This document shows, piece after piece, positions 1 to 43,944 of a stretch of DNA of 43,944 bases. The stretch is from NCBI GenBank assembly GCA_002707985.1, contig PAOI01000005.1, forward strand, positions 1-43,944, in the 5' to 3' direction. The stretch comes from Sphingomonas sp. Its GTDB lineage: Bacteria > Pseudomonadota > Alphaproteobacteria > Sphingomonadales > Sphingomonadaceae. The translations under genes and the position numbers were made by a program. Each line of letters opens with the position of its first letter. Within the stretch, counting starts at the first letter, position 1. The notes under the pieces were generated by a model. It was not told the origin of the DNA, did not search any database, and saw nothing but the letters and a program-made list of their open reading frames with translations.

Positions 1-3000
1 TCGCCGTTGACGAGCCCGTCGCCACCGACGGTGTAGGTGAGGGCGGGGTTGGCTTCGCCATAAAGCCGGCTCAGTGCATCGGCAGTGACGTTGAGCGCAC
101 GCGGGGTGACCGTGAGGTTCGCTCCGGTAAACGCCAGCGTATAGTTGCTGCCGGCACCGAGCGTGCCCTGGGTAATGCCGTACGTCCCGACATTGCTGGT
201 CGCGGTCGCGCCGGTATCGAGCGCGCCCGACAGCGTGTCCCCATTGGCCAGCCCGCGGCCGCCGACGGTGTAGGTGAGCGCCGGGTTCGCCTCGCCATAA
301 AGCCGGCTCACCGCGGCGGCGCTGACGATCAGCGCACGCGGCGTAACGCTCAGCGTGTCGGCCAGATACAGTTTGCGCGGCGTGCCGGTGGTCGTCGTGC
401 CCGAAATCGTGCCGGCATAGCTGCCGACGTTCGACGTCGCGTCGGCGGCAGACGTCACGGCCCCCGGGTTCAGCACATAGGTGTTGGCGCCAAGCCCCGA
501 ATAATCGGTGACGAACTGGGAATTGCCGTCGCCATAGGTGCGGAACAGCCCGTCCGCGCCAACCACGACGACATCGTTCAGCGACCGCAGCTGCGCGAAA
601 TGCGCGGTCGAATCGCCGCCCTGTCCGGACTGGTTGGGCGCGAACCAGACGTTCCGGAAATCGAAACCGGCATAGACGGTGTCGACCGTCGACAGGTCCT
701 GAAGCTGCGCGGTCGTATAGCCGCGCGCATTCGGTGCCAGCCCGGTCGACGAAGTGACGAGCTTCTCGTTGTTGAAGATGATCGATCCGAACACCTTGCC
801 GTTGCCGGCGCCGATGATCTTGTTGCCGGCGCCATCATTAACGGTCCCGTTCAGGAACACGTTCGTGACGGTCATGTTGTTGATCGAACGCCCGAACAAC
901 ATGCCGGGACCTTCGGAGAATCCGCCCGACGTGTAGTTGTTGGTGTCGATATAGATGTCGCTGATGGTGGCGCCGCCGTAGGAATAGGCTGCCAGCCCGC
1001 CGACCGTGCCGCTGTCCTGATCGGCGCGCAGCGTGCCCGATGCCGAGCTGCGGCGCACGGTCCCGTTGATCGATCCGAACAGCCCGCCGACGTTGCGGCC
1101 AGTGACGGTGCCGACGAACCGACTGTCTTCGACCAGCCCGTTGGCCGTGCCGATCAACCCGCTGGCATTGCTGTTGATCCCGGTGTTGGTGCTGGCGACG
1201 GTGACCGTCGACAGTACGTTGCGGACCGTGCCTTCGTTATACAGCAAGCCGACGAGCGCCGAGGTGCTGTCCTTGTCGCTGACGATGTTCCCGGCGATCG
1301 AGACGTTCTGAATGGTGCCCGAAACGGCGCTGAACATCGCCTGGCGGCCGAACCCGGCGACGTTCGACGCGCCCTGGTTGAACCCGGTGATCGCGCGGCC
1401 TTTGCCGTCGAAGGTGCCCGAGAATCCGGAGTCGCTATAGGCCGCGGTATCGGCGATCGCGATGAACCCGCCTGCCGACCAGATGCCCGCGGCATCGGTG
1501 CCGGCGGTGGCGCTGGCATCGACATCGGCGATCATGGCGTACGAGCCGGCCCGGTTCGCATCCATCAGCTGCAGTTGGCGGACATTGAAGATCTGGCCGA
1601 CGCCGTCCACCGTCACCATCTCGCTGCGCAGGATCGGGCGCAGGTCGCCCGACTGATACCAGGCGTCGGTGAAATCGAACCCGGCATAGCTCGACGCGCT
1701 GCGTGCCTGCGCGGTGGTGAGGCCGACAGCCGAGAACGTGCCGTAATTGAAATAGACCCCGCTGCTGCTCCGCGAGAGATCCTTGTCCCAGAACACGCTC
1801 GACCAGATTTGTCCGCGATTGATCGCCGCGATCCCGGCACCGTAGGACGAGGAGCCCATCGCTGCCCAGCTGGTCTCGATCCTTCCGGAATTGGTGGCAA
1901 CCAGACCGCCGAACGTACCTGGCGAGTTGATCGTTCCGGAGGCGTAGCTGTTCGAAATGCTCGAACCGCTGCTGGTCGACACCGCCAGGCCGCCCGCCTG
2001 ATCGCTACCGCCGACCGTCGTGGTGACGCTGCCTTCGAACGAGGAGGCGTCGAGGTGACCGTAGAGCGTGCCGACAAGGCCACCGACGAACTGGCCACCC
2101 GACACCGTCCCACTGAAATGCACGTTGCTCAGATCGCCGAAAACCAGACCGACGACACCCGACGTAGTGGGACCGCTGCCACGGACCGCGCCATCGACCC
2201 AGATATTCCGGACCTCGCCCGATCCCGTAGACCCCGCCAGCGCAGCGACGGTCGAGCCGCCGGTGAGATCGACATTCGTCAGGCGCAGGTTGCGAACCGA
2301 TCCGTCGATCGTGGCGAACAGTCCGCCCGAAGCGGACGAATTGTTCATCGTCAGCCCGTCGATGGCATGCAGCTGCCCGTCGAAACTTCCGGTCAGGCCA
2401 GCGATCGGAGCCCAGCCCATCGGCCCCCAGACGCCGTGCGGGGCGGTCCCCGCGGTCGCGCTGGCGTCGATATCGGCGGCGAGGCGATAGTTGCCGGAGG
2501 GATTCGCCGCAACGAGCGCCAGTTGCTTCAGCGTCGTGATCTCGTACACGCCATCGGCTGCGACCGGCGCCGCTTCGCCGCGCAGGATCGGCAGCATGTC
2601 ACCGGCTTGGTACCAGGTGTTGTTGAAATCGAAGCCCGTGAAATTGCTCGCGTCGCGCAGTTGAGCGGCGGTCAGCCCCGTTCCCGGCCCCGATCCGTAC
2701 GCCGCCTTGTTGTAATAGACAGTGGATTCGATGGTCCCGTAATTGTCAGCGACGAGATACTTCCAACGCGACGCCGTTGAGCCAGTGACATAGCCATTGC
2801 TCAGCACGGAAGTCTGGTTGGAGCCGATGCCATCCAGGTTAAACACCAAACCCGCCGCCCATTGGGACGTCACATCGGTATTTACGTAAAAATTCGAAAT
2901 CGTGCTATCGGCGACACTATAGATGAGACCGGCGGCCCACCCACCGCCTGTCTGTACAGTTCCAGTAACCGAGATGCCATCGAGACGAGAGTTCTGAACC

Positions 3001-5060
3001 TTGAACGCGAAACCACCTGCATAGCTTCGAACGCGCAGCGAACCGTCGAGATGCACATTGCTGACATCCGCGTCCAGCAGCTGGTATGCGAAAGCGCCGC
3101 CATAATAGCTGGTTTCGTTGATGTCGTATCCGCTCAGGACCAGATTGCTGAGCGATCCACCGAACAATTTGAAAATGCCGCTGCCGTTGCCGTTCTGACG
3201 CAGCCCGGTGATCGAATGGCCGGTCCCATCGATCGATCCGGAAAAGGGGATGTCATCCCTGTTGGCGTCATAGCCATAGTCGATCCTCTTGAACCCGCTT
3301 CCGTCGTTCCAGGTCGCGGTTCCGTTGGCGTCGATATTGTTCGCAAGCGTGAAATTCCCGGTGGCGAAACCGGCGATGCCCTGAAATCCGTAGATGTCGG
3401 TCAGGCGATACGGAGTCGCAACGCTCCCGTCGCCCCCCAGCGCGCGCATGAAGGTGCCGCCGTTGACGCGGAAATCGGCGGCATGGAAGCTCGCGATGCT
3501 CGGGCCGACCTGGCGCCAGTCGCCGGCTGAATTGACGAAACGCGCGACATCGATCGCACCGGTGCCGCCGCTGGTCCCGCCGGCCTTGATGTCCAGCGTT
3601 CCGGCATGCGCGGTGATCGCGCCGTTGATGTCGATATCGCCCGCTGCCTGCAGCGTCAGCCGCGCATTGGTCGACCAGGTGATCGGCGCAGCAACCGTGA
3701 TGTTGCCCGCCTGCGTCCCCGTCGCGCCCGTCGAAACGGTGATGTTCGCGGTCTTCAGCGCGTTCATCAGCGTGTTGACATTGATCACGCTGTCATCGGC
3801 ATTTGCGGTGAAGCCGGCGGCGCCGCTGTCCGCATCGGTTGAGATGGTGATGTTGCGCGGATCCAGCAGCAGCGTTCCGAACGCGGTGCCGCGTAGATCG
3901 GTGGCGCCGCGATAATCGAGAACGCCTTTGGACGAAACTTCCGCATCGCCGCCGTTGCCGCTGCCCGCGCCGCGCGCGCTGATCGTCCCCGCGAAGTCAG
4001 TGCGGCCGTCGGACCACAGCACGACATCGCCGCCGTCGCCGTGCTCGATCGCATTGGCGCGGATGGTGGAAGCAGCATCGACGGAGACCGTCATGGCGCG
4101 GGACAGGGTACCCTCGCCATGCCAGTCTCCGCCGATGCGCACTGCGCCGCCCCCCGCGGCGCCCGAGACATCGATAGTCGCCGATTCCAGAACGATATCG
4201 CTGCCCGTAACCGTGACGCGACCGCCGTCGGTCGCTGAAATAGAACCGCCCAGTACGACGCTGCTGCCGCTCCGCGTCACGCTGGTCGCGGCGTCGACCT
4301 CGTCCAGATTGACCGTATTGCGCGCCGCTTCGCGGGCCTGGCCACCCGACAGGATGACGGCGCCGCCGCGCGCGGAAATGCTGCCCGAATTGGTCAGCGA
4401 AGCGCTGCTGCCTTCGCTAAGCGCCACCTGGAGAAACCCGTCGCCGCCGAAATCGAGCGTGGCGCGATCGCCACCTGCCATCGCCACCTTGCCATAGGGC
4501 GCCAGGATGAGTCCGCGATTGTCGACTTCGCCGCCCATCAGTGCGGCATAGCCGCCGCGGACGATCGATATCTCACCGGCATTGACAACGGAGCCGCCCG
4601 TTCCCGCGAACGAGAGCGCGCCGCCCTGCATGAATGCATCGTCCCCAATGTCCAGGGTCGAGGCGACGAAGCCGCCTGCCTTCACCGAACCTGTTTCGGT
4701 GATGAAGATGCCGTTGGGATTGACCAGATAGACCTGGCCGTTGGCGCTGAGCCGCCCGGCAATCACGCTGGTGGCGTCGCCCGTCACGCGATTGAGCAGC
4801 ACCGAATTCGCATCGGGCGCACGCACGTCGACCGAGCCGTCACGCGCGATCGAGAAATCCTGCCAGTTGATGATCGCGCGATCGCTGTTCTGCGTGATCG
4901 TCATCGCGTTGCCGGACGCGCTGATCTCCGCCGATCCGCGCACAACGGTGCCGCCTGCCGGCAGGGACTGGGCGTGCGCGGCGAAAGGAGCCAGCGCCGA
5001 GCCGAGGAGCAACGAAATCCGCAGCGTGCGCGTCATTTTGACAGGAGCCTTGATCATCAT
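1..5060 (-). CDS. Two-partner secretion adhesin (TpsA, filamentous haemagglutinin type), partial at left edge
   Basis: A single minus-strand frame stays open from the ATG at 5060 to the window edge, giving about 1686 codons with the C-terminus missing. The N-terminus is a signal peptide (TLRISLLLGSALAPFAAHA, cleavage after AHA near residue 30). It is followed by a haemagglutination-activity/TPS domain with the signature NPNGI at residues 114-118. The middle is a long beta-helix-type repeat region with GLUG-like units such as VGGLVGTLYGHLD and VGGLFGSINGTV, and recurring YAGFDF...W modules. The last visible part holds MBG-like repeats of 79 residues (YGEANPALTYTVGG occurs twice). The family is exported through a TpsB pore and acts at the cell surface or as a shed adhesin. 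The gene follows tpsB by 8 nt, so the two are probably co-transcribed. A second in-frame ATG lies at 5057 and a third at 5036, but GAGAGG just before 5060 favours the upstream pair. The ligand is unknown. Confidence 0.9.
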   Translation of the reverse strand, partial: MMIKAPVKMTRTLRISLLLGSALAPFAAHAQSLPAGGTVVRGSAEISASGNAMTITQNSDRAIINWQDFSIARDGSVDVRAPDANSVLLNRVTGDATSVIAGRLSANGQVYLVNPNGIFITETGSVKAGGFVASTLDIGDDAFMQGGALSFAGTGGSVVNAGEISIVRGGYAALMGGEVDNRGLILAPYGKVAMAGGDRATLDFGGDGFLQVALSEGSSASLTNSGSISARGGAVILSGGQAREAARNTVNLDEVDAATSVTRSGSSVVLGGSISATDGGRVTVTGSDIVLESATIDVSGAAGGGAVRIGGDWHGEGTLSRAMTVSVDAASTIRANAIEHGDGGDVVLWSDGRTDFAGTISARGAGSGNGGDAEVSSKGVLDYRGATDLRGTAFGTLLLDPRNITISTDADSGAAGFTANADDSVINVNTLMNALKTANITVSTGATGTQAGNITVAAPITWSTNARLTLQAAGDIDINGAITAHAGTLDIKAGGTSGGTGAIDVARFVNSAGDWRQVGPSIASFHAADFRVNGGTFMRALGGDGSVATPYRLTDIYGFQGIAGFATGNFTLANNIDANGTATWNDGSGFKRIDYGYDANRDDIPFSGSIDGTGHSITGLRQNGNGSGIFKLFGGSLSNLVLSGYDINETSYYGGAFAYQLLDADVSNVHLDGSLRVRSYAGGFAFKVQNSRLDGISVTGTVQTGGGWAAGLIYSVADSTISNFYVNTDVTSQWAAGLVFNLDGIGSNQTSVLSNGYVTGSTASRWKYLVADNYGTIESTVYYNKAAYGSGPGTGLTAAQLRDASNFTGFDFNNTWYQAGDMLPILRGEAAPVAADGVYEITTLKQLALVAANPSGNYRLAADIDASATAGTAPHGVWGPMGWAPIAGLTGSFDGQLHAIDGLTMNNSSASGGLFATIDGSVRNLRLTNVDLTGGSTVAALAGSTGSGEVRNIWVDGAVRGSGPTTSGVVGLVFGDLSNVHFSGTVSGGQFVGGLVGTLYGHLDASSFEGSVTTTVGGSDQAGGLAVSTSSGSSISNSYASGTINSPGTFGGLVATNSGRIETSWAAMGSSSYGAGIAAINRGQIWSSVFWDKDLSRSSSGVYFNYGTFSAVGLTTAQARSASSYAGFDFTDAWYQSGDLRPILRSEMVTVDGVGQIFNVRQLQLMDANRAGSYAMIADVDASATAGTDAAGIWSAGGFIAIADTAAYSDSGFSGTFDGKGRAITGFNQGASNVAGFGRQAMFSAVSGTIQNVSIAGNIVSDKDSTSALVGLLYNEGTVRNVLSTVTVASTNTGINSNASGLIGTANGLVEDSRFVGTVTGRNVGGLFGSINGTVRRSSASGTLRADQDSGTVGGLAAYSYGGATISDIYIDTNNYTSGGFSEGPGMLFGRSINNMTVTNVFLNGTVNDGAGNKIIGAGNGKVFGSIIFNNEKLVTSSTGLAPNARGYTTAQLQDLSTVDTVYAGFDFRNVWFAPNQSGQGGDSTAHFAQLRSLNDVVVVGADGLFRTYGDGNSQFVTDYSGLGANTYVLNPGAVTSAADATSNVGSYAGTISGTTTTGTPRKLYLADTLSVTPRALIVSAAAVSRLYGEANPALTYTVGGRGLANGDTLSGALDTGATATSNVGTYGITQGTLGAGSNYTLAFTGANLTVTPRALNVTADALSRLYGEANPALTYTVGGDGLVNG

Positions 5061-5068
5061 AGTGCCTC

Positions 5069-6796
5069 TCAGAAACTCAGCATCACGCTGAAAGTCAGGC
5101 GATCGTCATCGCCACGGCCGCTCACATCGGCGCGGCCATATTCCACGCGCCCGGTCAGATACGGATGGTTGCCACCGGGCAGCAGCGTCGCACGGACACC
5201 CACTCCCCATGCGTTGATCGCGGTATCGCGTTGTTCGAAGAAGGTGGGTGCGTAGAGACGCAAACCTGCCCGCGCTCCGTAGACATAGGGGACCAGAGAA
5301 ACCGGGACCGTGTCGGGAAGGGGCAGGGACAGGCGAAATTCGCCGCGCACCGCATAGCCGCTATCGCCCTGAACGGTCCCGGACGGCAGCGCCGAGATCG
5401 CGTCGACCCGCGCGACGCCGAACTGCTCGCCATTCACGACCGGGCTGCCGAAGCTCGTCTGCCCCGAAGCCATCATCGCCGCGCGCAGCGGACCTGCCAG
5501 CGCCCCCTGCACCTCGACGCGTGCATTGACCGTCGTGAAATCGCTATCCGCGCCTGCGCGCGAAAGCGGTAGCAGCGGAGTTGCATCCGCCGCCGAACGC
5601 GCGCCAAACGCGTCTACACCCTGCGACAGTCGCACCGAGCCGTCGACATATCCGCCCGACGAGGGAAACCAGGTGGCCCGGCCTTCCAGTCGGAATATCC
5701 GTAACCGGTCTTCCGACAAAGGGAGGTCGATCGGATAGACGATGTCCACCCGTTCCTTCGTCGCTTCAAACGCCAGATCGGCGCTCAGCGAAAGGGCGCG
5801 CGTACGCACAAAGGGATAGGAAAGTGTCGCGGCGACACGGTTGAACTGGCTGCCGGTGCCCGGAAAGCCGGTGATGCGGCGCGGCGTGGTGCGCGCATCG
5901 GTGAATTCACCGGTCAGCATCAGGCCGTTATTGCTGAGAGGAACGGTTATGCCTGCAGCGAGCGAGCGGTTGCGCGGATGATCCTCCAGGACACCTTCGT
6001 TCCCGGTATTGGGCAGCCCGCTGACCCGCAGGTAGATTTGTTCGCCGGCCCCGAACACCGAATTGAAATTGAGGCCAAGGCTCGCGGCGTCGCGACCCAG
6101 CGCGTCGGCAAGGCTGTTGTCATAGGCGACAAAGCCGTTGATGGGCGCATATTCGCCCGTGAGTACCAGAACGCTGGCGCCCAGCTCCGAACCGGCAGCA
6201 AGCGCCGACCGCAATCGCAGACCGGGCACGTCGGAAATCAGCATCAGCCTGCGCTCGATATCGGCAAGCCGAATATCGGGATTGTTCGCCAGCGATTGCG
6301 CGATCGCAGCGGCGCGCGCCCGTACATGCGGATCGAGCGAGGAAACGTCGACGCGCTCGATATAGCCCGATACGACACGCAGCCGGACCACCGCCCCGGC
6401 ATCCTCACCTTCCAGCGTCTGGGCAGGCACGATCACGCGCGTCAGCACCTTGCCCTGACGCGCATAGGCGGATTCGAGTGCTGCTGCGGCGGCGTAAACT
6501 TCCGCAACGCTGATGGTCTTGCCCGCGAGGCGGGCGCGCAACGCTTGCACCTGCGGATCGTCCGCGTTTGCGCCTTCGACCACCACTTCGCGGATGCGCA
6601 GGTCAATCTTGTCGGCGCCCGGAGGCGGTTCAACCCCGGTGTCGCGAGGAAGCACGACCGGTCCGCCTTCGCGCTCTTGTCGAGGGGCAAAGCTCTCCGG
6701 TGCAAGCTGACTGGCGGTCTGTGCTGCAGCGGGCAGGGTGATGCAGGTGATCATACCAGCCGCAACCGCAGCTGGAGCAAAATGCCGGAAACGCAA
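5069..6796 (-). CDS. TpsB outer-membrane transporter (FhaC/ShlB family)
   Basis: The 575-residue protein is of usual length for this Omp85-superfamily pore. It has a signal peptide (ending LPAAA-Q), a proline-rich linker, a POTRA-type region at about residues 60-215 (KIDLRIREVVVEGA, then the SGYIERVDV segment) and a C-terminal 16-strand-type barrel ending in phenylalanine (FSVMLSF), the usual barrel-assembly signal. TpsB proteins recognise the TPS domain of their partner in the periplasm and export it. The partner is the adjacent downstream tpsA. The start is taken as TTG at 6796, with GAGGGGGG eight bases upstream; no ATG gives a complete signal peptide. The stop codon sits 8 nt before the tpsA start, and the tpsA ribosome-binding site overlaps this stop. 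A divergent AraC-type regulator suggests dedicated control, which is inference. Confidence 0.9.
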   Translation of the reverse strand: MRFRHFAPAAVAAGMITCITLPAAAQTASQLAPESFAPRQEREGGPVVLPRDTGVEPPPGADKIDLRIREVVVEGANADDPQVQALRARLAGKTISVAEVYAAAAALESAYARQGKVLTRVIVPAQTLEGEDAGAVVRLRVVSGYIERVDVSSLDPHVRARAAAIAQSLANNPDIRLADIERRLMLISDVPGLRLRSALAAGSELGASVLVLTGEYAPINGFVAYDNSLADALGRDAASLGLNFNSVFGAGEQIYLRVSGLPNTGNEGVLEDHPRNRSLAAGITVPLSNNGLMLTGEFTDARTTPRRITGFPGTGSQFNRVAATLSYPFVRTRALSLSADLAFEATKERVDIVYPIDLPLSEDRLRIFRLEGRATWFPSSGGYVDGSVRLSQGVDAFGARSAADATPLLPLSRAGADSDFTTVNARVEVQGALAGPLRAAMMASGQTSFGSPVVNGEQFGVARVDAISALPSGTVQGDSGYAVRGEFRLSLPLPDTVPVSLVPYVYGARAGLRLYAPTFFEQRDTAINAWGVGVRATLLPGGNHPYLTGRVEYGRADVSGRGDDDRLTFSVMLSF

Positions 6797-6987
6797 CTGG
6801 TTTTCCCCCCTCGATTCGAAGGGTCGGGCTACCGGTGAACGCCTGTTTCCAGCAATGCCGCCATTGTCTCACGAAGAGGCAATTCCGCTGATTCTGTCCC
6901 AGTCAACGGTAGATTTCGATTAACCACACGGATATTCGCGACCCGCTAACGGCTAAGAAAAAGAAAAAACTGGGGCGAGGAACAGCG
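6797..6987. promoter_or_regulatory. Divergent intergenic region between tpsB and the AraC-type gene
   Basis: The 191 bp separate two outward-facing genes and must hold both promoters. The part nearest the regulator is A-rich (AAGAAAAAGAAAAAA at 6955-6969) and is followed by GGGGCGAGG as ribosome-binding site for the regulator. The tpsB side has GAGGGGGG. I could not identify clear -35/-10 boxes or an operator by eye. Confidence 0.4.
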
Positions 6988-8046
6988 ATGAATAAATGGG
7001 CCGGTAAGGTTCAGGCCGACCAGCAGATTCCCTTCGTACGGTACGCGCGAAACCCCGAAGAATCGATGCTGCACTTCATGGGGAGGATCGCGCAAGCTAT
7101 CGCCTTTGCATTCCGGGTCGAGCCTGAGGCTTATGCGGAGCAGCCAGATTTCGATTGCGTCACCGACCTGCATATGCTGGCGAACGGGATCATCGCGCGA
7201 ACGTGGATCGACGGCACGTTCATGATCGAGAGCGATCAGGCTTATGTCGAAAGCCATGCGGCCGACCAGCTCTTCATCTACTTCTTTGAGAAGGGGACGG
7301 CGAAAATGGCGCCGACGCGGACCGGGCTTCCGATCGGCGTAGGGGATATCCTGATCATGGATGTCGCCAATCCCGGCATGCTGCAGCAGACCGATTCGAT
7401 TAATTTACGGATCATCGTGCCGCGATCCTCAATGGGCCCAGACTTCGGTGACCGCGACGTTCATGGCTGCATCATCCCGGCTCAGGCGCCGCTTGCGGGA
7501 ATCCTCAACACCTGTGCCAGCCGGTTGATGGACGATTTGCCCCGTATGTCGATGTCGGAAGGCGTTGCCGCGCTCACGATGCTGCTGCAGCTGCTCGCCC
7601 ATGCGATTTCAGAACGCTATGAACGACGCTATCAGCAAGCAAGCGTACGCGATCGTGCCGAAGCCGTTATCACGCATCAGATCGCCCAGCCCGACCTTTC
7701 GGCGTCGTCGATTGCCGAACAGCTCGGTATCTCCCGCTCCACTTTGTATCGCGCTTTCGAAAATCTGGACGGGGTCAAGAATTACATATTGGCCAGGCGA
7801 TTGATCGCGGCGTGGAGCGAAATCATCGAAGACCCCCAGCTTGCGCTTTCGATCGTCGCACAACGCAGCGGCTTTCGCTCCTCGTCGGCGATGAAGCGCG
7901 CTTTCAACCAGTTGACCGATGTTTCGATAGAGGAGGTGCGCGACATGTCCCCGCAGCAGCAGTCCGCCGCCACCGAGCGACTATCGCGCCTGATGATCCG
8001 AAACTGGGAATTGCGAATGGGCAAGGTTCCCGGTCGACCAGGTTGA
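6988..8046 (+). CDS. AraC-family transcriptional regulator
   Basis: The 352-residue protein has an N-terminal sensing region of about 200 residues of the cupin-like type used by many AraC regulators (FFEKGTAKMAP...PIGVGDILIMD at about 95-130). A C-terminal double helix-turn-helix domain follows at about 225-330. The first helix-turn-helix is in LSASSIAEQLGISRSTLYRAF and the second in LSIVAQRSGFRSSSAMKRAF, both typical of the family. The start has GGGGCGAGG 7-8 bases upstream. It is divergent from tpsB-tpsA, so control of that operon is a reasonable inference; the effector is unknown. Its stop codon lies only 12 bp before the truncated integrase, so the 3' side of this gene marks the edge of a rearranged segment. 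Confidence 0.88.
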   Translation: MNKWAGKVQADQQIPFVRYARNPEESMLHFMGRIAQAIAFAFRVEPEAYAEQPDFDCVTDLHMLANGIIARTWIDGTFMIESDQAYVESHAADQLFIYFFEKGTAKMAPTRTGLPIGVGDILIMDVANPGMLQQTDSINLRIIVPRSSMGPDFGDRDVHGCIIPAQAPLAGILNTCASRLMDDLPRMSMSEGVAALTMLLQLLAHAISERYERRYQQASVRDRAEAVITHQIAQPDLSASSIAEQLGISRSTLYRAFENLDGVKNYILARRLIAAWSEIIEDPQLALSIVAQRSGFRSSSAMKRAFNQLTDVSIEEVRDMSPQQQSAATERLSRLMIRNWELRMGKVPGRPG

Positions 8047-8058
8047 TTACCTGCTCCG

Positions 8059-8220
8059 ATGGAGAGCACGAACGTGCCCAAGGAAGTCGTCGAGAAGGCG
8101 CTGGCCCATCAGATTCCCAATGCTGTTGAGGCAGCGTACCGCCGAACCGACTTTTTCGACAAAAGACGCGATCTGATGAACGCGTGGGCGCGCTTTTTGA
8201 TCGTTGAATCCACCAAATGA
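8059..8220 (+). pseudogene. C-terminal remnant of a P4-type tyrosine integrase
   Basis: An open frame of 53 codons begins at an ATG that need not be a real start. It encodes the extreme C-terminus of a P4-like phage or island integrase: VPKEVVEKALAHQIPN, then VEAAYRRTDFFDKRRDLM and NAWARFL. In this family that tail carries the catalytic tyrosine (the AYRR tyrosine) and the terminal KRRxLMxxWA helix. The catalytic core (R, K, HxxR) and the DUF4102 arm-binding domain are absent, and the frame upstream hits the AraC stop codon at 8044-8046. It is therefore a scar and not an active recombinase. It marks one end of an acquired block that probably includes the metal-resistance genes to its right. 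Confidence 0.8.
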
Positions 8221-8391
8221 AAGACTGCCTCTGGGCCGGTTACCAACAGGCCGTTGCCGCGACCAAGGTCGGCTAGCTGCCGTGGGCGATCGCCATCCAG
8301 GCGGCGGTTGTCGACCAACTCAAGGTTTCCGGTCTCATTGATGTGAGCGTCAGTCATGCAACGATCTGACGCCTGCCGCGCTTCCACTTGG
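8221..8391 (+). other. Spacer with no convincing gene
   Basis: Between the integrase scar and the ZIP gene only short frames are present. One begins ATGAAAGACTGC at 8217 and stops at TAG 8274-8276. Another short open run then ends near 8370. Neither resembles a protein I recognise, and they may be decayed coding sequence. An opposite-strand open frame crosses the same bases but looks like a shadow. Confidence 0.4.
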
Positions 8392-9123
8392 ATGGGTTCC
8401 GTTCTCCAGGTCGCTCTCCTCGCACTGCTTCCGGCGCTCGGCAATGCGCTGGCCGGAGTTGCTGCGGAGTTCACGCGGACGACGCCTGCACGCTTGTCTC
8501 TCGCGCTCCATTTCGCGGCGGGCATCGTCTTCGGCGTCATCGCATTGGAGCTTGCGCCGCGGGCGTTCGGCGGCACCGAACCCTAGCTGGCGGCAGTAGC
8601 ATTTTTGGCCGGCGGCGGCTTTTTCCTGGTCATTGAAGGTCTGATCGACCGACTCGTGTCGGGCTCAAGCGCTCCCCAATCGGGCGCCTGGGTGATCTAT
8701 GCCGCAGTCACAGTCGATCTTTTCAGCGACGGGTTGCTGACTGGAACGGGCTCGGCGATCGCCTTCGACCTGGCGCTGGTGCTGGCGATCGGACAGGTCA
8801 CCGCCGACATTCCCGAAGGCTTCGCGACTGTCGCCAACTTCAAAGCCAAGAACACGAGTCGAGCGCGACGTCTTCTGATCACCGCATCATTCGCGGTGCC
8901 GGTCCTTGCCGGTGCCGCGCTGTCCTACTTCCTATTGCGGGGACAAAGCGAGGCGCTCCAGCTGGCGGCACTCGCCTTCACGGCAGGTCTGCTGCTGACT
9001 GCAGCGAGCGAAGAAATCATTGTGGAAGCGCACGAAGCCGCCGCCGATTCACGCAGCGCGGTGCTGGCGATATCCGGCGGCTTCGTACTCTTCGCCCTCG
9101 TCGCCTCCTATTTCGAAGTGTGA
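8392..9123 (+). pseudogene. ZIP-family metal transporter gene interrupted by an in-frame TAG
   Basis: One reading frame from ATG 8392 to TGA 9123 encodes a ZIP-like multi-helix membrane protein of about 243 codons, but it has an amber codon at 8584-8586. The part before the stop has SVLQVALLALLPALGNALAG and LHFAAGIVFGVIALELAP. The part after it has AVTVDLFSDGLLTGTGSAIA, a GQVTADIPEGFATVA motif (the metal-site helix region of ZIP proteins) and SEEIIVEAHE near the C-terminus. Frame and homology continue without a gap across the stop, so a single base change (for example TGG to TAG) would explain it. ZIP proteins move divalent metals such as zinc into the cytoplasm, which fits the neighbouring czc genes. 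The last 16 bp overlap the convergent end of czcA. A second ATG at 8356 is in frame but adds residues that do not look like ZIP sequence. Confidence 0.75.
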
Positions 9124-12100
9124 GCATCCGGCGCGTCGCCGGCACGCGGCGGTCCGCGTCGGCCGAAGCGCGCGTACAGCGTCGGCAGCACGAACAGCGT
9201 CAGCAGCGTGGCAGTGATTAGGCCGCCGATCACCACCGTCGCCAGCGGCTTCTGTACCTCGGCGCCAGCCCCGTGACCCAGCGCCATCGGCACAAAGCCG
9301 AGGCTGGCGACGAGCGCAGTCATCACCACGGGCCGCAGGCGCTCGAGCGCGCCGACCCGCGCGGCGGTGGCGCGATCCAGCCCGTCCTGCATCAGCCGCT
9401 GAATCGCGCTGATCATCACCAGCCCGTTGAGCACCGCGATGCCTGACAGGGCGATGAAGCCCACTGCAGCCGAGATCGAGAACGGCATGCCGCGCAGCGC
9501 GAGCGCGAGCGCGCCGCCCACCAGCGCGAGCGGCACGCCGGTGAAGACGATCGCGGCGTCGCGCGCCGATTCCAACGCGCCGTAAAGGAGCAACAGGATC
9601 AGCGCGAAACACGCCGGCACGACCAGCATCAGCCGCGCGCGTGCCGACTGCAGATTCTCGAACTGTCCGCCCCATTGAAGATAGCTGCCCGCAGGCAAGC
9701 GCACGTCGCGCGCGATCCGCGCCTGTGCGTCGGTGACGACCGAGGCGACGTCGCGGCCGCGCACATTCGCCTGCACGACGATCCGCCGCTTGCCATTCTC
9801 CCGGCTGATCTGGTTGGGACCGTCGACCAATGCGATCTCGGCGACGCTTTCCAGCGGTACGAACGCGCCGGAAGGAGTCAGCACCGGTACCTGCGCCAGC
9901 GCGTCGAGATCGGCGCGCGCCGCATCGTCGAGGCGGATCACGACCGGAAAGCGCCGGTCGCCTTCGAAGATCAGCCCCGCTTCCGCGCCGCCGAGCGCCG
10001 CGGCAGCCGTCGCGTTGACGTCCGCCACGGTGACGCCCAGCCGCGCCATCGTGTCGCGACGCGGGCGGATGTCGAGGATCGGCAGCCCCTCGGTCTGTTC
10101 GACCTTCACGTCGACAGCGCCGTCGGTGTCGCGCAGCACCCCCGCGATCTCCTGTGCGGTGCCCTGCATCGCGTCGAAGTCGTCGCCATAGACGCTGACC
10201 GCAATGTCGCCGCGCACGCCAGAAATGAGTTCGTTGAACCGCATCTGGATCGGCTGGCTGATCTCATAGGCGCTGCCCGGGATCGCTTCGAGCCGCTCCT
10301 CAATCTGTGCCACCATTGCCTCCTTCGACAGGCCTGGATCGGGCCATTGATCCTTCGGCTTCATGACGATGAAGGTGTCGCTGATATTGGGCGGCATCGG
10401 GTCCGACGCGAGTTCGGCGGTGCCGGTTTTCGAAAAGACGAACCGCACTTGCGGCATCTGAGCGATTGCGCGCTCGACGCGCGATTGCATCGCCTGCGAC
10501 TGCGCGACTGACGTGCCGGGCACGCGCAGTGCCTGTACCGTCACGTCGCCTTCGTCGAGCTGCGGCAGGAACTCCGACCCAAGGGTCGCGAAGGCCACAC
10601 CGCCGAAGGCCAGTGCGCCCAGTGCGACGCCGATCGTCGCCGAAGGGCGGCGCAGCGCACGATCGAGCCCCGGTTCGTAGCGGCGCTTGAGAAAGGCGAT
10701 GAACCTGCCTTCCTTCTCATCGACGCGCCCAGTGATCCAGGCGGCGATGGCGGCCGGAACGAAGGTGAGCGACAAGACGAACGCGAAGACGAGCGCCATC
10801 ATCACCGTGAGCGCCATCGGCGCGAAGGTTTTACCTTCCACCCCGGTCAGCGTCAGCAGCGGCGCATAGACGAGGATGATGATCGCCTGACCATAGACGG
10901 TCGGCCGGATCATCTCGCGCGCGGCGCCGGCGACGATCGACTGCCGCTCGGCCCGCTCGAGCGCGTGCCTGCGCCGGTGCTGTGCCTCTCCGATCCGCCG
11001 CAGCGCATTTTCCACGATGATGACGGCGCCGTCGACGATCAGCCCGAAATCGAGCGCGCCAAGGCTCATCAGATTGGCCGACACACCGGTCCGCAGCATC
11101 CCCATGCCGGTCAGCAGCATGGTGATCGGGATGACAAGTGCGGCGATCAGCGCGGCGCGGATGTTGCCGAGCAGCAGGAACAGCACCACGATGACCAGAA
11201 GCGCGCCTTCGCCTAGATTGCGCGCGACGGTGACGATGGTGGCGTTGACCAGTCCAGTGCGGTCCAGCACCGGCTCGACGATGATGTCGGTCGGCAGCGA
11301 CGCATTGATCTCTTCGAGCCGCTTCGCCACGTCCATCGCCACGAGGCGGCTGTTCTCGCCGATCCGCATGATCGCGGTACCGACCACTACCTCGCGGCCG
11401 TTCTCCGACGCCGAACCTGTGCGAATCTCCTGCCCGGCGCGCACTTGCGCTACCTGGTCGAGCCGGATCGGCACGCCTTCGCGCGTCGCGACTACGGTCG
11501 CGGCAAGGTCGCGCACGCCGCCCAGCCGACCGTCGATCCGCACCGACAGTCCTTCGCCGTTGCGGTCGACGATGCCGCCGCCGGTCGCCTGATTGTTGCG
11601 CGCGATCGCGTCGCGCAGGTCGCCGATCGAAAGCCCGCGTGCGGCGAGCGCCTGCACGTCGGGCACCACCAGATACTGCTTGGCATAGCCGCCGATCGAA
11701 TCGATGCCGGCGACGCCGGGCGTGTTCTTGAGCAGCGGGGCAATGATCCAGTCCTGCGCGGTCCGGAGATAAGTCGCCTGATCCGCCTCGCCGGTCAGCC
11801 GCTCGCCCTCGGGCGTAATATAGCTGCCGTCGGGTTGCAGGCCGGGCTCGCCCGGCGCGTGATCGTCGTCGGCACGATGCGCCATGCGCACCGTCCACAT
11901 ATAGACTTCGCCCAGGCCGGTGGCGATCGGCCCCATCTCTGGTGAGACGCCTTCGGGAAGTTCCTCTTCGGCGATCCGCAGCCGCTCGGCGACCTGCTGG
12001 CGCGCAAAATAGATGTCGGTGTCGTCGGTGAACACCGCCGTCACCTGCGCGAAGCCGTTGCGGCTGAGCGAACGTGTATATTCGAGCCCCTGAACCCCCG

Positions 12101-12320
12101 CGAGCGCGGTCTCGATCGGATAGGCGACCTGCTTCTCGACCAGCTGGGTCGACAGAGCGGGGGCGCGGACGTTCACCTGCACCTGGTTGTTGGTGATGTC
12201 GGGCACCGCGTCGATCGGCAGGCGCGACAGCGCGAAGGCGCCTGCGACGGCGGCGATGGCGGTCAGCAGCAGCACGAACCAGCGCCGTGCCACTGCGAAA
12301 TTCACGATTGCAGCGATCAT
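9108..12320 (-). CDS. czcA: Heavy-metal efflux RND pump, CzcA/CusA family
   Basis: The 1070-residue protein has normal length for the HME-RND family: N-terminal helix FVLLLTAIAAVAGAF, LSRLPIDAVPDITNNQV, two large periplasmic loops and twelve expected membrane helices. The fourth-helix motif DFGLIVDGAVIIVEN (about 424-438) is the form known from divalent-cation pumps such as CzcA. Copper/silver CusA has a different version at this site, so Zn/Cd/Co is the more likely substrate class. With CzcB and CzcC it forms a tripartite pump expelling metal from periplasm or cytoplasm through the outer membrane, driven by protons. The start is set at ATG 12320, four bases after the czcB stop. A longer frame to 12443 would overlap czcB and adds a non-homologous, arginine-rich leader. 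Confidence 0.93.
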   Translation of the reverse strand: MIAAIVNFAVARRWFVLLLTAIAAVAGAFALSRLPIDAVPDITNNQVQVNVRAPALSTQLVEKQVAYPIETALAGVQGLEYTRSLSRNGFAQVTAVFTDDTDIYFARQQVAERLRIAEEELPEGVSPEMGPIATGLGEVYMWTVRMAHRADDDHAPGEPGLQPDGSYITPEGERLTGEADQATYLRTAQDWIIAPLLKNTPGVAGIDSIGGYAKQYLVVPDVQALAARGLSIGDLRDAIARNNQATGGGIVDRNGEGLSVRIDGRLGGVRDLAATVVATREGVPIRLDQVAQVRAGQEIRTGSASENGREVVVGTAIMRIGENSRLVAMDVAKRLEEINASLPTDIIVEPVLDRTGLVNATIVTVARNLGEGALLVIVVLFLLLGNIRAALIAALVIPITMLLTGMGMLRTGVSANLMSLGALDFGLIVDGAVIIVENALRRIGEAQHRRRHALERAERQSIVAGAAREMIRPTVYGQAIIILVYAPLLTLTGVEGKTFAPMALTVMMALVFAFVLSLTFVPAAIAAWITGRVDEKEGRFIAFLKRRYEPGLDRALRRPSATIGVALGALAFGGVAFATLGSEFLPQLDEGDVTVQALRVPGTSVAQSQAMQSRVERAIAQMPQVRFVFSKTGTAELASDPMPPNISDTFIVMKPKDQWPDPGLSKEAMVAQIEERLEAIPGSAYEISQPIQMRFNELISGVRGDIAVSVYGDDFDAMQGTAQEIAGVLRDTDGAVDVKVEQTEGLPILDIRPRRDTMARLGVTVADVNATAAAALGGAEAGLIFEGDRRFPVVIRLDDAARADLDALAQVPVLTPSGAFVPLESVAEIALVDGPNQISRENGKRRIVVQANVRGRDVASVVTDAQARIARDVRLPAGSYLQWGGQFENLQSARARLMLVVPACFALILLLLYGALESARDAAIVFTGVPLALVGGALALALRGMPFSISAAVGFIALSGIAVLNGLVMISAIQRLMQDGLDRATAARVGALERLRPVVMTALVASLGFVPMALGHGAGAEVQKPLATVVIGGLITATLLTLFVLPTLYARFGRRGPPRAGDAPDAHTSK

Positions 12321-12324
12321 GGCA

Positions 12325-13464
12325 TCAATGTCCGTGTTCCGCCGCGCCCTTTCCGAGCTCGGCCTTGAGGGTGAAGCTGTTCCCGGCGGCGACTTGCTCG
12401 TTGCCCGACAAGCCTTCGGTGACGATTGCGCGGCCATCGCCACGTTCGCCGAGCGTCACGGGTTGCGCGCGGAAGCCGCTTTCGGTCCGAACGAACACGA
12501 CGTTGCGTCCTTCGACCTTCTGCACGGCTGTCAGCGGCACCGAGATGCTGGTCGTGCCCGGTTCACCCGGCAATTGCACCGATGCCTGGACGGTCTCTCC
12601 GACCCGCCACTCCCCGCCGCCATTGTCGAGGCTGGCTATTACAGGGACGAGCCGCGTCTCTGCATCCAGCGCAGGGGAAAGATAGGCGATGCGAGCGGTG
12701 CCGACGCGGCCCGGCGCAGTGACGCGGACCGGCAACCCCACCCGAGCCCGGCTGGCGTCGGCGGGTGTCAGCGAAAGTTCGACTGCAAGCTCGCCGAGGC
12801 TGGCGACGCGGTAGAGCTCGCCGTCGGCAGGCACGCTCTGCCCCAGCGTCGCGGCTCGGCCGATCACGCGGCCCGAGATCGGCGATCGGATCGCGATCCG
12901 GTTAAGCGATCCCGCACCCGAGCCGGCGGCGCCGAGCGCCTGCTCGGCCTGGCGCAGCGCAATCCGCGCCTCGGTCGCCGCGGTGCGCGCGGCGATCAGA
13001 TCGCGCTCGGGCGTCACGCGTTCGGCGAAGAGCCGCTCCTCGCGGCGCAGGTCGCTCTCGGCAAGCGCCAGCCGCGCGCGCGCTGCCTCGACGCTACCGC
13101 GCAGTTCGGCGGCTTCGCGGCTCTCGACGACTGCGAGCACGTCGCCGCGGCGTACCGGTTCGCCAAGGTTGCGCGATAGCGTCACGAGGCGCCCGCCGAC
13201 GGTCGCGGAAACGACGCGAATCCCATCGGGATCGGCAGCAATCGTCCCGGGTACATTGATGCTACCCGCGCTGCCGCCCCGCTGCGGGGTTACTAGCACG
13301 ATTCCTGCCGCTTCGATCTGGTTGGCGCTCAGCGCTAGTACGCCCTCGGGTTCGGCTTCCTCATGCGCGTCGCTTTGCTCGCTCGGTGGCGGCGAGTTCC
13401 CTCCGCAGCCGGCGAGCACGAGCGCGATGGGAAGTGTGAAGCTGTTCGAATAGCGCCGGATCAT
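12325..13464 (-). CDS. czcB: Efflux periplasmic adaptor subunit (membrane fusion protein), CzcB type
   Basis: The 379-residue protein has a lipoprotein signal with lipobox LAGC (Cys about residue 20), then an acidic His/Glu-rich linker (SDAHEEAEPEG). It has a barrel-sandwich/lipoyl half (ATVGGRLVTLSRNLGEPVRRGDV), an alpha-helical hairpin at about 120-180 (VEAARARLALAESDLRREE), the second lipoyl half (IRSPISGRVIGRAATLGQ) and a C-terminal beta-barrel and MP-proximal region. This is the adaptor that bridges CzcA and CzcC. The ATG at 13464 overlaps the czcC stop (ATGA), indicating translational coupling. The last residues are EHGH, a possible weak metal-binding end. Confidence 0.92.
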   Translation of the reverse strand: MIRRYSNSFTLPIALVLAGCGGNSPPPSEQSDAHEEAEPEGVLALSANQIEAAGIVLVTPQRGGSAGSINVPGTIAADPDGIRVVSATVGGRLVTLSRNLGEPVRRGDVLAVVESREAAELRGSVEAARARLALAESDLRREERLFAERVTPERDLIAARTAATEARIALRQAEQALGAAGSGAGSLNRIAIRSPISGRVIGRAATLGQSVPADGELYRVASLGELAVELSLTPADASRARVGLPVRVTAPGRVGTARIAYLSPALDAETRLVPVIASLDNGGGEWRVGETVQASVQLPGEPGTTSISVPLTAVQKVEGRNVVFVRTESGFRAQPVTLGERGDGRAIVTEGLSGNEQVAAGNSFTLKAELGKGAAEHGH

Positions 13465-14723
13465 CGGTCGCCTCCTGTCGGATAGGCGGCGGTCAGCCGC
13501 TCGAGCCGCGCGACCGCGGCATGATATTGGTACACCGCGTCGATCGCGGCGTTGCGCGTGTCGGCAAGAGTGCGCTCGGCTTCGATTAGGTCGAGCTGGC
13601 TGAACTTGCCCTCGCGATACCCGATCCGCGCAATCCGCAGCGCTTCCTGCGCAGCGGACAGCGCCGGACCCAACGCCGTGCGCGCGGTGATCTCGGCGTC
13701 GGCGACATCAGCTTGCGCCTCGGAAATCGCCTGCTGTGCGCGCAACGCCGCTGCGTGGACGCGTGCCGCGGCGGCATCGCGCTCTGCCCGCGCTTGCCGT
13801 AGGGAGGCGCTGCCGTTGTTGAAGATCCGAAGCGGAAGCGAAACGCCGATCACCGGGCCGAATGCATCGGCATCCTGCGCCCGGCGGATGCCCGCACGCA
13901 GCGTCAGATCGGGGACGCGCTGCGCATCGGCGAGGTCGATCTGCGCTTCGGCGATATCGAGATCGCTGCGCGCGCGTGCCAATGCCAGCGTGCCATCGAT
14001 CGCAACCGAAAGCCGCGGGCCATAACCCGTCACGCGGTCGAACCACGCGTCGGCTAACGGTTCTGCAAGCGGCCGTCCGATCAACCGTCCCAATTGTGCG
14101 CGAGACAGCGAGAGTCGCCGCTGGGCGATGGCGACGCCCGCTTCGGCATTTGCAAGCACCACTGCAGCCCGTTCCTGCTCCAGTGGCGATGCAGCGCCCG
14201 CACGGACCCGCGCGTCGGCGGCGGCGGCCGTCTCCTGCGCAATCCGCAGCGTCTCCTCGGCAGTCGCCAGCCTGCGCTCCGCCGCGATGGCGCCGGCATA
14301 GGCGAGCGTCACGACGATGCGCAGTTCCGCAGCCGCTTCGGCGGCGCTCAGTCTGGCGCCGGCGGTGCGTGCCCGCGCCACGGCGACCCGGGCCTCGCGC
14401 TTCCCGCCGCGTTCGATCGGAAGTTCGATGCCGACCGTCGCTTCGGCTGCGCCGACGCCGCCGAAAGCGCCAGTCCCGGCGAAGTTCTCCACCTCGGCAA
14501 ATGCGGTGGGATTGGGCCGCAGGCCCGCAACTTGCGCACCGACCTCGGCGGCCCGGATACTCTCAGCTACGGCCTCCGCATCGGGTGATACCTCAAGGGC
14601 GAGGGCATGCGCCTCGTCCAGCGTCAGCGCCGCGCCCGTCGGAGGCGGCGCAACATTTTCTTGCGCTCGCGCCGCGTGAGGCACGAGCGCCGCGGCCACG
14701 AGGGCTGCGACGAGCATTTTCAT
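13461..14723 (-). CDS. czcC: Outer-membrane efflux channel, CzcC/TolC family
   Basis: The 420-residue protein has a signal peptide (LVAALVAAALVPHAARA) and two repeated OEP-type halves. Features include LTLDEAHALALEVSPD near the start, long Ala/Glu/Arg-rich helices around 100-220 and 280-400, and the usual ending LIEAERTLADTRNAAIDAVY. Alanine-rich coiled helices at this length are typical of the CzcC subfamily, which forms the trimeric outer-membrane exit duct. It is the first structural gene of czcCBA and lies 63 bp downstream of a small periplasmic His-rich protein gene. Confidence 0.9.
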   Translation of the reverse strand: MKMLVAALVAAALVPHAARAQENVAPPPTGAALTLDEAHALALEVSPDAEAVAESIRAAEVGAQVAGLRPNPTAFAEVENFAGTGAFGGVGAAEATVGIELPIERGGKREARVAVARARTAGARLSAAEAAAELRIVVTLAYAGAIAAERRLATAEETLRIAQETAAAADARVRAGAASPLEQERAAVVLANAEAGVAIAQRRLSLSRAQLGRLIGRPLAEPLADAWFDRVTGYGPRLSVAIDGTLALARARSDLDIAEAQIDLADAQRVPDLTLRAGIRRAQDADAFGPVIGVSLPLRIFNNGSASLRQARAERDAAAARVHAAALRAQQAISEAQADVADAEITARTALGPALSAAQEALRIARIGYREGKFSQLDLIEAERTLADTRNAAIDAVYQYHAAVARLERLTAAYPTGGDR

Positions 14724-14751
14724 GAAACTGGCTCCTGATGAACACGAAGGA

Positions 14752-14774
14752 TCGCGCAGCTGCCCGCTGCGCGA
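14752..14774 (-). promoter_or_regulatory. Hairpin between the small His-rich gene and czcC
   Basis: TCGCGCAG and CTGCGCGA form a perfect 8-bp stem with a 7-base loop in the 63-bp gap before czcC. There is no T-run, so it is not a classical terminator. It could stabilise or process the mRNA between the leader gene and the pump genes, which is inference. Confidence 0.4.
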
Positions 14775-14786
14775 CGGAGTGTTCGA

Positions 14787-15098
14787 TCAGGCTTGGGGAG
14801 GGCGGAGCTCAGGGCCCGCGCGTGTCTCGGGCAAATGGAAATCGCTTTGGGAGCTCAGGCGCGCCCGTGCGATCGCAACAAGGAGGCCTTCCGATGCCGT
14901 GCCGGGACTCGCCACGTGATGCCCATGACAGCCATGCGCATGCGGTGCGTCCTTGTCACTGTCGGAGGACTTGCCTTCCTGATGCTCGAGCTGGGAAAAT
15001 GTAGCTCCGTCGCACAAACGTTCGGCAGCATGAACCGCGCCGCCGACACCCATCGACAGCAGCAGCGCGACTCCGAAGATCAGCGCGAACAACCGCAT
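14787..15098 (-). CDS. Small periplasmic His-rich protein, CzcI-like
   Basis: The 103-residue protein has a clear signal peptide (LFALIFGVALLLSMGVGGAVHAAE). A mid-section with clustered histidines and a cysteine follows (APHAHGCHGHH), a likely metal-binding patch. The C-terminal segment ends in PELRPPQA, resembling the Pro-rich ends of small CzcI/DUF2946-like proteins that accompany czc operons. It is the first gene before czcC on the same strand, so it is probably a periplasmic metal-binding or sensing helper. Family assignment rests on position, size and composition and is not firm. The ribosome-binding GGAG lies inside a palindrome just upstream. Confidence 0.65.
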   Translation of the reverse strand: MRLFALIFGVALLLSMGVGGAVHAAERLCDGATFSQLEHQEGKSSDSDKDAPHAHGCHGHHVASPGTASEGLLVAIARARLSSQSDFHLPETRAGPELRPPQA

Positions 15099-15106
15099 AT
15101 CTACCG

Positions 15107-15118
15107 CTCCTATAGGAG
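15107..15118. promoter_or_regulatory. 12-bp perfect palindrome covering the ribosome-binding site
   Basis: CTCCTATAGGAG is a perfect palindrome. On the minus strand its GGAG half is the ribosome-binding site of the small His-rich gene, 8 bases before its ATG. It could be an operator or an RNA fold hiding the site. Confidence 0.45.
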
Positions 15119-15197
15119 ATCACCTGATTCCGAAAGGCTGATGGTGAGGGAATGCTGACACGATCGCGTCGTGCGCTTTAATTTTGATCTGCTCTCA

Positions 15198-15503
15198 TCA
15201 CCTTGACCCCCGGTGGGAGAATCGATTCGCGGCGGTGGCAATGAGCCCTTCCTTAGTTTCCGTGAAAGCCGCCCCGCCAATATGGTGCAACAGCGCGGGT
15301 AAGCTAATCCCGCCGATCGGAATGTCCGTCGGTGAAATTCCGGCAACGCGCTGACCGATCCAACGCCAATTCCCGCGGTCGATGGTTTTGGCAAGATCGG
15401 TCGCAAGCATGGCGAATTCACCTTCGGAAGCTGACTGTCGATTATCGGCTAAAAAGCAGTCGATAGAGATTGCAACTTTCAGAAAGAGAATCGCGGACGC
15501 CAT
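15198..15503 (-). CDS. Hypothetical protein, uncertain
   Basis: An open frame of 101 codons (with an inner Met that would give 72) reads as a plausible soluble protein: ATDLAKTIDRGNWRWIGQR, then LPALLHHIGGAAFTETKEG. I recognise no family. It occupies most of the 522-bp space between the metal operon and the tRNA gene and points the same way as both. An overlapping frame (15110-15421) has the Arg/Ser/Pro-rich look of a shadow. It may be a decayed fragment or a real small gene. Confidence 0.3.
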   Translation of the reverse strand: MASAILFLKVAISIDCFLADNRQSASEGEFAMLATDLAKTIDRGNWRWIGQRVAGISPTDIPIGGISLPALLHHIGGAAFTETKEGLIATAANRFSHRGSR

Positions 15504-15590
15504 CCTAGAGGCGTGTCAGTTCATCCCACTGGAGCCACGAGAAAATGCGGGGCGAGAAGTGGGAGCAACCTTAGTAAAATCGTCCAAAAC

Positions 15591-15604
15591 GGCGAATTTT
15601 CGCC
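15591..15604 (-). terminator. Probable terminator of tRNA-Glu
   Basis: Seventeen bases beyond the tRNA 3' end, the minus strand has GGCGAAAATTCGCC followed by GTTTTGG. This is a short GC stem and a brief T-run, consistent with a weak intrinsic terminator. Confidence 0.45.
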
Positions 15605-15620
15605 ATTTGTCGTTTGACGA

Positions 15621-15696
15621 TGGTGACCCCTACGGGACTCGAACCCGTGTTTTCGCCGTGAGAGGGCGACGTCCTGGACCGCTAGACGAAGGGGCC
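15621..15696 (-). tRNA. tRNA-Glu (anticodon CTC)
   Basis: The 76-nt minus-strand sequence starts GGCCCCTTCGTCTAGCGG and folds into a standard cloverleaf. The acceptor stem pairs GGCCCCT with AGGGGTC, followed by A73 and an encoded CCA. The T arm contains GGGTTCGAGTCCC. The anticodon loop is CTCTCAC, giving anticodon CTC for glutamate codon GAG. Confidence 0.95.
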
Positions 15697-15867
15697 GCTG
15701 CGGCGGGAAGCGGGGCACTTAGGGGGCGCCGGGCAGGGCGTCAAGCTGGGCCCTTTCCCCGCGCGCAATTGGAACCATGCCGTCAAGTTTCCGGCATTGC
15801 GCACGCAGTCCTTGCGGCGATCCTGTCGCTGGTTCAAAAGGCGGGCGAGGGGAAACCGGAGGCTTCT

Positions 15868-16512
15868 TTGAATATCAGTCCCACCGAATTTGCGAGCCTT
15901 CTCTGCTCCCGCCTGTGCCATGATCTGCTCAGCCCGGTCGGAGCGCTCAACAACGGGCTCGAGCTGCTTGCCGATGAACATGACCCGGAAATGCGGGCAC
16001 GCTGCCTCGAGCTGCTCGGAGAAAGCGCGCGTGCTTCGGCGAACAAGCTGAAATTCTTTCGCCTGGCATTCGGGGCTGCCGGCGGCTTTGGCGAAACGGT
16101 CGACACGCGTGAGGCACATGCGGCGATCGAGGGGCTGTTCGGCGACAATCACCGGGTCAAGATCGGCTGGATGGTCGAGGACCCTGTGCTGCCCAAACAG
16201 GCGATCAAGGTCCTGCTCAATCTCGCGCTGATTGCCGGCGACGCGCTGATCCGTGGCGGGCAGCTGGATATCGGCGCGGAAGTGGTGGGTAATCAGGTCG
16301 AGATCGTCGTCCGCGCGGATGGCCAGCGGATCGTCCTCGATCCCGAACTGCGCGTGGCGCTGTCGGGCGGGTCGGACGATATTCCCGCTACTCCGCGCGC
16401 CGCTGCGGCTTATCTGATCCAGGCGCTGGTGGCGCAGGGCGAGGGGCAGCTTCAGGTTTCGCCACCGGATTCGGAGGTCCTGATCTTCGGCGCAGCGTTC
16501 CGCGTGGGATAA
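15868..16512 (+). CDS. chpT: Histidine phosphotransferase ChpT
   Basis: The 214-residue protein has the ChpT phospho-acceptor helix LLCSRLCHDLLSPVGALNNG with His18 as the expected site, a following helix pair (dimerisation and histidine phosphotransfer) and a degenerate ATPase-like C-terminal domain. In Caulobacter ChpT relays phosphate from the hybrid kinase CckA to CtrA and CpdR, linking cell-cycle control and, in sphingomonads, motility. The start is taken as TTG 15868 with GGAGG 7 bases upstream; extending to 15382 would run across the tRNA gene. It directly precedes cheA on the same strand (53-bp gap). Confidence 0.85.
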   Translation: MNISPTEFASLLCSRLCHDLLSPVGALNNGLELLADEHDPEMRARCLELLGESARASANKLKFFRLAFGAAGGFGETVDTREAHAAIEGLFGDNHRVKIGWMVEDPVLPKQAIKVLLNLALIAGDALIRGGQLDIGAEVVGNQVEIVVRADGQRIVLDPELRVALSGGSDDIPATPRAAAAYLIQALVAQGEGQLQVSPPDSEVLIFGAAFRVG

Positions 16513-16565
16513 CGAGGTCTTAACCACCGTGCGTCCATGGTCCGATCGCTTGATCGTGGGGCACC

Positions 16566-18887
16566 ATGGACGACCTGCTGCAGGAATTTATTGCCGAAAC
16601 GCGTGAGACGCTCGATGCATTGTCGGGCGAAATCGTCGCGTGGGAAGCGAGCCCGAACGATCGCGCGCGGCTCGATGCCATTTTTCGTTTCGTACATACG
16701 GTGAAGGGAAGCTGCGGTTTCCTCGATCTGCCGCGGCTGGGCCGCCTCAGCCACGCCGCCGAAGACGTGCTCGATCAGGTGCGCCGTGGCGAGCGCGAAC
16801 CGGATCGCGGGCTGGTCAACGCCGTGCTGGCGGTGGTCGACCGGATTGGCGAGATCGTCGAGGCGATCGATGCCGGAAACAGCCTGGACGACAGCGGCGA
16901 AGACATGCTGATCGCCGCGCTGGCGAAGGGGCTCGATGATATCGCGCAACCTGCCGAGGTAGCGACGGTCGTTCGCGCGCCCACTCGCAGTGTGCGGCTC
17001 AACGTGGATCTGCTCGACCGCATGATGAGCGGCATGTCCGACATGGTGCTCGCACGCAACGAACTGGCGCGCCATTTGCGCGCGCATCAGGTCGACCCCC
17101 AGATCGAGGCTGCACTCGAACGCCTGTCCAACACCGTTTCCGAAATGCGCGACACCGTTACGCGTACCCGGATGCAGAAGATCGACGCGCTGTTTTCGGC
17201 GCTGCCGCGCATGGTTCGCGATACCGCGGCGGGACTGGGTAAATCGGTTACGCTGCATATCGAGGGATCGGACGTCGAACTGGATCGCGAGATGATCGAA
17301 GTGCTGCGCGATCCGCTGGTCCATATGATGCGCAATGCGATCGACCATGGCATCGAAGCGCCCGCTGATCGGCGCAAGGCGGGGAAGCGGGAAAATGGGC
17401 GTCTTTATGTCTCCGCGCGGCAGTCGGGCAATCAGATCATCGTCGAGATCGCCGATGACGGCCGCGGCATCGATGTCGATCGCCTGATCGAAAAACAGAT
17501 TGCGGGCGGCCGCAATGCAATGGAAATGCGCAACCTTTCCGAAAAGGCCAAGCTCCATCTGATTTTCGAACCGGGTCTTTCGAGCCGGGACGAAGTGAGC
17601 GAAGTTTCCGGGCGCGGCGTAGGCATGGATGTCGTCCGCGCCGCGATCGAGCAGATCGGCGGTCGCGTCGAAGTCGAGAATAATCCCGGTCGCGGCGTAC
17701 GGATCGCGCTGCACGTGCCGCTGACGCTGTCGATCATCTCGGCGATCGTACTTGGCGTAGGGAAACAGCGTTTTGCCATTGCCCGGCCGAATATCGAGGA
17801 AATCGTCGCCGAGCGCGGTGCCGCCATTCGTATCGACAAGGTCGGGAGCGCCACCGTCGCGACCGTGCGCGACCGCCGCTTGCCGCTGGTCGATCTTAGC
17901 GAATTGCTGGGTGTCGATGCCGTCGCCAACGATCAGCCACGGATGCTCGCCATCGTTTCGATCGGATCGGGCAGCTATGCCTTGATGTGCGACAGCGTGC
18001 TGGACAATGAGGAACTGGTCATCAAACCGGCGTCGCCGGCAGTGATGGCGACGGGCGTATATGCGGGTCAGACGTTGCCCGACAGCGGTTCGCCGATGCT
18101 GATGCTCGATCCCGCCGGGATCGCGCATATCGCCGGTCTGGAATTCCACCGCTCGCTCGCCGATGACGAGGAACCCGCCGGGGAAGAAGATCAGGCTCCC
18201 GGCATAGCCGCGCTGCTGTTCCGCGATCTCGACGGCAGGCATCGCGCGGTCGTTCTGGAAGTCGTGGATCGCGTCGAGAAGACCGATGCGAGCAATATTC
18301 GGTTCAGCGCCGGACAATTGCGCGCCGCCATCGAGGGCCGGTTGCTGCCGGTCGCGACACAGGGCGACATTGGAGATCGTGCGGTGGTGAGCCTGTTGCG
18401 GCTCAAGGACGGCAGCAGCGAGATTTCCTACGCGATCGACGAAGCGCTCGACATCGTATCGCTCGAGCAGATCACGCCCGCGACTATCGCCGGGCCAGCC
18501 GCAGGGGTTGCACTGCTGGATGGCGAGCAGGTCGAACTGCTCGATCCCTATTGGGTATTCGCCGATTATGGCGGCGATGCCGAGGACGGGAATGAGCCGC
18601 TTTGCCTTTTGTCCGATGACGGGAAGGGGTGGATGGCCGCGTTCCTGCGTCCGCTGCTCGAATCTGCGGGATATCGCGTGGCGTTCTCGCCCGATCCGGC
18701 CACCATTCCTGCCGTCATACTGGCGTTCGAAGGAAGCGATCCCGCGCTTTCGGTCAGCGCGCCGATCGTCCGGCTGCGCCATCACAGAGCCCGGTCGGGC
18801 GCCGACGACGACACGATCTATCGCTATGACCGCGCGGCTTTGCTCTCTGCGCTGGCTGCACATGTTGCTGGTCGAGGAGCAGCCTGA
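16566..18887 (+). CDS. cheA: Chemotaxis histidine kinase CheA
   Basis: The 773-residue protein has an N-terminal HPt domain with phospho-acceptor His44 (FVHTVKGSCGF). The P3 dimerisation helices follow almost directly at about 140, with no room for a P2 CheY-docking domain. The ATPase domain at about 235-385 shows the N box HMMRNAIDHGIE, G1 box DDGRGID and G2 box GRGVGMDVV. A CheW-like P5 domain follows at about 390-520. After that come a second CheW-like stretch (about 535-650) and a C-terminal receiver-like segment (about 675-773) that lacks a recognisable phospho-accepting Asp. CheA autophosphorylates in response to chemoreceptors and passes phosphate to CheY and CheB. The stop overlaps the cheW start by one base. 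Confidence 0.93.
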   Translation: MDDLLQEFIAETRETLDALSGEIVAWEASPNDRARLDAIFRFVHTVKGSCGFLDLPRLGRLSHAAEDVLDQVRRGEREPDRGLVNAVLAVVDRIGEIVEAIDAGNSLDDSGEDMLIAALAKGLDDIAQPAEVATVVRAPTRSVRLNVDLLDRMMSGMSDMVLARNELARHLRAHQVDPQIEAALERLSNTVSEMRDTVTRTRMQKIDALFSALPRMVRDTAAGLGKSVTLHIEGSDVELDREMIEVLRDPLVHMMRNAIDHGIEAPADRRKAGKRENGRLYVSARQSGNQIIVEIADDGRGIDVDRLIEKQIAGGRNAMEMRNLSEKAKLHLIFEPGLSSRDEVSEVSGRGVGMDVVRAAIEQIGGRVEVENNPGRGVRIALHVPLTLSIISAIVLGVGKQRFAIARPNIEEIVAERGAAIRIDKVGSATVATVRDRRLPLVDLSELLGVDAVANDQPRMLAIVSIGSGSYALMCDSVLDNEELVIKPASPAVMATGVYAGQTLPDSGSPMLMLDPAGIAHIAGLEFHRSLADDEEPAGEEDQAPGIAALLFRDLDGRHRAVVLEVVDRVEKTDASNIRFSAGQLRAAIEGRLLPVATQGDIGDRAVVSLLRLKDGSSEISYAIDEALDIVSLEQITPATIAGPAAGVALLDGEQVELLDPYWVFADYGGDAEDGNEPLCLLSDDGKGWMAAFLRPLLESAGYRVAFSPDPATIPAVILAFEGSDPALSVSAPIVRLRHHRARSGADDDTIYRYDRAALLSALAAHVAGRGAA

Positions 18888-19330
18888 TGCCGGATCTCTA
18901 TCTTATCGCTCAGGTTGCCGGTCGCGCGGTCGCGATCGAATCCAATCAGGTCGAATCGGTTGTGGATATCGGTGAGATAACGGCGGTTCCGCGCGTTTCC
19001 AGCCATATCCGGGGACTCGCCGCGCTGCGCAGTCGCGTGGTGACGGTCGTCGATACGCCGGCCGCGCTGGGACTGCCGGGGTCCGGCGGGACGCTTCGCC
19101 GTGCGATCATCACGGTGCTGGACGGCCATCATTACGCCATGCTGGTCGACGCGCTCGAGGATGTTACGCCGTTCGAGCTGCAACCGATCGGCGCGGGCGG
19201 GTCGGCGCTCGATTCTGCCTGGCGCGCTGCGGGGCTCGGTATTGTCGAGCGCGATGGCGAACCGGTTCTGGCGATTGATCTGCACCGGCTTATCCCCGGG
19301 CACGCCCAGAGCAATTATCAGGTCCATTAA
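18887..19330 (+). CDS. cheW: Chemotaxis coupling protein CheW
   Basis: The 147-residue protein is a single CheW domain (YLIAQVAGRAVAIESNQVES..., IRGLAALRSRVVTVVDTPAALG, LAIDLHRLIPG). It couples chemoreceptors to CheA at the inner membrane. Its ATG shares a base with the cheA stop (TGATG), so translation is coupled. It stands between cheA and cheY in an ordered che operon. Confidence 0.9.
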   Translation: MPDLYLIAQVAGRAVAIESNQVESVVDIGEITAVPRVSSHIRGLAALRSRVVTVVDTPAALGLPGSGGTLRRAIITVLDGHHYAMLVDALEDVTPFELQPIGAGGSALDSAWRAAGLGIVERDGEPVLAIDLHRLIPGHAQSNYQVH

Positions 19331-19392
19331 CGCGGCGCTTACGCATTTGGGGCAAAAGGTGTCGTTGGGGTACCGAGTGGAGAACGGGGTTT

Positions 19393-19758
19393 ATGAAGAC
19401 GTGTCTGGTCGTCGATGATTCGAAGGTGATCCGCAAGGTCGCCCGGCACATCCTCGAAACCCTGCAATTCGAAGTGCGCGAGGCGGGCGATGGCCGCGAG
19501 GCGCTGGACAGCTGCTTGGAATCGGCGCCCGACGTCATCCTGCTCGACTGGAACATGCCGGTGATGAGCGGCATGGATTTTCTGCGTGCTCTCAAGGATT
19601 CGGGCCTGTCGCAAAAGCCCAAGGTCGTGTTCTGCACTACCGAAAACGGCATGGCCTATATTCGTGCGGCGATCGAGGCCGGTGCGGACGAATATGTCAT
19701 GAAGCCCTTCGATCGCGAGACGCTCGAGAGCAAACTTCAGATCGTCGGCGTCGCCTGA
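19393..19758 (+). CDS. cheY: CheY-type response regulator
   Basis: The 121-residue protein is a stand-alone receiver domain with all key residues: acidic pair Asp8/Asp9 (VVDDSKVIRK), phospho-acceptor Asp52 (ILLDWNMPVMSG), switch Thr (FCTTENG, about 82-83) and Lys104 (YVMKPFD). It has no output domain, so it probably acts at the flagellar motor or as a phosphate sink. It lies 62 bp after cheW, in the same direction. Confidence 0.92.
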   Translation: MKTCLVVDDSKVIRKVARHILETLQFEVREAGDGREALDSCLESAPDVILLDWNMPVMSGMDFLRALKDSGLSQKPKVVFCTTENGMAYIRAAIEAGADEYVMKPFDRETLESKLQIVGVA

Positions 19759-19777
19759 ACCTTTGGGGAGGGCGCGA

Positions 19778-20851
19778 GTGTCGCGTGGGTATTCATTGCA
19801 CCGGTCCGGCGTATTTTCTTCGCCCGAACCTGCCAATGTCCTGATCGTCGACGATTCGGTCGTCGCGCGCACCGTGATCGCGCGCATGATCGAGGCAAGC
19901 GGCCAGTTCAGGGTGATCGGTGCAGTCAGCGATGTTCAGGCGGCGCTTCAGTTTCTTCAGGCGAATCGCGTCGACATCATATTGCTCGATATCGAAATGC
20001 CCGGAGTCGACGGGCTGACTGCACTGCCTGACGTGCTGGCGGCCGGGAACGGCGCGAAGGTGCTGGTGCTTTCCTCCTCCTGCGACGAAGGCGCCGCCGC
20101 GACGATCCAGGCGCTGGCGCTGGGCGCCGCCGATACGCTGGTAAAGCCCGGCATCGGTGCATTTGCGGGGAAATTCTCCCAGATACTCCAGGAACGGCTG
20201 GGCCGGATGGTCGCCCCCACGATTGAAGCTGCAGGACCGCCGCGCCGCAACTTCGGCGCCGCGAAGGTTGCCGACGATTTCGATATCGTCGCGATCGGCG
20301 CGTCGACGGGCGGTATTCACGCGCTCAGCCATTTGCTGCGCGAGATTCCCGCCAGTTTCCAGGTGCCGATCCTGGTGACTCAACATCTGCCGGGCTCGTT
20401 CATGGGTTATTTTGCGACGCAACTCGCAGTGCTGGCGGGCCGGCCATGCGAAGTGGCGACCGATTGCATGCGGATTCGTCCCGGTCGGCTGATCGTCGCT
20501 CCGGGAGACGCGCATATGCGGTGCGTGCGGATATCCGAAGGCACCGCGATCCGCCTGACCGACGAACGCGTGGCGAGCGGATGTATGCCTTCGGTCGATC
20601 CGATGCTGAGTTCGGTCGCGCAGATATTCGGATCGCGCGCTTTGGCGATCGTGCTGAGCGGCATGGGCAAGGACGGCACTGTCGGTGCCCGCGAAATCGC
20701 CGAGCATGGCGGCAGCGTTGTCGTGCAGGACCAGAAGACTTCGGTCGTGTGGGGTATGCCGGGAAGCATTTTCAACGCGGGACACGCCAATGCCGTGCTG
20801 ACTCCGCAGGAAATCGGGCGTCTGATCGCACAGCGGCGGCGACCGGCATGA
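19778..20851 (+). CDS. cheB: Chemoreceptor methylesterase/glutaminase CheB
   Basis: The 357-residue protein has an N-terminal receiver (VLIVDDSVVARTVI; phospho-acceptor Asp71 in ILLDIEMPGVDG) and a C-terminal esterase domain. The esterase carries the catalytic Ser in AIGASTGGIHAL, His in TQHLPGSF and Asp in GMGKDGTVG. It removes methyl groups from receptors for adaptation and is activated by CheA phosphorylation. The start is taken as GTG 19778 with GGGGAGG six bases upstream; a TTG at 19763 would put the ribosome-binding site inside the gene. The stop overlaps the cheR start (ATGA). Confidence 0.92.
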   Translation: MSRGYSLHRSGVFSSPEPANVLIVDDSVVARTVIARMIEASGQFRVIGAVSDVQAALQFLQANRVDIILLDIEMPGVDGLTALPDVLAAGNGAKVLVLSSSCDEGAAATIQALALGAADTLVKPGIGAFAGKFSQILQERLGRMVAPTIEAAGPPRRNFGAAKVADDFDIVAIGASTGGIHALSHLLREIPASFQVPILVTQHLPGSFMGYFATQLAVLAGRPCEVATDCMRIRPGRLIVAPGDAHMRCVRISEGTAIRLTDERVASGCMPSVDPMLSSVAQIFGSRALAIVLSGMGKDGTVGAREIAEHGGSVVVQDQKTSVVWGMPGSIFNAGHANAVLTPQEIGRLIAQRRRPA

Positions 20852-21747
20852 TGCACGCGCGCCCCATACCGCCAGTCTCCGCCGGAGCGATGAACCTGAT
20901 CGCATCCTTGCTCGAACAGCGAACCGGCCAGCAGATTGCCGCCAATCGCACCTGGCGGATCGAAACCGCACTCAAGCCCGTTCTCCGCGAACTTCAGCTC
21001 GATACGCTCGATCAGCTCGCCACCCGGCTGGTGACCGATCAGAAAGCGGATATCGCCGAGAAAGTGGTCGATGCGCTGTTGAATCAGGAAACGTCGTTTT
21101 TCCGCGACAACGGCGTGCTCGACATGGCGGTCTCGGCGCTGGCGGCGTTTCAGTCCGAAAATCCGCACCGGCGGCTGCGTGTCTGGTCGGCGGGATGTTC
21201 CACCGGTCAGGAGCCATTGTCGCTGGCGATCCTCGCGCATGAGCATGATATCAAGGGTGGCGGCATGTTGCCCGAGATCGTGGCGACGGATATTTCGCCC
21301 GCCGCACTCGATCGTGCGCGAGCCGGGCTCTATTCCCAGTTCGAAATTCAGCGCGGCCTGCCGATCCGGCGCATGATCGAATGGTTTGACGGCGAAGGGA
21401 ATGCATGGACGGCGAAAACCGATCTGGTCCGCCGCGTCCGGTTCCGAAAGCATAATCTGGTCAGCGATCCGCCCCCGCCGGGCAAGTTCGACATCGTGCT
21501 GTGCCGCAATGTCCTGCTCTATTTCTCGCTCGCGCTGCGTCGACAGGTGTTCGAGACGCTGGCTGCGGCGCTGCGCCCGGGCGGATTGCTTGTGCTCGGC
21601 GCCGGCGAGACCGTAATCGGACAAACCGATGCCTTCGCACCCTCCGATCGCTATCGCGGATTCTACCAGCGGCTCGATCGCGATGCCGCACCGGAAGCGC
21701 CCGCCGAACCGACACATCGCTTGCCCAAAGCCACTGGCATTCTCTAA
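20848..21747 (+). CDS. cheR: Chemoreceptor methyltransferase CheR
   Basis: The 299-residue protein has the CheR N-terminal helical domain followed by the SAM-binding fold. Signatures are NQETSFFRD, RVWSAGCSTGQEPLSLA (SAM loop), EIVATDISPAALDRAR and DIVLCRNVLLYFS. It adds methyl groups to chemoreceptor glutamates using SAM, opposing CheB. ATG 20848 overlaps the cheB stop, and a second ATG follows at once at 20851. The window holds the enzymes of the pathway but no chemoreceptor gene. Confidence 0.92.
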   Translation: MMHARPIPPVSAGAMNLIASLLEQRTGQQIAANRTWRIETALKPVLRELQLDTLDQLATRLVTDQKADIAEKVVDALLNQETSFFRDNGVLDMAVSALAAFQSENPHRRLRVWSAGCSTGQEPLSLAILAHEHDIKGGGMLPEIVATDISPAALDRARAGLYSQFEIQRGLPIRRMIEWFDGEGNAWTAKTDLVRRVRFRKHNLVSDPPPPGKFDIVLCRNVLLYFSLALRRQVFETLAAALRPGGLLVLGAGETVIGQTDAFAPSDRYRGFYQRLDRDAAPEAPAEPTHRLPKATGIL

Positions 21748-21778
21748 CGGAGAGCTTCGCGATCTGAAGGGGCCTCTC

Positions 21779-22480
21779 GTGCAGGATGGGTTGAACATCA
21801 TCGAAGCGCCGTCACCCAATTTCGACGAACGCTTGCTGCCGATCACGATGCTGGTCTTGCACTATACCGGGATGGAAGACGCCGAGTCCGCGATCGCGCG
21901 TCTGCGCGACCCGGATGCGAAGGTTTCCGCGCATTATGTCGTGGCCGAAGACGGAACGATCCTGCGTCTGGTGGATGAGGAAAAGCGCGCCTGGCACGCC
22001 GGCCGCTCGCACTGGCGGGGCATCAAGGACGTCAACAGCGCCTCGATCGGAATCGAGATCGTCAATCCCGGGCACGAGCTTGGCTATCGCCCGTTTCCTG
22101 ACGAGCAGATTTCCGCGCTGATCCCGCTGGTCCACGATATCGAGCAGCGGCACGGGATAACGCGCGGCAATGTCGTCGGCCATTCCGATATCGCGCCGGC
22201 GCGCAAACAGGATCCGGGCGAGCTGTTTCCCTGGGGCAAGCTGGCGCGGTTGCGGCTTGCCTTGCCGCGACCGACCCGCAACCTCATGGATCCGGGATGG
22301 ACCGATGGCGGTTTTCTGATGGCGCTGGAAAGGTTCGGTTATGATGTCGAAGATGCGCCGGCGGCGGTCACTGCGTTTCAGCGTCGCTTTCGCCCCGAAC
22401 TGATCGATGGCGAGATCGATGCCGAATGCCGGATGATCCTGCTCGCATTGCTGCTTCCCAAACCGCAGGGCGACGACTAG
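21779..22480 (+). CDS. N-acetylmuramoyl-L-alanine amidase (Amidase_2, AmpD/AmiD-like)
   Basis: The 233-residue protein has zinc-site motifs LVLHYTGM (first His), SAHYVVAEDG and VVGHSDIAPARKQDPGELFPW (second His plus catalytic Lys/Asp region), as in AmpD/AmiD. A C-terminal helical segment (GGFLMALERFGYDVE, AVTAFQRRFRP) resembles a peptidoglycan-binding domain. It cleaves the lactyl-amide bond of muropeptides. No signal peptide is visible with the chosen GTG start (21779, GAAGGGG upstream), which would place it in the cytoplasm as for AmpD. A longer frame overlapping cheR gives an unnatural His/Pro-rich leader. The rnpB gene begins about 10 bases after its stop. Confidence 0.85.
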   Translation: MQDGLNIIEAPSPNFDERLLPITMLVLHYTGMEDAESAIARLRDPDAKVSAHYVVAEDGTILRLVDEEKRAWHAGRSHWRGIKDVNSASIGIEIVNPGHELGYRPFPDEQISALIPLVHDIEQRHGITRGNVVGHSDIAPARKQDPGELFPWGKLARLRLALPRPTRNLMDPGWTDGGFLMALERFGYDVEDAPAAVTAFQRRFRPELIDGEIDAECRMILLALLLPKPQGDD

Positions 22481-22484
22481 ATCG

Positions 22485-22862
22485 GACAACGCCAGAGGGC
22501 CAGGCGACCGCGGGGCATTCCGATGCCGCGAGGAAAGTCCGGGCTCCACGAAACCACGGTGCCGGGTAACGCCCGGCGGGGGCGACCCCAGGGAAAGTGC
22601 CACAGAGAGCAACCCGCCGATGTGCCCATGGGCGCAGGCAAGGGTGAAAGGGTGCGGTAAAAGCGCACCGCGCGACCGGCAACGGGAGCGGCAGGGCAAA
22701 CCCCACCGGGAGCAAGACCGAATAGGGGCGGCGCATGGGCCTGGTTTCGGCCCGTCGCCCGGGTTGGTTGCTTGAGGCGGCGCGTGAGCGTCGCCCTAGA
22801 GGAATGGTCGCCCATCGCGTTCGCGCGAGGACAGAACCCGGCTTACAGGCCCTCTGGCATGT
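22485..22862 (+). ncRNA. rnpB: RNase P RNA, bacterial class A
   Basis: The catalytic RNA that trims tRNA 5' ends. The closing helix P1 is visible: CCAGAGGGCC at 22492-22501 pairs exactly with GGCCCTCTGG at 22848-22857. Conserved core blocks are present: GAGGAAAGTCCGGGCTCC near the 5' end, the ACAGAGAGCAA segment, and ACAGAACCCGGCTTACAGG near the 3' end. The total length of about 375 nt fits. Exact ends are approximate. No separate promoter is seen in the ~10 bp after the amidase stop. Confidence 0.95.
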
Positions 22863-22894
22863 ATCGAACGTAAGCAGCGACGATATCGGGAAAG

Positions 22895-23185
22895 TCATTC
22901 CTGAGAGGTAGTGACAATCCAGTTTCGTTTCTCAAGGCGACGCATCGGCTTGCCGCAATACATGCATTTGCTGATATAATAATCTTCGCCCTTCACTTTG
23001 CGCACATGTCTGTTGGAGCGCTCGTGGCCTCCCCCAAAACATCGCAGTCTTCCCTTGATCCAGCGAAACATTCGTGCGTCTCGGAAGTGGCAGATCGCTA
23101 CTTCGTTAAGCAATTGGCAATCTTTGTCCATCCTGCACTGCGGCAAAATGGTCACTTTTGGTTTCGTCTCTGGCATCCAGGACAC
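22895..23185 (-). CDS. Small hypothetical protein with a Cys-x2-Cys pair
   Basis: The full frame is 96 codons. The convincing part is the C-terminal 58, from an inner Met at 23071: MFRWIKGRLRCFGGGHERS and then YYISKCMYCGKPMRRLEKR. The CMYC pair and an upstream Cys/His (RCFGGGH) suggest a small zinc-binding fold. I do not know its function. The first 38 codons are less protein-like and would nearly abut the divergent J-domain gene, so the start may be at 23071. Base composition is lower in GC than the neighbours. Confidence 0.5.
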   Translation of the reverse strand: MSWMPETKPKVTILPQCRMDKDCQLLNEVAICHFRDARMFRWIKGRLRCFGGGHERSNRHVRKVKGEDYYISKCMYCGKPMRRLEKRNWIVTTSQE

Positions 23186-23222
23186 ACTGGTCAGAGCGGG
23201 AGCCTTTCCCTATCTAGGCCGC

Positions 23223-23759
23223 GTGAGCCGTCCGACCCGATCCAATGACTGGGGTTTTCCCCGCTGGCGCAGCTATGGAGCCAGCCGCGAAGCGACCGAG
23301 GTCCGCCTGTGCGATCGCGAAGGGTGCGATGCGCCCGGAGACAGGCCTGCGCCCAAATCTCCCAACAGCCCCGAGCGCTGGTATTTCTGCGAACGGCATG
23401 CTGCGGAATATAATCGCAACTGGAATTATTTCGAAGGTCTGACAGCCGAGGAAGCCGCCAAGCGCGAGGCGGAGGAGCGCCGCGACGCGGGCGGGTTCGC
23501 CGAAACCAAACATTATGGCTGGGCCGGGCCGGGCGATGGCTCTTGGTCTCGCGACGAGATGCGCGCGCTCGAAGTGCTCGAACTCGATCCCGATGCGGAT
23601 TTCGAAGCGATCCGCACGGCGTGGCGACGGCTGGCCAAGGAAAACCACCCCGATGTGAAGCCGGACGATACCGAAGCGGCCAGGCGTTTCCATGCGATTC
23701 AGGCGGCATATGACGTGCTCAAGTCCGCCGAGGAACGGCGGCAATGGCGCCCCGATTGA
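23223..23759 (+). CDS. J-domain protein with N-terminal Cys/His site
   Basis: The roughly 178-residue protein has an N-terminal region with CDREGC and WYFCERHAAEYN (Cys-x4-Cys ... Cys-x2-His), a probable zinc site. A C-terminal J domain follows at about 118-178: ALEVLELDPDADFEAIRTAWRRLAKENHPD (spanning the HPD tripeptide), ending in FHAIQAAYDVLKSAEER. J domains stimulate the ATPase of Hsp70. The arrangement, with the J domain last, is unlike classical DnaJ. The start is taken as GTG 23223 (weak ribosome-binding site), since upstream codons overlap the divergent gene. The 3' end overlaps the next gene by 16 bp. Confidence 0.75.
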   Translation: MSRPTRSNDWGFPRWRSYGASREATEVRLCDREGCDAPGDRPAPKSPNSPERWYFCERHAAEYNRNWNYFEGLTAEEAAKREAEERRDAGGFAETKHYGWAGPGDGSWSRDEMRALEVLELDPDADFEAIRTAWRRLAKENHPDVKPDDTEAARRFHAIQAAYDVLKSAEERRQWRPD

Positions 23760-24061
23760 AAAAGCCGGTTCGTGCCAACTGGTCGAATGCGGTTCTCGTT
23801 TGCGCGAAATGCACGAAAAAAGTCGATGGCGGCTTCGGGGAGGGGCGCCGCCGGTCGCTCGCCAAATCGCTGCGCAAGCATCTGGGTCTCGGGAAAGGCC
23901 GCAAAAGCCCGGTCGGGATTGTCGAAGTGAAATGCCTCGGCATTTGTCCAAAGGGGGCGGTCACAGTGGTCAACACGGCCCAGCCCGACGCGTGGCTGAT
24001 CGTGGAGCCCGGCACCGCGTTGGATGAAGTGGCGGAGGCGCTGGGCCTCGCTTTGCCCTAG
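23744..24061 (+). CDS. (2Fe-2S) ferredoxin domain-containing protein (thioredoxin fold)
   Basis: The 105-residue protein has a Cys pattern of thioredoxin-like [2Fe-2S] ferredoxins: NAVLVCAKCTKK (Cys20 and Cys23) and VKCLGICPKGAV (Cys64 and Cys68). The first 10 residues are basic. Such proteins carry electrons for unspecified partners. The start overlaps the J-domain gene by 16 bp, suggesting coupling. The stop codon shares a CTAG with the convergent AsmA-family gene. Confidence 0.75.
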   Translation: MAPRLKKPVRANWSNAVLVCAKCTKKVDGGFGEGRRRSLAKSLRKHLGLGKGRKSPVGIVEVKCLGICPKGAVTVVNTAQPDAWLIVEPGTALDEVAEALGLALP

Positions 24062-25944
24062 AAGTTCATCGCTGCCGCAATCGCCCGCCCGCAATCGAGA
24101 TCGCCGGCGATCGGATCGTCGCCGGCAAATATCTCCTCGACCACTTCGCCGAGAATATCTCCGAGAGAGTCGGCGGATTCGGGCTTTTCGACTTGCGGCG
24201 ATCGGATCGTGCCATGCACTGGAATCGCGCCTTCCACGCGCAGGGTGGCGCCTTCCTTCGGTATGCCGTTCAGCGCGAGCGACAATATTTCGGAAGGGAA
24301 GCGGATGGTGCCGCCCGCGCGGGTCAATGCGCGGCTGGTATCGATCTGTGTGTTGTGCAACCGCGCGGTTCCGTTTTCGAACCGAAAGTCGGCGACGATA
24401 CAGCGCAGATGCGCCCGCTTCTTGTCCCCGGCAAACAGTCCGCCGCCGATATCCTGACCCAGAAGCAGCGCGGTCTTGTCCGGAATAGTCCCGTTTTCCG
24501 CGACCAGCGCAACGCGCCCATTTGCAGTCCCGATCGCCGCGCGAACCGTCTTGCCGGTCCCGGTCAGATCGAGCCGCCCCCTTGCCGAGGCAGCAATGTC
24601 GGCTGATGGAAACAGGTCCGCCAGCTGGCCGTCGGCGAGCGTGAAGACAAGATGAAGTTCCGGGCCGGCTTGCTTCTGTACGACCGTCGCTTCGCCCGAA
24701 AGTGTCCCGTGCGGCATGCCGAAGGTCAACGGCGAAACCGTAAGCGTTTTGTCATCGAGCGTCAGCACGGCCTTAAGGCTGCGAAACGGCTTGGATCCCG
24801 GCCAGAGCAGTTCGTCGGCCTGAATGCGCAGCGTGCCGTCGGTGTCGCCGATCGTGGACAGGTCGATCGCGGTATCGGGAATGACGCGTTCGCCGATCCG
24901 CGCTTCCTTGGCTGCTGCCTTCGCGCGACCTGCGTCGGAGGAGAGGTCGGCAAAGTCGAATCGGCGCGATCGCAATTCGCCGTCGATCTGGCTGTGTCCG
25001 GCCTCTTTGACGATCGTCGCGCTTCCGGCGAAATCGGAACGCCCCACATTTCCGGTGAGGTCGGCAATTTCCCAGCGATTTCCCTTTCTGCGCAGGCGCG
25101 CCTCCATACGCACCGGCTGGGTGTTCGGCAGGCCAGCTTCGATCAGCGCGTCGACATTGCCCAGATCGCTGCCATGCGCCTTTGCCGAGGCATCGATGTC
25201 GTCAAAGGCAAGCGGCGCGGCCATCGATCCCTGCAGGACGAAACCGACCGAGCTTCCTTCGATCTCCAGCGCAAAGGGCCAGCGCCCGACATTGTCACGC
25301 TGCGAAAAGGCCGCGCCGCTTGCCGATACGGTCACGTCGCCGCGGCGCACCACACCCGTCCCGTCGAGCTTCAGTCCGTCAGTATCGGTACCGGACAGCG
25401 TTACCGCAAAGCTGCGGTCCTGGACGGCATCGCGATAGTCGATCGCCACATCTTTAAGCGCAATGCGCTTGAGCCCGGCGATAGGCGAGCCGGAACTACT
25501 CCCATCACGATCTTCCTCCTTGCCGGACCAGTTGGTGCTTTTGTCGGCGCGGCGGATCAGCGTTGCCCTGGCCCCGTCGATATCGAGCATTTCGGTTCGC
25601 AGCCCGCCGCCCAGCAGCGACAGTGCAGAAAAGCCGACCCGCATCCGCTTGATTTGAAGCATCGGCGCGTCGGTTTCTGCCCAGTCGGGCTGGGGAATCC
25701 GCAAATCGCGCAGTTCGAGCACCGGATGGAGCGAGAAGCGGTCGACGCGCGCAACCGATCCGATCGTCACCGGCCGATCCAGCGCTTCGGAAAGCCGCTG
25801 TTCGATGTTCTTGTCGAGCATCGCCCAGGGAAAGGCGGCAAGTGCGATCAGGCCGAGCAGGATTAGCGACAGAAGACCGGCGAGCAGATAGCGCCAGTGA
25901 TGCCGAACCCACTGATTGGACTGCTGGAAAAATGCCGATGCGAT
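24058..25944 (-). CDS. AsmA-family inner-membrane/periplasmic protein
   Basis: The protein of about 628 residues begins with a basic stretch and one membrane anchor (WRYLLAGLLSLILLGLIALAAF), then the AsmA opening IEQRLSEALDRPVTIGSV and LELRDLRIPQPDW, and long repeated beta-rich periplasmic sequence. AsmA-like proteins are linked to outer-membrane biogenesis and lipid transport. The first ATG (25821) falls after the anchor and would delete it. No ATG, GTG or TTG exists in frame between the preceding sufE stop and the anchor. AGGAGA at 25951-25956 sits six bases before an ATC at 25944, the best-placed start; CTG farther upstream is the alternative. Coordinates use 25944. Confidence 0.75.
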   Translation of the reverse strand: MASAFFQQSNQWVRHHWRYLLAGLLSLILLGLIALAAFPWAMLDKNIEQRLSEALDRPVTIGSVARVDRFSLHPVLELRDLRIPQPDWAETDAPMLQIKRMRVGFSALSLLGGGLRTEMLDIDGARATLIRRADKSTNWSGKEEDRDGSSSGSPIAGLKRIALKDVAIDYRDAVQDRSFAVTLSGTDTDGLKLDGTGVVRRGDVTVSASGAAFSQRDNVGRWPFALEIEGSSVGFVLQGSMAAPLAFDDIDASAKAHGSDLGNVDALIEAGLPNTQPVRMEARLRRKGNRWEIADLTGNVGRSDFAGSATIVKEAGHSQIDGELRSRRFDFADLSSDAGRAKAAAKEARIGERVIPDTAIDLSTIGDTDGTLRIQADELLWPGSKPFRSLKAVLTLDDKTLTVSPLTFGMPHGTLSGEATVVQKQAGPELHLVFTLADGQLADLFPSADIAASARGRLDLTGTGKTVRAAIGTANGRVALVAENGTIPDKTALLLGQDIGGGLFAGDKKRAHLRCIVADFRFENGTARLHNTQIDTSRALTRAGGTIRFPSEILSLALNGIPKEGATLRVEGAIPVHGTIRSPQVEKPESADSLGDILGEVVEEIFAGDDPIAGDLDCGRAIAAAMNF

Positions 25945-26004
25945 GGGGGCTCTCCTGCCGGACTGGAGCAGGAGGAGCGCCTGAACGCGCGGATCGTTCC
26001 GGCG

Positions 26005-26415
26005 TCAGGCTGCGGCGTAGCGCTTTGCAGTGTCGCGGATCAGCGCGATCATGTTGGGAATGCCCTGGGTGCGGTTCGAACTGAGCTGATTGCGCAGGTC
26101 GAAGGGCGCAAGCTCTGTCGCGACGTCGAGCGAGAGAATTTCGTCCGGCGTACGATCCTGAACCGCGACCAGCACCAGTGCGATGATGCCCTTCGTAATC
26201 GCAGCGTTGGAATCGGCGAGGAAATGGAGGCGACCGTCTTCGCGAACCGTGGGATAGACCCATACCGAAGCCGAACAGCCGCGAACCAGCGTCGCATCGG
26301 TCTTGAGCGCGTCGGGCATCGGCTCCAGCCCTTTGCCCAGATCGATCAGCAGCCGATACCGGTCATCGGCTTCCAGAAAGTCATATTCGTCGTGGATTTC
26401 GCGGAGCGTCGGCAT
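26005..26415 (-). CDS. sufE: SufE family cysteine desulfurase accessory protein
   Basis: The 136-residue protein has the SufE fold and motif VRGCSASVWVYP with sulfur-accepting Cys47. It accepts persulfide from a SufS-type desulfurase and hands it to the Suf scaffold for Fe-S cluster assembly. The start is set at ATG 26415 (PTLREIHDEYDFLEADDRY follows); an upstream ATG at 26478 would add a Ser/His/Arg-rich leader. No other suf gene is in the window. The AsmA-family gene follows on the same strand after 60 bp. Confidence 0.88.
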   Translation of the reverse strand: MPTLREIHDEYDFLEADDRYRLLIDLGKGLEPMPDALKTDATLVRGCSASVWVYPTVREDGRLHFLADSNAAITKGIIALVLVAVQDRTPDEILSLDVATELAPFDLRNQLSSNRTQGIPNMIALIRDTAKRYAAA

Positions 26416-26467
26416 GGCGGCGCTATAGCGAAGACGGGCCGTGTGTGAACCCGTCGAATGGCACGGA

Positions 26468-26495
26468 AGCCGCCGCAATGGGGGATGCGACGGCT
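26468..26495 (-). terminator. Hairpin at the end of the psp operon
   Basis: AGCCGTCGCA and TGCGGCGGCT form a 10-bp stem (one G-U pair) with an 8-base loop, 10 bp after the last psp-linked gene and before sufE. There is no T-run, so it may slow or partly end transcription or act as an RNA 3' stabiliser. Confidence 0.4.
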
Positions 26496-26505
26496 CCCGA
26501 TCGGA

Positions 26506-26763
26506 TCAAAGGTCGACGCCTGCGGCAATCGCCTCGAGCTTGCGGATGCGTTCCTTGAGATCGGCGATCTCGATCCGCGATCCGGCGGTGCCCATATTGG
26601 GCTCGTCATAGACCGGCTCGCGAAGCTGCCGGTGGCTACCCAGCTCTTCCTGCTTGAGCGCCAGCCAGCCGCGCCATCCGGAAAGTCCTGCGGTTACCAG
26701 CATGGCCAGGCCGATCAGGCCGGAAGCGGCGACGGTGAGATAGATGTTGGGGTCGGTTGCCAC
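26506..26763 (-). CDS. PspB-like small membrane protein (paralogue 4, last in operon)
   Basis: The 85-residue protein has one membrane helix (VAASGLIGLAMLVTAGLSGW), a polar middle and a short C-terminal coiled coil, IADLKERIRKLEAIAAG. That coiled coil matches the core L-x-R-I-x-x-LE-x-I shared by the other small psp genes here. It lacks the trailing EIE-x-LR segment. It probably sits in the inner membrane with the coil in the cytoplasm. It is the distal gene of the psp row, 14 bp after its neighbour. Function is inferred from context only. Confidence 0.65.
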   Translation of the reverse strand: MATDPNIYLTVAASGLIGLAMLVTAGLSGWRGWLALKQEELGSHRQLREPVYDEPNMGTAGSRIEIADLKERIRKLEAIAAGVDL

Positions 26764-26777
26764 ATCGTCCTCCTGTC

Positions 26778-27053
26778 TCAGGCGTTGTCTTTGTTGCGCA
26801 GCTTTTCGATTTCCTGATCGAGCCGCATGCTGCTGTTATTGTCGGTGATGACGCGTTCCAGAACCTGGACCCGGTCCTTCAGCGTGCGGACTTCATCGCG
26901 AAGTCGGGCGTTTTCGGCGGCCGAGGCGCCATTGTCGCGATCGGCGCTATATTCGTTTCCGCGCCAGTCGCGGCGGACGCCATAGCGTGCCTGAAGAACC
27001 CTGCCGATGGTGACCACCACGACGATGGCGACGACCATTTGAAACGGATCCAT
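26778..27053 (-). CDS. PspB-like small membrane protein (paralogue 3)
   Basis: The 91-residue protein has an N-terminal membrane helix (FQMVVAIVVVVTIGRVL), a juxtamembrane RRDWRGNEY segment, and a C-terminal coiled coil (ENARLRDEVRTLKDRVQVLE, RVITDN, then DQEIEKLRNKD). The RDWRGNEY-like element also occurs in paralogue 1 (ENEWRG), suggesting duplication between these two. In PspB proteins the coil contacts PspC and PspA. It is placed 24 bp after the 39-residue peptide gene, same strand. Confidence 0.65.
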   Translation of the reverse strand: MDPFQMVVAIVVVVTIGRVLQARYGVRRDWRGNEYSADRDNGASAAENARLRDEVRTLKDRVQVLERVITDNNSSMRLDQEIEKLRNKDNA

Positions 27054-27077
27054 GTCCTTGCCTCCTTCGTGGGTTGG

Positions 27078-27197
27078 TTATTCGGCGGGGGTCAGTGCGG
27101 CTTCGCGCTCGGCGCGGCGGCGGGGGCGATCCCTGCGTTCGGTCATCCATACGCCCAGGGCGCAGAGAACTCCGATAACTCCAAATACCATAACCAT
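27078..27197 (-). CDS. 39-residue single-helix membrane peptide in the psp operon
   Basis: A short frame (ATG 27197 to TAA) encodes a hydrophobic helix VMVFGVIGVLCALGVWM followed by a strongly charged tail (TERRDRPRRRAEREAAL). The positive-inside pattern predicts the tail in the cytoplasm. GGAG lies about 13 bases upstream, so initiation may be weak; a second ATG is two codons in. It fills what would otherwise be a 169-bp gap in a tightly packed operon. Similarity to PspD (a small C-terminal psp membrane protein) is positional only. Confidence 0.55.
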   Translation of the reverse strand: MVMVFGVIGVLCALGVWMTERRDRPRRRAEREAALTPAE

Positions 27198-27222
27198 TTT
27201 CTTTACTCGCTCCCTGGCGCGT

Positions 27223-27486
27223 TCAGTTCATCGACTGGTCGCGCAATTGTTCGATTTCTTCCGCGACATCGATGCCGCGATCGGTGACGATCCGTTCCAG
27301 AACCCGGACCCGCTGTTCCAGCCGTTCGGTGTGGGCCGCATATTGGGCGGCCTTTTCGGCGGTCTTTGCGGAGATCACATCGGCCATCGCTTCCTTGTGC
27401 TTCAGCCAGCGTTCGAAGGCCGCGTATCCGATCCCGAACGCTATCGGCAGGCCGACCACGATCAGCAGAACCATTACCGTGTTCAT
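27223..27486 (-). CDS. PspB-like small membrane protein (paralogue 2)
   Basis: The 87-residue protein has a membrane helix (VMVLLIVVGLPIAFGIGYAAF), a helical linker (ISAKTAEKAAQYAAHTE), then the shared coiled coil RLEQRVRVLERIVTDRG and EEIEQLRDQ. The LPIAFGIGY pattern is close to the membrane part of true PspB (LP-x-W). Eleven bp separate it from the preceding gene. It is likely part of the same envelope-stress complex; the specific role is unknown. Confidence 0.7.
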   Translation of the reverse strand: MNTVMVLLIVVGLPIAFGIGYAAFERWLKHKEAMADVISAKTAEKAAQYAAHTERLEQRVRVLERIVTDRGIDVAEEIEQLRDQSMN

Positions 27487-27497
27487 GTCACTTCTCC

Positions 27498-27797
27498 TCA
27501 GTCTGCGTCACGCAGGGCGTCGATTTCGCGACGGGTGCGCTCTGCAGGGTCGGTGGCGATGCGTTCGAGCACTGCGATCCGCTCTTCGAGCCGGGAAATC
27601 TGGCCGGTCAGCCGGTCATTTTCCTGCGTCAGCAGCGTGATCTTGCGATCGGCGTCCGGATCCTGGCGCGACGTGGTGCCGCGCCATTCATTCTCCAGCG
27701 GATAGCCATGGCGTGCGCGGATGGCGGTGGTGAGCACCCAGCCGATCGTCGAGATCGCGATGATCGCCAGAACGAAACCCGGTCCACCCCAACTCAT
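27498..27797 (-). CDS. PspB-like small membrane protein (paralogue 1)
   Basis: The 99-residue protein has a membrane helix (FVLAIIAISTIGWVLTTAI), a basic juxtamembrane part (RARHGYPLENEWRG), and the longest coiled coil of the set: TLLTQENDRLTGQISRLEE, RIAVLERIATDPAER, then REIDALRD. The L-x-x-RI-x-VLERI-x-TD signature is nearly the same as in paralogues 2 and 3. It follows pspC by 34 bp on the same strand. Confidence 0.7.
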   Translation of the reverse strand: MSWGGPGFVLAIIAISTIGWVLTTAIRARHGYPLENEWRGTTSRQDPDADRKITLLTQENDRLTGQISRLEERIAVLERIATDPAERTRREIDALRDAD

Positions 27798-27831
27798 CTC
27801 ACTTCTCCCTGTTTGTGTCGTTGCTGCGGTT

Positions 27832-28212
27832 TCAGCGCAGGTTTTCGATTTCGTCGGCCAGGCGCGTGTTGCGGCTGGTGTAGAAGACCTCGATGTCGCT
27901 CAGGCGACGGTCGATGTCGCGGAACTTGGAGCGGACCTCGGCGGTGGAGCGCCCCGGATTGGTGCGCACGCCCTGCCAGAATTTCGCGTCTTCGGGATTG
28001 TCGTACAGGCCGTACGGCTTGGGATTGGCCATCCATGCGACTGCGAAATAGGCGATCAGCGTCCAGGGGAAGCCCCCGGCGATGGTGAGCAGGACCGCGC
28101 CGAGGCGGACCCAGGTGACTTCCACGCCGGTATAGTCGGCGATTCCCGAGCAGACGCCCGACCATTTGGCATTCTGCTTGTCGAGGTAGAATTTGGTGCG
28201 GCTGGCGGACAT
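27832..28212 (-). CDS. pspC: Envelope stress response membrane protein PspC
   Basis: The 126-residue protein has the PspC domain (KFYLDKQNAKWSGVCSGIAD, then YTGVEVTWVRLGAVLL and GGFPWTLIAYFAVAWM). A C-terminal extension with a coiled segment follows (SKFRDIDRRLSDIEVFY, then TRLADEIENLR), which resembles the tails of the small PspB-like proteins. PspC senses envelope damage in the inner membrane and, with PspB, binds PspA to free PspF. The start is set at ATG 28212, one base after the pspB stop; a longer frame overlapping pspB gives a Ser/Thr/Pro-rich shadow. Confidence 0.9.
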   Translation of the reverse strand: MSASRTKFYLDKQNAKWSGVCSGIADYTGVEVTWVRLGAVLLTIAGGFPWTLIAYFAVAWMANPKPYGLYDNPEDAKFWQGVRTNPGRSTAEVRSKFRDIDRRLSDIEVFYTSRNTRLADEIENLR

Positions 28213-28213
28213 C

Positions 28214-28489
28214 TCAATTCCTCCGGCTGTAGCTATAGGGATCGGCTTCTTCCGAAGTCGGCGCGGGAGCCGGGCGGAAATCGGGGTTGTCGGCGGCGAC
28301 GATCCGTTCGATCGTCTGAAGCCGGTCCTCGAGGCGCCGGGCCATGTAGTGCAGCTCGTCGAGCAGCTTTTCATCCTCGTTGGTGATCGTTGCTGCCTGT
28401 TTCCACTTGGTCACATAGTGCAGGATCACCCACGGCAGGCCGATGAAGAGGATGCCAAGGACGACGATCGGCAGGAACACGTCTTCCAT
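28214..28489 (-). CDS. pspB: Envelope stress response membrane protein PspB
   Basis: The 91-residue protein has an N-terminal membrane helix (LPIVVLGILFIGLPWVILHYV) and a coiled coil (LLDELHYMARRLEDRLQTIE, then RIVAADNPDFRP) that closely matches the E. coli PspB pattern, including the closing DNPDFR-like element. It adds a polar tail (SEEADPYSYSRRN). It lies 4 bp after pspA. It works with PspC as membrane sensor. Confidence 0.9.
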   Translation of the reverse strand: MEDVFLPIVVLGILFIGLPWVILHYVTKWKQAATITNEDEKLLDELHYMARRLEDRLQTIERIVAADNPDFRPAPAPTSEEADPYSYSRRN

Positions 28490-28493
28490 CGGA

Positions 28494-29162
28494 TCAGCCC
28501 TCCTTGTTCATGCGGCTCTTCAGAGCTTCCAGTTCGGCCTCGACCTTTTCGGACGAGCGCAGTTCGGCGATTTCCTCGTCGAGCGACTTGGGCTGGGCGC
28601 CCAGGCCGGCGGCATCGGCACGCCCTTCGGCGAAGTCGACCCGGCGTTCGAGCATGTCGAAGCGCGAAAAGGCTTCGGTCATGCGGCTGCCATTGGTCAT
28701 TTCGCGCATGCGGAAGCGGTTGTTGGCCGTTTCCAGGCGGGTCATGATCGAATTCTGGCGCGTGCGGGCTTCGCGCAGCTTGTTCTGCAGCTTGGCAATG
28801 TCCTCTTCCGAAGCGCGCAGCGCATCGTCGAGTACCGCAATTTCGCTTTCCAGCTGTTCGCACATATCGGCCGCCTTCTGGCGTTCGATCAGCGCTGCTT
28901 TGGCGAGATCCTCACGATCCTTCGAAAGTGCCAGCTCAGCCTTTTCGGTCCAGCTTTCCTGAAGCTTTTCCAGCTTGGCGATGTGGCGACGCATTTCCTT
29001 CTGGTCGGCGATAGTGCGGGCTGCGGAGGCGCGAACCTCGACCAGCGTTTCTTCCATCTCCAGAATGATCATGCGGATCATCTTCGCGGGGTCTTCGGCC
29101 TTGTCGAGCAGGTCGGTGACGTTCGCGGCGATGATATCGCGGGTTCGAGAAAAGATACCCAT
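28494..29162 (-). CDS. pspA: Phage shock protein A (PspA/IM30 family)
   Basis: The 222-residue protein is a nearly all-helical PspA with the N-terminal amphipathic helix GIFSRTRDIIAANVTDLLDK, the EDPAKMIRMIILEMEETLVE motif and long coiled coils. PspA binds PspF to silence the sigma54 promoter and, on stress, binds membrane and oligomerises to protect the inner membrane. It is preceded by two strong hairpins and a 35-residue gene, and divergent pspF is just beyond. Confidence 0.95.
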   Translation of the reverse strand: MGIFSRTRDIIAANVTDLLDKAEDPAKMIRMIILEMEETLVEVRASAARTIADQKEMRRHIAKLEKLQESWTEKAELALSKDREDLAKAALIERQKAADMCEQLESEIAVLDDALRASEEDIAKLQNKLREARTRQNSIMTRLETANNRFRMREMTNGSRMTEAFSRFDMLERRVDFAEGRADAAGLGAQPKSLDEEIAELRSSEKVEAELEALKSRMNKEG

Positions 29163-29189
29163 TGCAACGCTACTCCTTCGTATGGGGTG

Positions 29190-29250
29190 GCGCCGGGACG
29201 GCTAGGGGGCCCCGTCCCGGCGCGAACCGCTCACTGGGGCAAGTGAGCGG
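29190..29250 (-). promoter_or_regulatory. Two tandem hairpins upstream of pspA
   Basis: Stem 1 pairs GCGCCGGGACGG (29190-29201) with CCGTCCCGGCGC (29212-29223), 12 perfect base pairs with a 10-base loop. Stem 2 pairs CCGCTCACT (29227-29235) with AGTGAGCGG (29242-29250), 9 perfect pairs with a 6-base loop. Both lie in the 102-bp gap between the 35-residue gene and pspA and would be in the mRNA. No T-run follows on the minus strand, so attenuation or mRNA processing is more likely than full termination. Confidence 0.6.
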
Positions 29251-29264
29251 AAATCTGTATCGGC

Positions 29265-29372
29265 TCAGGCGATGGCGGGGCCGACCGAGCTCAGCATGAA
29301 GATCGCGCTGAAAACGATCGAGCAGGCAACCGCTGCGAAAGCCGTGCGATAGTTGGTGCCCTGATAAGTCAT
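29265..29372 (-). CDS. 35-residue membrane peptide, first gene after the sigma54 promoter
   Basis: The frame from ATG 29372 encodes a short polar start (MTYQGTNYRT) and one hydrophobic helix (AFAAVACSIVFSAIFMLSSV) ending GPAIA. AGGG lies about ten bases before the ATG. The predicted transcript start from the sigma54 site is about 50 bp upstream, so this is the first gene of the psp transcript. A longer frame starting at 29450 is excluded because its start lies inside the promoter. Function is unknown; a stress-induced membrane microprotein is an inference. Confidence 0.6.
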   Translation of the reverse strand: MTYQGTNYRTAFAAVACSIVFSAIFMLSSVGPAIA

Positions 29373-29434
29373 TGTCTGTATCCCTGAACCTTGGTTGTCG
29401 TTTTGCCCGTTTGCTCGGGCTTGCCCAATGCATC

Positions 29435-29449
29435 GCAGGAAGCGTGCCA
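29435..29449 (-). promoter_or_regulatory. Sigma54 (RpoN) promoter of the psp operon
   Basis: On the minus strand TGGCACGCTTCCTGC matches the -24/-12 consensus TGGCACG-N4-TTGC with one mismatch (CTGC for TTGC) and exact spacing between the GG and GC pairs. It points toward pspA and lies beside divergent pspF, which encodes the matching activator. The predicted start is near 29424. PspF binding sites should lie at about 29470-29549 but I could not define them by eye. Confidence 0.82.
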
Positions 29450-29549
29450 ATTTTGAAAACCTCGCTTTTCTGCGGGTTTTGCAGCTTGCAGGGGCATAGC
29501 GCCATTTTACGGGTTGCCAATAGTTGGTGATTTACGCCATATCTTGGCA

Positions 29550-30578
29550 GTGGAACGGATCACGCAGGTTATCGGCCAGTCGGGGGCCTTTCTCGACGCG
29601 CTTGAAAAGGCGAGCCGTGCCGCCGGGCTCGACCGCCCGGTGCTGGTGATCGGCGAGCGCGGGACCGGTAAGGAACTGGTCGCGGAGCGTCTCCATCGCC
29701 TGTCCGGACGCTGGGATCAGCCGCTCGTGGTGATGAATTGCGCTGCGCTGCCTGAGACGCTGATCGAAGCCGAATTGTTCGGGCATGAAGCCGGCGCCTT
29801 TACCGGCGCTGCCAAAGCGCGGGCAGGGCGGTTCGAGGAAGCCGACGGCGGCACCTTATTCCTCGACGAACTCGGTACCTTGTCGATGGCGGCGCAGGAC
29901 CGGTTGCTCCGCGCTGTCGAATATGGCGAGATAACCCGGATCGGCGCATCCCGCCCGATCCAGGTGGATGTGCGAATTGTCGCGGCGACCAACGAACATC
30001 TTCCCGATCGCGTGGAAAAGGGCACGTTTCGCGCCGATCTTCTCGACCGGCTGAGCTTCGAGGTTGTCACCCTGCCACCGCTGCGCGCGCGGGGAGGGGA
30101 TGTGATGATCCTCGCCGATTTCTACGGTCGTCGCATGGCGGCGGAACTGGGCTGGCTCGACTGGCCGGGGTTCGGCGAAGCCGCGGAAGCCGCGCTGCGC
30201 GGATATGACTGGCCGGGCAATGTGCGCGAACTGCGCAATGTGGTGGAACGTGCAGTCTATCGCTGGGATCTCGATGGCCCGGTCGACGCGATTCAGATCG
30301 ATCCGTTCGACTCTCCCTATCGTCCGCGCGCGTCGACCGGACCATCGCCTGTTCAGAACGCGGCATCCGGCGCGACGGCAGCGCCCACCGCCCCGGAGGT
30401 ACAGTATAGCGGCGACTTCAAGGAACAGGTTGCCCAGTTCGAACGTAGATTGTTGGCTCAGGCACTCGCCGAACAGCGGCACAATCAACGCGCGACCGCC
30501 GATGCGCTGGGGCTGACCTATGATCAGCTTCGCCACGCGCTGAAGCGTCATGAATTGCTCGGCGGCAACGCATCCTGA
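29550..30578 (+). CDS. pspF: Sigma54-dependent activator PspF
   Basis: The 342-residue protein starts directly with the AAA+ domain and has no N-terminal sensor, as in PspF. It has Walker A GERGTGKE (35-42), the sigma54-contact loop GAFTGA (82-87), Walker B LFLDELG, and GNVRELRNVVERAVY. A C-terminal Fis-type helix-turn-helix follows (RATADALGLTYDQLRHALKR). PspA binding controls it. It is divergent from the psp genes across about 180 bp holding the sigma54 promoter. The start is taken as GTG 29550 because family members begin with ME-R-x-T-Q; upstream codons to 29514 look non-coding and would overlap the control region. Confidence 0.92.
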   Translation: MERITQVIGQSGAFLDALEKASRAAGLDRPVLVIGERGTGKELVAERLHRLSGRWDQPLVVMNCAALPETLIEAELFGHEAGAFTGAAKARAGRFEEADGGTLFLDELGTLSMAAQDRLLRAVEYGEITRIGASRPIQVDVRIVAATNEHLPDRVEKGTFRADLLDRLSFEVVTLPPLRARGGDVMILADFYGRRMAAELGWLDWPGFGEAAEAALRGYDWPGNVRELRNVVERAVYRWDLDGPVDAIQIDPFDSPYRPRASTGPSPVQNAASGATAAPTAPEVQYSGDFKEQVAQFERRLLAQALAEQRHNQRATADALGLTYDQLRHALKRHELLGGNAS

Positions 30579-30696
30579 GCCGGTATCGGCGACCATCGGT
30601 TGTTTCGATGACGACACAAGAAATTTTCATGCGGCGATATCGCTGTCGATGCGTTAGGCGCCGTGACGGCTCATACCAATGAGGAGGGAAAAACCC

Positions 30697-31317
30697 ATGG
30701 CCTTTGAACTTCCCGCGCTCCCCTATGCCAAGGACGCACTCGCCCCGCACATGTCGGCGGAAACGCTCGAATATCATCACGGCAAGCACCACAAGGCCTA
30801 TGTCGACAAGACCAATGGCTTCGTCGAGGAAAAAGGTCTGGGCGGCATGTCGCTGACCGAGATCATCAAGAAGGCCAAGGCGGACGGCGACAAGGGCCTG
30901 TTCAACAACAGCGCCCAGATCTGGAACCACAGCTTCTTCTGGCATTGCCTGACGCCCGAAAAGACCGCGCCAAGCGGCAAGCTCGCCGAACTGATCAACG
31001 AAGGCTTCGGTTCGACCGACGCGCTGGTCGACAAGATCAAGGCGGAAAGCGCCGGTCACTTCGGCAGCGGCTGGGGCTGGCTCGTCCTCGACGGCGACAA
31101 GCTGAAGGTCACGTCACTGCACGATGCGGATACGCCGGTCGCCTATGAAGGCATGGTGCCGCTGCTGACGATCGATGTGTGGGAACACGCTTACTATGTC
31201 GATTATCGCAATGCGCGCCCGGGCTATCTCGATGCCGTGACGGCCAACCTGATCAACTGGGATTTCGTTGCGAAGAATCTGGACGGCAGCGGCATCGCAG
31301 CAGCCGATCAGGGCTGA
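30697..31317 (+). CDS. sodB: Superoxide dismutase, Fe type (Fe/Mn family)
   Basis: The 206-residue protein has the expected metal ligands His27 (EYHHGKHHKAYV), His78 (QIWNHSFFWHCL), Asp160 and His164 (DVWEHAYYVDYRN). It converts superoxide to oxygen and peroxide in the cytoplasm. AQIWNHSFFWHC and GSGWGWLV fit iron enzymes better than manganese ones, though cambialism cannot be excluded. The start at ATG 30697 has GAGGAGGGA upstream; the in-frame ATG at 30679 precedes that site. A strong terminator follows. Confidence 0.95.
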   Translation: MAFELPALPYAKDALAPHMSAETLEYHHGKHHKAYVDKTNGFVEEKGLGGMSLTEIIKKAKADGDKGLFNNSAQIWNHSFFWHCLTPEKTAPSGKLAELINEGFGSTDALVDKIKAESAGHFGSGWGWLVLDGDKLKVTSLHDADTPVAYEGMVPLLTIDVWEHAYYVDYRNARPGYLDAVTANLINWDFVAKNLDGSGIAAADQG

Positions 31318-31334
31318 TCGCCACTCGAATAACG

Positions 31335-31373
31335 AAAAGGGGCGCCGGATCCTGTGGTCCGGCGCCCCTTTTT
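31335..31373. terminator. Strong intrinsic terminator after sodB, probably bidirectional
   Basis: GGGGCGCCGGA pairs with TCCGGCGCCCC around a short loop, with AAAA before and TTTTT after. It serves sodB on the plus strand. The A-run on the other side lets it also stop the convergent yciB transcript. Confidence 0.9.
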
Positions 31374-31395
31374 GATGCGCTTATCGATTGCGTGC

Positions 31396-32013
31396 TCACC
31401 CTTCGGGAGGAAGCGGCGCGTCCTTTTGCGTCTGCAGCCCGTGCTTCATCAACATGGGCACGTTGGCCAGGGCAAAGACGAAGGTCATTCCGGTCACGCC
31501 CCATGCCTTGTAGTTCAGCCACGCGTCCCAGCTGAGCATCTGTCGCGCGACTTCGTTCATCACCGCCATTGCGACAAAGAAGATCACCCAGTTTATCGTC
31601 AGCAGCCGCCAGCCCCTCGCCGAAAGCCCGGGATAGGCGCTTTCGAGCAGCATTTGCAGCAGCGGCTTGTTGGTGATCAGCCCATAGGCGAGCACGGTTG
31701 CGAACATCGTGTAGACAACGGTGGGCTTGATCTGGATCCAGGTCTGATCGTGAAAATAGATCGTCAGGCTTCCGAATACGAGGACGAGCCCGCCGGAAAT
31801 CCACAACATCGGCGAAATGCGCCCGGCCTTCCAGAAGGACAGCCCCATGGCGATGGCCATCGAGACCATGAACGCGGCAGTGGCGGCCAGCGCCTTCTGC
31901 AGTTCGGATTCGGACGGGTAGAGATAGTTGACCGCGAAAAACACCAGGAGCGGACCGAAATCGATCAGCATTCTGAAACCGGGTGACAGGGGCGGCTTGG
32001 ATGCAGCGTTCAT
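31396..32013 (-). CDS. yciB: Inner-membrane protein YciB (septation protein A family)
   Basis: The 205-residue protein has about five or six membrane helices and family motifs LIDFGPLLVFFAVNYL, GSLTIYFHDQTWIQIKPTVVYTMF and NEVARQMLSWDAWLNYKAWG. YciB/IspZ proteins are linked to septation and envelope integrity. It is the third gene of a row mtaB-ftsY-yciB, 51 bp after ftsY. Confidence 0.9.
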   Translation of the reverse strand: MNAASKPPLSPGFRMLIDFGPLLVFFAVNYLYPSESELQKALAATAAFMVSMAIAMGLSFWKAGRISPMLWISGGLVLVFGSLTIYFHDQTWIQIKPTVVYTMFATVLAYGLITNKPLLQMLLESAYPGLSARGWRLLTINWVIFFVAMAVMNEVARQMLSWDAWLNYKAWGVTGMTFVFALANVPMLMKHGLQTQKDAPLPPEG

Positions 32014-32064
32014 AACGGCTTTCTATCGATAGAGCGACATTCGGGAAATATCGGCCAGGCTTTT

Positions 32065-33003
32065 TCAGCGTTTCGCGATTTCTTCGACCCCGGCGATGAT
32101 CCGGGCAACTTCATTCGCATCGAAGGGGCGCAGGTCGTCAACCGTTTCGCCGACGCCGATCGCATGGATGGGCAGGCCGTATTTCTCTGCCGCCGCGACC
32201 AGCACACCGCCGCGTGCCGTGCCATCCAGCTTGGTCATGACAAGGCCGGTCACACCGGCGACTTCCTTGAACACTTCGATCTGGCTCAGCGCGTTTTGGC
32301 CGGTGGTCGCGTCGAGCACCAGCACGACGTCATGCGGCGCCGCGGGATTGAGGCGGCCCAGCACACGGCGGATCTTGGCAAGCTCGTCCATCAGCTCGCG
32401 TTTGTTCTGGAGTCGTCCGGCGGTATCGACGATCAGTACGTCGGTGCCGACTTCGGTCGCCTTTTTCACCGCTTCGAAGACGATACCGGCAGCATCGCCG
32501 CCCTCGGCGCCCGAAACGATCGGCACGCCGATCCGCTCGGCCCAGGTTCTCAGCTGCCCGATCGCCGCCGCGCGGAACGTGTCGCCCGCCGCCAGCATCA
32601 CCGAATAATCCTGCTCGAGCAGCAGATTGGCGAGCTTGGCGATGGTCGTGGTCTTGCCCGATCCGTTGACGCCGATGACAAGGATCACCTGCGGCCGCGG
32701 AAACGCATCGATTTCCAGGCGCTTTGCCACCGGTTCGAGCGAGCGGCTGATCTCTTCGGCAACGACCAGGCGGATGCCCAGCTCCTCCATGCCGCGCTCA
32801 TATTGCCCTTCGGCCAGCCGGTCGCGGATGCGCGCGGCGACGCCGGGACCGAGATCGGACGCGATCAGCGCCTCCTCGATCTCATCCAGCGTTTCCTCGT
32901 CCAGCCGCGCCGCCGTGAGGCCGGCGAGATTGCCGAGCAACCGGTCCGACGTCTTGCGAAAGCCGCCGAGCAGTTTCTGGTGCCATCCCGGTCGCGTGCT
33001 CAT
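32065..33003 (-). CDS. ftsY: Signal recognition particle receptor FtsY
   Basis: The 312-residue protein has an N domain followed by the SRP GTPase domain. G1 is GVNGSGKTTT, DTFRAAA and DTAGR are intact, the TKLDGTARGG element is present, and it ends GVEEIAKR. It lacks the long acidic A domain of E. coli FtsY, as is common in alphaproteobacteria. It docks SRP-ribosome complexes at the membrane and pairs with Ffh, encoded 3.7 kb away. Its ATG overlaps the mtaB stop. Confidence 0.95.
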   Translation of the reverse strand: MSTRPGWHQKLLGGFRKTSDRLLGNLAGLTAARLDEETLDEIEEALIASDLGPGVAARIRDRLAEGQYERGMEELGIRLVVAEEISRSLEPVAKRLEIDAFPRPQVILVIGVNGSGKTTTIAKLANLLLEQDYSVMLAAGDTFRAAAIGQLRTWAERIGVPIVSGAEGGDAAGIVFEAVKKATEVGTDVLIVDTAGRLQNKRELMDELAKIRRVLGRLNPAAPHDVVLVLDATTGQNALSQIEVFKEVAGVTGLVMTKLDGTARGGVLVAAAEKYGLPIHAIGVGETVDDLRPFDANEVARIIAGVEEIAKR

Positions 33004-34253
33004 GCCGGTTCTCCCACCAGATACTCTCCCTGAACATGTGTGATGCTGATATCGGCAATGCCGTCATGGTGCGGCAGCCGATCGAAATGGACCTCGGCAT
33101 AGGCTTCGCCATGCCCGCGCGCGCCGCTGCGTTCGACCAGTACGCGCTGGCGCGACCCGACCAGCGATTCCAGCCATAGGCGGCGACGGCGGGCACCGGC
33201 GGAACGGAGCGCGGCGGCGCGTTCCTTGATGGTTTCGCGCGGCAGTTGCGGCATCCGCGCCGCCGGAGTGCCTTCGCGCGGGCTATAGGGAAAGATATGC
33301 GCGTGAACGATGTCGCAATCGTCGATCAGCGCGAGCGTGTTCGCCGCCATCGCGGAGTCTTCCGTCGGAAAGCCTGCAATAATGTCCGCGCCGATCGCGA
33401 TTTCGGGTCGCGCGGCCTTCAGCCGTTCGACAATATCAACCGCCTCGCGCCGGCTGTGGCGGCGCTTCATCCGCTTCAGGATCATGTCGTCACCCGCCTG
33501 TAGCGAAAGATGCACGTGCGGCATCAACCGCTGCTCCTGCGTCAGCAGCGCGAACAGCCGGTCGTCGATTTCGATCGAATCGAGTGAAGAAAGGCGCAGC
33601 CGGGGCAGGGCGGGCACATGGCGCAGAATGCGCTCGACCAGTGCGCCGAGCGTCGGCGCTCCCGGCAAGTCGGCGCCATAGCTGGTGAGATCCACCCCTG
33701 TCAGCACGACCTCGCGATGTCCGGCATCGACCAGCATGGCGATCCGGTCGATCACGGCACCGGCGGGCACCGACCGGCCGTTGCCGCGACCGAAGGGGAT
33801 GGCACAGAAGGTGCAACGATGATCGCACCCGTTCTGAACCTCGACAAACGCCTTGGCATGCGCCGAAAAACTCGCGGCCAGATGCGGCGCGGTTTCCTCG
33901 ATCGTCATCACGTCGCGGAGCACAAGCGCGTCGTCGCTACGCCATGCCGCAGGAGTCAGCTTGTCGCTGTTTCCGATCACCCGATCGACCTCTTGCATGC
34001 TGGAGAAGCTATCGGGGTCGATCTGGGCGGCGCATCCGGTTACGATCAGCCGGGCATCCGGACGTTCGCGCCGCGCGCGGCGGATGGCCTGTCGTGTCTG
34101 CTTTACGGCTTCGTTGGTTACCGCGCAGCTGTTGACGACGATGGTGTCGGAATCGCCAAGCAGCGTACGGATCGTTTCGCTTTCTGCCAGGTTGAGTCGG
34201 CACCCCAACGAGACGATATGGGGCTCTGGCAAGGAAGAAGGAGTTGCGTCCAT
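33000..34253 (-). CDS. mtaB: tRNA (t6A37) methylthiotransferase MtaB
   Basis: The 417-residue radical-SAM enzyme has N-terminal Fe-S cysteines in VSLGCRLN, VNSCAVTN and VTGCAAQ, the radical-SAM motif GCDHRCTFCAIPFGRG, and a C-terminal TRAM-like part. It adds methylthio to t6A37 in ANN-decoding tRNAs. LGCRLN is the MtaB form of the motif. The ATG at 34253 overlaps the divergent DUF924 ATG by two bases. A TTG a few codons inside is an alternative start. The upstream frame to 34499 is antisense to DUF924 and not used. Confidence 0.9.
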   Translation of the reverse strand: MDATPSSLPEPHIVSLGCRLNLAESETIRTLLGDSDTIVVNSCAVTNEAVKQTRQAIRRARRERPDARLIVTGCAAQIDPDSFSSMQEVDRVIGNSDKLTPAAWRSDDALVLRDVMTIEETAPHLAASFSAHAKAFVEVQNGCDHRCTFCAIPFGRGNGRSVPAGAVIDRIAMLVDAGHREVVLTGVDLTSYGADLPGAPTLGALVERILRHVPALPRLRLSSLDSIEIDDRLFALLTQEQRLMPHVHLSLQAGDDMILKRMKRRHSRREAVDIVERLKAARPEIAIGADIIAGFPTEDSAMAANTLALIDDCDIVHAHIFPYSPREGTPAARMPQLPRETIKERAAALRSAGARRRRLWLESLVGSRQRVLVERSGARGHGEAYAEVHFDRLPHHDGIADISITHVQGEYLVGEPA

Positions 34254-34830
34254 GGCGGACGATCTAGTTGCGGCGGATGCCGAAGTCCACGCGAAGGCAC
34301 GCGATATCCTCGACTTCTGGTTCAAAGAACTGACGCCGGAACAGCATTTTGCCAAATCCGATGCGCTGGATAGCGAAATCGCGGAGCGGTTCGGAGCGCT
34401 TCGCGACCGGGTGCTGGCGACGCAGGCGGAGGGGTGGCACGATACGCCCGAAACGCTTCTTGCGGCGATCCTCCTGCTCGACCAGTTTTCGCGAAACATC
34501 CATCGCGGAACGGCAGAGGCGTTCGCGGCCGATCCGCTCGCGCTCGAACTGACGCTGCTGGCGATGGTCCGCGAATGGGATCGCGATATGCCCGACGCGC
34601 AGCGCCAGTTTCTCTATATGCCGCTGATGCATGCCGAGGATCCGGAGATGCAGCGATTGTGCGTCGCGCGTTTCGAAACGCTCGACATGCCCGATGCGCT
34701 CAAGTTCGCGCATGCGCATGCCGATGTGATCGCGCAATTCGGTCGTTTTCCGTCACGCAACGATGCGCTGGGACGTGAATCGACCGCTGCCGAAAAGGCC
34801 TATCTCAGCCAGCCAGGCGCTGGCTGGTAG
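34252..34830 (+). CDS. DUF924 family protein
   Basis: The 192-residue all-helical protein has the DUF924 core: ILDFWFKELTPEQHFAKSD, then LLLDQFSRNIHRGTAEAFA and FLYMPLMHAEDPEMQ, and FGRFPSRNDALGRES near the C-terminus. The TPR-like fold is conserved but the role is not established. AAGGAG is 8 bases before the ATG. It is divergent from mtaB with overlapping start codons and its last 26 bp overlap the convergent GGDEF-EAL gene. Confidence 0.88.
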   Translation: MADDLVAADAEVHAKARDILDFWFKELTPEQHFAKSDALDSEIAERFGALRDRVLATQAEGWHDTPETLLAAILLLDQFSRNIHRGTAEAFAADPLALELTLLAMVREWDRDMPDAQRQFLYMPLMHAEDPEMQRLCVARFETLDMPDALKFAHAHADVIAQFGRFPSRNDALGRESTAAEKAYLSQPGAGW

Positions 34831-36469
34831 CTGTGGGTCCGCCGGTCGCAGGCGCCTGCCCCTCTTCGGATATCCGCTGAGGCTGCGCTGACTGGGCAGT
34901 GAGCAGGCGGCGTTCGGCGAGCAGCCGGCGTGCATCCATCACCGACAACGGCCTTCCGTAATGCCAGCCCTGTGCCTTGGAACAGCCGATCGCCCGCAGC
35001 CGCTCCTCGATCGCGGCATTTTCGATGCCCTCTGCCGTGACCGGAAGGTTGAGGCTTTCGCCCAGTCGCGCGATGGCGTTGACGATTGCCGCGGAATCGG
35101 CGCTTTCGTTGATCGACTGCACGAAGCTCTTGTCGATCTTGATCCTGTCGAACGGCAAGGCGCGCAGATGCGCGAGCGAGGAATAGCCGGTGCCGAAATC
35201 GTCGAGTGCAATGCGCACGCCCTGATTTTTCAAGCTGCCGACAATCGATTGCGCCAGCGCCAGATTGTCGAACAGCGAGCTTTCGGTGATTTCGACTTCC
35301 AGGCGATTCGCCGGAAATCCGGTCTCCGTCAGCAGCTTGATGATCTTTTGCGCGAGCCAGGCATCGCGCAGCTGCCAGGGAGAGATATTGACCGACAGCG
35401 AAAGTGAGGGATCCCAGTCGCGCGCGGCGGCAAAGGCCTGACGCATGATCGACTGCGAAAGATCGCCGATCAGTCCGGTTTCCTCGGCGATCGGAATGAA
35501 TAATTCCGGGTTCACCGTGCCGCGGATCGGATGTTCCCAGCGCGCAAGCACTTCGAAGCCGTCCAGCCGGCCGGTCGCAAGGTCGATCTGCTGCTCGAAA
35601 TAGGGGACGATCTGGTGGTTCGGAATGGCCGCGCGCAGTCCGTTTTCCAGCTCGTTGCGCAGCTGGAGTTCGCGTTCCATCGAATTGTCGAACCAGGCGA
35701 AGCGATTGCGACCGGATTTTTTGGCCGCGTACATCGCGATATCCGCCGAACGCATCAGCGAATCGATCGAACTGCAGTCGAAATCCGAACGCGCGATGCC
35801 GAGCGAACAGCTGATGTGCAGTCGCAGCCCTTCGGCTTCGAACGGCTGTGCCATGCGGCTCACCAGCCGCTCGGCGATACGCTCGACCACCCCGGGTTCG
35901 CTCGGATCGAACAGGAAACCGCAGGAGAATTCGTCGCCGCCCAGCCGCGCGGTCAGCGCAACCGGAGGCATTGCGTCGGCGATTTCGCGCGCGACGGCAC
36001 AGAGCAAGGCGTCGCCGACGGCATGGCCGTGCATGTCGTTGATCGTCTTGAAATGATCGAGGTCGAGCATCATCAGCGCCATCGCCTTGCGGCGCCGCGC
36101 GGCGCGCGCGAACATCGATGCACCTTCTTCGGACAGGCTGCGCCGATTGTAGAATCCGGTGAGGGGATCGCGCGAGGCAAGCAGGTTCGCGCGCTCTTCG
36201 GCTTCCGCGCGAATCTTCACTTCATCGCGCAGCGCAGCATGGCGACGCCAGCCGAACAGGATCAGCGCCACGTTGAGGAGCAGCGCGATCACCAGCGAGC
36301 GGTCCGCCGGTGCGCCGCCCTGGAAATAATATTGCAGGCTGGTCGACAGCACGGAGCTGCCGATGCCGATGAACATCAGGATAGCGGCCACGCTGAAGGC
36401 GCCCGTGATCAGGTCACTGCTTTCTTCGCGCGGCTTGTCCTCTTTATGCTCGCTCAGTTCCGCTGCCAT
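34805..36469 (-). CDS. Membrane GGDEF-EAL protein (cyclic-di-GMP turnover)
   Basis: The 554-residue protein has two N-terminal membrane helices (FSVAAILMFIGIGSSVL and LVIALLLNVALILFGW), a short signalling helix, then a GGDEF domain (about 100-265). That domain has RLGGDEF and metal-binding DLDHFKTIND intact, so diguanylate cyclase activity is possible. An EAL domain follows (about 275-520) with EVLARWEHP at the EAL site and the catalytic EITESS, DDFGTGYSSL, KIDKSFVQ and TAEGIE, so phosphodiesterase activity is also possible. No periplasmic sensor domain is evident. The net direction cannot be read from sequence. Confidence 0.92.
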   Translation of the reverse strand: MAAELSEHKEDKPREESSDLITGAFSVAAILMFIGIGSSVLSTSLQYYFQGGAPADRSLVIALLLNVALILFGWRRHAALRDEVKIRAEAEERANLLASRDPLTGFYNRRSLSEEGASMFARAARRRKAMALMMLDLDHFKTINDMHGHAVGDALLCAVAREIADAMPPVALTARLGGDEFSCGFLFDPSEPGVVERIAERLVSRMAQPFEAEGLRLHISCSLGIARSDFDCSSIDSLMRSADIAMYAAKKSGRNRFAWFDNSMERELQLRNELENGLRAAIPNHQIVPYFEQQIDLATGRLDGFEVLARWEHPIRGTVNPELFIPIAEETGLIGDLSQSIMRQAFAAARDWDPSLSLSVNISPWQLRDAWLAQKIIKLLTETGFPANRLEVEITESSLFDNLALAQSIVGSLKNQGVRIALDDFGTGYSSLAHLRALPFDRIKIDKSFVQSINESADSAAIVNAIARLGESLNLPVTAEGIENAAIEERLRAIGCSKAQGWHYGRPLSVMDARRLLAERRLLTAQSAQPQRISEEGQAPATGGPTATSQRLAG

Positions 36470-36696
36470 CCCGTCGGGTCCCCAAAGTTGCGCGATTATC
36501 AGACAGCGGAAGTGTAGATCGGGTTAAACGGCATGCGACTTGCGCTTTTTCGGACGTTCCGCTATCGCGCCGGCCAGCCGTTCCCTGGGAACGCGTACAG
36601 GATGCCCGCATGCGGGTTACGCTGGCCGACGAGGTTTCGTCCGCCGGCGTTTTGTGCGTTTTCGCAGTGGTGGCCTGAATTTGGAGTGATTGTGTC

Positions 36697-38181
36697 ATGT
36701 TCGATAGTCTGAGCGAACGGCTTGGCGGCGTTTTCGACCGTCTGCGCAGCCGTGGCGCGCTGACCGAGGCCGATGTCCGCACCGCGATGCGCGAAGTGCG
36801 GGTCGCGCTGCTCGAAGCGGACGTGGCGCTGCCGGTCGCCCGCAAGTTCGTCGATGAAGTAACCGAAGCGGCGATCGGCCAGAACGTTTTGCGTTCGGTG
36901 ACGCCGGGCCAGCAGGTCGTGAAGATCGTGCACGACGCGCTGGTCGACATGCTCGGCCCGGATACGGCCGAGCTGGAAATCGACGTTACGCCGCCTGCCG
37001 TCATCATGCTGGTGGGTCTGCAGGGTTCGGGTAAGACGACGACGACCGCCAAGCTTGCCAAGCTGCTCAAGAAGCAGGGCAAGAAAGCGATGATGGCCTC
37101 GCTCGACGTCAATCGCCCGGCTGCGCAGGAACAGCTGGCGGTGCTCGGCGAGCAAACCGAAGTCACGACGCTGCCGATCGTCAAGGGGCAGCAGCCGGTC
37201 GAGATCGCCAGGCGGGCGCTGCAATCGGCGAAGCTGCAGGGCTTCGACGTCGTGATGCTCGATACGGCGGGTCGTCTCCACGTCGATCAGGCGCTGATGG
37301 AAGAAATGAAGGCGGTTGCCGACATTTCGAAGCCGCAGGAAATCCTGCTCGTCGTCGACAGCCTGACCGGCCAGGACGCGGTCAATGTCGCGCAGAACTT
37401 CTCTGAGCAGGTGCCGCTCACCGGCGTGATCCTGACGCGGATGGACGGCGATGCGCGCGGCGGCGCGGCGCTGTCGATGCGTTCGGTGACCGGCAAGCCG
37501 ATCAAATTTGCCGGTGTCGGCAAAAAGCTCGACGCGATCGAGCCGTTCCATCCCAAGCGCGTCGCCGGCCGTATTCTCGGCATGGGCGACGTCGTGTCGC
37601 TGGTCGAGAAAGCCGCCCAGTCGATCGAGCAGGAAGATGCCGAGCGCATGGCGCAGCGGCTCGCCAAGGGGAAGTTCGACATGAACGACCTCCGCTCGCA
37701 GCTGGCGCAGATGCGCAACATGGGCGGTATCGGCGCGCTGGCGGGGATGATTCCCGGCATGAAGAAGGCGCAGCAGGCGATGGCCAATGGCGCAGTCGAT
37801 GAACGCGTGCTGCTGCGCATGGACGCGATGATCACGTCGATGACGCCGAAGGAGCGCGCCAAGCCCGAACTGCTCAACGCCAAGCGCAAGATCCGCATCG
37901 CCAAGGGCAGCGGCACCACCGTTCAGGACGTCAACAAGCTCATCAAGATGCATCAGGAGATGCAGACGGCGATGAAGAAGCTGAAGAAGATGGGCGGCCT
38001 GAAGGGCCTGATGGCGATGATGGGCAAGGGCGGTCCCGGCGGCGGTATGGGCGGCGTCGGCAATGCCCTGGGTGGCCCGGAAATGGGCGACATGATGGGC
38101 AAGCTGGGCGGCGGCATGCCCGGCCTTCCCGGCGGGCAGAAACTGCCTCCCGGTTTTGAGAATCTGATGAAGAAGAAATGA
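36697..38181 (+). CDS. ffh: Signal recognition particle protein Ffh
   Basis: The 494-residue SRP54 protein has an N domain, G domain ([45 protein letters not shown]) and a Met-rich M domain that binds 4.5S RNA and signal peptides. It ends in a Gly/Met-rich low-complexity tail (about 440-490). It targets nascent membrane proteins to FtsY. A REP-like pair separates it from rpsP. Confidence 0.96.
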
Positions 38182-38185
38182 GTTT

Positions 38186-38280
38186 CGTCGCCCCTGCGGA
38201 GGCAGGGGCCCAAGTCTCTCGCGACTGAGGGGCGGCGATTATTGGAAGAGCGATAGGCTCCCGCCTCCGCGGGAGCGACG
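38186..38280. repeat. REP/BIME-like inverted pair between ffh and rpsP
   Basis: Two 25-bp arms in opposite orientation (38186-38210 and 38256-38280) flank a 45-bp centre. Each arm forms its own hairpin with a 7-bp stem: CCCCTGC-GGAG-GCAGGGG in arm 1 and CTCCCGC-GGAG-GCGGGAG (as read on the minus strand) in arm 2. The two arms differ at two stem positions, and both partner positions change to keep pairing. This is the layout of paired REP elements. It lies in the mRNA of an essential gene row. Confidence 0.7.
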
Positions 38281-38299
38281 GAAGAAAAGAGAGAATATC

Positions 38300-38800
38300 A
38301 TGGCAGTTAGCATGCGTCTGTCGCGCGGCGGTTCGAAGAAGCGCCCTTATTACCGGATCGTGATCGCCGATGCGCGCAGCCCGCGCGACGGCAGCTTCAT
38401 CGAGAAGATCGGCACCTATAACCCGCTGCTCGCCAAGGATGACGAAAAGCGCGTCGTTCTGGACGGTGAGCGCGCCAAGCATTGGCTGAGCGTCGGTGCG
38501 CAGCCGACCGACCGTGTCGCTCGCTTCCTCGACGCGGCCGGCATCAAGGAGCGCGCCGCGCGCAACAACCCTAACAAGGCAGAGCCGGGCGAAAAGGCCA
38601 AGGAACGCGCCGAAGAACGTGCCGAAAAGGCCAAGGCAGCCGAGGAAGCCGCCGCCGAAGCAGCGGCAGCCCCCGCCGAAGTGACCGAAGCCGAGGAAGT
38701 GATTGCGGCCGAAGTCGAAGCGGCGACCGAAGAAGCCACGCCGGAAGCCGAGCAGGTCGCCGAAGCGACTGCCGAAGAGACTCCCCCGGCCGAGGCCTGA
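38300..38800 (+). CDS. rpsP: 30S ribosomal protein S16 with long acidic-Ala tail
   Basis: The 166-residue protein has the S16 core in the first ~85 residues ([45 protein letters not shown]). A Lys/Glu/Ala-rich coiled-coil-like tail of about 75 residues follows. Core S16 is about 80-90 residues, so the tail roughly doubles it. AGAGAGAA upstream is a modest ribosome-binding site. Confidence 0.95.
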
Positions 38801-38803
38801 TCC

Positions 38804-39280
38804 TTGCCGACCGACAAACCCGTCACGCTCGCCGTCGTCATCGGCGCGCACGGCGTGACGGGCGAGGTTCGCCTCAAGGTCTTTGCCGAAGACCTAGACA
38901 CCTATCGGGCGTTCAATTCGGGATCCCTCACGCTCAAATCGCTGCGTGAGGGCCCGAACGGCGCGATTGCGCGCTTCGCCGAAATAAAGGACCGTAATGC
39001 GGCCGAGGCGATGCGCGGCACCGAACTCACCGTGCCGCGATCCGCGCTGCCGCCGCTGGGCGACGGCGAATATTATCATGTCGACCTGCTCGGCCTGCCT
39101 GTGATTTCCGACGGCGGCGAAACGCTGGGCACTGTGATCGCGGTCGATAATTATGGCGCGGGCGACGTACTCGAAATCGAACGGCCCGACGGCAAGCGCT
39201 TCATGGTGCCGATGAACGCCGAAGCGGTGCCGGAATGGAACGCCGACCGGCTGATCGTCGCGGCAGCATTCGTCGCGTGA
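38804..39280 (+). CDS. rimM: Ribosome maturation factor RimM
   Basis: The 158-residue protein has the RimM N domain (VIGAHGVTGEVRLKVFAED) and the PRC-barrel C domain (GEYYHVDLLGLPV and DVLEIERPDGKRFMVPM). It assists 30S head maturation around S19. TTG 38804 is the likely start, three bases after rpsP. The stop overlaps the next gene (GTGA). Confidence 0.93.
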   Translation: MPTDKPVTLAVVIGAHGVTGEVRLKVFAEDLDTYRAFNSGSLTLKSLREGPNGAIARFAEIKDRNAAEAMRGTELTVPRSALPPLGDGEYYHVDLLGLPVISDGGETLGTVIAVDNYGAGDVLEIERPDGKRFMVPMNAEAVPEWNADRLIVAAAFVA

Positions 39281-40011
39281 CGCGGTTCGCCGTTTTCAGT
39301 GATATTCACGGAAATCTGCCGGCGCTGAAAGCGTGCCATGCCGATGCGCTGGCGCAGGGATGCGACACGTTTCTCAACCTGGGCGACATTCTCTCCGGCC
39401 CGCTCTGGCCAGCCGAGACCGCCGAATGGCTGATGGCACGCAACTGGCCGACCATTGCCGGCAATCACGAACGACAGGTGCTGACGCTGCCCGCCGAACG
39501 GATGGGCGAGACTGACCGTCTGACGCGCAGTCTGTTGGCCGAAACGCATCTTTGCTGGATCGATTCGCTGCCGGCCACGCTGGCGTTGCCGGGACTTTTC
39601 CTGTGTCACGGCACCCCGGAAAGCGACATCACCCATTTCCTGTTCGATGTCGATGACGGGCGACTGGTCGAAGCGCGCGAAGGCGAGATTACCGCACGGC
39701 TCGGCAACGTGGATGCACCGCTGACGCTTTGCGGACATACGCATGTCGCGCGCTCGGTTACGCTGACCGATGGTCGCCGAGTGGCCAATGCGGGCAGCGT
39801 CGGGCTGCAGGCATATTCCGACGATCATCCCGAACCCTATATCGTCGAAAATGGCGATCCGCTGGCGCGCTATCTGGTGGTCGAACATGGCCGGGTCGAC
39901 GTGCGATCCGTCGCCTATGATTGTCGCGCGGCCGCCGATCGCGCTGCCGCGCTCGGCCGTCCGGACTGGGCGCATGCGCTGATGACCGGTAAGCTACCGC
40001 TCACGCGCTGA
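39277..40011 (+). CDS. Metallophosphoesterase (YfcE/calcineurin-like)
   Basis: The 244-residue protein has the two-metal phosphoesterase motifs: FSDIHGN (DxH), NLGDILSGP (GD), AGNHE (GNHE) and LCGHTHVARSV (GHTH), with GSVGLQAYSD after. The substrate is unknown; relatives act on phosphodiesters or small nucleotides. The GTG start overlaps the rimM stop, so translation is coupled to rimM, although this gene is not usually part of the rimM-trmD row. Confidence 0.88.
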   Translation: MTRFAVFSDIHGNLPALKACHADALAQGCDTFLNLGDILSGPLWPAETAEWLMARNWPTIAGNHERQVLTLPAERMGETDRLTRSLLAETHLCWIDSLPATLALPGLFLCHGTPESDITHFLFDVDDGRLVEAREGEITARLGNVDAPLTLCGHTHVARSVTLTDGRRVANAGSVGLQAYSDDHPEPYIVENGDPLARYLVVEHGRVDVRSVAYDCRAAADRAAALGRPDWAHALMTGKLPLTR

Positions 40012-40368
40012 AGTTTTCTTGCAATTTTGTCATTTATAGCCTTCGAATGACGTGGGCAATTCAAAGATACTTTTTTGATCGCCGACCCATCACATATTTA
40101 ATGTCATTCGATGCCTGCTTGTTATTGAAAATATAATGTAAGATATCGGTCACATTATACCGCCGCCATCGCCAAGGCGATACATCGGACACGATGGTTC
40201 GATCGCCCTTTGATGCCTTTGCATATCAGCAAGGCGAGTATGTTTGCTTTCAAGGCTTATTCCTGTTCTAATGTGCGGGCAATTCCACAGGACTCGCCGC
40301 GCGCTTCCCATGCGCTCGCCTCGATACGGGGCTTTTTCGTGCGAGCCCGCGCAAATTGAGGGGACAGG
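40012..40368 (+). promoter_or_regulatory. AT-rich 357-bp leader before the betaine genes
   Basis: No gene is seen. The first ~240 bp are markedly AT-rich compared with the rest of the window (for example ACTTTTTTGATC and GAAAATATAATG). The last 60 bp fold: GCTCGC at 40314-40319 pairs with GCGAGC at 40341-40346 around a T-rich inner loop. GAGGGG then precedes the GSMT ATG. The region may hold a promoter and an untranslated leader; I could not match it to a named riboswitch. Confidence 0.5.
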
Positions 40369-41193
40369 ATGAATCAGACGCAGAACGGCGTTTTCGCGCC
40401 CGAAAAAATCCAGGATTATGGCGACGATCCGGTCGCGGTTCGCGATACCGACACCTATACGGGCGAATATGTCCGCGGTTTCGTGGAGAAGTGGGACGAA
40501 CTGATCGACTGGGAAGCCCGCGCGAAGAGCGAAGGGCAGTTCTTCATCGACGTGCTCAAGGCGCGTGGCAAGAAGAGCGTGCTTGACGTATCGACCGGCA
40601 CCGGATTTCATTCTGTCCAGCTGCTCAAGGCCGGGTTCGACGTCACTTCTGCGGATGGCTCTGCCGAAATGCTCGCCAAGGCGTTCAAGAATGCGATGGA
40701 CGAAGGGCTGATGCTCAAGACCGTCCATGCCGACTGGCGCTGGCTCAACAAGGATGTGCACGGCAAATATGATGCGATCATCTGCCTCGGCAACAGCTTC
40801 ACCCATCTGTTCGACGAGAATGACCGCCGCCGGGCGCTCGCCGAATTCTATGCCGCGCTGAAGCATGACGGCATCCTGATCCTCGACCAGCGCAACTATG
40901 ACCGGATCCTCGACGAGGGATTCGATACCAAGCACAAATATTATTATTGCGGCGACCAGGTTACCGCCGAGCCGGAATATGTCGACGAGACGCTGACGCG
41001 ATTCAAATACAGTTTTCCCGACGGGTCGGATTATTATCTGAACATGTGCCCGATCCGGAAGGATTATATCCGTGGCCTGCTGCGCGACGTCGGCTTTCAG
41101 CAGGTGCACAGCTATGGCGATTTCCAGGAGGAGGGCGAGGAAAAGGCGCCGGACTTCTTCATCCACCTGGCGGAGAAAAGCTATGACGGTTGA
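40369..41193 (+). CDS. Glycine/sarcosine N-methyltransferase (GSMT)
   Basis: The 274-residue SAM-dependent methyltransferase looks very close to the halophile GSMT family: IQDYGDDPVAVRDTDTYTGE, FVEKWDELIDWEARAKSEG, SAM motif LDVSTGTGFHSVQLL, HADWRWLNKDVHGKYDAIIC and LDQRNYDRILDEGFDTKH. GSMT methylates glycine to sarcosine and sarcosine to dimethylglycine. The next gene supplies the last step, so the pair makes the osmolyte glycine betaine de novo. It is preceded by a long AT-rich leader. The pair overlaps by 11 bp. Confidence 0.92.
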   Translation: MNQTQNGVFAPEKIQDYGDDPVAVRDTDTYTGEYVRGFVEKWDELIDWEARAKSEGQFFIDVLKARGKKSVLDVSTGTGFHSVQLLKAGFDVTSADGSAEMLAKAFKNAMDEGLMLKTVHADWRWLNKDVHGKYDAIICLGNSFTHLFDENDRRRALAEFYAALKHDGILILDQRNYDRILDEGFDTKHKYYYCGDQVTAEPEYVDETLTRFKYSFPDGSDYYLNMCPIRKDYIRGLLRDVGFQQVHSYGDFQEEGEEKAPDFFIHLAEKSYDG

Positions 41194-42010
41194 TGCCGGG
41201 GTAGCGACCGCGCGCGATTATTATGACAGCGCCGATGCCGATGATTTCTATCACACTATCTGGGGCGGCGAGGATATCCATGTCGGCCTGTATGGCGAGA
41301 CGCAGGATATCCGTACGGCGAGCCGCAGGACAGTCGACCATATGGCGGCGCGGCTTGGCGATCTATCGGGCAAGAAGATTCTCGATATCGGTGCCGGCTA
41401 TGGCGGCGGCGCACGTCGGCTGGTGTCACAGCATGGGGCAGGGCATGTCACTTGCCTCAACATCGCCCCGCGCGAGAATGACCGGAACCGCGAGCTAACT
41501 GGTGCGGCGGGCCTGAACGACCGGATCGACGTGGTCGACGGGTCGTTCGACGACCTGCCGTTCGATGCCGACAGTTTCGATATCGTGTGGAGCCAGGACG
41601 CGATCCTGCACGCGCCCGATCGCAAGGCGGTGTTGGACGAAGTTGCACGGGTGCTCAAACCCGGCGGCGAATTCCTGTTCACCGATCCGATGCAGGCGGA
41701 CGGCCTGACCGATACATCGGACCTTCAGCCCATCTATGACCGCATCCATCTGCCCGATCTGGCGTCGTTCGGCTTTTATCGCGAGGAACTGGGCAAGCGC
41801 GGTTTCGATGTGGTGGAGATCGAAAATCACACGCCGCAACTCGCCAATCACTATGGCCGCGTTGCCGAGGAACTCGATGCGCGCCGCGACGAGGTGAAGG
41901 CGAGCGATGCGTTCGTGGACCGGATGCTACAAGGGCTGTCCTATTGGGTGGAGGGCGGCCGTGCGGGCAAGCTCGCCTGGGGCATCATGCATTTCCGCAA
42001 ACGCGACTGA
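41183..42010 (+). CDS. Sarcosine/dimethylglycine N-methyltransferase (SDMT)
   Basis: The 275-residue methyltransferase has the SDMT opening ARDYYDSADADDFYHTIWGG and EDIHVGLY, SAM motif ILDIGAGYGGGARRL, and the betaine-type loop DIVWSQDAILHAPDR with VARVLKPGGEFLFTDPMQ. It methylates sarcosine and dimethylglycine to betaine. ATG 41183 lies inside the end of the GSMT gene, showing coupling; the frame farther upstream is antisense-like and not used. Confidence 0.92.
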   Translation: MTVDAGVATARDYYDSADADDFYHTIWGGEDIHVGLYGETQDIRTASRRTVDHMAARLGDLSGKKILDIGAGYGGGARRLVSQHGAGHVTCLNIAPRENDRNRELTGAAGLNDRIDVVDGSFDDLPFDADSFDIVWSQDAILHAPDRKAVLDEVARVLKPGGEFLFTDPMQADGLTDTSDLQPIYDRIHLPDLASFGFYREELGKRGFDVVEIENHTPQLANHYGRVAEELDARRDEVKASDAFVDRMLQGLSYWVEGGRAGKLAWGIMHFRKRD

Positions 42011-42041
42011 GCCGGGCCGAGGTTGGGACAAGGCGCCCGGT

Positions 42042-42947
42042 TCAACGCCGGATCGGGCGCTGTCCTGACAGCATGTTGCGGATCGACGTGGCCGCGACGC
42101 CGCCCTGACCCATCGCATGGCTGATCTGGTCTAGCCCTTTGACGACGTCGCCCGCCGCAAACAGGCCGGGGATCGATGTGCGTTGATGGCTGTCGACCTT
42201 GAGGCAGCCCAGATCGTCGGCATCCGCGCCCGCCGCGACGGCAAGTTCCGAACGTATGCGTGACCCGAGCGCGGGATAGACGGTGTCGAACATCATTCGC
42301 CCCGCCGCAGTATCGAGCGCGATCCGGTCATTCTCGATCGCCCATCCGCCGCAGGGCCCGTCGATCCGGGCAATTCCCGCATCGTCCAGCGCGCTCTGGC
42401 ATTCGCGATCGAGGTCATGCGCAGCATCGGGCGCGATTAAGGTGACGTCTGCCGAATAGCCGCGCAGGAACAGTGCCTCGCGCATGCCATGGTCGCTGGT
42501 GCCGATCACGCCGATCCGTTTGTCGGTCGCTTCATATCCGTCGCAGATCGGGCAATAGCGGATGAGCCCCCGGGCCAGCGCTTGGTCATGCAGTCTTTCG
42601 TCCATGTCGGGCCGGTAGTTCTCCACGCCGGTGGCGAGCAGAACCGACCGGGTCAGCCATTCGCTATCTTCGGTTCGCACGCGGAAACCCGCGTCGATCG
42701 GCTCGATCCGCGTTACGCGATGTTCCTCGCGGCACGCTCCGAAATGCGCAGCCTGTTCGCGCATTCGGCGTAGCAAGTCGGTGCCCTTGATGCCGTCCGG
42801 ATAGCCGGCGTGATTATGCGTTCGCGGGATCAGCGCGGCGCGGCTGGTACCGCAATCGAACAGTCGAATCCTCAGATGGAAGCGCCCGAGATAGATCGCC
42901 GCCGTCAACCCAGCCGGCCCGGCCCCGATGATGATGCAATCGTCCAT
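42042..42947 (-). CDS. Thioredoxin-reductase-like FAD oxidoreductase
   Basis: The 301-residue flavoprotein has the FAD motif CIIIGAGPAGLTAAIYLGRF, a redox pair in YCPICDGYEA (C-x2-C at the thioredoxin-reductase position) and the C-terminal FAD clamp GLFAAGDVVKGLDQISHAMGQG. The second dinucleotide motif reads GVIGTSDHG and the usual NADPH-binding HRR residues are missing (LIAPDAAHDLD), so NADPH use is doubtful. It may take electrons from another donor. It is convergent with the betaine genes and divergent from vapC-like. Confidence 0.8.
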   Translation of the reverse strand: MDDCIIIGAGPAGLTAAIYLGRFHLRIRLFDCGTSRAALIPRTHNHAGYPDGIKGTDLLRRMREQAAHFGACREEHRVTRIEPIDAGFRVRTEDSEWLTRSVLLATGVENYRPDMDERLHDQALARGLIRYCPICDGYEATDKRIGVIGTSDHGMREALFLRGYSADVTLIAPDAAHDLDRECQSALDDAGIARIDGPCGGWAIENDRIALDTAAGRMMFDTVYPALGSRIRSELAVAAGADADDLGCLKVDSHQRTSIPGLFAAGDVVKGLDQISHAMGQGGVAATSIRNMLSGQRPIRR

Positions 42948-43006
42948 GAAGAGCGCAAGCGTGCAGCGGGGCGACAGGTTCCCTCGACCGATGCTATCGC
43001 CGGGCG

Positions 43007-43393
43007 ATGGCGAACGGCGACCTTCAGTTCCTGCTGGATACCGGCGTGTGTATCCGGATATTACGCGGCGCGAGCAGGATCGTGCACCGTATCGAGCAGA
43101 TGCCGGCGGGAGCGACTGCGATGTCGGCGATCACGCTGGCGGAACTGGCCGTTGGTCTCGTCCGGCGACCTGGTGAGACAAGCAGCCAGATCGATGCGCT
43201 GATCGCGCGCGTGCCGGTACTGGTGTTCGACGCGGCAGCGGCGCTCAACTTTCCCGCAGCCGGTGCAGCGCGCGGCAAATTCGACCGGCTGATCGCGGCG
43301 CATGCGCTTGCGCTCGATGTCACGCTTGCGACGACCAATGCGCGCGATTTTCGGCCTGTGGCAGGTTTGCGGATCGCCGACTGGACGGACTGA
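43007..43393 (+). CDS. VapC-like PIN-domain ribonuclease, apparently orphan
   Basis: The 128-residue protein is a PIN domain with the four acidic metal-site positions present: Asp11 (FLLDTGVCIRILRG), Glu46 (SAITLAELAVGL), Asp93 (FDRLIAAHALALD) and Asp114 (TTNARDF). The residue after DT is Gly where most VapC toxins have Asn. VapC toxins cut tRNA or rRNA and are held by a VapB antitoxin. No VapB-like frame is found in the 59 bp upstream or downstream. No good ribosome-binding site precedes the ATG. Confidence 0.75.
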   Translation: MANGDLQFLLDTGVCIRILRGASRIVHRIEQMPAGATAMSAITLAELAVGLVRRPGETSSQIDALIARVPVLVFDAAAALNFPAAGAARGKFDRLIAAHALALDVTLATTNARDFRPVAGLRIADWTD

Positions 43394-43459
43394 AACGGCG
43401 CTTGCTATCGCTCCGCGCTCGACGCAACGCACCAACGCCAGTCCTAGTTCGAGAAACCG

Positions 43460-43944
43460 ATGCCATTCGCCGCAACCATATTGACGCTCTATCCGGAGAT
43501 GTTTCCCGGGCCGCTCGGCATGTCGCTGGCGGGCAGGGCGTTGCGTGAGGAAAGCTGGTCGCTCGATACGGTGCAGATCCGCGATTTCGCCACAGACAAG
43601 CATCGGTCGGTCGATGATACGCCGGCGGGCGGAGGGGCAGGGATGGTGCTTCGCGCCGATGTGCTTGCCGCCGCCGTCGACAGCGTTGCCGACGATCGTC
43701 CGATCCTGGCGATGACGCCGCGGGGCACGCCGCTGACGCAGGAGCGGGTGCGGGAGATTGCGGCGGGTCCGGGCGTCACGATCCTGTGCGGTCGTTTCGA
43801 AGGATTTGACGAACGCCTGTTCGAGGCGCGCGCCATCGAACCCGTCTCGATCGGCGACTATGTCCTCTCTGGCGGGGAGATGGGCGCGCTGGTGTTGCTT
43901 GACGCTTGCATTCGGCTGCTTCCCGGCGTAATGGGCGCGCCTTC
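43460..43944 (+). CDS. trmD: tRNA (guanine37-N1)-methyltransferase TrmD, partial at right edge
   Basis: 161 codons are visible. TrmD motifs present are [34 protein letters not shown], the knot segment [22 protein letters not shown] and [19 protein letters not shown]. It uses SAM to make m1G37 in tRNA, preventing frameshifts. The start is ATG 43460. It normally follows rimM closely; here about 4.2 kb intervenes. Confidence 0.95.

What the first reader, a model, noticed from the sequence alone, without database searches (positions are those of the whole stretch)
26506..29162. Expanded psp operon: a serial array of small PspB-like membrane proteins after pspABC
Seen: after pspA, pspB and pspC, five more small same-strand genes (85, 91, 39, 87 and 99 codons) follow with 11-34 bp gaps. 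Four have one N-terminal membrane helix plus a C-terminal coil. Known: PspB is a small helix-plus-coil sensor partner of PspC, and most psp loci carry only one pspB. Inference: the paralogues may form a graded or combinatorial membrane sensor, or alternative PspA docking sites.
Basis: partly seen in the sequence, partly recalled or inferred. Interest (0 to 1): 0.75.

Follow-up and report, generated by a model that had tools for sequence, protein, structure and literature searches.

The report
Array of spare PspB/PspC tails
In Sphingomonas and its relatives the membrane-stress (psp) operon carries a conserved row of extra small membrane proteins, most of whose end segments match those of the sensor proteins PspB and PspC, and these are predicted to act as additional docking sites for the membrane-repair protein PspA.

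Summary
In detail: after pspA, pspB and pspC, five small genes (99, 87, 39, 91, 85 codons; X1-X5) follow on the same strand, 11-34 bp apart. It is not chance: X5 plus at least two coil paralogues occur in 76 of 76 named loci long enough to judge, and all 163 genomes of the window's family in one draw carry the coil family (149 with three or more copies). "PspB paralogues" is only partly right: none of the window's five reaches a PspB or PspC cut-off, and the PspB membrane motif is missing. X1, X1b (absent here), X2 and X4 share a tail that matches both the PspB coil and the PspC C-terminus; shuffled coils do not. X5 is remote; X3 has no coil. Family genomes without PspC mostly lack X (9 of 10); one genome has lost pspB and the PspC tail but keeps two X genes. 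Against a purely Psp role, relatives elsewhere lie outside psp operons. Best reading: likely membrane-anchored PspC-like tails working in trans to dock PspA. Docking is untested. In print I found one line on PspB duplicates. New variant of a known system.

The parts
29434..29449 (-). sigma-54-type promoter site TGGCACGCTTCCTGCG, upstream of P0 and pspA
   Evidence: 10 of 12 consensus positions; a site of 10 or more within 700 bp before pspA in 81 of 81 loci, against 8 of 327 random windows and 6 of 77 operon interiors
29265..29372 (-). P0, 35-codon hydrophobic peptide between promoter and pspA
   Evidence: P0-like ORF in 57 of 81 loci; role unknown
28494..29162 (-). pspA
   Evidence: TIGR02977 281 bits, cut-off 242.95
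28214..28489 (-). pspB, the one canonical copy
   Evidence: TIGR02976 82.3 bits, cut-off 51.7; the only PF06667 match in the genome
27832..28212 (-). pspC
   Evidence: TIGR02978 119.4 bits, cut-off 104
27498..27797 (-). X1, 99 codons: membrane helix, linker, long coil ending in the shared tail
   Evidence: AlphaFold2 helices 5-30 and 47-98, mean pLDDT 81
27223..27486 (-). X2, 87 codons: membrane helix and shared tail
   Evidence: 18.2 bits to PspB and 17.6 bits to the PspC tail, both below cut-off
27078..27197 (-). X3, 39 codons: membrane helix and basic end, no coil
   Evidence: orthologues in 32 of 76 named loci; dN/dS 0.34-0.57 in five pairs
26778..27053 (-). X4, 91 codons: membrane helix and shared tail
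   Evidence: 61 of 76 named loci
26506..26763 (-). X5, 85 codons (GTG start): membrane helix and its own conserved tail (LKERIRKLEAIAAGVDL)
   Evidence: 76 of 76 named loci; profile related to the X1/X2/X4 family, 0/60 and 0/60 shuffles as high
29514..30578 (+). pspF, divergent activator (first start codon of the ORF, TTG; true start not settled)
   Evidence: TIGR02974 475 bits, cut-off 443.55

Best explanation
X1, X2 and X4 (and, more remotely, X5) encode one-helix membrane proteins whose C-terminal segment matches the PspB coil and the PspC tail (X5 only through the other X proteins), and they likely act as extra membrane-bound docking tails through which the Psp hub captures PspA and frees PspF. 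Shown by sequence: the ordered array, the shared tail, old separate paralogue lineages, one sigma-54-type site ahead of the block, and absence from most family genomes that lack PspC. Inferred: tails on the cytoplasmic side (from the charge pattern), one transcript, coil pairing with PspB or PspC, binding of PspA. Proposed working: membrane stress frees PspF, the block is made together with PspA, and the added tails hold the new PspA at the membrane, so docking capacity rises with PspA supply; the differing membrane helices and linkers would let each paralogue answer another membrane state or pair with another partner.
For: Against 18,950 NCBIfam models the two most often matched by 33 family members are PspC (25) and PspB (20). 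The clade's own PspC profile matches X tails at E<1e-3 in X1b 60/60, X4 34/63, X2 33/68, X1 2/78; the PspB profile in 0/60, 12/63, 19/68, 11/78; heptad-phase-shuffled tails none. Profile comparison: X with the PspC tail over 36 columns, 0/60 and 0/60 shuffles as high; X with PspB over 17 columns, 0/60 and 1/60. In a draw of 149 family genomes 10 lack PspC, and 9 of those lack X. In genome G053 the operon is pspA, an 88-aa tail-less pspC, an X2-type and an X4-type gene, with no pspB in the genome. In four of four f8 loci a tail-less PspC ORF (75-84 aa) precedes the X gene. Outside the family, 14 of 14 X-bearing genomes of the phylum draw have PspB (29 of 286 do overall). In E. coli the PspC C-terminal part is needed for PspA contact and induction (PMC3068692, passages); [quoted passage not shown]
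Against: No interaction, expression or mutant data for any X gene. The matched segment is short (17-36 columns) and coils resemble coils; in Pfam a bZIP coil model is matched as often as PspB (12 of 33 each). X5 and X3 do not match PspB or PspC. Relatives in other classes lie outside psp operons, and seven other Sphingomonadales genomes with a match have no X gene on or around the psp stretch read, so a Psp-independent role of the family is possible. f8 keeps a full PspC besides the tail-less one. PspC topology in E. coli is disputed in the papers themselves. The PspC model was poor (pLDDT 58). PspB and PspC profiles are not clearly related to each other here (4/60 and 6/60 shuffles).
Confidence: 0.45

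Rival explanations
1. The X tails are antagonists: they pair with PspB or PspC, occupy the coil, and keep the hub silent or switch it off after induction.
For: The same sequence match predicts coil pairing of either sign, and induction together with pspA (one sigma-54-type site) would suit feedback. A paper title (Flores-Kim and Darwin 2016, seen only in a reference list) says PspB-PspC cytoplasmic contacts silence the response.
Against: In G053 pspB and the PspC tail are gone while X2- and X4-type genes remain, which leaves no PspB or PspC tail to silence.
Confidence: 0.2
2. They are redundant PspB duplicates that only raise dosage.
For: PspB-like size and topology. Real PspB duplicates exist: a second PspB-type gene in G058, two adjacent PspB genes in G830, and one line in Ravi et al. 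2024.
Against: None of the window's five reaches the PspB cut-off; the PspB membrane motif is absent; X1/X1b, X2 and X4 are separate old lineages.
Confidence: 0.15
3. They are effectors that work on the membrane or other partners and are merely carried in the psp regulon.
For: Relatives in other classes lie outside psp operons and none was found near psp in seven other Sphingomonadales genomes. X3 is a bare helix and X5 has its own tail.
Against: Absent from 9 of 10 PspC-less family genomes; outside the family only in PspB-bearing genomes in the phylum draw.
Confidence: 0.2

Closest known systems
PspB (PF06667, TIGR02976)
   Same: Size, one N-terminal helix followed by K/R residues, C-terminal coil with an R-x4-ER-type core; same operon
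   Different: Below the cut-offs; lacks the PspB membrane motif (G-x-PW-x3-HY) and its E-D-E block; ends in a PspC-like segment
PspC C-terminal tail (TIGR02978)
   Same: Last about 36 residues align through the final LR
   Different: No PspC domain (PF04024); the tail sits on a separate one-helix anchor, in several versions
PspB duplicates and PspC-PspB fusions of Ravi et al. 2024 (PMC11237479, section 17)
   Same: Extra PspB-type modules in psp operons
   Different: There a phrase each; an ordered, family-wide array of diverged lineages is not described in the parts I read (passages and section 17; supplements not read)
PspD/PspG of enterobacteria
   Same: Small extra members of the PspF regulon (PspG from papers)
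   Different: E. coli PspD (read from L206) shows no X-type tail by eye; PspG was not compared

Membership tests
PspB | Score over curated cut-off (PF06667 25.6 bits, TIGR02976 51.7 bits) | tested here: not met
   Window X genes: best 14.9 bits (Pfam) and 18.2 bits (NCBIfam)
PspB | Membrane motif invariant in the clade's PspB (G17, P19, W20, H24, Y25, T27, W29) and E38-D39-E40 | tested here: not met
   Invariant in 15 PspB; the invariant X positions are seven, all in the tail
PspB | One helix, positive residues after it, C-terminal coil | tested here: met
   More K/R after than before the helix in X1 77/78, X1b 59/60, X2 68/68, X4 63/63, X5 78/78; a prediction of topology
PspC | PspC domain PF04024 | tested here: not met
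   No match in X1-X5
PspC | C-terminal tail sequence | tested here: met
   for X1, X1b, X2 and X4 (X1 weakly, 2/78); not met for X5 (0/78)
PspB or PspC | Contact with PspA or with each other | not testable with these tools
   No complex prediction or interaction data
PspF regulon | sigma-54 promoter and same-strand gene block | tested here: met
   co-transcription itself not tested; no minus-strand terminator-like site between pspA and X5

The most novel reading that the evidence does not exclude
Sphingomonad bacteria have taken the PspA-capturing tail of PspC off PspC, put it on a set of separate one-helix anchors, and kept several diverged versions side by side, so that PspA is docked by a combinatorial panel of membrane tails; in at least one lineage the panel has replaced PspB and the PspC tail altogether.
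Probability: 0.35. Interest if true: 0.75.

Novelty: new variant of a known kind. Interest (0 to 1): 0.6.

Why it matters
How PspB and PspC sense damage and hand PspA over is still open. A family that displays the presumed PspA-capturing segment on several different membrane anchors, and one lineage that kept only those, would separate the docking tail from the sensing domain and make each step testable. It would also give a Psp link to proteins that the listed database hits mostly call hypothetical protein, and sometimes Ctf8, YlxW, FtsB, thioredoxin reductase or Phage shock protein B (top 120 of each).

Tried and rejected
Ordinary PspB duplicates: rejected as the filing, since cut-offs and membrane motif are not met. 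Known solved structure: the PspC and X profiles find no Psp chain in the PDB, only chance-type (mostly coil) matches. Defence systems: PADLOC matches of the five proteins scanned are weak. X5 as direct PspB kin: not supported. PspC model too poor to compare tails. PspC tails score higher against the X profile inside the family (median 17.4 bits, n=81) than outside (11.0, n=15), but the query comes from the same family and PspB goes the other way (16.7 against 19.4), so I do not lean on it. At first I took the order survey's matches outside the family for PspB and PspC themselves; on checking, several are too strong for that (E down to 1e-16), and no X gene was found on the psp contigs or within about 100 kb in seven of those genomes, so they are probably unlinked X-like genes whose places one search did not list. 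For this I lowered two odds slightly (0.5 to 0.45 and 0.4 to 0.35). One search stopped half way on a key error; the printed part was used. No fold search was run, since one helix plus a coil would match widely.
Full report
What is there. On the minus strand the window holds a psp operon: a sigma-54-type site (29434-29449), a 35-codon hydrophobic ORF (P0), pspA, pspB, pspC and five further small genes, X1 to X5 in order of transcription, then a sufE-like gene 90 bp on. pspF is divergent. pspA, pspB, pspC and pspF pass their NCBIfam cut-offs.

Is it real. Eighty named loci, the closest PspA relatives, were fetched. Of these, 76 hold at least 2.6 kb after pspA; four short ones (L050, L087, L090, L110) were dropped from the counts. 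In 76 of 76, X5 is present together with two to five genes of the coil family (2 in 6 loci, 3 in 37, 4 in 29, 5 in 4). X1 is in 71, X1b (a further member, absent from the window) in 55, X2 in 67, X3 in 32, X4 in 61. The loci are mostly Sphingomonas, with Sphingobium, Stakelama and Hephaestia. dN/dS is below 1 in every pair computed, for every gene. A sigma-54-type site of 10 or more of 12 positions lies within 700 bp before pspA in 81 of 81 loci (80 named plus the window), against 8 of 327 random windows and 6 of 77 operon interiors. No terminator-like site lies on the minus strand between pspA and X5, though the scan as a whole finds no more sites than shuffles do.

How far it reaches. A profile of X1, X1b, X2 and X4 (A1) matched 221 of 246 genomes of the order: 163 of 163 of the window's family f1 and 58 of 83 of other families. 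In f1 there are 1 to 7 matches a genome, three or more in 149 of 163 (transcribed); these are genome-wide counts and a few lie outside psp (for example G030:C6). Of 19 psp loci read in other families of the order, the 4 of family f8 hold one X gene; the 15 of f2, f3, f5, f6 and f7 have pspABC and no X gene, one of them (G058) with a PspB-type duplicate. Some genomes of those families nevertheless have one strong A1 match (E down to about 1e-16). It is not near psp: G009, G001 and G014 were read over the whole psp contig, G007 and G022 over nearly all of it, G004 and G034 over about 100 kb each side, and the only A1 matches were PspB and PspC themselves. In the class draw 25 of 385 matched, strongly only f1 and one other genome, G426, with two X-like genes away from psp. 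In the phylum draw 31 of 299 matched: 13 are f1, 14 others match at E<=1e-7, and 4 weak matches in long frames were not counted. For those 14, 17 stretches of about 6-7 kb were read, and no PspA, PspB or PspC gene lies near the X-like ones. X5 was found in 4 of 289 class genomes, all f1. That f1 is the family of Sphingomonas is my inference from the named loci; codes cannot be matched to names.

What the proteins are. X proteins have one hydrophobic helix followed by K/R residues, as PspB has, so the C-terminus is predicted to be cytoplasmic. The model of X1 is helix 5-30 and helix 47-98 at mean pLDDT 81. Among 33 coil-family members seven positions are invariant, all in the tail. None of the window's five reaches a PspB or PspC cut-off. 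Yet against 18,950 NCBIfam models the two most often matched by the 33 members (E up to 1) are PspC (25) and PspB (20); in Pfam PspB ties with a bZIP coil model at 12 each, a reminder that coils match coils. The clade's own PspC profile matches the tails of X1b 60/60, X4 34/63, X2 33/68, X1 2/78 and X5 0/78 at E<1e-3; its PspB profile 0/60, 12/63, 19/68, 11/78 and 0/78; after shuffling within heptad phases none at that threshold. Profile comparison with tail and heptad-block shuffles agrees for X with PspC (0/60, 0/60), X with PspB (0/60, 1/60) and X5 with X (0/60, 0/60), fails for X5 with PspB or PspC, and is weak for PspB with PspC (4/60, 6/60).

History. In a tree of 154 rows (102 columns, quick method, 77 of 151 inner branches unresolved) X4 rows from several genera share a starred branch (95), X1 and X1b another (96), X1b 89, X2 91; some rows of other f1 genera fall outside these groups. 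The main paralogues are thus older than the genera and have been kept apart. In family f8 a PspC-domain ORF of 75-84 aa with no tail directly precedes the X gene in 4 of 4 loci, besides a full PspC. In f1 genome G053 the operon is pspA, an 88-aa PspC without a tail, then an X2-type and an X4-type gene; the gaps pspA-pspC and pspC-X are 3 and 8 bp, so neither pspB nor a tail fits between. That genome has one PspC domain and no PspB match. In a draw of 149 f1 genomes 137 have a PspC over cut-off, G053 and G942 are below it, and 10 have none. Of those 10, 9 have no X; the tenth, a 66%-complete assembly, has five matches. G942 (660 contigs) has none; three PspC-bearing genomes searched beside them all have X.

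Link to Psp outside the family. In the phylum draw 29 of 286 non-f1 genomes have PspB over cut-off and 14 have X at E<=1e-7; all 14 are among the 29 (1.4 expected; hypergeometric 3.8e-16, not corrected for common ancestry). By family, X is in 5 of 8 PspB-bearing families (f153, f193, f206, f228, f229; not f44, f163, f202). All 14 also have PspA.

Mechanism. In E. coli the C-terminal part of PspC with its leucine-zipper motif is needed for PspA interaction and induction, together with PspB (PMC3068692, abstract and passages). [quoted passage not shown] The E. coli paper discusses a periplasmic or dual placing of that domain, so topology is not settled. A family that carries a PspC-like tail on separate anchors, sits behind the same sigma-54-type site, is missing where PspC is missing, and in one lineage remains where PspB and the PspC tail are gone, most likely supplies such tails in trans. 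That step is inference. A silencing coil, plain dosage, and an unrelated effector role remain open and are given as rivals.

Known work. Ravi et al. 2024 (PMC11237479; passages and section 17 read) mention PspB duplicates in the operon and a PspC-PspB fusion, a phrase each. Popp et al. 2022 (PMC9239133, passages) has no hit for Sphingo or Alphaproteobacteria. My searches (listings seen) showed no description of this array; supplements and most subscription papers were not searchable. In Zymomonas mobilis, a sphingomonad (recalled), psp genes rise with ethanol (PMC3495753, passages) and in xylose medium, there including ZMO1062 between pspF and pspA, called pspD (PMC8645129, passages); that is the position of P0 here, but I did not compare the sequences.

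Noticed in passing
window 29265-29372 (-): P0, a 35-codon hydrophobic peptide between the sigma-54-type site and pspA; similar ORFs in 57 of 81 loci. Its position fits ZMO1062 of Zymomonas, called pspD in one paper.
   Followed up: partly
L207 3122-3907 (genome G053): psp operon with no pspB and an 88-aa PspC without a C-terminal tail, followed by an X2-type and an X4-type gene.
   Followed up: partly
L147 2865-3402, L154 2971-3544, L155 2960-3508, L159 2893-3443: Family f8: a stand-alone tail-less PspC-domain ORF (75-84 aa) directly before a single X gene, as if PspC were split in two.
   Followed up: partly
L161 (G426) and L202 (G818): Two X-like genes (about 76-79 and 64 aa) side by side, in G426 beside dut- and coaBC-like genes (names by eye) and away from psp, in another family of the class.
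   Followed up: no
G830:C1:1117368-1117807: Two adjacent PspB genes, both over the Pfam cut-off.
   Followed up: no
genomes of families f2, f5, f6, f7 (for example G009, G007, G004): One strong match to the X profile (E about 1e-13 to 1e-16) that is not on the psp stretch read; place unknown.
   Followed up: partly
window 27498-27797 (-): An X1 orthologue in Sphingomonas donggukensis is named 'Ctf8 family protein' in a public source, apparently from a sub-threshold coil match (Pfam Ctf8 17.8 bits, cut-off 22).
   Followed up: no
window 22492-22861 (+) and 15624-15696 (-): RNase P RNA (class A, full length) and a tRNA gene.
   Followed up: no
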